A DNA stretch of 49,887 nt from a bacterium (GTDB lineage Bacteria; Patescibacteriota; Minisyncoccia; UBA6257; JAGOQP01). Below the pieces are notes generated by a model. That model was given only the letters and a program-made list of their open reading frames with translations. It had not been told where the DNA came from and did not search any database. Made by a program: the position numbers and the translations under genes. Of this stretch, positions 1-49,887 are shown piece by piece; the stretch's first letter is position 1; the number at the start of each line of letters is the position of its first letter. The stretch covers positions 1-49,887 of the forward strand of contig JAKBUF010000003.1 of the NCBI GenBank assembly GCA_021844025.1, given 5' to 3'.

Positions 1-81
1 CAATCGAAGCTCTTTATTGATGATGGGGAGTACCCATCTAAGTCGTTCTTCTTGTATTGTTTGTGCCATAGCTATAGCCAT
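1..81 (-). CDS. 5' end of a probable IS481-like transposase/integrase (HTH domain), truncated at window edge
   Basis: Minus-strand frame open to edge: MAIAMAQTIQEERLRWVLPIINKELRL; the 'RLRWVLPI..KE' start resembles the N-terminus of HTH/IS481-type integrases; GGAG a few nt upstream of ATG at 81. Confidence 0.42.
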   Translation of the reverse strand, partial: MAIAMAQTIQEERLRWVLPIINKELRL

Positions 82-134
82 TTCTCCATTCTAGGAGAAA
101 ACCGCCATATGTCCTTGCACATTACCCTCGTTTA

Positions 135-163
135 TTGACACTTCTTGTATTTTTTGGTATTTT
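135..163 (+). promoter_or_regulatory. sigma70-type promoter for rnpB
   Basis: TTGACA (135-140), 17-bp spacer, TATTTT (158-163), about 7 nt before the RNase P P1 strand. Confidence 0.6.
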
Positions 164-169
164 ACTTTT

Positions 170-695
170 GGCACGCAGGATGACATTGCCACTTTATAGT
201 GGTAAGGAAAGTCCGGACACTTATACGCATCTCACCAAGGTAAGATGCTTGGAAATGATCAATTTCCAATTTCCAATTTTCATTCAATTTTTTAATTATA
301 TAATTTTAAAATTTATTGATCATTGGTCATTGACCATTGAAAATTTAACAAGTATTGAACTTTCGTGAGGTGCGTAACGTGTAGTGGGTAACTCCCACCC
401 AACGAAAGTTGAGAGGTGCGAACAGAGACGGGTGTATTTGAAAGAATACATCCACCCTTTGGAGCTTTATGCGAAAAAGGGTGTAGTCCTTGTGGTAACA
501 TAAGGAGTGAAACGGCAAAATCCTTACATGAGTGCAAGACCGTATCCAGCTCCACTTTTGGGAGTATAGAATTTATTTTCAAAAGTGGGGCTGGGTGAGT
601 CGCTTGAGCCTGAGAGTAATTGAAGGCCTAGATAAATTGTCATCTATCCACATCTTTTGATGCGGTGGACAGAATCCGGCTTACATGCGTGCCGG
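170..695 (+). ncRNA. rnpB: RNase P RNA (bacterial), with AT-rich internal expansion
   Basis: P1 strands GGCACGCA (170-177)/TGCGTGCC (686-693); GGAAAGTCCGGAC near 205; GGTGCGAACAGAGAC near 415; GATAAATTGTCATCTATCC and ACAGAATCCGGCTTAC near the 3' end. Confidence 0.9.
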
Positions 696-733
696 TTTTT
701 GTTTTTTATATTTTCTTATGATATTTTTGTAAT

Positions 734-1144
734 ATGTCATTCCAGTCAAAGCGGGATCATTTTTTTGAAAACTTTTGGCGCTACACCACTAACGTGTGGA
801 CGTTGGTGTGTATTGGTATTGTATTGCTCGATTTCTTTACGAACGGTTCGTATCACTATTTGGTTGCTCCAGCCTCTGTTATATACGGATCTCTGCTCAG
901 TATTTTTGTGGGAACCAAGGAGTTTAATCGGTGGTTTGAACGCGATGGATCCGGAAGACACCCCGGAGAGATTTTCGTGGCAGCGTGGAGTGCGGTGTTT
1001 GTATTTTTGATTATTATTTCATTGTGGCTTGGTAATTCTTTTGTGATTTCCTCTGATGTTATTTCTATATATATTATGGTTTTGACGGTGTTTGCTATTA
1101 CTCAGAGTTCAAAACAGTTATATACCAAAAAGAAAAAGCGTTAG
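734..1144 (+). CDS. hypothetical multi-pass membrane protein
   Basis: 136-aa ORF with several hydrophobic segments and Lys-rich C-terminus. Confidence 0.6.
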   Translation: MSFQSKRDHFFENFWRYTTNVWTLVCIGIVLLDFFTNGSYHYLVAPASVIYGSLLSIFVGTKEFNRWFERDGSGRHPGEIFVAAWSAVFVFLIIISLWLGNSFVISSDVISIYIMVLTVFAITQSSKQLYTKKKKR

Positions 1145-1197
1145 GCCTTACCATATTAAACGGGGTTTACTTAATAAAGTATTTGTGTTAGATTTAT

Positions 1198-1225
1198 AAA
1201 ACCACTTTTTTGGGTGGTTTTATTT
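1198..1225 (+). terminator. rho-independent terminator
   Basis: AAAACCAC-tttttt-GGGTGGTTTT hairpin. Confidence 0.7.
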
Positions 1226-1278
1226 GTTCTTTAAATTAATTACTTATTTTTCTCATAACTTTTCAGGAGACACTCATT

Positions 1279-1941
1279 ATGAATATGAGTAAGATGGGAA
1301 GTAAAAATGTTCAGAATGCTGTTAAAAAAACTTATGAGGATGCACTTCGTGAGTTTGAAGACGGTATTATTGGACAAGATGTATGGTCCTTTTTATTTAC
1401 TGCGGCGGGATTACCGATTCCTCCCGGGTTGGTTAAAAAAACTCTTCCTCACTCTCAAGATCTAAAAGGCATAAAGAGAGAAAACGGAGAAATGATAATA
1501 ACCACAATCGGGAATATTAAAAACGGTATTTCCATAAATGGATTGTTTTGGGGGAGGCTCGGTGTCTCTTTTAAAAATAATTTTTCCATTGATGGGCCGT
1601 CATGGAGGCGGTATTTACAAACTGGTTTTGCTCACGAAGTTGGTATCTTTGTTGGAAATCCTGCAGGAGTAGGAAAGGGGCTTGATCTCACTATTCATAG
1701 AGGAACACTTCTTGGCGATGATCACTTTGTCCCGTTCTCTGGATTGCAAGTAATTCCAGAGTCTGTCCACTATCTGTTAAAGGGTGAGTTTCTAAATAAA
1801 AATCACGTCGTTTTATGTAATGATGTTTTTAGGAAAAACGTGATGATCGGAGGTGGAGATTCTCACCTTAAAATGTATGACAAAGGAGTTTGTCCCCATG
1901 TCGTTTCATTGGGGAAAATGAGGAAGGTGTTTATAGATTGA
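1279..1941 (+). CDS. hypothetical protein
   Basis: 220-aa ORF, AGGAGA upstream of ATG, followed by a terminator. Confidence 0.7.
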   Translation: MNMSKMGSKNVQNAVKKTYEDALREFEDGIIGQDVWSFLFTAAGLPIPPGLVKKTLPHSQDLKGIKRENGEMIITTIGNIKNGISINGLFWGRLGVSFKNNFSIDGPSWRRYLQTGFAHEVGIFVGNPAGVGKGLDLTIHRGTLLGDDHFVPFSGLQVIPESVHYLLKGEFLNKNHVVLCNDVFRKNVMIGGGDSHLKMYDKGVCPHVVSLGKMRKVFID

Positions 1942-1973
1942 AAAAACCCGGGGAGCAATCCTCGGGTGTTTTT
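1941..1973 (+). terminator. rho-independent terminator
   Basis: AAAAAACCCGgggagcaatcctCGGGTGTTTTT. Confidence 0.7.
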
Positions 1974-1999
1974 ATAAAATATTGTACGACTGAAAAATT

Positions 2000-2212
2000 T
2001 TATTTTTCTTTTTCAATCTGTTCTTTAATATACAATCCCCAGCTTTCCGTTTCTTTTTTGTTTGCTTCTAGTTTAGCGAGTTCTTCAAGAATATGTTGAT
2101 TTTTATCTTGTGCGTACTTATTTTGCAAATAGGTATAGGTAATGTCTATTTTAGCGAGTGTTTCTTGTGCATCATCTAGGTAATCCTGCAAAATTTCTTT
2201 TTTCGTTTTCAT
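2000..2212 (-). CDS. small coiled-coil hypothetical protein
   Basis: 70-aa charged ORF, MKTKKEILQDYLDDAQETLAKIDITYTYLQNKYAQ... Confidence 0.6.
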   Translation of the reverse strand: MKTKKEILQDYLDDAQETLAKIDITYTYLQNKYAQDKNQHILEELAKLEANKKETESWGLYIKEQIEKEK

Positions 2213-2309
2213 ATAATTAGTTTAGTGATAATCTAAGGCGCAGTGTAGCGTATGTTTTACTTGGAAGCAAGTTTTTTTATTCATAATTTTATGGTACACT
2301 AATTTTTAT

Positions 2310-3017
2310 ATGTCACATACGCATCGTAAACGAGTAAACGTTCCCTCTATTCACTTGAATGTTGAGCCGCTGTCTCACAAAGATATTGTGGAAGCTGCTA
2401 AAAAACGTGTTTCTATTGTGAACAAAGAGTTAATAGAAGGAATGGAATTTATTGGTTCGTATCCTAAGTCGGTCACTTTCTTTGGATCAGCTCGATTTAA
2501 CGAGCACAATCCTTGTTATGAAAAGGCGCAGCGCATTGCGTCTATTTTAGCAAGGAAGGGGTATGCAATTGTAACGGGAGGGGGCCCTGGAATTATGGAG
2601 GCGGCGAATCGGGGTTCTTCCGATGTGGGGGGTAGCTCAATTGGTTTTAATATTGTGCTTCCTAAGGAGCAGGTTATGAATCCGTATGTACAGGATCATA
2701 TCGATTTTGAATATTTCTTTACTCGTAAGGTGTGTCTAACTTTTTCCGCGGAAGCATATTTATATTTTCCGGGCGGGTTTGGAACGCTCGATGAATTTTT
2801 TGAGATTCTCACCCTGGTACAGACGCGTAAAATTCCTCGAGTTCCTATGATTTTGGTAGGTGTTGATTTTTGGTTGCCACTCAAACATTTTGTTGAGAAT
2901 TTATTACTTAATACCTACAACACTATTTCTAAAGAAGAGCTTGATCTTTTTGTTATTACCGATGACGAAGATGAAATTGTTCGGTTAGTGACACAAGCTC
3001 CTATGAGGAAAGAATAA
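2310..3017 (+). CDS. LOG-family protein (TIGR00730-like nucleotide phosphoribohydrolase)
   Basis: GGGPGIMEAANRG and PGGFGTLDE motifs. Confidence 0.88.
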   Translation: MSHTHRKRVNVPSIHLNVEPLSHKDIVEAAKKRVSIVNKELIEGMEFIGSYPKSVTFFGSARFNEHNPCYEKAQRIASILARKGYAIVTGGGPGIMEAANRGSSDVGGSSIGFNIVLPKEQVMNPYVQDHIDFEYFFTRKVCLTFSAEAYLYFPGGFGTLDEFFEILTLVQTRKIPRVPMILVGVDFWLPLKHFVENLLLNTYNTISKEELDLFVITDDEDEIVRLVTQAPMRKE

Positions 3018-3077
3018 AATTGAGTTATCGACTTTTTATTTTTGTATTTTAAATTTTACTACGGTATACTTACTTAT

Positions 3078-4463
3078 ATGGCACAGCAAAAAAAGAAAAA
3101 ACTTATTCCTGTAACCGATATTGTTCCGTCTGATTCTGTTATTGAACAAAAAACAAGAAAAGAACCCACTCAAGTCATTTTATCTGACGAAGCTTTTTCG
3201 GATGTTTCCGATATAAAAATTGATGCGTTTCGTGATTTTGGAAAATCTTCTCATTCCGCGTCTTCTCGCGCTGCTTTGCAGCCCTTACCCGAATCATGGG
3301 AAACCCCCACTCCTCCACGCCGTAAAAAACGGTCGTATAAAGGAATATTAGCGGGTATGGTAGTGCTCGCGGCTGCTATGTATGTGGTGTTTGGTATTCT
3401 GCCGCGCGTTACCGTTTCCATTGTGGCTAAAAAAATTCCAGTGCAATTACAGACGTCTTTTAGTGTAGTTGCCACCTCATCTATTACTATGACCGACACA
3501 CAAGTGCCGGGTGAAATTGTTACCGAACAAAAAACAAACATTTTTAAATTTCCTGCAACAGGAAAAGAAACCACACAACAAAAGGCCAAAGGTACTGTAG
3601 TGATTTTTAATACTTACAGCACCGCACCACAAGTGTTGGTTGCAACTACCCGTTTGCAGTCTCCCGATGGAAAAATTTTCAGGTTAGTAAATCGCGTGGT
3701 GGTTCCTGGTGCAAAAAAATCCGGTGCAGTTCTTGAACCCGGGAGCATTGAGGCAGATGTGGTCGCGGACCAAACAGGCGCTTCTTATAATATTGATCCG
3801 GTTGATAAATTTACTATACCCGGATTTCAGGGTAGTGATAAATACAACAAGTTTTATGCATCATCAGTTGATCCTATGGCAGGGGGAAGCGATGGCCAAA
3901 CCACCGTTGCTACCAATGATGATGTTGATAAGGCCCAACAAGATGCGGTACAGAAAATGAAAGATAGTATTACTTCAACGATCGCACTTAAAATTCCCAA
4001 CGAGTTTACATACGTGAAGGGATCAGAACAGTTTCAGATTCTTACTAAAAAGGTAGATACTCGTCTTGATAAAGATAATAATTTTACGGTAGCTCTTGAG
4101 GCTCAGGAATCGGTAGTAATTTTTAAAGAAGGGGATATAAAATCGTTATTACAAAAACAGGCTCAGCAGCAGGGGACTATTCCTACCGATTATGCGGAGC
4201 AACAGGGAACTATTACCTATGATCAACCAGTGGTTGATTGGAAAGGGGGTAGTATGATGTTGCCAGTTTCTTATAAGGCCATTTTCTGGAAGCCAATAGA
4301 CGTGAATCAGTTACGCGCTAATATTTTGGGGAAGAATGAATCTGATCTCAAAACAACCGTTCTGTCTTTGCAGGGTATTGATAAGCTAACCGTTTCTTTC
4401 TGGCCGTTTTGGGTGTCTCATGTTCCGAGTTCATCTTCTCGGGTTACTATTACTGTTGAGTAG
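3078..4463 (+). CDS. single-pass membrane-anchored hypothetical protein (baseplate J-like type)
   Basis: N-terminal basic region, one TM helix, then a long extracellular domain; ATG at 3078 preferred over the track start; TATACT just upstream. Confidence 0.6.
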   Translation: MAQQKKKKLIPVTDIVPSDSVIEQKTRKEPTQVILSDEAFSDVSDIKIDAFRDFGKSSHSASSRAALQPLPESWETPTPPRRKKRSYKGILAGMVVLAAAMYVVFGILPRVTVSIVAKKIPVQLQTSFSVVATSSITMTDTQVPGEIVTEQKTNIFKFPATGKETTQQKAKGTVVIFNTYSTAPQVLVATTRLQSPDGKIFRLVNRVVVPGAKKSGAVLEPGSIEADVVADQTGASYNIDPVDKFTIPGFQGSDKYNKFYASSVDPMAGGSDGQTTVATNDDVDKAQQDAVQKMKDSITSTIALKIPNEFTYVKGSEQFQILTKKVDTRLDKDNNFTVALEAQESVVIFKEGDIKSLLQKQAQQQGTIPTDYAEQQGTITYDQPVVDWKGGSMMLPVSYKAIFWKPIDVNQLRANILGKNESDLKTTVLSLQGIDKLTVSFWPFWVSHVPSSSSRVTITVE

Positions 4464-4566
4464 ACCCTTATAAAGCTAGAAAGCTAGTATGCACTTGACT
4501 CTTACGCCAAAACAAATGAAAAAACCTTATCTTACCATGAAATCCCATACCTATTTGGTGCGGGGG

Positions 4567-4595
4567 TTGACTTTGTTTTTTATTTCGGCTACTAT
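4567..4595 (+). promoter_or_regulatory. promoter upstream of infA
   Basis: TTGACT-17-TACTAT. Confidence 0.6.
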
Positions 4596-4607
4596 AAACT
4601 CTCGTTA

Positions 4608-4835
4608 ATGTCTTTACCACACACCTCTGAAAATTTGGTAAGCGGGGTTATTATTGAAGCGTTGCCTTCCGCTATGTTTCGTGTGAAGGTTGGCGACCAA
4701 ATTGTTCTTGGGCATCTTTCTGGTAAAATGCGCATTCATTATATAAAAGTTATGCCGGGAGATACGGTGTCTCTTCGGTTGAGTCCAGACGGTAAACGGG
4801 GCATTATTATGCGCCGTGGACTTATACGGAAATAA
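4608..4835 (+). CDS. infA: translation initiation factor IF-1
   Basis: [60 protein letters not shown]. Confidence 0.95.
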
Positions 4836-4868
4836 TAATCAATTATATTTTTATTACATTTGTATATT

Positions 4869-4982
4869 ATGAAGGTGAGATCTTCGGTTAAGAAAATTTG
4901 TAAAAATTGCCAAACGGTCCGTAGAAAGGGTCGGGTTCATGTTATTTGTAAGAATGTGAAGCATAAACAGAGACAAGGATAG
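4869..4982 (+). CDS. rpmJ: 50S ribosomal protein L36
   Basis: [37 protein letters not shown] (37 aa, below the track cutoff). Confidence 0.95.
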
Positions 4983-5098
4983 AAAACTGTATTAAGGGGT
5001 TAGTATTATGTATTAAGATTAAGGAAGATAATAAAATATTAGCCCAAAAATAAAATTTTTTCTTACTACTTACTATATACTACTTAATACTCACTCAT

Positions 5099-5482
5099 AT
5101 GCGTTTATTTGGAATCAACATACCAGACCAGAAAAGAATCGACACTTCGTTGACGTATTTCTATGGTATTGGAAGGACAACTGCTCAAAAAATATTACAG
5201 GAAATTAAACTAGATCCTACAAAGCGTACAAAAGACCTTGATCCTGAGGAAACTAATCGTATCAAGGAATATATTGAGAAGCATTTAAAGATAGAAGGTG
5301 AGTTACGTCAGGTTATTCGCTCAAATATTTCTCGTTTAAAGGACATTCAGGCATATCGTGGTATGCGACACGCTCGCAAGCTTCCGGTGCGTGGGCAGCG
5401 TACTAAAACTAATTCTCGTACCGTGCGCGGTAATGTTCGTAAAACAGCGGGAAGCGGAAAGAGAAAAGTAGATCTTAAATAA
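5099..5482 (+). CDS. rpsM: 30S ribosomal protein S13
   Basis: Protein sequence and alpha-operon order. Confidence 0.97.
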   Translation: MRLFGINIPDQKRIDTSLTYFYGIGRTTAQKILQEIKLDPTKRTKDLDPEETNRIKEYIEKHLKIEGELRQVIRSNISRLKDIQAYRGMRHARKLPVRGQRTKTNSRTVRGNVRKTAGSGKRKVDLK

Positions 5483-5535
5483 AATTTTAATTATCAATTT
5501 ATTATTTAGTGTTTGGAGATTAGAATTCTACACAT

Positions 5536-5976
5536 ATGGGTAAAAAGAAAGTTATACAAAAATCAGGAGATACTAAAGAAGGCGCGGACCAGAAAGTTTC
5601 CGCAGTTTCTTCTAAAACTGGATCTAAAAAGATAGACTCCGGTTTTGTGTATGTGAATGCTAGTTACAACAACACCGTTATCACGGTTACCGATACAGCG
5701 GGTAATGTTATTGCCTGGTCATCGGCTGGATCCCTTGGATTTAATGGTCCTAAAAAGGCAACTCCATTTGCCGCTTCTAAGGTTGCCTCTACCGTTATTG
5801 AAAAGATAAAAAAATCAGGTCCGTTTTCAGTCAGTATTATTGTAAAAGGAATTGGAAGTGGTCGTGATAGTGCTATTCGTACTTTTGCAACCCAAGGTTT
5901 TGCTATTACTTCGGTAAAAGACGCAACTCCTATTCCGCATAATGGGCCCAGACCCGCAAAGGTTCGTCGGGTATAA
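5536..5976 (+). CDS. rpsK: 30S ribosomal protein S11
   Basis: YNNTVITVTDTAGNVIAWSSAGSLGFNGPKKATPFAA ... HNGPRPAKVRRV. Confidence 0.97.
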   Translation: MGKKKVIQKSGDTKEGADQKVSAVSSKTGSKKIDSGFVYVNASYNNTVITVTDTAGNVIAWSSAGSLGFNGPKKATPFAASKVASTVIEKIKKSGPFSVSIIVKGIGSGRDSAIRTFATQGFAITSVKDATPIPHNGPRPAKVRRV

Positions 5977-6009
5977 AACAAACAGATTAAAACACTTGTT
6001 AATCCATCT

Positions 6010-6630
6010 ATGAAATTATTACCAGCAAAAGAAAAAAAGGAGCGCGCGTTAGGAACTAGACTCGGTCTAAAACCGTTTCGTTCGCTGTCTCCTAAGGCAG
6101 CAATGGTACGTCGACCGTATCGTCCCGGTGTTCATGGTTCAAAAAGAGTACGTGCTGGGTCAGAATTTAAACTCCAATTAATGGAAAAGCAAAAGATGAA
6201 GGTTTCGTATGGATTAACTGAAACTCAGTTACAGCGCGTGTTCGAATATGCAATCTCAAACAAAAAAGAACCTGTTTTGAATTCTATTTTAGATAAATTA
6301 GAGTCTCGTTTGGATAGTGTGGTCTATCGTATGGGGCTTGCTCCTTCTCGTATTGTGGGGCGTCAGCTAGTTAATCACGGACATTTCATGGTTAATGGAA
6401 GAAAAGTTACTATTCCTTCATATCATGTGCGAGTAGGTGATGTGGTGTCTGTACGAGAATCAAGTAAGACCATGCCCCTTTTTAAAGATCTCAAGAACAC
6501 TCTTAAAGGAAACAAGGAATCATGGATTAAGGTGAATGAACAGGAAATTACTGGTACCGTTGTAGCAAAGCCCGAACATATTGAGTTACCGTTCAACCTA
6601 AATTTGGTGGTTGACTACTATGCCCGGTAA
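6010..6630 (+). CDS. rpsD: 30S ribosomal protein S4
   Basis: S4 domain; RLDSVVYRMGLAPSRIVGRQLVNHGHFMVNGRKV. Confidence 0.97.
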   Translation: MKLLPAKEKKERALGTRLGLKPFRSLSPKAAMVRRPYRPGVHGSKRVRAGSEFKLQLMEKQKMKVSYGLTETQLQRVFEYAISNKKEPVLNSILDKLESRLDSVVYRMGLAPSRIVGRQLVNHGHFMVNGRKVTIPSYHVRVGDVVSVRESSKTMPLFKDLKNTLKGNKESWIKVNEQEITGTVVAKPEHIELPFNLNLVVDYYAR

Positions 6631-6754
6631 TACCTATAGAATTTTTAATTTCAAATTTTTAATTTTTAAATAAAATTTAATTTTCAATATTTTAAATTAG
6701 AATTCCTTCGCCGTCCGGGGGATAATAAAAATTTAAAATCTAATCATATATCTT

Positions 6755-7561
6755 ATGGAGCACACATTTTTGAGTAAAAACGTTATTATTCGAACGGTGT
6801 CGGAAAACGAGTCAACTGGCGTGTTCGAGTTATCTAACCTATACACTGGGTACGGAGTGACTTTGGGGAATGCGTTGCGGCGCGTTTTGTTGTCGTCTTT
6901 ACCAGGTGCAGCGGTTACTCAAATTAAAATCAAAGGAGCTAAGCATGAATTTTCTTCTTTAGAGGGAGTTTTAGAAGATGTGGTAAATATTATGTTGAAC
7001 GTGAAAAAAATTCGTTTTGCATTTTTTGCTGATGAGTCTCAGACCCTTACTCTTAAAAAGAAAGGATCTGGAGAGGTTACCGCAGCCGACATTAAAACCC
7101 CTTCACAGGTGGTGATTAAAAATCCACAGGCACACATTGCCACCTTGACTTCACGTGATGCCGAGTTTGATATGGAATTGACTATTGAAAAAGGCTTGGG
7201 ATATGTTCCCGCTGAATTTCGTAAAACTGAGAAGCTTCCCATAGGAGCTATTGCACTCGATGCTATTTTTACTCCTGTGGTAAATGTTAATTTTGAAGTT
7301 TCTAACATGCGCGTGGGAGACCGAACTGACTACAATAAACTTACTCTTACCATTGAAACTGATAAAACTATTACTCCATCCCGAGCTCTTCATAAGGCGG
7401 CAAACATTCTAAAAGATCATTTGCAAATTGTTTCTGAGATTGTAGTTACTGATGTTGAGGGAGCTGTTTCCTCTGAGGGTGAAGTTGCGAAAGAATCGCC
7501 TAAAGGTGGAGAAAAAGAACCAAAGGAGACCAAGAAGAAAACTTCAAAAAGTAAGAAATAA
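6755..7561 (+). CDS. rpoA: RNA polymerase alpha subunit
   Basis: LYTGYGVTLGNALRRVLLSSLPGAAV; the ORF ends in a Lys/Glu-rich tail and no alpha-CTD helix-hairpin-helix domain is evident. Confidence 0.95.
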   Translation: MEHTFLSKNVIIRTVSENESTGVFELSNLYTGYGVTLGNALRRVLLSSLPGAAVTQIKIKGAKHEFSSLEGVLEDVVNIMLNVKKIRFAFFADESQTLTLKKKGSGEVTAADIKTPSQVVIKNPQAHIATLTSRDAEFDMELTIEKGLGYVPAEFRKTEKLPIGAIALDAIFTPVVNVNFEVSNMRVGDRTDYNKLTLTIETDKTITPSRALHKAANILKDHLQIVSEIVVTDVEGAVSSEGEVAKESPKGGEKEPKETKKKTSKSKK

Positions 7562-7566
7562 AGATC

Positions 7567-7929
7567 ATGAAACACTTACAGAAAACAAAAAAGAAATTTG
7601 GACGCAAACGAGGACAACGTCAAGCGTTTATTAAAAATTTAGCAAAGAACGTTATTTTAAACGGACGCATTGAAACAACCGAAACACGCGCCAAAGCGAT
7701 TCGCCCAGTAGTGGAAAAATTAGTCACGCTTGCAAAAAAACAAACCCTCGCTTCGTTACGTTTATTAATCTCTCGTGTTTCAAAGGAAGCTGCGACTAAA
7801 TTATATTATGAACTAGCTCCCGCATATAAAAATCGTGCAGGAGGGTATATGCGTATCACCAAACTTTCAAAAACTAGAAAAGGGGACAGCGCCCCGATTG
7901 CAGTGTTGGAGTTTGTGGATACGAAGTAA
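7567..7929 (+). CDS. rplQ: 50S ribosomal protein L17
   Basis: L17 signature and position after rpoA. Confidence 0.95.
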   Translation: MKHLQKTKKKFGRKRGQRQAFIKNLAKNVILNGRIETTETRAKAIRPVVEKLVTLAKKQTLASLRLLISRVSKEAATKLYYELAPAYKNRAGGYMRITKLSKTRKGDSAPIAVLEFVDTK

Positions 7930-7965
7930 TTATATAGTTTTTTGTGAATGGCGCGCATGCGTCAA

Positions 7966-7994
7966 TTGACAAGGTTTGTTTTTTTGTCTACTAT
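7966..7994 (+). promoter_or_regulatory. promoter upstream of tuf
   Basis: TTGACA-17-TACTAT. Confidence 0.7.
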
Positions 7995-8033
7995 TATCAA
8001 TAATATAAAAAATTAAATTAATCATTAAAACAT

Positions 8034-9233
8034 ATGGCAGATAAAGCAAAATTTGAGCGCACGAAGCCTCACGTGAACGTCGGAACAATTGGTCATGTGG
8101 ACCACGGAAAGACTACGTTGACTTCGGCTATTACCAACGCCTTGTTTCTTAAGGGGTTGATTTCCAAAAAGGAAGAAGTAAACGATATTGATAACGCGCC
8201 GGAAGAAAAGCAGCGTGGTATTACTATTGCACTCCACCATTCTGAATATGAAACCGAAAAGCGCCATTATGCGCACATTGATGCACCGGGACACGCAGAC
8301 TATATTAAAAACATGATCACGGGAGCTGCGCAGATGGACGGAGCTATTTTGGTGGTTGCTGCAACTGATGGACCGATGCCCCAGACTCGTGAACACATTT
8401 TGTTAGCTCACCAGGTGGGAGTTCCTCGTATTATTGTGTTTTTGAACAAAGTTGATCAGGTTAGCGATCCCGAATTGATTGATTTGGTAGAAGATGAAGT
8501 TCGTCAACTCTTGAAGAAATATAACTTCCCTGGCGATGAGGTTCCGGTTATTCGTGGATCAGCACTAAAAGCATCTGAAGCAAAAACTGCTGATGATCCG
8601 GCATTGGAGCCTATCATGCAATTAGTAAAGGCATTAGATGATTATATTCCTGAGCCAGCTCGTGAAACTGATAAGCCGTTCTTGATGCCTATTGAAGACA
8701 TTTTCTCAATTGAAGGACGTGGAACTGTAGTTACCGGAAAAATTGAACGGGGAATTGTAAAAGTAAATGAAGAGATTGAAATCGTTGGACTTCGCCCAAC
8801 CCAAAAAACTGTGGTAACTGGAGTTGAAATGTTTAAGAAACTCTTAGATGAGGGTCAGGCGGGAGACAATGTGGGAGTCTTGTTGCGTGGTCTTAAGAAA
8901 GAAGACGTGGAACGCGGACAAGTATTGGCAAAACCGGGTACTATTACTCCTCATACCGATTTTGAAGCACAAGTATACATCTTGAATAAGGAGGAAGGAG
9001 GACGTCATACCCCATTCTTTAAAGGATACAAACCGCAATTCTACATTCGTACTACTGACGTAACGGGAGAAGTTATTTTACCGGAGGGAACCGAAATGGT
9101 TATGCCGGGAGATACTATTACCATTACTGTTAAATTAATTGCCCCAGTCGCATTGGATGAAAAACAAAAGTTTGCAATCCGCGAAGGAGGAAAGACAGTA
9201 GGAGCGGGATCCGTAACTAAGATTATTAAATAA
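8034..9233 (+). CDS. tuf: elongation factor Tu
   Basis: [24 protein letters not shown] motifs. Confidence 0.98.
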
Positions 9234-9252
9234 TAATTAGTGCCTGCACATT

Positions 9253-9579
9253 ATGGCAAAACAGAACCTTGAAAAAAATAGAATTCGGCTCAAGATTAAG
9301 TCCTACGACCACCGTTTAATAGATGCTTCTACAAAGCAGATTATTGAGGCGGCGGCACGTAATGGTGCTGAGGTAGTAGGTCCGATTCCTTTGCCCACTG
9401 AGATGCGCAAATACACCGTGAACCGGTCAACGTTTGTGCATAAAAATTCTCGCGAGCAGTTTGAAATGCGATTGCATAAACGGCTTGTTGAAATTTTGAA
9501 CCCGGGGCAAAAAATTGTTGAATCGTTAAGTAATCTGAATTTGCCATCTGGTGTTGATATTGAGATTAAACTAATTTAA
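9253..9579 (+). CDS. rpsJ: 30S ribosomal protein S10
   Basis: RIRLKSYDH-like start and GPIPLPT motif. Confidence 0.96.
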   Translation: MAKQNLEKNRIRLKIKSYDHRLIDASTKQIIEAAARNGAEVVGPIPLPTEMRKYTVNRSTFVHKNSREQFEMRLHKRLVEILNPGQKIVESLSNLNLPSGVDIEIKLI

Positions 9580-9602
9580 TTTTAGTTGTAGACATTATCT
9601 TT

Positions 9603-9631
9603 AAACCCCCGCCTCTAGAGGCGGGGGTTTT
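9603..9631 (+). terminator. rho-independent terminator after rpsJ
   Basis: AAACCCCCGCCTCTAGAGGCGGGGGTTTT. Confidence 0.9.
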
Positions 9632-9736
9632 GGTATCTTGCTTTTTAAATATCAATTATCCTATGATGTATCTAGTACTACAAATTAGTTGACCCTAGAT
9701 CTAAACATAAATAAAAACGAATAATGAGGAGGAACC

Positions 9737-10189
9737 ATGATATTCTTTTTTATTTCCGTCGCTATCACGATATTTTTTATCTCTCTAGTTGTTCACGTTA
9801 CCCTACAGAGAAAAAAAATAAGAAAACACCGTGCAATCGAAATGCTTATTTGTGCTGTTGGTTGTGTTGTGGTAAGTGTTCCTTATGTTGTCTATGTAAT
9901 TTTTTTTTCTGGCGCATCTCTTCTTGATCCAGTTCTTACCACGGCACTTATCAACGCACTTGCTGTTATTATCCTATTTCTCAGTAGCATGATGGCTGCT
10001 GAGAGCGCTGAGAGAGCGTTTGCATTTGAAATATTTTTATCCTCCATTATTGTTGTGTTCTCGTTTATTATCTTTGATGATATGTCTCTTGCTGGTGGTG
10101 GAGCCTTTGTTTTTGTTCTTGCCACCCTTCATTTTCTTGGGCGTGTGGGGGCAAATATGATTATCATGACAAGAAAATATAGTATGTAG
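9737..10189 (+). CDS. hypothetical multi-pass membrane protein inserted between rpsJ and rplC
   Basis: 150-aa hydrophobic ORF with GAGGAGG Shine-Dalgarno. Confidence 0.65.
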   Translation: MIFFFISVAITIFFISLVVHVTLQRKKIRKHRAIEMLICAVGCVVVSVPYVVYVIFFSGASLLDPVLTTALINALAVIILFLSSMMAAESAERAFAFEIFLSSIIVVFSFIIFDDMSLAGGGAFVFVLATLHFLGRVGANMIIMTRKYSM

Positions 10190-10283
10190 TTAATTTTTTT
10201 AGTGGCCTTTATACAGAGGTCACTAATTTATTATGAAGATTGGTGGCAACCGTTTCCCGCTCATTTATTGTTAATAAGTTGGG

Positions 10284-10312
10284 TTGACAAGATGTGGTTC
10301 ATTTGCTACACT
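10284..10312 (+). promoter_or_regulatory. promoter upstream of rplC
   Basis: TTGACA-17-TACACT. Confidence 0.65.
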
Positions 10313-10393
10313 TCTTTGGCGTATTTATAGCGTTACAAACTTTATTGAAGTAGCTCGGATACGCTATCCGACGCTTTTCTTTTTTAGAAAAAC

Positions 10394-11008
10394 ATGGCTT
10401 TCATTATTGGCAAAAAAATCAAAATGGATCAGTTGTGGTCAGAGAATGGAAGAGTAACCCCGGTTACTCATTTGAGCGTTGGTCCTGTAGTGATTACCCA
10501 GATAAAAACTAAAGAAAAAGATGGATATGATGCGTTTCAGGTTGGATACGACTCTTCAATTAAAAAGGTTTCAAAGCCGATCGCAGGACATCTTAAAAAG
10601 AGTGGAGAAAAATTATTCCGTATTTTTAAAGAATTTAAATCATCTGATACTAACGCGCATGCAGTGGGAGATACCATTGATGTTTCTGTTTTTAAGGTAG
10701 GAGATACATTAAAAATTACCGGAGAAGAAAAAGGACGCGGGTTTCAAGGTGTAGTGAAACGACATGGATTCCATGGGGGCCCGAAAACTCACGGACAAAA
10801 AAATCGGTTACGTGCCCCAGGATCATTGGGAGCTACCGCTCCGCAGCGTGTTTTAAAAGGAAAAAAAATGGCGGGCAGAACCGGAAATGAAACTGTTACT
10901 TTGCGCAGAGTTCCCGTGATTGCGGTTGATGCAGAGAAAGGAATTCTAACGGTAAAAGGAGCAGTTCCTGGTAATGCGCGCAAGCTTGTTTTTATACAAA
11001 CCATGTAA
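10394..11008 (+). CDS. rplC: 50S ribosomal protein L3
   Basis: GVVKRHGFHGGPKTHGQKNRLRAPGSLG. Confidence 0.97.
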   Translation: MAFIIGKKIKMDQLWSENGRVTPVTHLSVGPVVITQIKTKEKDGYDAFQVGYDSSIKKVSKPIAGHLKKSGEKLFRIFKEFKSSDTNAHAVGDTIDVSVFKVGDTLKITGEEKGRGFQGVVKRHGFHGGPKTHGQKNRLRAPGSLGATAPQRVLKGKKMAGRTGNETVTLRRVPVIAVDAEKGILTVKGAVPGNARKLVFIQTM

Positions 11009-11009
11009 T

Positions 11010-11675
11010 ATGAAGCAAATTTCTGTTTTAAATAATCAAATGAAAGAAGTTGAAAAAATCGCTGTTCCCGAGCGTATGTTTGGCGCAAAATGGAATGCAG
11101 ATTTAGTTCATCAGGCAGTGGTAACCCAACAAGCAAATAGCCGTAACATTGTTGCTCACGCAAAGGATCGTTCGGAGGTTTCTGGGGGAGGTAAAAAACC
11201 GTGGAAACAAAAAGGTACGGGGCGTTCACGTCATGGTTCTATTCGTTCACCGTTATGGAGTGGTGGTGGAGTGACCCATGGCCCGTTGAAAGATAAAGTG
11301 TACGCGAAGAAAATAAATAAAAAAATGAAGAATGCGGCGTTATTTAGTGTTCTTTCTAAGAAACTCGCCGATAGTCAGTTGTTGGTTCTTGATTCTTTTC
11401 TCTCAGATAAAGCAAAGACACTAAAAACCAAAGATGCGCTTGCGTCTATTTCGCCAGTTATAAAAAATACACGAGCCTTGTTAATAGCTGGGATTGCCCA
11501 CAAGGCATTGCATACTGCTCTACGTAATATTCCTAAAGTTTCTTGTATCTCTTCTGCTTCGGTGAATGTATACGATGTTTTGAACGCGCACACCGTTGTT
11601 TTTGAAAAAGATTCAATCACTGAATTGGTCGCGCGATATAGTAAAAAATTACCTTCCGCAGCGGACACTAAATAA
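11010..11675 (+). CDS. rplD: 50S ribosomal protein L4
   Basis: GGGKKPWKQKGTGRSRHGSIRSPLWSGGG; internal ATG start at 11010. Confidence 0.95.
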   Translation: MKQISVLNNQMKEVEKIAVPERMFGAKWNADLVHQAVVTQQANSRNIVAHAKDRSEVSGGGKKPWKQKGTGRSRHGSIRSPLWSGGGVTHGPLKDKVYAKKINKKMKNAALFSVLSKKLADSQLLVLDSFLSDKAKTLKTKDALASISPVIKNTRALLIAGIAHKALHTALRNIPKVSCISSASVNVYDVLNAHTVVFEKDSITELVARYSKKLPSAADTK

Positions 11676-11683
11676 TCATTGAT

Positions 11684-12049
11684 ATGGCGTTATTTAATAA
11701 AAAACAACAAACCGTTTCAAAGACTACTTCCCAGACAAAGTCCGATGGAAGTCTTACCCATAAACCGGCTCGTTTCGGTGCGGTTTTGCGTCCTCGGGTT
11801 ACTGAAAAAGCTTTCCGTGTTGCAGAACATAATCAATATGTATTTGATATTGATCGCTCTGTTTCAAAACAAGAAGCCGCAAAGCAAATCGCTGCATTAT
11901 ATGGAGTAACCGTTGTTCGATCTCAAGTGGTTCGTACGAAAGGAGTAAAGCCAAGTCTGCGAGGTTTGGCAGGAGGTTCAGTTTCTTATAAAAAAATTAT
12001 TATTACGGTCGCAAAAGGTCAGCAAATTGATATAACCGGTAAAGCATAA
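11684..12049 (+). CDS. rplW: 50S ribosomal protein L23
   Basis: RPRVTEKAFRVAEHNQYVFDIDRSVSKQEAAKQIAALYGV. Confidence 0.95.
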   Translation: MALFNKKQQTVSKTTSQTKSDGSLTHKPARFGAVLRPRVTEKAFRVAEHNQYVFDIDRSVSKQEAAKQIAALYGVTVVRSQVVRTKGVKPSLRGLAGGSVSYKKIIITVAKGQQIDITGKA

Positions 12050-12051
12050 CT

Positions 12052-12891
12052 ATGAAAAAGTTTTCTCCCAGCACTCCTTCTCGTCGTCATATGACGGTTG
12101 TGGAATATCAAAAAATGTTAACCTCAAAAAATCCTGAGCGTTCTCTTACGATTAAATTACCAACTCACGCAGGGCGCAATCATAGTGGACGTATTACCAT
12201 GCGTCATCAGGGGGGAGGAAATAAGAAACTATATCGATTAGTTGATTTCAAGCAGCAAGAATTAAATGTTCCTGCGAAGGTTGTTTCTATTGAGTACGAT
12301 CCATATCGTAGTGCTTGTATTGCTTTAATTTCATATCGTAATGGAAAAAAGAGCTATATACTTTCTTCTTCTGGTATGCGCGTAGGGGATCAAATTCTTA
12401 CCGCGCCCAAAGCTCCTTTAAAAGAAGGCAATCGTATGCTCTTGCAGAATATTCCAGTTGGTTATATGGTATACAACGTTGAAATGCGTCCTGGAAAAGG
12501 AGGACAATTTGCAAAATCTGCTGGATCATATGCAGAAATTTTGGCTCACGATGAAGGATATACTACCCTCAAGATGCCCTCAGGAGAAAATCGTAAAGTA
12601 TTATGGGAGGGATATGCTTCAGTGGGACAGGTTTCAAATATTGATTATGCTTTAATGAATTTAGGAAAAGCTGGTCGTTCACGCTGGTTGGGTATCCGTC
12701 CCACCGTTCGAGGAACTGCTATGAACCCAGTTGACCATCCGTATGGAGGAGGAGAGGGTAAACAGAAACGAGGAACCAAGCGTCCTAAGACTTTGTGGGG
12801 TAAGGTTACCGGTGGTCGCAAGACGCGCAATCCGAAAAAATGGTCAAATACACTTATTGTGAAACGAAGATTAAAAAAGAAAGCTAAATAA
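12052..12891 (+). CDS. rplB: 50S ribosomal protein L2
   Basis: GRSRWLGIRPTVRGTAMNPVDHPYGGGEGK. Confidence 0.98.
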   Translation: MKKFSPSTPSRRHMTVVEYQKMLTSKNPERSLTIKLPTHAGRNHSGRITMRHQGGGNKKLYRLVDFKQQELNVPAKVVSIEYDPYRSACIALISYRNGKKSYILSSSGMRVGDQILTAPKAPLKEGNRMLLQNIPVGYMVYNVEMRPGKGGQFAKSAGSYAEILAHDEGYTTLKMPSGENRKVLWEGYASVGQVSNIDYALMNLGKAGRSRWLGIRPTVRGTAMNPVDHPYGGGEGKQKRGTKRPKTLWGKVTGGRKTRNPKKWSNTLIVKRRLKKKAK

Positions 12892-12916
12892 TAACACAAT
12901 AGAAAACCAATAACGT

Positions 12917-13210
12917 ATGTCACGAAGTTCAAAAAAAGGACCATATATTGATCCAAATATTGAGAAGAAGATTTCAAAACAAAAACCTGACGATGGGCCT
13001 ATTAAAACGTGGTCTCGTAGTTGTGCCATTTCTCCCGAAATGGTTGGATACACTTTTATGGTTCACAATGGAAAGAATTTTATTTCAGTAAAGCCAACTG
13101 AAGAAATGATCGGGCATAAGTTGGGTGAATTTTCTCCGACACGCAAATTTACTCGTCATGGTGGTAAAATGCAAAAAGAATTAGAAAAGAAAACAACTGA
13201 AACAAAATAA
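12917..13210 (+). CDS. rpsS: 30S ribosomal protein S19
   Basis: [10 protein letters not shown] and [19 protein letters not shown]. Confidence 0.97.
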
Positions 13211-13222
13211 TAACGGACTTTT

Positions 13223-13786
13223 ATGAAGCAATCATCTCGCATTATTTCACCAGCATCATCTAAAATCGCAACAGCTCGTTTGCGCCATCTTCGTATGGCT
13301 CCTCGAAAAGTTCGTTTGATTGGTAATATTATCAAACGTATGCCCGTAGGCGAGGCCGAGGCTCAGTTATTAGTACATGCACGACGAGCATCTGATCCTA
13401 TGTTGAAATTGCTTCGTTCAGCGATTGATAACGCAAAGAAAAGTGGGCTTGATATAGCTAAAACAATTGTAAAAGAAGTCCGTACTGATAAGGGACCTAT
13501 GTTGAAACGTTGGATGCCCCGAGCGCAGGGACGTGCGACTCCTATTCATAAACATACCAGTCATATTAGTATGATTCTACAAGAGACTGAACAAATAGTT
13601 GCGACGCGTTTTGTGCCGGGAAAGCGGGTAAAAAAGAAAGAGCACGAACATGAACATGAACACGATCATTCTTCTAAAAAGCAATCTAGTAAGGATAAGG
13701 AACATCGAGAAGATGAAGTAAAAACAGAAGTAAAAACAAAAGATAAAGGATTTTCGCAAAAAATGTTTCAAAGAAAATCCGTTTAA
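13223..13786 (+). CDS. rplV: 50S ribosomal protein L22 with long charged His-rich C-terminal extension
   Basis: L22 core (RMAPRKVRLIGNIIK ... MPRAQGRATPIHKHTSHI) then KKKEHEHEHEHDHSSKKQSS... tail. Confidence 0.95.
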   Translation: MKQSSRIISPASSKIATARLRHLRMAPRKVRLIGNIIKRMPVGEAEAQLLVHARRASDPMLKLLRSAIDNAKKSGLDIAKTIVKEVRTDKGPMLKRWMPRAQGRATPIHKHTSHISMILQETEQIVATRFVPGKRVKKKEHEHEHEHDHSSKKQSSKDKEHREDEVKTEVKTKDKGFSQKMFQRKSV

Positions 13787-13798
13787 TATTGTATTTGT

Positions 13799-14470
13799 AT
13801 GTCACAAAAGATTAAACCAACATCATTACGTATAGGTATTATTAAAGAGTGGAGTTCCCGCTGGGTTCCGCGTCGTTTTCGTTTTGGCGCATTATTACAG
13901 GAGGATCATATTTTGCGTTCGGCTATTGAAAAGAAAATTGGTTTTGCGGGTATTGATTCTATTATATTTGAACGATCAGCAGGAGTATGTAAAATTACCA
14001 TTCGTACCGCAAAACCCGGTTTGATTATTGGACGTGGAGGAAAGGGAATTGAAGAGCTCTCCGCGTTCCTTCAAAAACAATTACAGCAATTTAGATCTAG
14101 AAAAGGAATAAAAGAAGCATCAACCCTTAATATTTCTATTGAAGAAATTAAACGATATGAAATTTCAGCGACGGTGATTGCTCAGAATATTGCAGCCGAT
14201 ATGGAGAAACGTATGCCGTATCGCCGTACTATTAAGAAGTATTTGGAACGAATCATGCAGAATCGTGATGTGAAAGGAGCAAAGATAAAAGTGGGAGGAC
14301 GTCTCGATGGAGCAGAAATTGCTCGTACTGAGCAGCTTTCTTCTGGTAGTTTGCCACTCCAGACTTTGCGCGCCAATATTGATTATGGAGAAGCAACCGC
14401 ATTCACTACCTATGGAACGATTGGAGTAAAGGTCTGGGTGTATAAGGGTCAAGTATTTAAGCATTCATAA
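13799..14470 (+). CDS. rpsC: 30S ribosomal protein S3
   Basis: KH-domain GLIIGRGGKGIEEL; GAKIKVGGRLDGAEIAR. Confidence 0.97.
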   Translation: MSQKIKPTSLRIGIIKEWSSRWVPRRFRFGALLQEDHILRSAIEKKIGFAGIDSIIFERSAGVCKITIRTAKPGLIIGRGGKGIEELSAFLQKQLQQFRSRKGIKEASTLNISIEEIKRYEISATVIAQNIAADMEKRMPYRRTIKKYLERIMQNRDVKGAKIKVGGRLDGAEIARTEQLSSGSLPLQTLRANIDYGEATAFTTYGTIGVKVWVYKGQVFKHS

Positions 14471-14478
14471 TAGAACGT

Positions 14479-14898
14479 ATGTTAGCGCCTAAAAAAACAA
14501 AGTATCGTAAAGGACAAAAAGGACGCTCGCGCACGCGTGCGGTAGAGACACGGGGTATCTCGTTGAGTTTTGGTAATTTTGGGTTACAGGCTCTAAGTTC
14601 CGCGTATGTAAATGCACAACAAATTGAAGCGGTTCGTAAATCTATTTCTCATTTTACTAAACGAGGAGGAAAATTGTGGATTCGTATTTTCCCTGATAAG
14701 CCAATCACCAAGCGTCCTCCGGAATTAACTATGGGAGGTGGAAAAGGATCTCTTGATCATTATGTATTTCCCGTTAAACCTGGCCGAGTGTTGTTTGAAT
14801 TGGATGGTCTTCCGGAAAAAACAGCTCGTGAAGCATTAACACGCGCATCCTACAAACTACCAGTTAAAACTCGTATCATAGTCAAAACCAATCAATAA
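14479..14898 (+). CDS. rplP: 50S ribosomal protein L16
   Basis: MLAPKKTKYRKGQKGRSR ... KLWIRIFPDKPITKRPPE. Confidence 0.97.
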   Translation: MLAPKKTKYRKGQKGRSRTRAVETRGISLSFGNFGLQALSSAYVNAQQIEAVRKSISHFTKRGGKLWIRIFPDKPITKRPPELTMGGGKGSLDHYVFPVKPGRVLFELDGLPEKTAREALTRASYKLPVKTRIIVKTNQ

Positions 14899-14907
14899 AT
14901 TGTTTAT

Positions 14908-15111
14908 ATGAAAAAGAATTATAAAGATGAATTACGATCACGCGATGTTTCTTGGTTGGTAGCCCATACTCGAGATTTGCGAGAAAAATTAGCTCGGTTG
15001 CAATTTGATGCGCGATCCGGTAAGAATGCAAATCATAAAGAAATAAAAAATGTTCGGTTGGAAATAGCAACTACACTTACTTTTATTCACGAAAAAAGAA
15101 ACCATGTCTAA
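14908..15111 (+). CDS. rpmC: 50S ribosomal protein L29
   Basis: L29-like helix-rich ORF between rplP and rpsQ. Confidence 0.85.
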   Translation: MKKNYKDELRSRDVSWLVAHTRDLREKLARLQFDARSGKNANHKEIKNVRLEIATTLTFIHEKRNHV

Positions 15112-15409
15112 TACTACTCATATGAAAGCAAGAAAATTAATAGGTGTCGTCGTTTCCGACCGCATGGATAAAACGCGTGTAGTGGCAGTTGAGCGTTTAA
15201 TAAAACACGCTCGCTACCAGAAGTTTTTCAAAGATACAAAACGCTATAAAGTGCACGATGAACAGAACATGTTTCATGTAGGAGACACGGTTTCTATACA
15301 AGAAACTCGTCCTCTTTCCCGCGAAAAAAGATGGAAGATTGTTGAATTAATTAAAAAAGGGACCGATCAAAAAGAAGCAGAAGATAAAACAATAACCGAT
15401 ACCGAATAA
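15104..15409 (+). CDS. rpsQ: 30S ribosomal protein S17
   Basis: GVVVSDRMDKTRVVAVERLIKHARYQKFFKDTKRYKVHDE. Confidence 0.95.
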   Translation: MSNTTHMKARKLIGVVVSDRMDKTRVVAVERLIKHARYQKFFKDTKRYKVHDEQNMFHVGDTVSIQETRPLSREKRWKIVELIKKGTDQKEAEDKTITDTE

Positions 15410-15438
15410 TTTCTATATTATAACTTTATATTTAGTTT

Positions 15439-15807
15439 ATGATTCAAGAACGATCTATTTTAAAAGTTGCAGATAATTCCGGAGCGAAAACGATTCGTTG
15501 TTTTCGTATTTTGGGAGGTACCCGACATCGATATGCTCAGTTGGGAGATGTTATTGTTGCCTCTGTACAAGTCGCTGAACCAAGAAAACCGGTTGCTAAG
15601 AAAGATATTGTACAGGCTGTAGTAGTGCGTCAAAAGAATGTGTTTCGTCGTAAAGACGGATCGTATGTACGTTTTGATGAGAATGCAGCTATTTTGATTG
15701 ATGCAAAAAAAGAACCACGTGCCACCCGTGTGTTTGGTCCGATTCCTCGTGAAATTCGTGAGCGTGGATTTGAAAAAATAGTTACTATGGCAAAGGACGT
15801 TGTCTAA
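15439..15807 (+). CDS. rplN: 50S ribosomal protein L14
   Basis: MIQERSILKVADNSGAKTIRCFRILGG. Confidence 0.97.
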   Translation: MIQERSILKVADNSGAKTIRCFRILGGTRHRYAQLGDVIVASVQVAEPRKPVAKKDIVQAVVVRQKNVFRRKDGSYVRFDENAAILIDAKKEPRATRVFGPIPREIRERGFEKIVTMAKDVV

Positions 15808-15827
15808 ATTCTAATTTTAACTGATAT

Positions 15828-16079
15828 ATGAACACATTGCATATAAAGAAAGGGGATACCGTGCGGGTTCGCACTGGACGAGATAAAGGAAAAACCGGCA
15901 AGGTAATCAAGGCTCTTCCTAAAGAAAATCAGGTAATAGTTGAAGGAATCAACGTGTATAAAAAGCACGTACGTCCGCGTACCCAACAAGAAAAGGGTCA
16001 GACAGTTATGGTTCCGCGTCCTATTTCTGTGGCAAATGTGGGATCAGTTGAGAGAAATTCTAAACGTAAATCCGCATAA
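15828..16079 (+). CDS. rplX: 50S ribosomal protein L24
   Basis: KKGDTVRVRTGRDKGKTGKVIKALP (KOW motif). Confidence 0.95.
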   Translation: MNTLHIKKGDTVRVRTGRDKGKTGKVIKALPKENQVIVEGINVYKKHVRPRTQQEKGQTVMVPRPISVANVGSVERNSKRKSA

Positions 16080-16103
16080 GTATAAGGTAATTTATTGATT
16101 CCT

Positions 16104-16685
16104 ATGAAAAAAAATACACAAGATACATTTGAAAAGAATTTTGCCACGGAACTCGCGCGCGAACTTTCTATTTCCAATATTCATGCGGTTCCGTATATAG
16201 AAAAAGTGGTGGTGAATGTGGGAGTGGGACGCGCCAGTCAACAACCGTCTTTTAAAGACAAATTATTACCCGAAATTCAGAAAGAGTTAGCGTCAATCAC
16301 TGGCCAAAAACCCTCTGGACGAAGTGCTAAAAAATCAATTGCGGGATTTAAGGTGCGCGAAGGTCAGTTGATTGGGCTCTCGGTTACTTTGCGTGGATCA
16401 CGTATGTATGATTTTATTCGTAAGATTACTTCTGCGGTATATCCGCGTGTACGCGATTTTCGTGGGATAAACTTGAAAAATATAGATAAACAAGGTAATC
16501 TGAACCTCGGTTTTCGTGAACACGTGGTGTTTCCGGAAGTAGTTCCGGAGGCCTCAATGGTTTCTTTTGGATTGCAGGTTACTTTGGTGGCGCGCAATAT
16601 CAAAAATCAAGCGCAGGCTGTTGCGTTGTATAAGAAAATCGGATTTCGTTTCAAGGAGTCGGAAAAAACAACCAAGCGAAAATAA
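16104..16685 (+). CDS. rplE: 50S ribosomal protein L5
   Basis: [18 protein letters not shown] ... PRVRDFRGI. Confidence 0.96.
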
Positions 16686-16689
16686 TTTT

Positions 16690-16875
16690 ATGGCAAAAAA
16701 ATCAGTTATTGCTCGATCAGAAAAAAAACCGAAGTTTTCAACACGTGTGGTACGCCGCTGTTTTCGCTGTGGTCGTAAACACGGATATATGCGCGACTTT
16801 GAATTATGCAGAATTTGTTTTAGAGAAATGGCGGGTCGTGGAGAGATTCCCGGTGTGCGTAAATCATCATGGTAA
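16690..16875 (+). CDS. rpsN: 30S ribosomal protein S14, zinc-binding type
   Basis: [61 protein letters not shown], CxxC...CxxC. Confidence 0.95.
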
Positions 16876-16885
16876 ATATTAGTCA

Positions 16886-16960
16886 TCAAGTAGAAAGTTT
16901 TAAAGTTATAAAGAAATTTTTACTTGATAACCTTAAAACTTGATAACTTTCAACTTACAC
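16886..16960 (+). repeat. self-complementary AT-rich repeat, AACTTGATAACTTT family
   Basis: AAAGTTTTAAAGTTATAAAG ... CTTGATAACCTTAAAACTTGATAACTTTCAACT. Confidence 0.6.
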
Positions 16961-17341
16961 ATGTATACTCAATTACTTACTAAAATAAAAAATGCGCAGT
17001 CATTAAAGAAAGACGTAGTGCGTGCCGCGTGCTCTAAAATGGATGAGCAGATTTTACAACTCTTGGTTGCCGAAAAGTTCATTATGGGATTTGAAAAGAA
17101 GGGGAAAAATCCAAAAAGATTTTTTGAGATTCAATTATTTACTACCCATACAAAGCATGGTATTACCGGTGTTGAGTTTGTGAGCACTCCTTCTCGTCGA
17201 GTGTATATTCCGTACGCGCGATTGCGACCAATCCGCCAAGGATATGGAATTTCTGTTGTTTCTACCTCAAAAGGAATCATGACTAATAAACAGGCACGCG
17301 TGCAGAAGGTTGGCGGACAAATTTTATTTAATATATGGTAA
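16961..17341 (+). CDS. rpsH: 30S ribosomal protein S8
   Basis: S8 C-terminus GISVVSTSKGIMTNKQAR; ATG at 16961 preferred. Confidence 0.93.
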   Translation: MYTQLLTKIKNAQSLKKDVVRAACSKMDEQILQLLVAEKFIMGFEKKGKNPKRFFEIQLFTTHTKHGITGVEFVSTPSRRVYIPYARLRPIRQGYGISVVSTSKGIMTNKQARVQKVGGQILFNIW

Positions 17342-17383
17342 GAATTTAGAGTAATCTCTAGATGTATAAAACAAATCAAACAC

Positions 17384-17929
17384 ATGTCTAAAATCGGAAA
17401 AAAACCAATAGAAATACCAGCAGGAGTCACTATTTTATTTGAAACTTCTGAGGTGGTTGTTACCGGACCGAAAGGAACCATACGTGTCATTAAGCCACGT
17501 ACTGTTGAAGTTACCCAGTCGGGTAATCAGTTGGTTCTACAACCTGCTGATGAAAATCCTCAAACAATTATGAATTGGGGAACCACCCGCTCTCTTATTG
17601 AAAACGCAATTTTGGGAGTTACCCAAGGATTTGAAAAAAAACTTGAGGTTGAGGGGGTTGGATTCAAAGTATCTATGGAAGGAACCGTACTCGTTTTAAA
17701 AGTTGGGTTTTCTCATTTGGTTAAGTTCCCAACTCCTGAAGGGATTACTATACAAGTTGATAAAAATACCATTACTGTTTCAGGAATTAATAAACAACAA
17801 GTCGGACAAACGGCAGCAGTTATTCGTAGTATTAAAAAACCTGAACCATATTTAGGTAAAGGAATTCATTATCAAGGAGAAGTTATTCGTCGTAAAGATG
17901 GTAAGAAGGCTAGTGCTACCGCAAAATAA
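17384..17929 (+). CDS. rplF: 50S ribosomal protein L6
   Basis: MSKIGKKPIEIPAGV ... EPYLGKGIHYQGEVIRRKDGKKA. Confidence 0.97.
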   Translation: MSKIGKKPIEIPAGVTILFETSEVVVTGPKGTIRVIKPRTVEVTQSGNQLVLQPADENPQTIMNWGTTRSLIENAILGVTQGFEKKLEVEGVGFKVSMEGTVLVLKVGFSHLVKFPTPEGITIQVDKNTITVSGINKQQVGQTAAVIRSIKKPEPYLGKGIHYQGEVIRRKDGKKASATAK

Positions 17930-17938
17930 AATTTAGTT

Positions 17939-18295
17939 ATGAATAATCAAAAGACAAAAGAAATTATTTGGAAAAAACGCGCGCGTCGTACTCGTGCGGT
18001 GTTACACGGTACTGCACAGCGGCCTCGGGTATCTGTTCACAAAACAAATGCATACGTATATGTTCAGTGCATTGACGACGATTCGCAAAAGACCTTGGTA
18101 AGCGCATCAACCGCTCAAGCAGATATGCGTACCGCACAAGGAAAAGAAAAGATACAAGCTGTTATTGATCGCGTTACTCTGCAATTAAAGGAAAAAGGAA
18201 TTACCTCAGCAATTTTTGATCGGGGTGCATATCGATTCCACGGTGTGGTGCGTAGCATTGCTGATGGATTGCGCTCAAAGGGTATTCGTATATAA
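17939..18295 (+). CDS. rplR: 50S ribosomal protein L18
   Basis: RPRVSVHKTNAYVYVQCIDD ... FDRGAYRFHGVVRSIADGLR. Confidence 0.95.
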   Translation: MNNQKTKEIIWKKRARRTRAVLHGTAQRPRVSVHKTNAYVYVQCIDDDSQKTLVSASTAQADMRTAQGKEKIQAVIDRVTLQLKEKGITSAIFDRGAYRFHGVVRSIADGLRSKGIRI

Positions 18296-18309
18296 CTAGT
18301 TTACCATAT

Positions 18310-18831
18310 ATGACTAATAATCAACCAACAAATCAGTTTAATTCATCAAATCGTTCACGGCGTCCTTCGCGTGGACCGCGTCCAGGTTCTACTGCTCCTA
18401 AGCGCGAACTAAAAGAAAAGACTCTTGACCTACGCAGAGTTACTCGTGTGGTAAAAGGGGGAAAGCGCTTTTCTTTTCGTTGTACGTTAATTGTGGGGAA
18501 TGAGCGGGGATTGGTAGGAGTTGGTATTGCAAAAGGATCTGATGTTGCTCAGGCAATTGATAAAGCTCGTCATGATGCGCAAAAACACACATTTACTGTT
18601 CCGTTGCGTCAGACTACTATCGCGCACGAAACTCAGGCAAAGTTTAGCGCTGCTCGTGTACTTATTAAACCAGCAAAGAAAGGATCGGGATTAAAAGCTG
18701 GTGGAGCAGTACGGAGCGTTTTACTGATGGCTGGAATTTCAGACGCATCAGCAAAATGTCTCGGAAGAACTAAAAATAAATTAACAAACGCGCTTGCGAC
18801 ACTCGAGGCACTTAAGCAATTAAAATCATAG
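18310..18831 (+). CDS. rpsE: 30S ribosomal protein S5
   Basis: RRVTRVVKGGKRFSFRCTLIVGNERGLVGVGIAKG. Confidence 0.97.
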   Translation: MTNNQPTNQFNSSNRSRRPSRGPRPGSTAPKRELKEKTLDLRRVTRVVKGGKRFSFRCTLIVGNERGLVGVGIAKGSDVAQAIDKARHDAQKHTFTVPLRQTTIAHETQAKFSAARVLIKPAKKGSGLKAGGAVRSVLLMAGISDASAKCLGRTKNKLTNALATLEALKQLKS

Positions 18832-18838
18832 ATCTACT

Positions 18839-19255
18839 ATGCGATTACACGAATTACAACCTAAAACGAAACGTCCTTCTCAAAAACGAGTAGGAAGAGG
18901 AGGGAAACGCGGAACTACTTCTGGTAAGGGACAAAAAGGACAAAAGTCTCGTGCAGGGCACAAAATACGACCCGCGCAGCGCGATTTAGTCATTCGTACT
19001 CCGAAACGAAGAGGATATAAAAATAAACCCAAGCATCCACATGCGTTTGCTTTGTCTTTGGATATTATTAATCGTTTATCTGAATCAGTTATTACCAAAG
19101 AAGTATTGGTAGAACATCGGATTATTCGTTCTGCTTCTATACCGGTTAAAGTGGTTGCAAATGGTTCTATTGAGCACGCAAAGGAGATTGTTGGATTTCC
19201 TGTTTCTGATAAAGCAGCGCAGAAGATAAAAAAATCCGGCGGCAGCATTAAATAA
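18839..19255 (+). CDS. rplO: 50S ribosomal protein L15
   Basis: KRVGRGGKRGTTSGKGQKGQKSRAG. Confidence 0.95.
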   Translation: MRLHELQPKTKRPSQKRVGRGGKRGTTSGKGQKGQKSRAGHKIRPAQRDLVIRTPKRRGYKNKPKHPHAFALSLDIINRLSESVITKEVLVEHRIIRSASIPVKVVANGSIEHAKEIVGFPVSDKAAQKIKKSGGSIK

Positions 19256-19272
19256 TTTTTGATTTACGATTT

Positions 19273-20544
19273 ATGCCCAAAATTACGAATTTATTTAAAA
19301 TCCCCGATTTGCGGAAAAAAATATTTTTCGTATTATTTTGGTTGATTGTGTTTCGTATTCTTGCTGCTATTCCAGTTCCTGATGTTGATCTGAGCCGATT
19401 ACAAAACTTTTTTGAAGGAAATCAGTTGTTTGGATTTTTAAATATATTCTCGGGAGGCGGTCTTTCTAATTTGTCTATTGCTATGTTGGGAGTTGGTCCC
19501 TACATTACCGCAACAATTATTATGCAGCTTCTTACTATGATCTTTCCTAAGCTCAAGGAAATGTATTATGAAGAGGGAAGTGCGGGGCGTATGAAATTTA
19601 ATAGATATTCAAAATATTTAACTGTTCCGTTAGCGTTTTTGTCTGGGTATGGATTTTTGAATCTTCTTATTTCTCAGCAGGTACTTCCTCAAATGGGGCT
19701 TACTTCTCTTTTGCGAGATACACTCATTGTGGTTGCTGGTTCTATGGCTTTGGTGTGGATAGGGGACCTTATTTCTGAGCAGCACTTAGGAAATGGTGTG
19801 TCGTTAATTATTTTTGCGGGTATTGTGAGCCGTATTCCTACTACCATACAACAGTTATTTGTATCATTTGATTCAACGGTTTTGATTAGTTACCTTGCGT
19901 TCTTGATCATTGCTCTTATTGTTATTGCGGGTGTGGTATATGTAAATGAAGCGGAACGGCGTGTTCCTATTACGTACGCCAAACGTGTTCGGGGGAATAA
20001 AGTATATGGAGGGGTTTCTAGTTATTTGCCACTAAAAGTAAACCAGGCGGGGGTCATTCCTATTATCTTTGCTATTTCTGTTCTTATGTTCCCGCAGTTT
20101 ATAGCCCAGGCGGTTGCTATTTTTTCGCGTGATACTTCTACGCGTCTTATAGATTTTGTTTCGGGTATATTTAATAACCACTATTGGTACGCATTGTTTT
20201 ACTTTGTGTTGGTGGTTTTGTTCACTTATTTTTATACTGCGGTTACGTTTGATCCAAAAGAGATTTCAAAAAATTTACAACATTCGGGGGGAGTTATTTT
20301 AGGAATTCGTCCAGGAGAAATCACCTCATCTTATTTGGGTAAAATTATTGCTCGCATTACTTTGTGGGGAGCTATCTTTTTAGGGGTCATTGCTATTTTA
20401 CCAAACATTACCACTATTATAACCGGTATTACTATTGTCTCTATTGGGGGTACTGCGCTCCTGATCGTGGTTTCGGTTGCTTTAGAGGTTTTGCGCCAGG
20501 TAAATTCTCAGCTTATCATGCGTGAATACGAGGGATTTGAGTAA
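19273..20544 (+). CDS. secY: preprotein translocase subunit SecY
   Basis: 10-TM protein; NIFSGGGLSNLSIAMLGVGPYITATIIMQLL. Confidence 0.97.
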   Translation: MPKITNLFKIPDLRKKIFFVLFWLIVFRILAAIPVPDVDLSRLQNFFEGNQLFGFLNIFSGGGLSNLSIAMLGVGPYITATIIMQLLTMIFPKLKEMYYEEGSAGRMKFNRYSKYLTVPLAFLSGYGFLNLLISQQVLPQMGLTSLLRDTLIVVAGSMALVWIGDLISEQHLGNGVSLIIFAGIVSRIPTTIQQLFVSFDSTVLISYLAFLIIALIVIAGVVYVNEAERRVPITYAKRVRGNKVYGGVSSYLPLKVNQAGVIPIIFAISVLMFPQFIAQAVAIFSRDTSTRLIDFVSGIFNNHYWYALFYFVLVVLFTYFYTAVTFDPKEISKNLQHSGGVILGIRPGEITSSYLGKIIARITLWGAIFLGVIAILPNITTIITGITIVSIGGTALLIVVSVALEVLRQVNSQLIMREYEGFE

Positions 20545-20573
20545 ACTTTTTATCTAAACTAATAATATAACAC

Positions 20574-20598
20574 ATCCGCCTTCCGGCGGATTTGTTTT
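20574..20598 (+). terminator. terminator after secY
   Basis: ATCCGCCttccGGCGGATttgttttt. Confidence 0.7.
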
Positions 20599-20631
20599 TC
20601 AAACGTAAGTGAATATGATACACTCCTTTCT

Positions 20632-21348
20632 ATGGCAACTACATCATCAAAACAAAAATCCTCATCTATAGGGGCAGTGGTCATATTTGGATATCCGGGG
20701 TCGGGGAAGAGTACCCAGGCACAAATGATTGCTGAACGGTTTGGTTTTTATCATTTTGATACGGGCAGATTTGTAGAACATTTGGTATATGATCCTCGAA
20801 CAGCTTCTCGCCCAGATATAAAACATGAACGGAAATTATTTGAAACAGGTAAGTTAATGGATGCTGATTTTACTTTGAAACATATCGGTGCTCGTATAAA
20901 GGATCTTGCCAAAGGAGGGGAACGAATTGTTTTTAGTGGTTCTCCTAGAAATCTTGCCGAAGCTTTTGGAGATAAAAAATATAAAAAGGGGTTTGTTGAT
21001 GTATTGGATGAGGCGTATGGGCGCAAAGGAGTGTTATATATTTTACTCAAGGTTACTCAAAAAGAATCTCTTGAACGTAATTCAAAACGTTTGGTGTGCT
21101 CGGTGTGTCAGACTCCATTATTAGGGAAAACTCATGCATCACTTACTTCTTCTTGCCCATTTTGTGGAGGTAAACTATACCGACGTTCCCTCGATGACCC
21201 AAAAACTATTCTTGTGCGATTTAAAGAGTACGAACAAAAAACTCTTCCTATTATTCAAGAACTTCGCAAAAAACGGATTGTGGTACATGAAGTTTCGGCA
21301 AGTGCCATGCCGCATATTGTGTTTAAACGCATCTCTCAATTTTTATAA
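20632..21348 (+). CDS. adk: adenylate kinase with Cys4 LID
   Basis: GYPGSGKSTQAQMIAERFGF; CxxC..CxxC LID. Confidence 0.88.
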   Translation: MATTSSKQKSSSIGAVVIFGYPGSGKSTQAQMIAERFGFYHFDTGRFVEHLVYDPRTASRPDIKHERKLFETGKLMDADFTLKHIGARIKDLAKGGERIVFSGSPRNLAEAFGDKKYKKGFVDVLDEAYGRKGVLYILLKVTQKESLERNSKRLVCSVCQTPLLGKTHASLTSSCPFCGGKLYRRSLDDPKTILVRFKEYEQKTLPIIQELRKKRIVVHEVSASAMPHIVFKRISQFL

Positions 21349-21353
21349 TCTTT

Positions 21354-22112
21354 ATGGTTTCTTTAAAGACAGCTCAAGAAATAGAAACACTTAAAAAATC
21401 TGGCGCTATTCTGAAATCGTTGTTGCACGAGCTTTCTTTGCGTGCGCGTGAAGGAACTTCTCTTACCGAATTAGATTCTTTTGCTCGGTCGTTTGCTAAA
21501 AAGCATTCAGCACACCCAGCTTTTTTAGGATATCGTCCTGAGGGTGCGCGTCACGCGTATCAGGCGGCCATCTGCACCTCATTAAATGAAACGGTCGTTC
21601 ACGGAGTGCCTCATCAATATCGTTTGGTTTTAGGTGATGTTTTAAAAATTGATGCCGGTATTATTTATGAAGGTATGTATACCGATTCCGCTACCACCGT
21701 TGTTATTGGAAAGCCGTCTCCCCAGGTAAAACGGCTTATTTCTGCAACTAGGAAGGCTTTAGATGAGGCTCTTTCCATTATTAAACCCGGTAAAACCGTT
21801 GGGGATATTGGGTGGGTTATTGAACGACGTGCTCATTTAGAACATTGTAAAGTACTTCATGCTCTCACAGGACATGGAGTAGGGTATGAATTACATGAGG
21901 ATCCTCCTATTTATAATTATGGAACTAGGGGGGAGGGAATGGTGTTACGTGAAGGTATGGTGCTTGCTATTGAGCCCATGTTTAGTCTTTCGAGTGAAGA
22001 CATTGTTCAACAGTCAGATGAAAGTTATGCCTCTGCTGATGGAAGTTTAACCGCTCATTTTGAACACACGGTAGTGGTCACTAAACGAGGTCATTTAGTG
22101 GTAACCGCATAA
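21354..22112 (+). CDS. map: methionine aminopeptidase type I
   Basis: LNETVVHGVPH; TGHGVGYELHEDPPIYNYG; VLAIEPMF. Confidence 0.95.
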   Translation: MVSLKTAQEIETLKKSGAILKSLLHELSLRAREGTSLTELDSFARSFAKKHSAHPAFLGYRPEGARHAYQAAICTSLNETVVHGVPHQYRLVLGDVLKIDAGIIYEGMYTDSATTVVIGKPSPQVKRLISATRKALDEALSIIKPGKTVGDIGWVIERRAHLEHCKVLHALTGHGVGYELHEDPPIYNYGTRGEGMVLREGMVLAIEPMFSLSSEDIVQQSDESYASADGSLTAHFEHTVVVTKRGHLVVTA

Positions 22113-22120
22113 TTATACGC

Positions 22121-22846
22121 ATGCCTTCAAAATCATCTCAACCATTGGTTTCTCTTGTTATACCGTGCGGAAAAGAACCCCATCGTATTGTTACGGCGTT
22201 ATTAGACATGGACGCATATTTTAGTAAACAGTCTTTCGCGTATGAGTTATTAGTGGTGTTTTATTCCTCTGATATACACACGCGTGATATTGTGCATCGT
22301 ATGGGGTCATTAATCCCTCATATGCGCACCATGGAAGTTAAATCGGGTGTGGGTAGCGCTATTCAAAGAGGAATGCTTGACGCACATGGCTTAATGCGTA
22401 TTTATGTTCCTCCTTTGCTGGCTCAACATGTCCAGTTATATCAAACGACCGAGAGTTTTTTTAGAAAAGGATATGATGTTGTCTCTGGATCTTATTATGC
22501 ATCGGAAGTAACCACAAAACCCCCCTTGCCCTGGGATCGGTTCTATCAATGGTTTATTCGCTTACTATTCCGCTTTTCTCCTCGTGATAGTGGCTCTGGG
22601 TGGGTGGCTTATTCTCAGAAAGCGGCGGTGCGTATTTTTCCTCTTACCACAGCTCATTCCGATGTTATTATTGGTGAATCGTTGGCGTTGGCTCGTTATG
22701 AAAATATGCGCGTAAAAGAACTTCCTATTACTGCGTCTGTTCGTCCACGTATTTCTTTTTGGTTGTATATGAGAAAAGTTTTTGAATCGGTAGGTATTTT
22801 TATTCACTTTTTCGTCTCGGGCCGTGCTTCTCGTAAGCGCATGTAA
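22121..22846 (+). CDS. glycosyltransferase family 2-like protein
   Basis: N-terminal QPLVSLVIPCGKEPHRI and overall GT2-like layout. Confidence 0.55.
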   Translation: MPSKSSQPLVSLVIPCGKEPHRIVTALLDMDAYFSKQSFAYELLVVFYSSDIHTRDIVHRMGSLIPHMRTMEVKSGVGSAIQRGMLDAHGLMRIYVPPLLAQHVQLYQTTESFFRKGYDVVSGSYYASEVTTKPPLPWDRFYQWFIRLLFRFSPRDSGSGWVAYSQKAAVRIFPLTTAHSDVIIGESLALARYENMRVKELPITASVRPRISFWLYMRKVFESVGIFIHFFVSGRASRKRM

Positions 22847-22863
22847 TCTGGTTCTTTTTGAGG

Positions 22864-22892
22864 TTGACTTTGTGAGTAATACGCAGTATATT
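22864..22892 (+). promoter_or_regulatory. promoter upstream of greA
   Basis: TTGACT-17-TATATT. Confidence 0.6.
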
Positions 22893-22915
22893 TGTTTGAT
22901 ATTTATTATATTGTT

Positions 22916-23380
22916 ATGAGTGAACATTACGTAAGCAAGGAGAAAATGGAGGAGCTCAAGCATGAATTACGCGAACTAAAGACTAGTCATCGTATTGAGA
23001 TTGCGGAGCGTTTGAAGCGCGCGAAAGAGTTTGGAGACCTCTCTGAAAATTTTGAATATGCACAGGCAAAAGAAGATCAGGACCATTTGGAACATGATAT
23101 TTTTAAGCTTGAAAATCTTATTAAAAATTCAAGTGTTATTACCAAATCAAAAAATAAAAGTGTGGTAAGTGTGGGGCTTACGGTTGCCTTGCGAAAGGCA
23201 GATAAAAGTACTTCAACATTTACCATTGTTGGGTCTCAAGAGGCAGATCCTTCCCATAATAAAATCTCTAACGTATCTCCCATTGGGAAAGAATTAATTG
23301 GTAGAAAAATTGGGGACGTGGTGAAGGTAAAAACTCCTAAAGGAAGTGTTGTACAATACGAAATAATTGCGATAGAATAG
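22916..23380 (+). CDS. greA: transcription elongation factor GreA
   Basis: IAERLKRAKEFGDLSENFEYAQAKEDQ. Confidence 0.95.
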   Translation: MSEHYVSKEKMEELKHELRELKTSHRIEIAERLKRAKEFGDLSENFEYAQAKEDQDHLEHDIFKLENLIKNSSVITKSKNKSVVSVGLTVALRKADKSTSTFTIVGSQEADPSHNKISNVSPIGKELIGRKIGDVVKVKTPKGSVVQYEIIAIE

Positions 23381-23398
23381 AAACGGAACTATCCGTGT

Positions 23399-24850
23399 AT
23401 GGCTATTGATTCTATTTTTGAAGAACGGGTAAAAAAACTGGATCTTTTACGTAGTGAACAAGTTGATCCTTACCCAATTATCAGCAAACGCTCTCTTTTG
23501 ATTGAGAGCTTTTTGGGTTCTTTTTCGTCTCTTGCACGAAAAAAACAAACCGTGTATTTGGCAGGGCGCGTCCGTTCCATTCGTGATCAGGGTAAGATTC
23601 TTTTTGTTTCGTGTCAGGATTCAACCGGAAAGGTTCAGTGCATTCTAAAGAAAGATATATTATCTGACTTTACTCGTATTAAAAAAACGTTAGATATGGG
23701 CGATATCATTCAGGTGAGTGGTACCGCGCTGATCTCAAATACCGGTGAAAAAAGTTTATTAGTCAAAAAATACATTTTATTAAGTAAATCATTACGTCCA
23801 TTACCTTCTGATTTTTATGGGCTTGAGGATGTTGAAACCCGTTTACGTAAGAGATATTTAGATACTCTTTTAAACACTAACGAGTATACCTTATTTATAA
23901 AAAAAGCTATCTTCTGGAAGTCTATGAGAGATTTTCTGGAAACAGCTGGTTTTATGGCGGTAGAGACTCCTGTTTTTGAGGTTACGCCGGGAGGAGCGGA
24001 AGCAGAACCATTTGTGACTCATCATAATGCGCTTGATGAAGATTTTTATTTACGTATTTCTCTTGAGATTGCTTTAAAGAAAATGATTGTGGGGGGGTTT
24101 GAAAAAATTTATGAAATTGGGCGTATTTTCCGAAACGAAGGTATAGACGCCGAACATTTGCAGGATTATACCCAACTTGAATTTTACTGGGCATATGCGG
24201 ACTATCGGGAGCTTATGAAGTTTGTAAAGAAAATGTATCAGTCGGTTATTAAAAAAACATTTGGTACGTTGGTGCTTCCGTTTGGTAATAAAAAAATAAA
24301 TTGGGGGGGTGCATGGAAGACAGTTGATTATTGTGTGGTGTTTAAAAAATATAATAAGTTGGATGTTCTTTCGTGTTCTGATGATGATTTAAAAAATCGT
24401 GCAAAAGAATTAGGAATCTCGTTTGAAAAGGGTATTGGGCGAGGGAGACTTATTGATCTTATTTATAAAAAAACCGTACGGCCGCTTTTAATTCAGCCAA
24501 CGTTTCTTATTAATCCGCCAGTTACTATTGAGCCATTAGCGAAACGCTCACAAAAAGATCCTCGTGTGGTGGAGCGGTTTCAGGTTATGGCGTATGGTAC
24601 TGAACTGGGCAAGGGATTTTCTGAACTGAATGATCCTATTGATCAACGTAAACGATTTGAGGAGCAAATGAAACTTCGCGAGAAAGGAGATAAAGAGGCT
24701 CAAATGCTTGATGAAGAATTTTTAGAGGCGCTGGAATATGGTATGCCCCCAACCGCGGGATTCGGAACTTCTGAGCGGTTGTTTGCGGTGCTTGCGCAAC
24801 GCCCTATTCGGGAGACTATTTTTTCTCCTCCTATGAAGAAGAAAGATTAA
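23399..24850 (+). CDS. lysS: lysyl-tRNA synthetase class II
   Basis: OB-fold plus class II motifs (EIGRIFRNEGIDAEHLQDYTQLEFYWAY; GFGTSERLFAVLA). Confidence 0.93.
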   Translation: MAIDSIFEERVKKLDLLRSEQVDPYPIISKRSLLIESFLGSFSSLARKKQTVYLAGRVRSIRDQGKILFVSCQDSTGKVQCILKKDILSDFTRIKKTLDMGDIIQVSGTALISNTGEKSLLVKKYILLSKSLRPLPSDFYGLEDVETRLRKRYLDTLLNTNEYTLFIKKAIFWKSMRDFLETAGFMAVETPVFEVTPGGAEAEPFVTHHNALDEDFYLRISLEIALKKMIVGGFEKIYEIGRIFRNEGIDAEHLQDYTQLEFYWAYADYRELMKFVKKMYQSVIKKTFGTLVLPFGNKKINWGGAWKTVDYCVVFKKYNKLDVLSCSDDDLKNRAKELGISFEKGIGRGRLIDLIYKKTVRPLLIQPTFLINPPVTIEPLAKRSQKDPRVVERFQVMAYGTELGKGFSELNDPIDQRKRFEEQMKLREKGDKEAQMLDEEFLEALEYGMPPTAGFGTSERLFAVLAQRPIRETIFSPPMKKKD

Positions 24851-24867
24851 CATTTAAGTTCGGTCTA

Positions 24868-24891
24868 GAGTCCCGAGAGGGGCTTTTTTTA
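24868..24891 (+). terminator. terminator after lysS
   Basis: AGTCCCgagaGGGGCTTTTTTT. Confidence 0.75.
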
Positions 24892-24941
24892 TTTGCTATT
24901 CTTTGATATTCTATATTTGTGTTTACTTTTATTCTTACTTT

Positions 24942-25072
24942 ATGCCCAGTAACTTTACTTTATACGCCGTAGGCGAAAAGACCTGTGCTGGAAATAACAG
25001 AAAGAAATAAAACGTAGTTTTGCATACATATTCATAAAAAGTATAATTTAAATAAAGTAACGTTAACTGGGT
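24942..25072 (+). repeat. CCCAGTAAC element copy 1 (upstream of serS): putative structured RNA leader or small inverted-terminal-repeat element
   Basis: Terminal stem CCCAGTAACTTTACTTTA/TAAAGTAACGTTAACTGGG, hairpin CGCC-GTA-GGCG; flanked by TATG on both sides. Confidence 0.75.
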
Positions 25073-26305
25073 ATGATCGATATTGATCTCATTCGAAAAC
25101 AGCCGGAAAAAGTAGCCGAAGGATTACGTAAACGAGGAAAAGACACCTCGCTGCTTGAATCATTTAAAAAACTTGATGATACTTGGCGGGAGCTAATAAA
25201 AAAAAGTGACGAGATTCGTGCTCAACAAAAAAAGGCTGCCCAAGATCGTGATCAGGAGAAGGGGAGAGAACTTAAAGAACAACTCAAGAAACTCGAAGAA
25301 AATGTAACTGAGCTTGAGCGTGAGAGATATATTCTTTTATTAGAGTTTCCCAATATTCCATTTGATGATGTGTTAGTTGGTCCCGACGAATCTCATAATA
25401 AGCAAATCCGATTTTGGAAAGAAAAACCGGAGTTTGATTTTCCTATAAAGGATCATATGGAATTAGGAGAGGCACTTGGTATTATTGATACCCAAAAGGC
25501 GGCGCATGTCGCGGGTTCTCGATTTTATTATTTAAAAGGAAAGGGAGCGTTGTTAGAGTTAGCTTTGGTTCAATACGCATTTGAAACACTTACTAAAGAG
25601 GGGTTTGAGGCCATTATTCCTCCGGTAATGATTCGTCCTGATACGTATGAGCGTATGGGGCGCCTTACTGATTCGCAGAAAGAAGAGCGCTATTATTTGC
25701 CTAAAGATGATTTATATTTAGTGGGAAGTGCCGAACATACTTTGGGGCCATTGCATATGGATGAAACGTTTATGCTCGATCAATTGCCAAAAGAATATGT
25801 TGGTTTTTCCACTTGTTTTCGTCGGGAGGCAGGAACCTACGGGAAAGACACCAAGGGAATTTTGCGAGTGCATCAATTTGATAAAGTTGAAATGTACGCA
25901 TTTTGTACCCCAGAAAAGTCTGAAGATGAACATAAAAAACTGCTTTCCATGCAAGAGAAGTTGTTTCAGGGACTAGAAATTCCATATGAAGTGGTTGAGA
26001 TTTGTACGGGGGATATGGGTCCTACCGATGCACGGCAGTTTGATGTTAATGCATGGATCCCCAGTCAACAAACATATCGGGAAGTTGCATCGTGTTCTAA
26101 TACCACCGACTACCAGACAAGGGGAATTAATACGAAAGTAAAAACTGTTGATGGTAAAACTCAATTTGCCCACGCGCTGAACGCAACCGCTCTTGCGATG
26201 AGTCGTACTATTATTGCTATTTTAGAAAATTACCAACAAAAAGATGGTTCGGTAATAATACCCCAGGTGTTACAGAAATATACAGGATTCAATTCTATTG
26301 TATAA
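25073..26305 (+). CDS. serS: seryl-tRNA synthetase
   Basis: MIDIDLIRKQPEKVAEGLRKRG; STCFRREAGTYGKDTKGILRVHQF. Confidence 0.96.
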   Translation: MIDIDLIRKQPEKVAEGLRKRGKDTSLLESFKKLDDTWRELIKKSDEIRAQQKKAAQDRDQEKGRELKEQLKKLEENVTELERERYILLLEFPNIPFDDVLVGPDESHNKQIRFWKEKPEFDFPIKDHMELGEALGIIDTQKAAHVAGSRFYYLKGKGALLELALVQYAFETLTKEGFEAIIPPVMIRPDTYERMGRLTDSQKEERYYLPKDDLYLVGSAEHTLGPLHMDETFMLDQLPKEYVGFSTCFRREAGTYGKDTKGILRVHQFDKVEMYAFCTPEKSEDEHKKLLSMQEKLFQGLEIPYEVVEICTGDMGPTDARQFDVNAWIPSQQTYREVASCSNTTDYQTRGINTKVKTVDGKTQFAHALNATALAMSRTIIAILENYQQKDGSVIIPQVLQKYTGFNSIV

Positions 26306-26376
26306 AGTATTAAGTATTAGGGATTGCATGCCTCTTTCCCGTACTACTTACTACTTATTCCTTACTACTTATATTT
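26306..26376 (+). repeat. TTAATACTTA/TACTACTTACTA family repeat
   Basis: AGTATTAAGTATTAGGG ... CGTACTACTTACTACTTATTCCTTACTACTTAT before ATG. Confidence 0.5.
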
Positions 26377-27159
26377 ATGCGCGATTATCTCCAAGAAAAA
26401 CGAGAAGAAAACAGAAGAAAGAAAGGCAAAAAGTTACGTGTTATTATAGGAATTGTTTTGGTCATCATTTTAATATCTGGTGTTATTTGGCTACTTCGGG
26501 GTTCGTGGTACACTGTGCAATCCGTATCCGTTGAACAGTTAGATAGTGTTTTGTCGCAAGAGGTAGCATCTACCACCGACTCATATATTCACTCTCGTTC
26601 GTTTCTTGCGAGTATTTTTCTCAATGCAAATAGTTTTTTGGGTTTTGGGGGTAACTCTCTTGAGCAAGAAATTTCCCGCACCTATCCAGTACTTACCGAT
26701 ATTACTGTTTCAAAAAATTATTTTACTCGAGTTATAACTATACAAGCGCGTGAACGTGCTAAAACAGCGCTGTGGTGTGATTCTCAAAATTCTTGTTGGT
26801 GGTTTGATGATGATGGTGTTGTATTCCTTGAAGCTCCCGTTACCCAGGGGCAGCTTCTTAAAAAGGTTATTTCGTCTTCAAATACACCTATTACTATTGG
26901 TCAGCATATTCCTTTAGATAGTTCTGTTCTTAATTCTATTTTTTCATTTCTAGACGCGATACACGCTCCGGGAAAAAGTTTGTTGTGGAACCCCGCACTT
27001 GAAGAAATAACCACTGAAGCGCGTAAAGGTTTTCCAACTATTTACTTTAGCACCAGACAAGATCCTTCATACGCGCTTCCTTCCATTGAAAAAATTTCAA
27101 ATCTTCAAAATATTTCTTACATCGATTTGCGGGTTACTAATAGAATATATTATAGGTAA
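26377..27159 (+). CDS. FtsQ/POTRA-like single-pass membrane protein
   Basis: Basic N-terminus, one TM, then a VQSVSVEQLDS...LTDITVSKNYFTRVITIQARER POTRA-like region. Confidence 0.55.
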   Translation: MRDYLQEKREENRRKKGKKLRVIIGIVLVIILISGVIWLLRGSWYTVQSVSVEQLDSVLSQEVASTTDSYIHSRSFLASIFLNANSFLGFGGNSLEQEISRTYPVLTDITVSKNYFTRVITIQARERAKTALWCDSQNSCWWFDDDGVVFLEAPVTQGQLLKKVISSSNTPITIGQHIPLDSSVLNSIFSFLDAIHAPGKSLLWNPALEEITTEARKGFPTIYFSTRQDPSYALPSIEKISNLQNISYIDLRVTNRIYYR

Positions 27160-27267
27160 TTTTCAGTTATCAGTTATCAATTTTCATTAAATTTTTTAAT
27201 GTTTCAATTATTTAATTGAAAATTCATTGATAGTTGGAAATTGGTAATTGAACATTATTGATTTTAT
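27160..27267 (+). repeat. AATTTTCAATT family repeat
   Basis: TTTTCAGTTATCAGTTATCAATTTTCATTAAATTTTTTAATG...AATTGAAAATTCATTGATAGTTGGAAATTGGTAATTGAA. Confidence 0.5.
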
Positions 27268-27615
27268 ATGCTTCCATCTTTTCATCTTTCTCAATATCTT
27301 TGGACAACTCATGCAAAAGTAAAAATGTCTTACTATAGACTTTCTGAAAGTAGGGTAAAACGGGTGTTGCGTAATCCGGTCCGGACCGAGGAGGGAATTG
27401 CTCCCAAAACGTTTGCGTGTATGCAGCCGGCGTCTACGAAAACCAAAGACGGCAAGAAAATGTGGAGTCAAGAACTATGGGTCATGGCGCAACATACAAA
27501 GAAGGGAGATATTAAAATTATTTCTGCGTGGCGATACCCAGGAATGTCAAAAATTCGCGCTCCGTTACCTGTGGAGGTACAGATGGAAATAGAAGAAGGA
27601 ATGAGTGAGTTATAA
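27268..27615 (+). CDS. hypothetical protein
   Basis: 115-aa ORF with basic, ordered composition. Confidence 0.6.
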   Translation: MLPSFHLSQYLWTTHAKVKMSYYRLSESRVKRVLRNPVRTEEGIAPKTFACMQPASTKTKDGKKMWSQELWVMAQHTKKGDIKIISAWRYPGMSKIRAPLPVEVQMEIEEGMSEL

Positions 27616-27822
27616 AGTTAAAAGTTGAAAGTTATAAAGATGCTACAAAATATGCACTCTTCTCCAGTAGTAGAACACTTCACTGTTTCAGTAGGAGATT
27701 AAGCTCTCTACGTGATGTGGTGAGGCGCGCTTTTAAATCTTGATATTTTTTGATATTCTACATTGGTGTGGTTATCCTTGTTTTCTTTTTACTTTAAAAC
27801 TTGATAACTTTAAAACTGATAT

Positions 27823-29103
27823 ATGGAATTTTTATCATTACTGTCAAAAAACGACCCGGAAACGCTACATAAAACGCTCTATGAGCGGTTTTTAGCTGAT
27901 TGGAAGGGAATTACCCCCCATGAACTATTGGAGCTCTTACATGTCAAAATAGAACAAGCGCTTACTTTTGATGAACTGGCCGATAGGTTGAATAAGAAAA
28001 AGAAAATAAGTGTGAAACTGGGAATTGACCCGACTGGCCCCGATGTGCATTTGGGGCACCTGGTTCCCATTATGTTACTGCGGCAATTTCAAAAAGCAGG
28101 ACATGTGGTGAATTTAATTATTGGAGATTTTACTGCTATGATCGGAGACCCAAGTGGTAGAAATACTCAGCGAGAAGCATTAACTTCTGCGCAAGTCGCA
28201 GCAAACAAAAAAACATATCTTAAACAAATTGGGCCGTATTTAGATGTAAAGACAGCACGTATCCATCATAATTCTAAATGGCTTTCTAAGTTGACTGCCA
28301 AAAGAATTCTTGCCGACTTACAAATGATTCCCGCAAGTAGTGTCTTACAGCGAGAAGATTTTAGAACTCGTTTGGAGACAGGGGACCCTCTTTCTATGGC
28401 GGAACTCTTATATAGTTATTTACAGGGAACTGATTCGGTTGAACTGGTATGTGATATTGAGGTTGGGGGGCGTGACCAATTTTTAAATCTAGCCCTCGGA
28501 AGAGACCTTATGCGCGTTAAAGGAATGGAACCGCAAATAAATCTTACCACGCCGGTGTTGGAAGGAACTGACGGAAGTGGTAAAAAAATGAGTAAGAGCT
28601 ATGGGAATTATATTGCGCTTACTATGAGCGCAGAAGATATATTTGGTAAAACAATGTCTATACCCGATACGTTGATTACCCCGTATTTTAAGGCGTTTGC
28701 GGACATTAGAAAAACCGAGATTTCGTATTTAGAAGAATTGATCCGTCAAAATCCTTTGGAAATGAAAAAACAGTTGGCTCAGTTTATGGTGGCTATTGCA
28801 ACTAAAAAATTGAAAGAGGCACTTGTACAACGCGAGGCATTTGAGAAGAAATTCAGTAAAAAAGAATTTGATGTTGATCTACCAACACTTGTCGTTGCTC
28901 AGGGTACTGTTTTATTTGAAGCGCTTAAACAAGAGAAGGGAGTTACCAAAGCGAGTAATACAGAATTATTTCGTTTGTTTGAGAGCGGGGCGGTGCGTGT
29001 GGTAGATCCTATTGAGAGAGCACTGAGTGTAAAAGACTCATTAGATGCGCCATGTGTAATTCGAGTCGGAAAGAAATTGTTTCTAAAAATTGAGATAGAG
29101 TAG
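27823..29103 (+). CDS. tyrS: tyrosyl-tRNA synthetase
   Basis: GIDPTGPDVHLGHLVP; KKMSKSYGN; C-terminal S4-like domain. Confidence 0.95.
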   Translation: MEFLSLLSKNDPETLHKTLYERFLADWKGITPHELLELLHVKIEQALTFDELADRLNKKKKISVKLGIDPTGPDVHLGHLVPIMLLRQFQKAGHVVNLIIGDFTAMIGDPSGRNTQREALTSAQVAANKKTYLKQIGPYLDVKTARIHHNSKWLSKLTAKRILADLQMIPASSVLQREDFRTRLETGDPLSMAELLYSYLQGTDSVELVCDIEVGGRDQFLNLALGRDLMRVKGMEPQINLTTPVLEGTDGSGKKMSKSYGNYIALTMSAEDIFGKTMSIPDTLITPYFKAFADIRKTEISYLEELIRQNPLEMKKQLAQFMVAIATKKLKEALVQREAFEKKFSKKEFDVDLPTLVVAQGTVLFEALKQEKGVTKASNTELFRLFESGAVRVVDPIERALSVKDSLDAPCVIRVGKKLFLKIEIE

Positions 29104-29130
29104 GTATAATGCGAATGTCGCGAATATCAT

Positions 29131-29703
29131 ATGCAAATGACGCGAAAATTAGGAGGAACTAAGTTCATTTTACACGGAGGATTTAACCCAGGCGAAGGTT
29201 CAGAAAATGATGCATTCTTTCAGGAGATACTTAAATCCGTTCCACAAAAGGTGGATATTTTACTTGTTTATTTTGCTAAAGAAGAAAACCGGGTTGATAT
29301 TAATAGAAAGGAAGACGTAGAACAATTTGAAAAGAATAAGGGAAACAAAATATTATCTTTTCAGACAGCCAACGAGGAAATATTTAGGAACCAAATGAAG
29401 AAAGCAGACATTGTTTATTTACATGGAGGACTGTCCACCAAGTTGCTGTCTGTCTTAGAAAAGTTTACAGATTTAGACGAAATGTTTAAGGGGAAAATAG
29501 TAGCGGGTGACTCTGCTGGGGCGAATGTTTTATGCAAATCTTTTTATAGTGAGATATCAAAGGGTGTATTTAATGGACTCGGGATCCTTCCTCTGAATAT
29601 AGTTTGCCATTATACACCAACTCATTTAGGCACGATTAGTAGGAATTTGGATTCTGATGTGTTATATTTGCCAAGCTATGAATATAAGGTTTATTGGAAA
29701 TAG
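29131..29703 (+). CDS. peptidase S51 / dipeptidase E-like protein
   Basis: YLHGGLSTKLLSVL ... IVAGDSAGANVLC nucleophile region. Confidence 0.75.
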   Translation: MQMTRKLGGTKFILHGGFNPGEGSENDAFFQEILKSVPQKVDILLVYFAKEENRVDINRKEDVEQFEKNKGNKILSFQTANEEIFRNQMKKADIVYLHGGLSTKLLSVLEKFTDLDEMFKGKIVAGDSAGANVLCKSFYSEISKGVFNGLGILPLNIVCHYTPTHLGTISRNLDSDVLYLPSYEYKVYWK

Positions 29704-29766
29704 TTAAAATTTTCTTTATAATTCTTCCTTAATACATAATACATATCCCTTAATACTATTCTATTT

Positions 29767-30774
29767 ATGAAACTCAGTATTGGAATTGTTGGATTGCCGA
29801 ATGTCGGCAAGAGTACTCTTTTTAAAGCGCTTACACATAACGAAGTGCATATTGCTAATTACCCATTTGCTACTATTGATCCGAATGTGGGAGTGGTAGA
29901 GGTTCCCGACGAACGCTTGCAAAAACTCACCCAACTTAGCGCTTCTAAAAAAACAATACCTGCCATTGTTGAATTTTATGATATTGCGGGCTTGGTAAAG
30001 GGAGCGAGCCAAGGACAGGGTTTAGGAAACCAATTTCTCTCACATATTCGTGAGGTGCAAGCAATCGCGCATGTTGTTCGTTGTTTTACAAATAGCGACA
30101 TTATTCATGTGGAGCAAGAAATTGATCCAAATAGAGATTTGCACATTATTCATAATGAGCTGATTTTTAAGGACCTGGAAACGGTACAGAAGAGAATTAT
30201 AAAAGCAGAGGGAGAAGCTCGTACCGGAGATAAGCAAAAGATTGCCGATTTAGCATTTCTCAAAAAGATAGAGGAAATGCTTCTTAACGAAAAATTAGTT
30301 TCAAATTTGGATCGTGAAACGTTGGATTACCCTCTTCTTAAAGAATTAGCTCTTCTTACTTCAAAACCGCAACTGTATGTGTTGAATGGAAATGCAGCAG
30401 ATGTTCCGCAGTCTTTAATAGATGAAATCGCGGCAGAAAAAAACATGTATGTAGTGCTTGATCTCGCTCAGTTAACCGATCTAGCGCCCTTAATTTTAAA
30501 AGCATATGAACTGCTAGGGCTTATTAGTTTTTTTACTACCGGAGAAGATGAAACGCGAGCCTGGACCATTACCAGGGGAGAGAAAGCGCCTCAGGCGGCT
30601 GGAGTTATTCATACCGATTTTGAGAAAAAATTTATTCGTGCTGAAGTGGTTGCGTATAATGATTTTATTTCTTGTGGCGGATGGAGCCAAGCAAAGCAAA
30701 AAGGAAAACTTAGACTAGAAGGAAAAGAATATATTATTCAAGATGGCGATATTATAGAAGTGAGACATGGGTAG
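29767..30774 (+). CDS. ychF: GTP/ATP-binding protein YchF
   Basis: [47 protein letters not shown]-domain C-terminus. Confidence 0.96.
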
Positions 30775-30831
30775 TTAAGTATTATGGGGAGGGTATTAAG
30801 TATTTAGGAGTTTATAAGAACGCAGAAATAG

Positions 30832-30863
30832 AAAAGGGTTGCTACATCAGTAGCAACCCTTTT
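30832..30863. terminator. bidirectional terminator between ychF and the minus-strand ORF
   Basis: AAAAGGGTTGCTACatcaGTAGCAACCCTTTT. Confidence 0.9.
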
Positions 30864-30865
30864 GG

Positions 30866-31681
30866 TTATGCTTCAATACTTAAACCTACTTCGGCTTGAG
30901 GATTTTCGCAGTATCCAAGACAATTCTCAGATATTGGTTTAAATATCTTGAAAGAACATTTTTTGAATCCGGAAAATGCTTTTTCCATTGGAACTTTTAC
31001 AAATGGTCCCAATTTCAATTGCAGCTGTTCTTCTGTAATATCTGCTTTGAGAAATTGCATAATAAGTTCTTCAATTTCTTTTTCGTGAACCCCAACTAGT
31101 TCCTCAAATCCATTTACAACGAGTGATTCGAAGTAATAGTATTGTCTCAAGATCATGCTCTCATAAATTTCTTGAGCATATTCTTTAATTTGATCTTCCT
31201 CTCCCTTAAAATCGATTATGACCTCTACCGGAACTATGCACTGCATAGTTTTATAACTTCCGTGTAAATTTACCTTGACGCCATATCCAAGATGTTTGCC
31301 ATGAATGTTTTCTCTCTCGTTGTTTCCTTTTAAACTCATAATCTCATAAACAACATCTCCTTTTTCTTTAAGATATGCATGTCCTATAAATTTAATTTCA
31401 TTTGATGCAGAAACAACGAATAAAGTTCTTTTTCCCCTGTCTTCTTCTGAGATATATTCGAGTCGTTTTGATCGAAAGATTGAAATTGGTAGTAATAAAC
31501 CAAAGGTGACAAGAGAAATTGTGAGAAGTTCGGGGTTAATGGATATTTGTGGTGGGTCGATCAGAGACATGAGGGAAGTAAACAACCAAAAAACAATGAA
31601 AATTAATGCTATTGTAAATGGAATATAGACTGGCCAACGAAGAAAAAAGGCTATGGTTTTACAATCTTTTTTTAAGTTCAT
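30866..31681 (-). CDS. hypothetical membrane protein
   Basis: 271-aa ORF with two N-terminal TM segments; GGAGAT SD; TTGACA-17-TATCAT upstream. Confidence 0.7.
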   Translation of the reverse strand: MNLKKDCKTIAFFLRWPVYIPFTIALIFIVFWLFTSLMSLIDPPQISINPELLTISLVTFGLLLPISIFRSKRLEYISEEDRGKRTLFVVSASNEIKFIGHAYLKEKGDVVYEIMSLKGNNERENIHGKHLGYGVKVNLHGSYKTMQCIVPVEVIIDFKGEEDQIKEYAQEIYESMILRQYYYFESLVVNGFEELVGVHEKEIEELIMQFLKADITEEQLQLKLGPFVKVPMEKAFSGFKKCSFKIFKPISENCLGYCENPQAEVGLSIEA

Positions 31682-31805
31682 TTTATCTCCTAAACGTTTT
31701 TGAGGTTTCGGTTATCGGTTAGTTAAGTTGTACAGATCTTCATAGATGATATAATTTAATTCACTATTTGTCAATATATCCTGTATGCACAAGAGGATAC
31801 TTAAA

Positions 31806-31829
31806 AAAGTGGCACGCACGTGCCACTTT
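31806..31829. terminator. terminator for the 31844 minus-strand ORF
   Basis: AAAGTGGCACGCACGTGCCACTTT. Confidence 0.75.
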
Positions 31830-31843
31830 GTCCTATACCTACT

Positions 31844-32194
31844 CTATGTTTCTTTTTTTCTGGCGAGATACTCCACAATTATCTTTCTCCATTCGGTAGG
31901 GTTTTTGTTGGGGGTAATAACGGAATCAATATAGCCCCACTCACTTTCTCCCAATCTTTTCCCGAATTCGTAGGGAATGGTGATTTGGGACACGTTCCCA
32001 TAAACATCCTTTTTAATATCCATTATTGGATTCCATGTGCTCTTGTAAAGAACCATTGATCCAATCGAAATCGTTTTTAGCTCTGTGACAATCTTATCCT
32101 TCTGCGGTGGTTTTTTTACTGTAGATGGAATTAGTAATAATATCCCAATAAGAATTATTGGGATGAGAACGAGTACCATTTTTCTTGCTTTCAT
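31844..32194 (-). CDS. small secreted/anchored hypothetical protein
   Basis: N-terminal signal-anchor MKARKMVLVLIPIILIGILLLI; GAGAGGAGA SD. Confidence 0.65.
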   Translation of the reverse strand: MKARKMVLVLIPIILIGILLLIPSTVKKPPQKDKIVTELKTISIGSMVLYKSTWNPIMDIKKDVYGNVSQITIPYEFGKRLGESEWGYIDSVITPNKNPTEWRKIIVEYLARKKET

Positions 32195-32317
32195 TTCTCT
32201 CCTCTCTAGTTATTGGTGGTATGAAATTTCTGATGTTAGTATGGCATATTATAATACTGGCGTCAATTCTTAATCTATGCACAAAATCTCATTATTCTGC
32301 TATACTGTAACAGTTAT

Positions 32318-32397
32318 CAAGTTCAAAGTTGTAAAGTTATAAAGGAATTAATTTTCCACTTGATAGCCTTATAACTTGATAACTTTATAACTCATTC
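32318..32397 (+). repeat. AACTTGATAACTTT family repeat
   Basis: AGTTATCAAGTTCAAAGTTGTAAAGTTATAAAG ... CTTGATAGCCTTATAACTTGATAACTTTATAACT. Confidence 0.6.
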
Positions 32398-32526
32398 ATG
32401 CCCAGTAACATTACTTTATACGCCAAAGGCGAAAGGAATATATACTGGGGGGATAGAAAAAAGTAGAATATATTTTGTATAATTACTATAGAGAACATAA
32501 TTTAAATAAAGTAATGTTAACTGGGT
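32398..32526 (+). repeat. CCCAGTAAC element copy 2 (upstream of the 132-aa ORF)
   Basis: CCCAGTAACATTACTTTA/TAAAGTAATGTTAACTGGG, CGCC-AAA-GGCG hairpin; upstream CATG, downstream TATG. Confidence 0.75.
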
Positions 32527-32925
32527 ATGGATCCTATTAATTACGAAGAGCTTGCAAAAGAAGTTATAAAACAGCAACAGAAAAGTCCGGAACAAATACC
32601 CCAAAGCCACAAAGAGGCGGTGGTCTCTATTTTAAAAGAAAAAATGTCTGCGCAACAACCCGTTGTTCCTCAGCCCACATATCAACAACCAAAACCTTTA
32701 CAACCAAATATTGTCTCTACTGACCCCGATTTACCAACCTATGCCGCAAGTGCTCCGGAGGAATCAAAACAAGAAGTAAGAAATCTTATTGAATTCACTC
32801 TTTCTAAGGGCCTTTCCCAAGGGATTGCTCAAGCGGCAAAATCTGATCCGTTTGTGATTGATATGTATCACGATGCGCTTGCTGAGCATATTGTAACGCA
32901 AATGAAAGAAAAGGGAATGATTTAA
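32527..32925 (+). CDS. hypothetical protein paired with the downstream VirD4/FtsK-like ATPase
   Basis: 132-aa ORF, Gln/Pro-rich middle, immediately upstream of the ATPase. Confidence 0.65.
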   Translation: MDPINYEELAKEVIKQQQKSPEQIPQSHKEAVVSILKEKMSAQQPVVPQPTYQQPKPLQPNIVSTDPDLPTYAASAPEESKQEVRNLIEFTLSKGLSQGIAQAAKSDPFVIDMYHDALAEHIVTQMKEKGMI

Positions 32926-32974
32926 AGAATTTTTTATCTTGTAATCTTGAACTTAATAACTTTATAACTCATTC

Positions 32975-35332
32975 ATGTCTTCTCCTTTATTTATTGGTGG
33001 ATTAGTAATATTAATATGCGGGCTTACCGCGCTTATTTTTTGGGCCATTAAGCGGAATCGTAATGAGCGACTACGTAAATCTCTTGCCACTAAATTACTT
33101 TTGATTCGAATTCCTCATGCTCCTTCCGATAAACCGTCTTCTTACAAAGAGGAAATCAATCTTACTGAACAATTATTTAGTATTCTTGCGGGGAATAAAG
33201 AGGGGACCGTTCTTGAAATAGCGGTACACCATGTAGGAGAAGAAATTCATTTTTATGTAGCAATTCATGAATCACTCGTTTCTTTTGTGAGTCGTCAGGT
33301 TGAGGGTATTTTTAAAGATGCGCGTGTTGAAGAAGTTGCTGAATATAACGTGTTTCAACCAAATGGATTCAGTAAGGGAGCGTATCTTTCTTACACGGAA
33401 AATTTTGCTCTTCCTATTCGTTCCTATGTTGAATCTGAAGGAGATACCTTTTCTCCTATTATTAGTGCATTTTCTAAAATACAAGAATTGGGAGAGGGAG
33501 CTGGTATGCAGGTATGTATTCGTCCCGCCGACTCTTCGTATAAAAAGAATGTAAAAACACTTATAGAGAATTTAAAAAAGGGAGCTTCTTTTAAAGAGCT
33601 TGCTTCACAGAATCTGTTTGACCTTAAAGATATGCGTCATGTATTTTCGTCGGCTCCTGAAAATAAAGAAGACGAAAAAAGACCCGTTGATGAATCCACT
33701 ATACAAGCGCTTGAAAAGAAGATTTCAAAACCTTTAGTAGAAGTGAATGTACGTTTTGTGGTATCTGCGGTGCAACAAGCGAATGCCGACGCTATTTTTG
33801 AGGGAATTTGCGGATCATTCTCTCAATTTGAGGCTCCCTTACGAAATAGATTTACTATTGTGGTTTCTAAAAATATTAAAAAATTTGCATATCAGTTTGT
33901 ATTTCGTGAATTTGACGATCGTCAACGTTTAATCATGAATATTGAAGAATTGGCTAGTATTTTTCATTTACCTACTAGCACTACACTTTCCCCCAAAATT
34001 AAGTGGTTAAAATCAAAAGAAGCACCTGCTCCCGCTAATCTTCCTACGGAAGGCACTAAACTAGGAGAAAGTTCATTCCAGGGGGTTGCAAAACCGGTAT
34101 ATATTACCGATGAAGATCGCCGAAGACATTTATATATTGTTGGGCAGACCGGAACGGGAAAATCCGCTTTATTAACCAATATGGCAGCTGATGATATTCG
34201 TCAAGGAAAGGGTGTGTGTGTTGTTGATCCTCACGGAGAGCTTGTTGATAGTATATTGGGCTGTATTCCTCGTGAGCGTGCGAACGACGTTATTATTTTT
34301 GACCCGGGGAATATTAATCGCCCGATTGGATTGAATATGTTGGAATTTGATCCTTCACGTCCGGAAGAAAAAACATTTATTGTAAATGAAATTCAGAGTG
34401 TCTTTAACCGATTGTTCAGCGCGGAGACCATGGGTCCTATGTTTGAACAATATATGCGTAACGCACTATTGCTTTTAATGGAAGATTCAATTAATGAGCC
34501 CGCTACGCTTATTGAGGTTCCGCGTATTTTTACCGATGATGAATTTCGTAAACGCAAACTAGCGCGCATTACTAATCCAGTTGTACTTGATTTTTGGCAG
34601 AAGGAGGCAGCTAAGGTTACGGGAGAAGCGTCGTTAAACAGCATGGCTCCTTACATTACCTCAAAGTTTAACAATTTTATTGCCAACGATTATGTGCGTC
34701 CTATTATTGGGCAAGTAAAATCATCTTTTAGATTTCGCCAAATTATGGATGATCGGAAAATTCTGTTAGTGAGTTTGTCTAAGGGAAGAATAGGCGATAT
34801 TAACTCGGGACTTTTGGGAATGCTTATTGTTGGCAAATTATTATTGGCTGCGTTTTCTCGTATTGATATTCCGCAGGAGCAGCGCGCTGATTTTAATTTA
34901 TACATTGATGAGTTTCAGAATTTTACCACTGATTCTATCGCGGTTATTCTTTCTGAGGCGCGTAAGTATCGGTTGAATCTTACTATTGCGCATCAATTTA
35001 TTGCGCAGCTTGAGGAAAAAATTCGTGATGCGGTGTTTGGAAACGTGGGCTCCATGCTTGCGTTTCGAGTTGGGGCAGGGGACACAGAGTTTCTTATTAA
35101 ACAATTTGAACCCGTTTTTTCTCAAAATGACCTTATGAATATTGATAATTTTAATGCGTATATTCGGATGCTTATTAAGGGGCAGACCTCAAAACCGTTT
35201 AATATAAAGACGCCTTTTTATCCCAAACAGGAGCATGAACTCGTACAACAGTTAAAAATGTTTTCTTCGGCAAATTATGGGGCCGATAGACAGGTAGTTG
35301 AAACAGATATCTTACATAGGCTTCGCTCATAG
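32975..35332 (+). CDS. VirD4/TraG/FtsK-like (HerA-FtsK superfamily) membrane-anchored ATPase
   Basis: N-terminal TM; Walker A GQTGTGKSALLTN; VCVVDPHGELVDSIL; FNLYIDEFQNF Walker B. Confidence 0.85.
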   Translation: MSSPLFIGGLVILICGLTALIFWAIKRNRNERLRKSLATKLLLIRIPHAPSDKPSSYKEEINLTEQLFSILAGNKEGTVLEIAVHHVGEEIHFYVAIHESLVSFVSRQVEGIFKDARVEEVAEYNVFQPNGFSKGAYLSYTENFALPIRSYVESEGDTFSPIISAFSKIQELGEGAGMQVCIRPADSSYKKNVKTLIENLKKGASFKELASQNLFDLKDMRHVFSSAPENKEDEKRPVDESTIQALEKKISKPLVEVNVRFVVSAVQQANADAIFEGICGSFSQFEAPLRNRFTIVVSKNIKKFAYQFVFREFDDRQRLIMNIEELASIFHLPTSTTLSPKIKWLKSKEAPAPANLPTEGTKLGESSFQGVAKPVYITDEDRRRHLYIVGQTGTGKSALLTNMAADDIRQGKGVCVVDPHGELVDSILGCIPRERANDVIIFDPGNINRPIGLNMLEFDPSRPEEKTFIVNEIQSVFNRLFSAETMGPMFEQYMRNALLLLMEDSINEPATLIEVPRIFTDDEFRKRKLARITNPVVLDFWQKEAAKVTGEASLNSMAPYITSKFNNFIANDYVRPIIGQVKSSFRFRQIMDDRKILLVSLSKGRIGDINSGLLGMLIVGKLLLAAFSRIDIPQEQRADFNLYIDEFQNFTTDSIAVILSEARKYRLNLTIAHQFIAQLEEKIRDAVFGNVGSMLAFRVGAGDTEFLIKQFEPVFSQNDLMNIDNFNAYIRMLIKGQTSKPFNIKTPFYPKQEHELVQQLKMFSSANYGADRQVVETDILHRLRS

Positions 35333-35427
35333 TCTATAGGTTCTGGTTATCTTCCTGCCCCTTTACCTACACGGGCAAGGGGGCTCTGTGCGTGGAAATA
35401 TGCCCATTTTTTTGATATACTGTTTAT

Positions 35428-36897
35428 ATGGTTGGAAAACAGGATATTCGGGTACGTATAGCCCCTTCGCCTACCGGACACCTTCACTTAGGCACTGTTC
35501 GTACGGCTTTATATAACTATCTTTTTGCCCAAAAAGAGCACGGAACGTTTATATTGCGAGTAGAAGACACCGATCAAGGGCGCTCGTTACCTATTTATGA
35601 AAATGAAATTCTAGATGGTTTACGGGCTCTAGGTCTTACTTGGCAAGAGGGCCCCGATGTGGGCGGCCCCTATGGTCCCTATAGGCAAACTGAACGAACC
35701 CAAATATATAAAACGTACATAGAAAAACTTCTTACCGAAAGAAAGGCGTATTATTGTTTTTGTACAAAAGAAGATCTAGAAAAGCAACGTGAAGCTATGC
35801 TCGTGGAAGGTATTGCTCCTAAATATGCTGGGACGTGTCGCTCACTCTCCGCACAGCAGGTGCAGGAAAAGCTCGCGGCGGGTGCCTCTTCAGTTATCCG
35901 TTTATTAGTATCTGATGGGGTAGAGGTTTCATTTGATGATGTTATTCGTGGCTCTATCTCAGTTATGAGTAATACCATTGGAGATATGGTAATTGCTAAG
36001 AATGTGAACACCCCATTGTTTCATCTAGCAAATGTTGTTGATGATTATGAAATGAAAATTTCACATGTGATTCGGGGAGAAGATCATATATCCAATACTC
36101 CTAAACAAATTTTAATTCAGCAGGCACTTGGGTTTCCTCGTGTACGATACGCGCATATTCCGCTTGTTCTTACCCCCGATCGTAAAAAAATGTCTAAGCG
36201 AAGTTTGGAAACATCATTTGTTGAATATTTACACGACGGATATCTTCCCGAGGCTCTCCTTAATTTTTTGGCGTTATTAGGATGGGCTCCCGAAGATGGG
36301 AGTGAACTGCTCACGTTACCAGAAATGGTTGAGCGTTTTTCTTTAAAGCGTATTCAAAAATCGGGCGCCGCTTTTAATATTGATAAACTTGATTGGTTTA
36401 ATGCGCAGTATATTAAAAAACTTTCTTTTGCGGAATTAGTACAACGACTTACTCCCTTTGTTCCGCCCGAATGGCTTTTGCAAAATAACCATCTTATGGA
36501 ACATGCAATTAACCTTGAGCGAGAACGCATAAAAAAACTCTCTGATTTTGTAGAGGGGGCTGGATTTCTGTTTTCACTAGGGGAGTATGAAACTTCTTTA
36601 TTAGTATGGAAAGGGTCTACTTTAGCTCAAGCTTCAGCACATCTTGCCAAAATTAGAGAATTGTTAGATAGTATAGAACCTTCAAATTTTACCGCAACAT
36701 ATCTTGAGTCGGTTATTATGCCGTATGCTCAGCAAGTCGGTCGGGGAGAGGTATTGTGGCCATTACGGGTTGCTCTTTCTGGTAAACAGAATTCTCCGGG
36801 TCCTTTTGATATTTTGGCTGCTTTAGGCAAAGAAGAATCTTTACGTCGTATTGATATTGGGGTTGCTAAAGTGGCCGGTGAACTGTCGTTATCATAA
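35428..36897 (+). CDS. gltX: glutamyl-tRNA synthetase
   Basis: RIAPSPTGHLHLGTVRTALYN; KKMSKR. Confidence 0.96.
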   Translation: MVGKQDIRVRIAPSPTGHLHLGTVRTALYNYLFAQKEHGTFILRVEDTDQGRSLPIYENEILDGLRALGLTWQEGPDVGGPYGPYRQTERTQIYKTYIEKLLTERKAYYCFCTKEDLEKQREAMLVEGIAPKYAGTCRSLSAQQVQEKLAAGASSVIRLLVSDGVEVSFDDVIRGSISVMSNTIGDMVIAKNVNTPLFHLANVVDDYEMKISHVIRGEDHISNTPKQILIQQALGFPRVRYAHIPLVLTPDRKKMSKRSLETSFVEYLHDGYLPEALLNFLALLGWAPEDGSELLTLPEMVERFSLKRIQKSGAAFNIDKLDWFNAQYIKKLSFAELVQRLTPFVPPEWLLQNNHLMEHAINLERERIKKLSDFVEGAGFLFSLGEYETSLLVWKGSTLAQASAHLAKIRELLDSIEPSNFTATYLESVIMPYAQQVGRGEVLWPLRVALSGKQNSPGPFDILAALGKEESLRRIDIGVAKVAGELSLS

Positions 36898-36910
36898 ATA
36901 GCTTTTTATC

Positions 36911-38221
36911 ATGGGGTTTCATTTTTTTTGGCATTATATAGGGACCGTAAAGTTGTTTATAGGCATTGTCGTGCTATTAATTGCAAGCGTATTCATTTCT
37001 CAAGTGGTTCATGCGGCAACTACTTCGGCTGTTTCTTCCAGTAAGGCAGACCCCGCGGCTGTACAAGCGCAGATTGATCAGCGCAATAAAGAATTGGCCG
37101 ACATTCAAAAACAAATAATAGAGAATCAGCAAAAGTTATCAGAAACACAACAACAAAAGCAAACCGTTTCATCTGAACTAAATAATCTAAACACCACTAT
37201 TCGGCAGGTTGATTTGGGTATTTCGGCAAGTCAAATTTCTTTACAAAAATTAGGATTGGAAATAGGCAATTTGCAAGATGATTTAGCAAGCGCCCAAGAT
37301 GATTTTTCTCAAAAACAAGCTGCTATGGCGGCTGTTTTTCAAAATATTCAGGTAAAAGATCAGGAAAATCCTTTATTGGCATTTGTGGGGTCAAAAAGCT
37401 TATCTGATGGGCTGCAATCTGTGCAAAATTTAGTGAGCTTAAATCAAACACTTGCCCTAAAAGCGCTTGAGTTACAGGAGTCGTATCGAGTTATGCAAAA
37501 CACACTTACGAGCGCGCAAAAGAAAAAAAGTGATAAAGAATTGGAGACCGAAAACCTGAAAAACAGAAAAATAATTGTTGCAGAATTAAAAGATGATAAA
37601 ACAAAACTTCTACAAGAAACCAAGAAAAAAGAAAGCGCATACCAACAATCATTAGATGACCTTGCTAAGCGCCAAGCAGAAATTGCTGCCGAAATTGATT
37701 CTATGGAATCTTCTTTGCGTGGCAAGATAGATTATAAGGAAATACCTAAGGCCGGTGTTGGAATTCTTATGACTCCGGTTGAAAATCCGGTGGTAACACA
37801 GGAGCATGGGTATACGCAGTCGGCTAGAAAACTATATCGGGGCAAGTATCATAACGGACTTGATTTTGGAGCTCCTATTGGTACCCCCATATTTGCGGCG
37901 TATGATGGGAAGGTTGTTTCGGTGGCGAATCAAGATTTATATTGTCGTCGTGGTGCCTATGGTAAATATATAGCTATACAACATCCTATTAATCTTACTA
38001 CGTTATATGGGCACCTCTCTTTGCAATTAGTTCATGAAGGGGATAGCGTTAAGCGGGGTCAATTAATTGGGTACTCAGGTAACACCGGATATGCTACCGG
38101 TCCTCATTTGCATTTTGGGGTGTATGACTCTTCAACATTTTATATTGGTCCTAGTAAGTCATGTGGTCCCAAAATGCCTTTTGGAGGAGATTTAAATCCT
38201 CGTGACTATTTGTCATTGTAG
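36911..38221 (+). CDS. coiled-coil M23 peptidase (EnvC/NlpD-like)
   Basis: Signal peptide, long coiled coil, HNGLDFGAPIGTPIFAAYDGKV...GPHLHFGVYD. Confidence 0.9.
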   Translation: MGFHFFWHYIGTVKLFIGIVVLLIASVFISQVVHAATTSAVSSSKADPAAVQAQIDQRNKELADIQKQIIENQQKLSETQQQKQTVSSELNNLNTTIRQVDLGISASQISLQKLGLEIGNLQDDLASAQDDFSQKQAAMAAVFQNIQVKDQENPLLAFVGSKSLSDGLQSVQNLVSLNQTLALKALELQESYRVMQNTLTSAQKKKSDKELETENLKNRKIIVAELKDDKTKLLQETKKKESAYQQSLDDLAKRQAEIAAEIDSMESSLRGKIDYKEIPKAGVGILMTPVENPVVTQEHGYTQSARKLYRGKYHNGLDFGAPIGTPIFAAYDGKVVSVANQDLYCRRGAYGKYIAIQHPINLTTLYGHLSLQLVHEGDSVKRGQLIGYSGNTGYATGPHLHFGVYDSSTFYIGPSKSCGPKMPFGGDLNPRDYLSL

Positions 38222-38246
38222 TTATATTAAAGTATAATTTATACAA

Positions 38247-38525
38247 ATGGATAAAATTATTTTAAACGCGCTCCAGCCGGTTATAGCGTTTCTTCAAAAA
38301 CAAGGTCTTTGGGATGGCCTCGTGAGCACCTGGGATAAACTTTCTTCATTAACCGGGTCTTTAGTTGGTGGTTCGGGATTAGGATCGTTATTTGGAGGAT
38401 CCGGAGGATCTGGGAACTCGTCTTCTTTTATTGTTAGTTTCTTTAAATTAGTGGTTGCTATACTAGTAACCATTGTTAATGTTTTAATAGATATCGTTAA
38501 TTGGGCACTTGGGTTATTTAAGTAG
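38247..38525 (+). CDS. small hypothetical protein with Gly/Ser-rich linker and C-terminal TM
   Basis: 92-aa ORF, TATAAT immediately upstream. Confidence 0.55.
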   Translation: MDKIILNALQPVIAFLQKQGLWDGLVSTWDKLSSLTGSLVGGSGLGSLFGGSGGSGNSSSFIVSFFKLVVAILVTIVNVLIDIVNWALGLFK

Positions 38526-38557
38526 TTGATAGGGGTTGTTTTAATTAAAGTATAATA

Positions 38558-38591
38558 TATATGTCGCAAAATGTATATTGTGCGACATATA
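38558..38591 (+). other. perfect 11-bp hairpin downstream of a TATAAT box
   Basis: TATATGTCGCA-aaatgtatattg-TGCGACATATA. Confidence 0.6.
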
Positions 38592-38602
38592 GTATACAAA
38601 AC

Positions 38603-38630
38603 AAAGAGGGTGAAATCATCACCCCCTTTT
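38603..38630. terminator. terminator between convergent genes
   Basis: AAAGAGGGTGAaatcaTCACCCCCTTTT. Confidence 0.75.
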
Positions 38631-38642
38631 ACTGCAAACTCT

Positions 38643-39092
38643 CTACGTTTTCTCATCCCAGATGTGTTTCATTAACCATAGGTCAAATCTTTTTCCAAAT
38701 GCCATCAGGACAAAATAAGTACCGAGTGCGGAGGCATATATTATTCTTGTCGTCCAATTGTATACGGTTAGATGTAGAATAAGTAATGCGCCCGAAATGA
38801 CAAGTAATGGAAATTTTACAAAGATCCATCCTGTTTGATATGGGGTGAGTTCCCTCGGACTTTTAAGGTAGCCGGACCACTTTAATATCGGTTTCGCTAT
38901 GCCCGGCTTTAGTAAGACCAATGGAATAAAACCAAGTAATATACCTAGAGTTATACAATGCCCCAGTAATCCTGGGAATGTTAGTTGTGAAATTATCTCT
39001 ACCACCGCTAATCCCCCAACAAGTATTGTCCCTACTATTATCGTAAGAATCAGATTCCTTATAGAATCTTTTAAAACAAGTACTGGTTCCAT
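38643..39092 (-). CDS. hypothetical membrane protein
   Basis: 149-aa hydrophobic ORF; TTGACA-17-TAGACT upstream on the minus strand. Confidence 0.65.
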   Translation of the reverse strand: MEPVLVLKDSIRNLILTIIVGTILVGGLAVVEIISQLTFPGLLGHCITLGILLGFIPLVLLKPGIAKPILKWSGYLKSPRELTPYQTGWIFVKFPLLVISGALLILHLTVYNWTTRIIYASALGTYFVLMAFGKRFDLWLMKHIWDEKT

Positions 39093-39264
39093 TTTGGATC
39101 CCCTTTGTTTGTTATAAAATCAGTTAAAAGTTCTGTGTAGAGTCTACTATATTATTCATAATTTGTCAATATTTATTGTTTTTTGTACTTGGGGTATATT
39201 TCATGTATTGGAAATTAATCGTTTCAATTTAGAACTTAAAATTTGGAATTTAAAACTTTTTCCC

Positions 39265-40038
39265 ATGTCTCCTTTTGAATCTTTTGCTCAGTTTCGCGAA
39301 CAAGGCGGATACGATATTAATGGCACGTGGTATCCTCGGGTAACCAAAATTGTTGAAATAAAATCAAAACCGGCGCTCTATAAATTTTATGGTGAGTTAA
39401 AAAGTTTTGATGAGGGTGAGCGTATTAAACAACAGTCCGCGAGCGAAGGGACACTAATTCATGAAACAATTGAGGCGCTTTTAATGAAGCAATCCCCTGT
39501 TATTCCTCCTTCCATACGTCCGGCCGTTGAGGCCTTTGAACGTTTTATAGAAGATAAACACATCCAGGTTGATCCGGCGTTCGTTGAATATCGGTTGGTA
39601 AATCATAAAGAGCGCTATGCGGGTACTATGGACGCTATGGCGAGCATTAATGGAGTGTGGGGCGTGTTAGATATCAAAACTTCACAATCAGTGTATCGGG
39701 ATTATGGTCTGCAAACTTCCGCGTATATGGCGGCATTGGAACCAGATTTTCCTTTGCTTGCTACTCGTTGGATTCTTCGTATAGATCAACACCAAAAATG
39801 CGCAAAATGTGGTGCTTTGCTCCGTTCAAAAGGTGGGCGTGATAAGGTAAAACTCCCCTGGCAACGAGAACTAAAAGCGCACGCACTTTCGTGTCAGCAT
39901 GAGTGGGATGGGCTTGTGGGAGATATTGAGCTAAAAGAATTTCCTAATTGGCAGCATGACTATGAGGCGTTTTTGGGTGCTAAGAAGCTGTGGGAGTGGG
40001 AGCATGAAGATAAATTAAAACAGATCGGGTATCTATAA
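39265..40038 (+). CDS. PD-(D/E)XK-like nuclease domain protein (Cas4/RecB-like)
   Basis: GTLIHETIEAL; YAGTMDAMASINGVWGVLDIKTSQSVYRDYGLQTSAYMAAL; inserted CxxC...C/H cluster. Confidence 0.65.
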   Translation: MSPFESFAQFREQGGYDINGTWYPRVTKIVEIKSKPALYKFYGELKSFDEGERIKQQSASEGTLIHETIEALLMKQSPVIPPSIRPAVEAFERFIEDKHIQVDPAFVEYRLVNHKERYAGTMDAMASINGVWGVLDIKTSQSVYRDYGLQTSAYMAALEPDFPLLATRWILRIDQHQKCAKCGALLRSKGGRDKVKLPWQRELKAHALSCQHEWDGLVGDIELKEFPNWQHDYEAFLGAKKLWEWEHEDKLKQIGYL

Positions 40039-40085
40039 GGAGAGTTTCTAGTTCTCAGTTTTGAGTTCTAAATTAATCTTAAAAA

Positions 40086-40253
40086 TTATTCAGCGGCTCT
40101 TTGCTGGATGATTATGGGTGCCTGTTCGTAGTCTCGAGCAACTAGATATCCTGTCGCAAATGCAATTGCGAGAGCTAAAAATGCCAATATTCCTAGAATA
40201 ATACTGGTTTTATTTTTCTTAACCCTTTCTTTTATGTTTCTAATCAAATACAT
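40086..40253 (-). CDS. small single-TM hypothetical protein
   Basis: 55-aa ORF MYLIRNIKERVKKNKTSIILGILAFLALAIAFATGYLVARDYEQAPIIIQQRAAE. Confidence 0.6.
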   Translation of the reverse strand: MYLIRNIKERVKKNKTSIILGILAFLALAIAFATGYLVARDYEQAPIIIQQRAAE

Positions 40254-40283
40254 TTGACAGTTAGCTATTTTTTATAGTATACT
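40254..40283 (+). promoter_or_regulatory. promoter upstream of element copy 3 and rpmA
   Basis: TTGACA (40254-40259), 18-bp spacer, TATACT (40278-40283). Confidence 0.65.
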
Positions 40284-40307
40284 CTTTTTTACTGGAGATT
40301 AAAGCAT

Positions 40308-40436
40308 ATGCCCAGTAACTTTACTTCACACGCCGTAGGCGAAAATGAAGTATTGTAAAGTGGGCAAAAAAACAAAGCTATTACAATAACAAACAGATTG
40401 TAGGAGCTAATTACAAGTAAAGTAAAGTTACTGGGT
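40308..40436 (+). repeat. CCCAGTAAC element copy 3 (upstream of rpmA)
   Basis: CCCAGTAACTTTACTT/AAGTAAAGTTACTGGG perfect terminal stem, CGCC-GTA-GGCG hairpin; TATG on both flanks. Confidence 0.78.
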
Positions 40437-40715
40437 ATGGCACATACGAAGCAGCTAGGGTCCACGAAAAACGGCCGGGATTCCCTAGCAAAACGATTAG
40501 GCATCAAAAGACAGCAAGATCAAACCGTAAAAGCGGGTGAAATTTTAGTACGTCAACGGGGAGCAAAATATTTGTGTGGTGACAACGTTCGCCGCGGAGC
40601 CGATGATACTCTCTATGCCGCAAAGCCGGGTAGGGTTGCTTTTAAATTAGTTAAAAAGGCACTGTTTAATGGAAAGGCTCGGTATGTCACTAAGGTTTCG
40701 GTGGTTGGCGTATAG
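40437..40715 (+). CDS. rpmA: 50S ribosomal protein L27
   Basis: [25 protein letters not shown] ... GEILVRQRG. Confidence 0.96.
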
Positions 40716-40748
40716 CTCGTATTTTATAATTTTATTACTATTACATAT

Positions 40749-40779
40749 AAAAACTCGCATGTATTCCATGCGAGTTTTT
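40749..40779. terminator. terminator after rpmA
   Basis: AAAAACTCGCATGtattCCATGCGAGTTTTT. Confidence 0.9.
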
Positions 40780-40809
40780 AGTAAATGGATTTTTTCTAAT
40801 TACTACATA

Positions 40810-41277
40810 CTAGTCACCGGCTACTTTAATTTTTACCTGTGCTTTTATAGTTTCTTCTCCCCTACCCAATCGTGTAGTGATTAGGTGCTCTCCCAATTCT
40901 TTTATTGGTTTTATGTCTAGATGTACGTCTTCCATTCCCAGTAGACGGTCTCTGTTTTCTAAAAATTTTCCAATAACTTTTTGTATTTCTTCTTGGTGTA
41001 TTGAGGTAAACACTTCGTTGTTTTTTCCAGTTTTCACTTTAAAATCAAATGTTTGATTTTGTAATTCGGGAAGTAACGCGGCGATAACTTGTTTTCTTTT
41101 TTCTCTCTGTTCTGATTCCCTGTTCTTTTTTTGTTCCCAATTGCGAATGATCTCTGGTGTTGCTACTACCGCTAGTTTCTTTGGGAGCAATGCGTTCTTT
41201 GCGTATCCGCTGGAAACCTCAACCACCTCTCCTTGGTTGCCAACTTTTGGAACAAATTTAATAAGTAAAATTTTCAT
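40810..41277 (-). CDS. rplI: 50S ribosomal protein L9
   Basis: MKILLIKFVPKVGNQGEVVEVSSGYAKNALLPKKLAV. Confidence 0.95.
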   Translation of the reverse strand: MKILLIKFVPKVGNQGEVVEVSSGYAKNALLPKKLAVVATPEIIRNWEQKKNRESEQREKRKQVIAALLPELQNQTFDFKVKTGKNNEVFTSIHQEEIQKVIGKFLENRDRLLGMEDVHLDIKPIKELGEHLITTRLGRGEETIKAQVKIKVAGD

Positions 41278-41397
41278 ATTAGTTATCAAGTTCTAAAGTT
41301 ATAAAGTGAAAAACATAAATATCAATCCTCTTTTACCATTATGGGGCGTAATTACTATACCCATTAACGATATAGGCTGTGATACTTATACCGAATT

Positions 41398-42648
41398 CTA
41401 ATTATGTAATGCTTTTATAGCTGCTTGTAACCACACATCTTCTGTTGATGATGCGGTTGAGGTGCTTTCGGCTACCGAAATATCCGGAGTAATTCCATTT
41501 TTATCAATCATATTTCCATTGGGTGTGAGCCAGTGCGCAATAGTTACCTTAATCATTCCCTGCTCCAAAGGCAGTAATTCTTGCACGGTTCCCTTCCCAA
41601 AGCTTTTTTCTCCCACAATAACTGCTTTTTTATTATCTTGTAGGGCTCCCGCAAGAATTTCAGATGCGGATGCTGAACCTTTGTTAATAATTATTACTAT
41701 GGGTTTTGAAGAAAGCACTCCCGGACCCTCTGAGAAGAGTGACTGTGATTGACTTGGATCTTGAAATGCTTCGGTCACTACTTTTGTGCCGTTGGGTAGG
41801 AACCATCCGGCAATTGATTGGGCTCCATCTAAATATCCACCCGGATTGTTTCGTAAATCAAGAATTATAGATTTTGCTCCCAGAAGAATTGATTTTACTG
41901 CGGCCTGTTGGAACAGCTGCGGAGCTTTTTCATAAAAATTATATAATTTGATATATGCAATGGATCCATGCAAGTCTTCTTTCCCCTGATTGTTTATCAT
42001 TTTAAAATCAAGTGTGGGAATTTGAATAATGGCTCGCGTAATAGTTACTTTCTTTTCTCCTTCTTTCTCGTTATGGATAACCGTTAGGGTAACTTGTGTT
42101 CCTTCTCTTCCTCTAATGTGTTGCACTGCTTCCTCGGGAAGTAACCCTGCGGTATCTAAATCATCAATACGGGTGATTCTATCTCCTGCTTGTAAACCGG
42201 CTCGTTCTGCGGGGGTGTCTTTTAATGGGGCAATAATAACCAATTGATTTTGTTTATTTAAACCAATTTCTGCTCCAATGCCTCCAAATTGTCCTGAAAT
42301 TTCATCACTAAAACTTTTTGCCTCTTTAGGAGGAAAGAATACCGTGTAAGGGTCATTTAATGAATCTACTAATCCGTTAATAGCTCCGAATAATAGTTTT
42401 TGATTATCACCCACCGTGTCTTTAGAAACATATTTTGATTTTAATATGTTCCATACGTTCCAAAATTCTTGAAAGCTAATAGAACTATCGTTTTTTTGTG
42501 GGTCAGTTACTCCTTGTATAGTAATGTTTTTTGTAACTTCACTTCCCCGAGAAAATCCAAGGTAGTATCCATATCCGAGTGCTGCCGCGATAAGTACACA
42601 TACACTAACTACTACTAAAATCCGTTTGCCATGTATTGGTTTTTTCAT
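41398..42648 (-). CDS. S41 family C-terminal processing protease (PDZ)
   Basis: PDZ GLQAGDRITRIDD; ILDLRNNPGGYLDGA; SASASEILAGALQDNKKAVIVGEKSFGKG. Confidence 0.95.
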   Translation of the reverse strand: MKKPIHGKRILVVVSVCVLIAAALGYGYYLGFSRGSEVTKNITIQGVTDPQKNDSSISFQEFWNVWNILKSKYVSKDTVGDNQKLLFGAINGLVDSLNDPYTVFFPPKEAKSFSDEISGQFGGIGAEIGLNKQNQLVIIAPLKDTPAERAGLQAGDRITRIDDLDTAGLLPEEAVQHIRGREGTQVTLTVIHNEKEGEKKVTITRAIIQIPTLDFKMINNQGKEDLHGSIAYIKLYNFYEKAPQLFQQAAVKSILLGAKSIILDLRNNPGGYLDGAQSIAGWFLPNGTKVVTEAFQDPSQSQSLFSEGPGVLSSKPIVIIINKGSASASEILAGALQDNKKAVIVGEKSFGKGTVQELLPLEQGMIKVTIAHWLTPNGNMIDKNGITPDISVAESTSTASSTEDVWLQAAIKALHN

Positions 42649-42776
42649 ATTATGCCGTTTTTATGTCTGTTATGACTACTATATCATGTTACGCAATAAT
42701 TGCCAAAAATGCGCATGGTGTGCAAAATATACCCTGTTGTCATTCGTGCCGCGGTGAGGTAATATATAAAACACGT

Positions 42777-43034
42777 ATGATTGGTCCAGATTATCTTGAT
42801 TCATTAAAAGATCGGGCATCAAAAAGTCACGTGTATCGTAAATACCAGCTTATTGGACTTTCTTTGGCTGAATTATTGGAAGATGATGCTCACAAAGCGC
42901 TGTATATTAAGCTTGCAAAGACCATTCATAATGATGTGTTGTTAGAAATTGCTAAAGATGTTTCTCAACGAGATAATATAAAAAACAAAGGAGCGTATTT
43001 TATGCGCCTGCTACAAGAAAAGAAATTATTATGA
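42777..43034 (+). CDS. hypothetical protein
   Basis: 86-codon frame; ATG at 42777 gives an ordered protein MIGPDYLDSLKDRASKSHVYRKYQLIGLSLAELLEDDAHKALYIKLAKT. Confidence 0.6.
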   Translation: MIGPDYLDSLKDRASKSHVYRKYQLIGLSLAELLEDDAHKALYIKLAKTIHNDVLLEIAKDVSQRDNIKNKGAYFMRLLQEKKLL

Positions 43035-43555
43035 GTTTGTTAAATCCTCAAAATTCGGTTATTTGGACCGTTACGAATCCTACCCATGAAAAGTTTTTAC
43101 GCACACCGGTTGCGGATTTTAACGTTACCTCGGTTCCTCGTAAAGAGCTTGAACACGTTATTACTCATATGCGAAAACTCATGATTGCTGAAAAAGGTGT
43201 GGGGCTTTCGGCAAATCAGATTGGGCTTTCGGTGCGTCTTTTTATTTGCCAACTTCCCACTGCACAAGGGACCGGATACCAAGGAAAGTTTTATGCAATT
43301 TTTAATCCTCGTTTAGTTCGAACGTCTGAAAAAAAAGTGTGTGATGAAGAGGGTTGTTTGAGTATACCCGGATGGTATGGATCGGTTGATCGTTTTTATA
43401 GTATTACGTTGTCGGGAGTAGACAAGCAGAATCGTCCCCTCTCTATTTCGGCGCGTGGGCTTTTGGCGCGCATTATGCAACATGAACTTGATCACTTAAA
43501 TGGTGTTCTTTTTACTGACCATGCAAGCAATGTGCAACGCATTGCTGAACTATGA
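43031..43555 (+). CDS. def: peptide deformylase
   Basis: GVGLSANQIG; EEGCLSIPG; QHELDHLNG. Confidence 0.96.
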   Translation: MSLLNPQNSVIWTVTNPTHEKFLRTPVADFNVTSVPRKELEHVITHMRKLMIAEKGVGLSANQIGLSVRLFICQLPTAQGTGYQGKFYAIFNPRLVRTSEKKVCDEEGCLSIPGWYGSVDRFYSITLSGVDKQNRPLSISARGLLARIMQHELDHLNGVLFTDHASNVQRIAEL

Positions 43556-44391
43556 ACTCTTTTAATCATCCATTTATTTTTTTTGGGAGTCCTACGTTTG
43601 CAGAAGTATTGCTGGCCGATTTGTTGCAGTCAGGCTTTGTGCCACGTGCAGTTGTGTGTAGTGCCGATAAGCCCTTTGGTAGAAAACAAATTATGACTCC
43701 CCCGCCCGTTAAGGAACTTGCCCTTGCCCACCACATACCGGTCATACAACCATCACAAAAGCCGCAACGGCAAGATTTTTCTGACTACTCCGATGTGTTA
43801 TTTGGTCTAGTGGCGGCATATGCTTATATTATTCCCCAAGAAGTTATTTCTTTATTTCCTAAGGGATTGGTGGGTGTGCATCCTTCATTGCTCCCTTTTC
43901 ATCGGGGAGCTTCTCCTATTCAAACCGCATTACTACACCAAGATCCTATAACCGGTGTTTCTTTATATTGTATTGATGATCAAATGGATCATGGCCCCGT
44001 TATTTCGCAACAGGAGGTTATTATTTCTGCGCAAGATACTTATACTACGTTGGAAGAAAAGCTTGCGCACGTAGGAGCTAAGCTTGTTGCCGATACTATT
44101 CCCCAATGGGCGTCGGAATCTTTAGTCGCGCATGAGCAAGATCATGCGCATGCTACCTATACACAAAAATTTATTACCGAAGACGGACGAGTTGATTTAA
44201 ATTTAGATCTGCCCCAAACCATTGCGCGTAAAATAAAAGCGCTCGCACATGATCCTGGGGTGTTTACGTATATAGATGGTAAACGAATTAAACTACTTGA
44301 AATTACAGAAGGTCCCACTGAATACGTTATTACCAAAATTATTCCCGAAGGAAAAAATGAGCAATTAGCTCATATTGTGTTAAAGAAGTAA
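43552..44391 (+). CDS. fmt: methionyl-tRNA formyltransferase
   Basis: FFGSPTFAEVLL; GVHPSLLPFHRGASPIQTALL. Confidence 0.95.
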   Translation: MNSFNHPFIFFGSPTFAEVLLADLLQSGFVPRAVVCSADKPFGRKQIMTPPPVKELALAHHIPVIQPSQKPQRQDFSDYSDVLFGLVAAYAYIIPQEVISLFPKGLVGVHPSLLPFHRGASPIQTALLHQDPITGVSLYCIDDQMDHGPVISQQEVIISAQDTYTTLEEKLAHVGAKLVADTIPQWASESLVAHEQDHAHATYTQKFITEDGRVDLNLDLPQTIARKIKALAHDPGVFTYIDGKRIKLLEITEGPTEYVITKIIPEGKNEQLAHIVLKK

Positions 44392-44417
44392 GGTTCTCTG
44401 GTGCGTGAATAAAAAAA

Positions 44418-44443
44418 GAGGCTGCTATACAGCAGCAGCCTTT
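44418..44443. terminator. bidirectional terminator
   Basis: AGAGGCTGCTatacagcAGCAGCCTTT. Confidence 0.75.
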
Positions 44444-44898
44444 GCAAACTTTCTCTCATCCAGTCCGAACTCTTGGGAGATGAGTCTCTTGTCTTCATCG
44501 GATGAGGTTAGAAAGAATATGTCAGATGGGAAATACCATCCAACTGGTTCTTGTTTATCTAACCCGAAGATGATGGCATCAGAGGTGTCTACCCGCACGA
44601 TAATCTTTTTGTATGTTTTGAGGTCTGCGCGATAAGAATCTTTAATATTAAGAACCTCATCAACCACAGACTTCTTCAACGAGATGTTATGACGGTCCAG
44701 TATTCTTTCTATAGTTTCTTTATAGGAGAATTCCAAACCATCAACAGATCCCCCAAACTCTTTCAGTAAAGTATATCTTCCCGTATTTGTCTGTTTTAAA
44801 GCGATCTTTCCATCATTTACCAACAGAAGAATGACTAGCCAAGGAAAAATTTTTCCTTGGGTTTCGGTCGAGATGGACTCCACTCCTCGGTCTCTCAT
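44425..44898 (-). CDS. hypothetical protein, possibly degenerate Nudix-like
   Basis: LVILLLVNDGKIALKQTNTGRYTLLKEFGGSVDGLEFSYKETIERIL; TTGACA-17-TAATAT upstream. Confidence 0.5.
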   Translation of the reverse strand: MRDRGVESISTETQGKIFPWLVILLLVNDGKIALKQTNTGRYTLLKEFGGSVDGLEFSYKETIERILDRHNISLKKSVVDEVLNIKDSYRADLKTYKKIIVRVDTSDAIIFGLDKQEPVGWYFPSDIFFLTSSDEDKRLISQEFGLDERKFAKAAAV

Positions 44899-44979
44899 CG
44901 TGTTTTCCTTTCTTTTATTTTTTCATTTCAGTTAATTTGTACTGTTTCTATATTACCATATAGATAATACAATGTCAAA

Positions 44980-45654
44980 TTACTGTGTAGATGGCCATGT
45001 TTGTGCGGCTGGAGGATAAATTTTAGAAAGTGGATGGTTAGCACAGTTGTGCTTTCGTGCCGGGCATATATTTCTGCCATATTCAATCATTTGGTAGCTT
45101 GCCCGTAACCACTTTGATTTAGGAATCAAACGCATAAGATCTTGTTCTATTTTATTTGGATCGCGGTGTTTGGTGAGCCCAAACTTGAGCGCGAATCGGC
45201 GTACGTGGGTATCTACCGCAATCCCCTCAATAACCCCAAACGCGTTTCCTAGTACAATATTTGCGGTTTTGCGTGCTACCCCCGGCAATAAAGTAAGTTC
45301 TTTCATAGTAGAAGGAACCTTTCCTTTATATTGGGTAAGAATAATGTGTGCCGATTCTTGAATATGTTTTGCTTTAGCACGATAAAACCCAGTTTGATAT
45401 ATGTCGCGTTCCAATTCTTTTCGCGGCGCGTTCGCGTAATCTGCTATGGTTTTATATTTTTTAAAAAGAGTTTTGGTTACCTCATTTACCTTTTTATCAG
45501 TGCACTGAGCCGAAAGCATGACCGCTACCAATAATTCCCATGGGTTTTTATGAGTAAGCATAATCCGGGCATGAGGAAACAAGCTATTTAATTTTCGTAA
45601 TAATTTTTGAGCCCGTTGTTTTAGGATTTTTTCTGATGTGTTTTTCGGTTTCAT
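44980..45654 (-). CDS. nth: endonuclease III (HhH-GPD) with incomplete Fe-S motif
   Basis: MLSAQCTDKKVNEV; LPGVARKTANIVLGNAFG; VDTHVRR. Confidence 0.92.
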   Translation of the reverse strand: MKPKNTSEKILKQRAQKLLRKLNSLFPHARIMLTHKNPWELLVAVMLSAQCTDKKVNEVTKTLFKKYKTIADYANAPRKELERDIYQTGFYRAKAKHIQESAHIILTQYKGKVPSTMKELTLLPGVARKTANIVLGNAFGVIEGIAVDTHVRRFALKFGLTKHRDPNKIEQDLMRLIPKSKWLRASYQMIEYGRNICPARKHNCANHPLSKIYPPAAQTWPSTQ

Positions 45655-45662
45655 GCTACCTA

Positions 45663-46376
45663 TTATTTAAATTCAGATTTTTGTTTTAGATATTTCACTC
45701 TCATTTGTTGAGGTAATTTTTCAATTGCGTACCGAAGCATGGTTCGTGGCATGGTGTGCGCGTGTTTGTTTAAGAACCGCAGCTCAGTTGGCAAATCTTT
45801 TTTACCGACTTCTCGCAGCATCCATCCGACCGCTTTATGAATTAAATCGTGAGAATCATGCAATAGTATTTTTGCTATTTGTAACGTGTCGGTATACCGC
45901 TTATTTTTAATAAACATATACGTGCTTAAAATGGCAATTCGTTTTTTCCACACGTCATTTGATCGCGCGAAGGTGTATAAAATTTCTCTCTTTTTGTTAA
46001 ACAGGTAATCTCCTACAATATGTGGCGCAGTTAGATCAATCAGGTCCCAATTATTAATATGCTTGGTGTGGGTGGTATAGAGTTTAAATATCTTTTCTTT
46101 TTGTGTTGTGCTTCCTATTTTATATTGGTGCACCAAAATCAAAAGCGCACTAAGACGCACCTCATGTACTGGACTTTTTAATGCCTGAGCAATTTCTTTT
46201 AGAGACAAATCAAGATGCTTAATACTGGTTGCTCGTTGTTGAGGAACCATAATTCCCCAAAACACATCCCCCTCTCCATATTCTCCCTTGCCGGTTTTAA
46301 AAAATCTCTGCAATATTTTTGCTCTTTGTTGATTTTTCTGCTTTTGTAAATCGGTGAGCAGGTGAGAAAGCGCCAT
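45663..46376 (-). CDS. AlkD-like DNA alkylation repair protein
   Basis: HEAT-like; NNWDLIDLTAPHIVGDYL; HDLIHKAVGWMLREVGK. Confidence 0.88.
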   Translation of the reverse strand: MALSHLLTDLQKQKNQQRAKILQRFFKTGKGEYGEGDVFWGIMVPQQRATSIKHLDLSLKEIAQALKSPVHEVRLSALLILVHQYKIGSTTQKEKIFKLYTTHTKHINNWDLIDLTAPHIVGDYLFNKKREILYTFARSNDVWKKRIAILSTYMFIKNKRYTDTLQIAKILLHDSHDLIHKAVGWMLREVGKKDLPTELRFLNKHAHTMPRTMLRYAIEKLPQQMRVKYLKQKSEFK

Positions 46377-46378
46377 AC

Positions 46379-46924
46379 CTAGGAAAGTTTTTTATGGGGC
46401 GGAAACCACGTTTGAGAAAGCTCCATGAGTATATAAGCGCTTAGGGTTCCTACCACTATTCCTCCTAAAATATCAGAGGGGTAATGAACTCCCGCCATTA
46501 CTCGTGCAATTCCAATTGCAAATCCGGATATATATAAAAAATATGCTGTTTTCTCATGGTAATACCACGCAATGGTAGCAATCGCAAATGCAAATGTGGT
46601 ATGCCCCGAAGGAAATGCATATGCGTTTACCGCAAATAAATGTGGTGCTTGTAATACAATGTAGGGGCGTAATCTTTGGTCAAATAAGTAAATAATCGGC
46701 ATGATCGCAAAGCGGGCAATTAATGTAATTAGTCCGGCGCGTACGAGTACATACCACCGTTCTTGCTGTCCTTTGTGTAACTTATAAATGGCAATCACAA
46801 AAATGATCCCTACAATAAATACATAGTATTGGGCAAAAAATAAAATGAGTTTATCTCCCCACCACGACTGATGTAGCAGTCCGTTGAGCCAATGAAATAA
46901 ACTAATATCAAATGATTCAATCAT
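46379..46924 (-). CDS. PAP2-family phosphatase
   Basis: DQRLRPY; FPSGHTTFAFA; RVMAGVHYPSDILGG. Confidence 0.9.
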   Translation of the reverse strand: MIESFDISLFHWLNGLLHQSWWGDKLILFFAQYYVFIVGIIFVIAIYKLHKGQQERWYVLVRAGLITLIARFAIMPIIYLFDQRLRPYIVLQAPHLFAVNAYAFPSGHTTFAFAIATIAWYYHEKTAYFLYISGFAIGIARVMAGVHYPSDILGGIVVGTLSAYILMELSQTWFPPHKKLS

Positions 46925-46980
46925 GTGGGTATCTTACCATACGATTTGCGTGTTTGCTAGAATATTCATATACTTTTTGC

Positions 46981-48099
46981 ATGCATACCACCGGATTTCT
47001 TGCTACCCAGAATATATTATTTTTGATCGTTTTTGGCGCTATTGTTTTCTTTTCTCTTAAAAAACATTCCTCGGCTCATTCTACCGAGTTACTTTCATAC
47101 ACCGACTCAACGGAATTAAAAGGTCTTGCGTTTTGTATGGTGTTGTTTGCTCATATTGGATATTTCTTATTTCCTCATTGGGGTTGGGGTGATCAATTTG
47201 TGTATCCCCTTTCTATTTTGGGAGGTGTAGCGGTTAATTTGTTTTTGTTTTTATCTGGGTATGGACTTGCGCAAAGCGCTCGCACAGAAACCCCGTGGCA
47301 GTTTTATAAACGAAGATTTTTCAAGTTATATACTCCCCTATGGTTAAGTTCTCTTTTTATTGTTGCCCTTGATATCATTGGTAAAAAACCAATTTCGTTT
47401 TTACACGCGCTCCCAGGTTTTACTGGAATAATTACTCATGCCGATTTATACACCGACTTTAATTCTCCTTTGTGGTTCTTAACTCTTCTCTTTTTGTTTT
47501 ATTTGGTCTTTCCGTGGTTATTTAAAAAGGAACACGCCGTTCGTTCTACTGTTCTATTATTTATATTTGGTTTGGTAGTTCCGGGGTGGCTTGTTTTATA
47601 TGCGCCATTTGATGGAGGGGTCATACACCTATGGCTATTACATGCGCTAGCGTTTCCTTTGGGGGTTTTGGTGGCATTACTAGCAAAACTGCTACACAGG
47701 GGTCTGAATTTTATTCTGCACTCTTATTGGGTTCGTATTCCTCTTTTTATTATTACTTTGGCAGTATTTATGTACTTTGCGGTATATTCAGGTGTTAATA
47801 CTCCCTCAGAAGAGCTAATTAGTATTATTACTTTGTTTCTATTTTTATTTCTGTTTTTACTTGCTCCATTTCGATCGCTTTTATTCCGTTGGCTGGGAAT
47901 ATATTCGTATGAAATGTATTTAATCCATTGGCCACTACTCTTTAGGCACGATATTTTATTCTTTACTCTTCCGGCGTGGTTTGCGGTCATTGCCTATATA
48001 GCAATTTTATTTGGCATTAGTTTTGTCATGGCGTGGGTTTCTAAAAATATTTTTCATTTGCGATCAAATATTTCATCCGCTGAATTAGGGTCGCACTAG
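46981..48099 (+). CDS. acyltransferase family 3 membrane protein
   Basis: KGLAFCMVLFAHIGYF; GGVAVNLFLFLSGYGLA; YSYEMYLIHWPLL. Confidence 0.85.
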   Translation: MHTTGFLATQNILFLIVFGAIVFFSLKKHSSAHSTELLSYTDSTELKGLAFCMVLFAHIGYFLFPHWGWGDQFVYPLSILGGVAVNLFLFLSGYGLAQSARTETPWQFYKRRFFKLYTPLWLSSLFIVALDIIGKKPISFLHALPGFTGIITHADLYTDFNSPLWFLTLLFLFYLVFPWLFKKEHAVRSTVLLFIFGLVVPGWLVLYAPFDGGVIHLWLLHALAFPLGVLVALLAKLLHRGLNFILHSYWVRIPLFIITLAVFMYFAVYSGVNTPSEELISIITLFLFLFLFLLAPFRSLLFRWLGIYSYEMYLIHWPLLFRHDILFFTLPAWFAVIAYIAILFGISFVMAWVSKNIFHLRSNISSAELGSH

Positions 48100-48113
48100 G
48101 TTAAAGCTAAAAA

Positions 48114-48137
48114 AAGAGACGCCTGAGCGTCTCAAAC
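48114..48137. terminator. terminator between acyltransferase and minus-strand ORF
   Basis: GAGACGCctgaGCGTCTC. Confidence 0.7.
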
Positions 48138-48138
48138 T

Positions 48139-48522
48139 TTATGGCAGCCGCAATACCAGCGGAATGCCCGTTGCGACCATTCCTATGAATAGGAATAGTA
48201 ACGCATATGCCCACATCCCGTGGAACGGACTTTTTTCTCCTGTTAACCATAAATTAATAATGATTACTAAAAAGAAAAAAGGGATCGCAAACAACAAATG
48301 GACAAAAAATAAACCGTCCAAATGCTGTAATTCTTTTCTGGTGTGTACCCCTATTTCTATCACCCCGACCAATATCAAGGTAATAATCAGAAGCATTCGT
48401 GCTCCCCACTTGTGGGCGGTTGGCGAAGGAAGAGACCGAGTCGCCTTTCTTCCAGAAAAAATTAAAAATCCCATAGTTATTACCATGAGACTTAGTAGTG
48501 TAAAGATTATTATTTTATCCAT
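48139..48522 (-). CDS. hypothetical membrane protein
   Basis: 4-TM ORF beginning MDKIIIFTLLSLMVITMGFLIF; TTGACA-17-TATAGT upstream on the minus strand. Confidence 0.65.
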   Translation of the reverse strand: MDKIIIFTLLSLMVITMGFLIFSGRKATRSLPSPTAHKWGARMLLIITLILVGVIEIGVHTRKELQHLDGLFFVHLLFAIPFFFLVIIINLWLTGEKSPFHGMWAYALLFLFIGMVATGIPLVLRLP

Positions 48523-48601
48523 TCTATTTTTTCCTTTTATTATTTTGTTTAATTTTCTAGAGAGCACTATATATGGTTTTTTTACGACTGTCAAAACATA
48601 C

Positions 48602-48628
48602 TTGACACGTGTGCTATAGTGATAATAG
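48602..48628 (+). promoter_or_regulatory. putative promoter of the 24-aa sORF unit
   Basis: TTGACA at 48602-48607 with AT-rich TATAGTGATAATAG downstream; -10 spacing is imperfect. Confidence 0.4.
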
Positions 48629-48683
48629 ACATCACTCTTTATATATACGCACCACAAATCTTTGTGGTGCGGTTGGTGATGTC
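48628..48683 (+). promoter_or_regulatory. nested hairpin leader
   Basis: Outer stem GACATCAC (48628-48635)/GTGATGTC (48676-48683) enclosing CGCACCACAAA/TTTGTGGTGCG (48648-48671). Confidence 0.65.
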
Positions 48684-48717
48684 ATGTGTTCTTTATTTAA
48701 GAAAGGAGGTGAATGAT

Positions 48718-48792
48718 ATGCGACGTCAATGGATGATTCCTGCGGTAGCTCATTGTGATAGTGGGTGTTCTCGTTGCCCTGTTCTCTTATGA
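48718..48792 (+). CDS. 24-aa Cys-rich small ORF (MRRQWMIPAVAHCDSGCSRCPVLL)
   Basis: AGAAAGGAGGTGA (48700-48712) preceding ATG with about 8-nt spacing; own terminator. Confidence 0.55.
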   Translation: MRRQWMIPAVAHCDSGCSRCPVLL

Positions 48793-48807
48793 GGATGGGG
48801 CTTTTTT
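48776..48807 (+). terminator. plus-strand terminator overlapping sORF stop and antisense PAP2 3' end
   Basis: GCCCTGTTCTC-TTAT-GAGGATGGGGC then TTTTTT. Confidence 0.75.
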
Positions 48808-49434
48808 AAATGCTTTTCCAACTACTATTCCGATTATGGTGCCAAATATAATGCCGGCAATAAATTCAGAAAACCAATGAATACTGGTAGATACTCCGAT
48901 CCCAATGTAAAGCGCATAGAGCGGAGCAAGATACCGAATTGCTTTTGAGTGTGGGTACAGAGTTACCAGCGAAAACGCCATAGCAAACGCAACGGTGGTG
49001 TGAGACGAGGGCCATCCCCAAAACATACCATGTTTTAAAATGCCAAAATTAAATTGATGACTTATATCTATTGTTGTTTCGTGGGGTGGCTGTATTCTTC
49101 CGGTGAACGCTTTATAAAAAGACGAAACCATAAGCCCCATAAGAGCGGCTTGGCCGAGTGCCCATCCGGTGTTTATTATTCTTTTACTCTTTTTAATTAG
49201 TCCAATTCCAAAGAGTACTATGGGTGCTATGATGGGCATTTGTCCGCCAACAATGACTGCGGTAAAGAATGGGGTACTCCTCCCCACGGCATATACGTGT
49301 GTGAAATACCACCAATCAAATCCCGAGAGTACAATTCCGGCAGTAAGTACCATTGCTACTCCTTGCCACAACAAATTATAACCTTTGAACAATCGCGCAA
49401 TGTTTTTGGGTATGGTGGTAAAAAATGTCTTCAT
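48787..49434 (-). CDS. PAP2-family membrane phosphatase
   Basis: KAFTGRIQPP; GWPSSHTTVAFA; GVSTSIHWFSEFIAGIIFG. Confidence 0.85.
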   Translation of the reverse strand: MKTFFTTIPKNIARLFKGYNLLWQGVAMVLTAGIVLSGFDWWYFTHVYAVGRSTPFFTAVIVGGQMPIIAPIVLFGIGLIKKSKRIINTGWALGQAALMGLMVSSFYKAFTGRIQPPHETTIDISHQFNFGILKHGMFWGWPSSHTTVAFAMAFSLVTLYPHSKAIRYLAPLYALYIGIGVSTSIHWFSEFIAGIIFGTIIGIVVGKAFKKAPSS

Positions 49435-49435
49435 T

Positions 49436-49885
49436 CTAATTTAATAATTTTAATAATTCTTCGGCTTTTTCTTGAGTATCTAGATCAATAAGATGTCCTT
49501 TTAAATCAACATACCCGATTCTATGCCCGTCTTTTACTAATTGTGAAAATATGTCGGTCATTTTCTCTATGTGGTCCAACCCCTCTATTGCCAGAGGATT
49601 TAGAATACTAAATACGCCGCAAGTAAAATAGTCACCAACCTCTTCTTTTGATATTCTTGTGACTATTTCTCCTTCTGTTTTTACGTTGTAATCTCCCACT
49701 TGATATTTGCTCACGCCTATAATTCCATCATATGGGTTAGTAGACAGTAACCCCTTTAATCTTTTCACAAAATTTACTAGTGAATTTTGTGAAAAATAAA
49801 TATCTCCGAAAATATATATACAGGGAATATATTTTTTAAAATTGAAAAATAAGTTACCCAATCCGGAAATATTTGTTCTATCTAT
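49436..49885 (-). CDS. nucleotidyltransferase-like protein, 5'-truncated at window edge
   Basis: Frame open to edge: IDRTNISGLGNLFFNFKKYIPCIYIFGDIYFSQNS...; sugar-nucleotidyltransferase-like GDIYF. Confidence 0.5.
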   Translation of the reverse strand: MDRTNISGLGNLFFNFKKYIPCIYIFGDIYFSQNSLVNFVKRLKGLLSTNPYDGIIGVSKYQVGDYNVKTEGEIVTRISKEEVGDYFTCGVFSILNPLAIEGLDHIEKMTDIFSQLVKDGHRIGYVDLKGHLIDLDTQEKAEELLKLLN

Positions 49886-49887
49886 CT

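Follow-up and report, generated by a model that had tools for sequence, protein, structure and literature searches.

Probable mobile hairpin elements positioned at start codons in a Patescibacteriota genome and its relatives

The three window copies and their family

Three genes in the window (the whole stretch of 49,887 nucleotides that was analysed) open directly behind similar sequences of 125 to 127 nt, which raises the question of what such a sequence is at the start codons of unrelated genes. An earlier note on this DNA proposed either a new class of cis-regulatory RNA or a small domesticated mobile element. The explanation favoured here, and considered probable, is that each of the three is an inserted copy of a small, non-autonomous, MITE- or REPIN-like mobile element with a preference for start codons; it draws on flanking repeats, empty sites, independent insertions at the same site, start-codon enrichment and paired arms.

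The copies lie where the earlier note placed them, on the forward strand at 24945-25071 (127 nt), 32401-32525 (125 nt) and 40311-40435 (125 nt). All three begin with CCCAGTAAC(T/A)TTACTT, carry CGCC-N3-GGCGAAA and end in AAGTAAnGTTA(A)CTGGG followed by TATG, and the claim of a near-constant length with a differing middle was confirmed, the middles being nearly unalignable. The TATG supplies the ATG of serS (TATG at 25072-25075; gene at 25073-26305, seryl-tRNA synthetase, whose product matches Pfam PF02403 and PF00587), of a 132-aa ORF (32526-32529; ORF at 32527-32925, which has orthologues in both congeners and no Pfam match) and of rpmA (40436-40439; gene at 40437-40715, ribosomal protein L27, PF01016), all on the forward strand. 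It had been overlooked that the upstream flank also ends in ATG, so the element sits between two ATGs: copy 1 follows a TATG at 24941-24944 (first ATG at 24942-24944) that is identical to its right repeat, copy 2 a CATG at 32397-32400 that matches the right TATG in three of four letters, and copy 3 a TATG at 40307-40310.

The three copies fold much better than their shuffled counterparts (z of -3.7, -5.8 and -6.9; as good in 0 of 200 shuffles). In the predicted fold a terminal stem some 19 bp long encloses a small CGCC-N3-GGCG hairpin, placed immediately within it, and then a variable remainder; in TATG copies the flanking AU/AU lengthen the terminal stem. In copy 1 the arms of the stem lie at 24945-24963 and 25052-25071, the right one with one bulged A, and the small hairpin, CGCC-GTA-GGCG, at 24965-24975. 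As the earlier note had held, this is not an ordinary terminator, and an attenuator was likewise rejected, because no U-tract follows the stem and the ATG abuts it. A promoter in the right arm was also rejected; one subfamily does end in TGATATACTGGG(T)ATG, but at 3-4 nt its spacing falls short of the usual 6-7, and the TGATATACTGGG end is not shared by other subfamilies. A peptide read from the first ATG (MPSN.T...) was rejected too, as copies of the ATGA type read MTQ-stop or leave that frame, and as the conserved letters are those of the stem. AT-rich intergenic repeats of degenerate sequence (AGTTATCAAGTT..AAAGTTATAAAG and its complement) are also present in the window, at 16872-16950, 32303-32386 and 41256-41313, and one of this type lies directly upstream of copy 2.

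The window copies are three of nine family members in this 528-kb genome (labelled G000); the other six lie outside the window. The earlier note's presumed assignment to Patescibacteria is consistent with the size of the genome and with its relatives. Members of the family measure about 125 nt (122-128 nt); their terminal stem has 19 bp, a small hairpin lies next to it and the middle varies. Eight were detected by a pattern search allowing up to three mismatches, and the ninth, a full-length copy at mreB, was added by a covariance model. Eight of the nine lie exactly at a start codon, namely that of serS, orf132, rpmA, rpmB, ruvA, mreB, ileS and a dksA-like gene, and the exception lies between rpsG and fusA (rpmB, ruvA, mreB, ileS, rpsG, fusA and the dksA-like gene are names that we presume from reading the protein sequences by eye). 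The orientation relative to the downstream gene is identical in all nine. The exception (L009/L055, G000:C20:10155-10282) begins at the last rpsG codons, with the rpsG stop codon TAA in the first bases of the element (TTTG followed by CCCGGTAA), and the native sequence past the target repeat repeats the same 11 letters, CCCGGTAATAT.

When the nine copies were aligned, the arms were nearly identical and the middles almost unrelated. For the covariance model and the pair counts, one bulged A was first taken out of the right arm in two copies. Changes on both sides were found at 7 of 23 pairs, a number reached by 0 of 500 shuffles, while slid structures gave at most 2. They comprise A-U replaced by G-C or C-G, U-A replaced by A-U, and two changes within the small hairpin, for which the mreB copy has the compensatory TGCT-ATA-AGCA in place of CGCC-GTA-GGCG. 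No Rfam family was above its gathering threshold for the element, and membership of an Rfam family was rejected. The check proposed in the earlier note, a covariance model and a search for homologues, gave further copies in the genome, homologues in relatives and support for the structure; none of the outcomes which it had named as contrary (no homologues, no structure support, or an exact Rfam or IS match) occurred.

Insertion, target duplication and the mobilising enzyme

Most of the nine copies have identical 4-nt sequences on both sides (TATG, ATGA or TTTG). Across about 248 kb of this genome, most inverted repeats built as CCCNG...CNGGG are flanked by perfect 4-nt direct repeats, which were found as TATG, ATGA, TTTG, TTGA, TTCA, TCCA, TTTA and GTTG. 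A strict ungapped scan of about 210 kb gave a 4-nt repeat at 7 of 14 inverted repeats with CCC...GGG termini, compared to 7 of 242 with other termini; among the latter seven, two are the same family read with a shift or with a TCC end, and another four belong to a single palindrome with TGCA flanks. Nested and tandem insertions of elements also occur. A 31-bp near-perfect palindrome, CCCCGTTACTCAACTAGTTTGAGTAACGGGG, with TTCA flanks (L038/L053, G000:C18:3478-3508) is nested in a larger hairpin, CCCGGATAGTAGAAC...TTCACTACCGGG, which is itself flanked by TTGA. A different repeat family is represented by a 30-bp palindrome, TCACAATGACCGCCATGGCGGTCATTGTGA, in four identical copies with TGCA on either side, at L051:229-258, 2463-2492 and 3164-3193 and at L053:15130-15159.

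Both congeners, two genomes of the same genus, lack the element and have just one ATG at the sites of serS, orf132, the dksA-like gene and rpmB; the rpmA site is empty in the congener in which this gene was located. Another subfamily, with arms GTAATACAACAACG or GTTATACAACAACG and ATGA/ATGA flanks, occupies ruvA (two in tandem) and mreB in one congener, and the other congener has no element there, so the same start codons have been hit independently by different elements. The independent genomes exclude an assembly artefact.

A MITE is shorter than 500 bp and has terminal inverted repeats. The elements described here, at 122-128 nt, have 19-bp inverted arms, a 4-nt target duplication and no transposase gene of their own, since they are too short and any frame opened at the first ATG soon meets a stop and is not kept among the ATGA copies. 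The mobile-element half of the earlier proposal has good support from the 4-nt duplications, the empty congener sites, the independent insertions at the same codon and the nested and tandem arrangements.

Of the cis-regulatory half, the conserved hairpin, with covariation in both helices, and the lack of an Rfam match hold, and most of the family-wide conservation can be attributed to transposition rather than to host function. A reading in which a cis-regulatory or mRNA-stabilising 5' hairpin is kept by selection, as an RNA element spread by transposition and now used by the host, is considered unlikely. It would explain the covarying stem and small hairpin (including the change seen in the mreB copy), the nearly identical arms beside nearly unalignable middles, the prevalence of core genes among the targets, and the gene C1, presumably PilB/GspE-like as read by eye, at which two congeners carry the same subfamily with identical 18-nt arms and a middle of 67% identity. 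However, arm conservation is also predicted by transposition, the sites are empty in congeners, the targets have no common pathway and other subfamilies occur in both orientations.

In the favoured reading the element is a palindrome whose ends read CCCNGTA...TACNGGG, with a terminal stem of 19 bp and a middle that varies freely; an enzyme acting in trans may mobilise it, and its insertion duplicates a 4-nt target. Longer members (about 105-140 nt) have a preference for landing on a start codon, and from the duplicated TATG or ATGA one ATG stays where it was behind the promoter while the second opens the intact ORF. Against this, neither an autonomous long element nor a linked transposase with the same ends was found in the 248 kb of this genome or in the fetched loci; moreover the middle is far more diverged than the arms while the flanking repeats are mostly intact, which is unlike a simple recent burst.

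Whether the enzyme could be a RAYT was considered. The element would then be a member of a REPIN/RAYT system with a HUH Y1 transposase, and the flanking tetranucleotide its cleavage site and not a target duplication, which is possible but doubtful. REPINs share with the element two conserved inverted ends, a variable spacer of similar length, a hairpin and the occurrence as populations per genome (PMC3116915), and many ends of the element begin with CCCNGTAG, reminiscent of the GTAG tag (PMC3733652). RAYT-like Y1 genes are present in six element-bearing relatives, several of them element-rich, but their flanking palindromes are unrelated to the elements, and none was found in G001, G114 or G218, several element-rich genomes thus showing no Y1 gene. 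In this genome there is an IS200-type TnpA alone, and it does not carry these ends. The RAYT-sized Y1 genes (about 230-240 aa) of G013, G047, G087, G165 and G200 (L228-L235) are flanked on both sides by genome-specific short palindromes, for example CTACGGGGTCTGACCCCGTAG in G047. A RAYT bearing the element's own ends, and so flanked by the same repeats, was not found. Unlike REPINs, the element also has 4-nt flanking duplications and its location at start codons; it is REPIN-like in architecture and MITE-like in its duplication, and fails the defining association with a RAYT.

Distribution and start-codon preference

With the class pattern ATGCCCNGTA-N90..119-TACNGGG-N0..1-ATG, elements of the same design with other stem sequences were detected at start codons in 16 of the order's 244 genomes; the 38 rows represent about 36 distinct places. 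Of 380 genomes sampled from the phylum, another 7 have the same pattern, and a reversed control pattern gave none in the order or phylum genomes scanned. Arms vary by genome (GTAGTGAAAACTCGA, GTAATACAACAACG, GTACTACAACTTCAA, GTAGGACAACTTCGAA, GTAGAGCTTCTTTG and others), and despite this the ends, the length and the position at the start codon recur between genomes. An ORF of at least 89 aa is opened at 26 of the 27 order-wide loci that were read. Read by eye, the targets are taken to include Obg, GAPDH, SHMT, LeuRS, S10 and S12 across the order, and AlaRS, HisRS and a PBP in the phylum set. Patterns of three subfamilies gave no matches or chance matches only in viral_contigs, on which a viral origin was rejected, and a GTDB pattern scan returned 16 chance matches, all without arms.

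As the class pattern demands ATGs, flank-blind searches were also run. Each of the 15 right ends in G001 is directly followed by an ATG, as are about 9 of about 26 copies in G165, where the remainder are intergenic and often flanked by TTGA. That most copies of one subfamily lie off start codons in G165 counts against a general start-codon preference, and comparison with G001 indicates that target choice differs between subfamilies.

Within 210 kb of this genome, start codons account for 16% of the TATG, ATGA and TTTG sites outside ORFs (27% for TATG alone). Nine of the 10 long elements here are on start codons (P 5.8e-7 against tetranucleotide availability), as are 15 of 15 in G001 (P ~1e-12, that is 0.16 to the 15th power); these values are approximate, as the background is that of this genome in both cases and comes from a simple ORF caller. 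Start-codon placement therefore exceeds the availability of the target tetranucleotides. Both TATG and ATGA are used, one base apart around the same ATG, which argues that the start site itself, rather than one fixed word, is chosen or tolerated.

Translation from the second ATG and known systems

Upstream of ordinary gene starts in this genome, -10-like hexamers lie 6-7 nt before the ATG in 26 of 204 cases, compared to about 4 per offset elsewhere, as expected of leaderless transcripts. A similar spacing of 5-8 nt precedes the first ATG in 7 of 24 element genes, which supports the view that this ATG may be at or near the mRNA 5' end, and many of the targeted start codons are probably leaderless. 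In the mechanism proposed for the mobile element, the insert would then become a 5' hairpin in the mRNA, its closing helix would set the old ATG beside the new one, and the ORF would be translated from the second ATG, RNase III perhaps having trimmed the stem beforehand. Correia-containing transcripts are cut by RNase III at their repeats (PMC10969869), which makes trimming a plausible route by which a short leader could be recreated.

A more elaborate possibility is that a ribosome which has loaded at the first AUG of a leaderless mRNA is passed by the paired stem to the second, so that translation would bypass the insert. Such start-codon hopping, which is held to be highly improbable, would fit the juxtaposition of two identical AUGs by a stem whose loop is free to vary, the promoter spacing described above, and the first codon itself: among 31 flank-blind cases it is ATG in about 29, with GTG in the remaining two. 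To initiate internally at the second AUG would be the simpler route, however, and copies of the ATGA type do not have the extended pairing. The retention of the first ATG is suggestive, but the flanking repeats of non-start copies are also largely intact here, so it can be explained by insertions young enough that this codon has merely not decayed. A wider proposal, considered quite improbable, is that of a phylum-wide class of mobile elements specialised for the start codons of leaderless genes, whose RNA hairpin might hand the ribosome from the first to the second AUG, either by bypass or by a trimming that recreates a leaderless end. Were this handover to occur, the element could go unnoticed in essential genes, comparable to an intron whose removal takes place in translation or mRNA processing.

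MITEs such as the Correia elements of Neisseria are likewise short, AT-rich and gene-free, with terminal inverted repeats and a target duplication, and are transcribed as hairpins (PMC10969869), a likeness in which the hairpin of the present element is a predicted one. The differences are the placement exactly at start codons with the ATG within the duplication, the conservation of the arms only, and the lack of a parent transposon in the DNA searched. The Rickettsia palindromic elements (RPE) are also palindromic units, of about 150 bp, found in many unrelated core genes of small genomes (PMC10969869); they are inserted within ORFs, keep the frame and are able to code for a peptide, whereas the elements here lie between two ATGs whose distance takes all three phases. 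Matched codons on either side of an insert, here both ATG, are shared with translational bypass in T4 gene 60 and Magnusiomyces mitochondria (PMC5009743). Unlike bypass elements, the insert is at the initiation codon.

The new part is the start-codon specificity of a MITE/REPIN-like element, for which the literature search, whose coverage excludes most subscription journals and preprints, found no earlier description. Mobile DNA would be expected least of all at the start codons of essential genes, and yet it has landed repeatedly in those of ribosomal proteins, tRNA synthetases, MreB, RuvA, Obg and others across a phylum of minimal genomes. Either start codons are a preferred landing site, which would mean a new mechanism of start-site targeting, or the inserts do something there; the pattern may otherwise show how leaderless genes tolerate a 5' hairpin. 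Annotation of start codons and promoters in such genomes may be about 130 nt off, and occupied and empty promoters are natural pairs for experiments.

In the congeners G486 and G602 (L236, L256), start-codon elements with different middles are present at the same PBP gene. The PBP gene in G528, G536 and G543 has no element and a longer stretch between the TATAAT box and the ATG, in which decayed relics may possibly be present.
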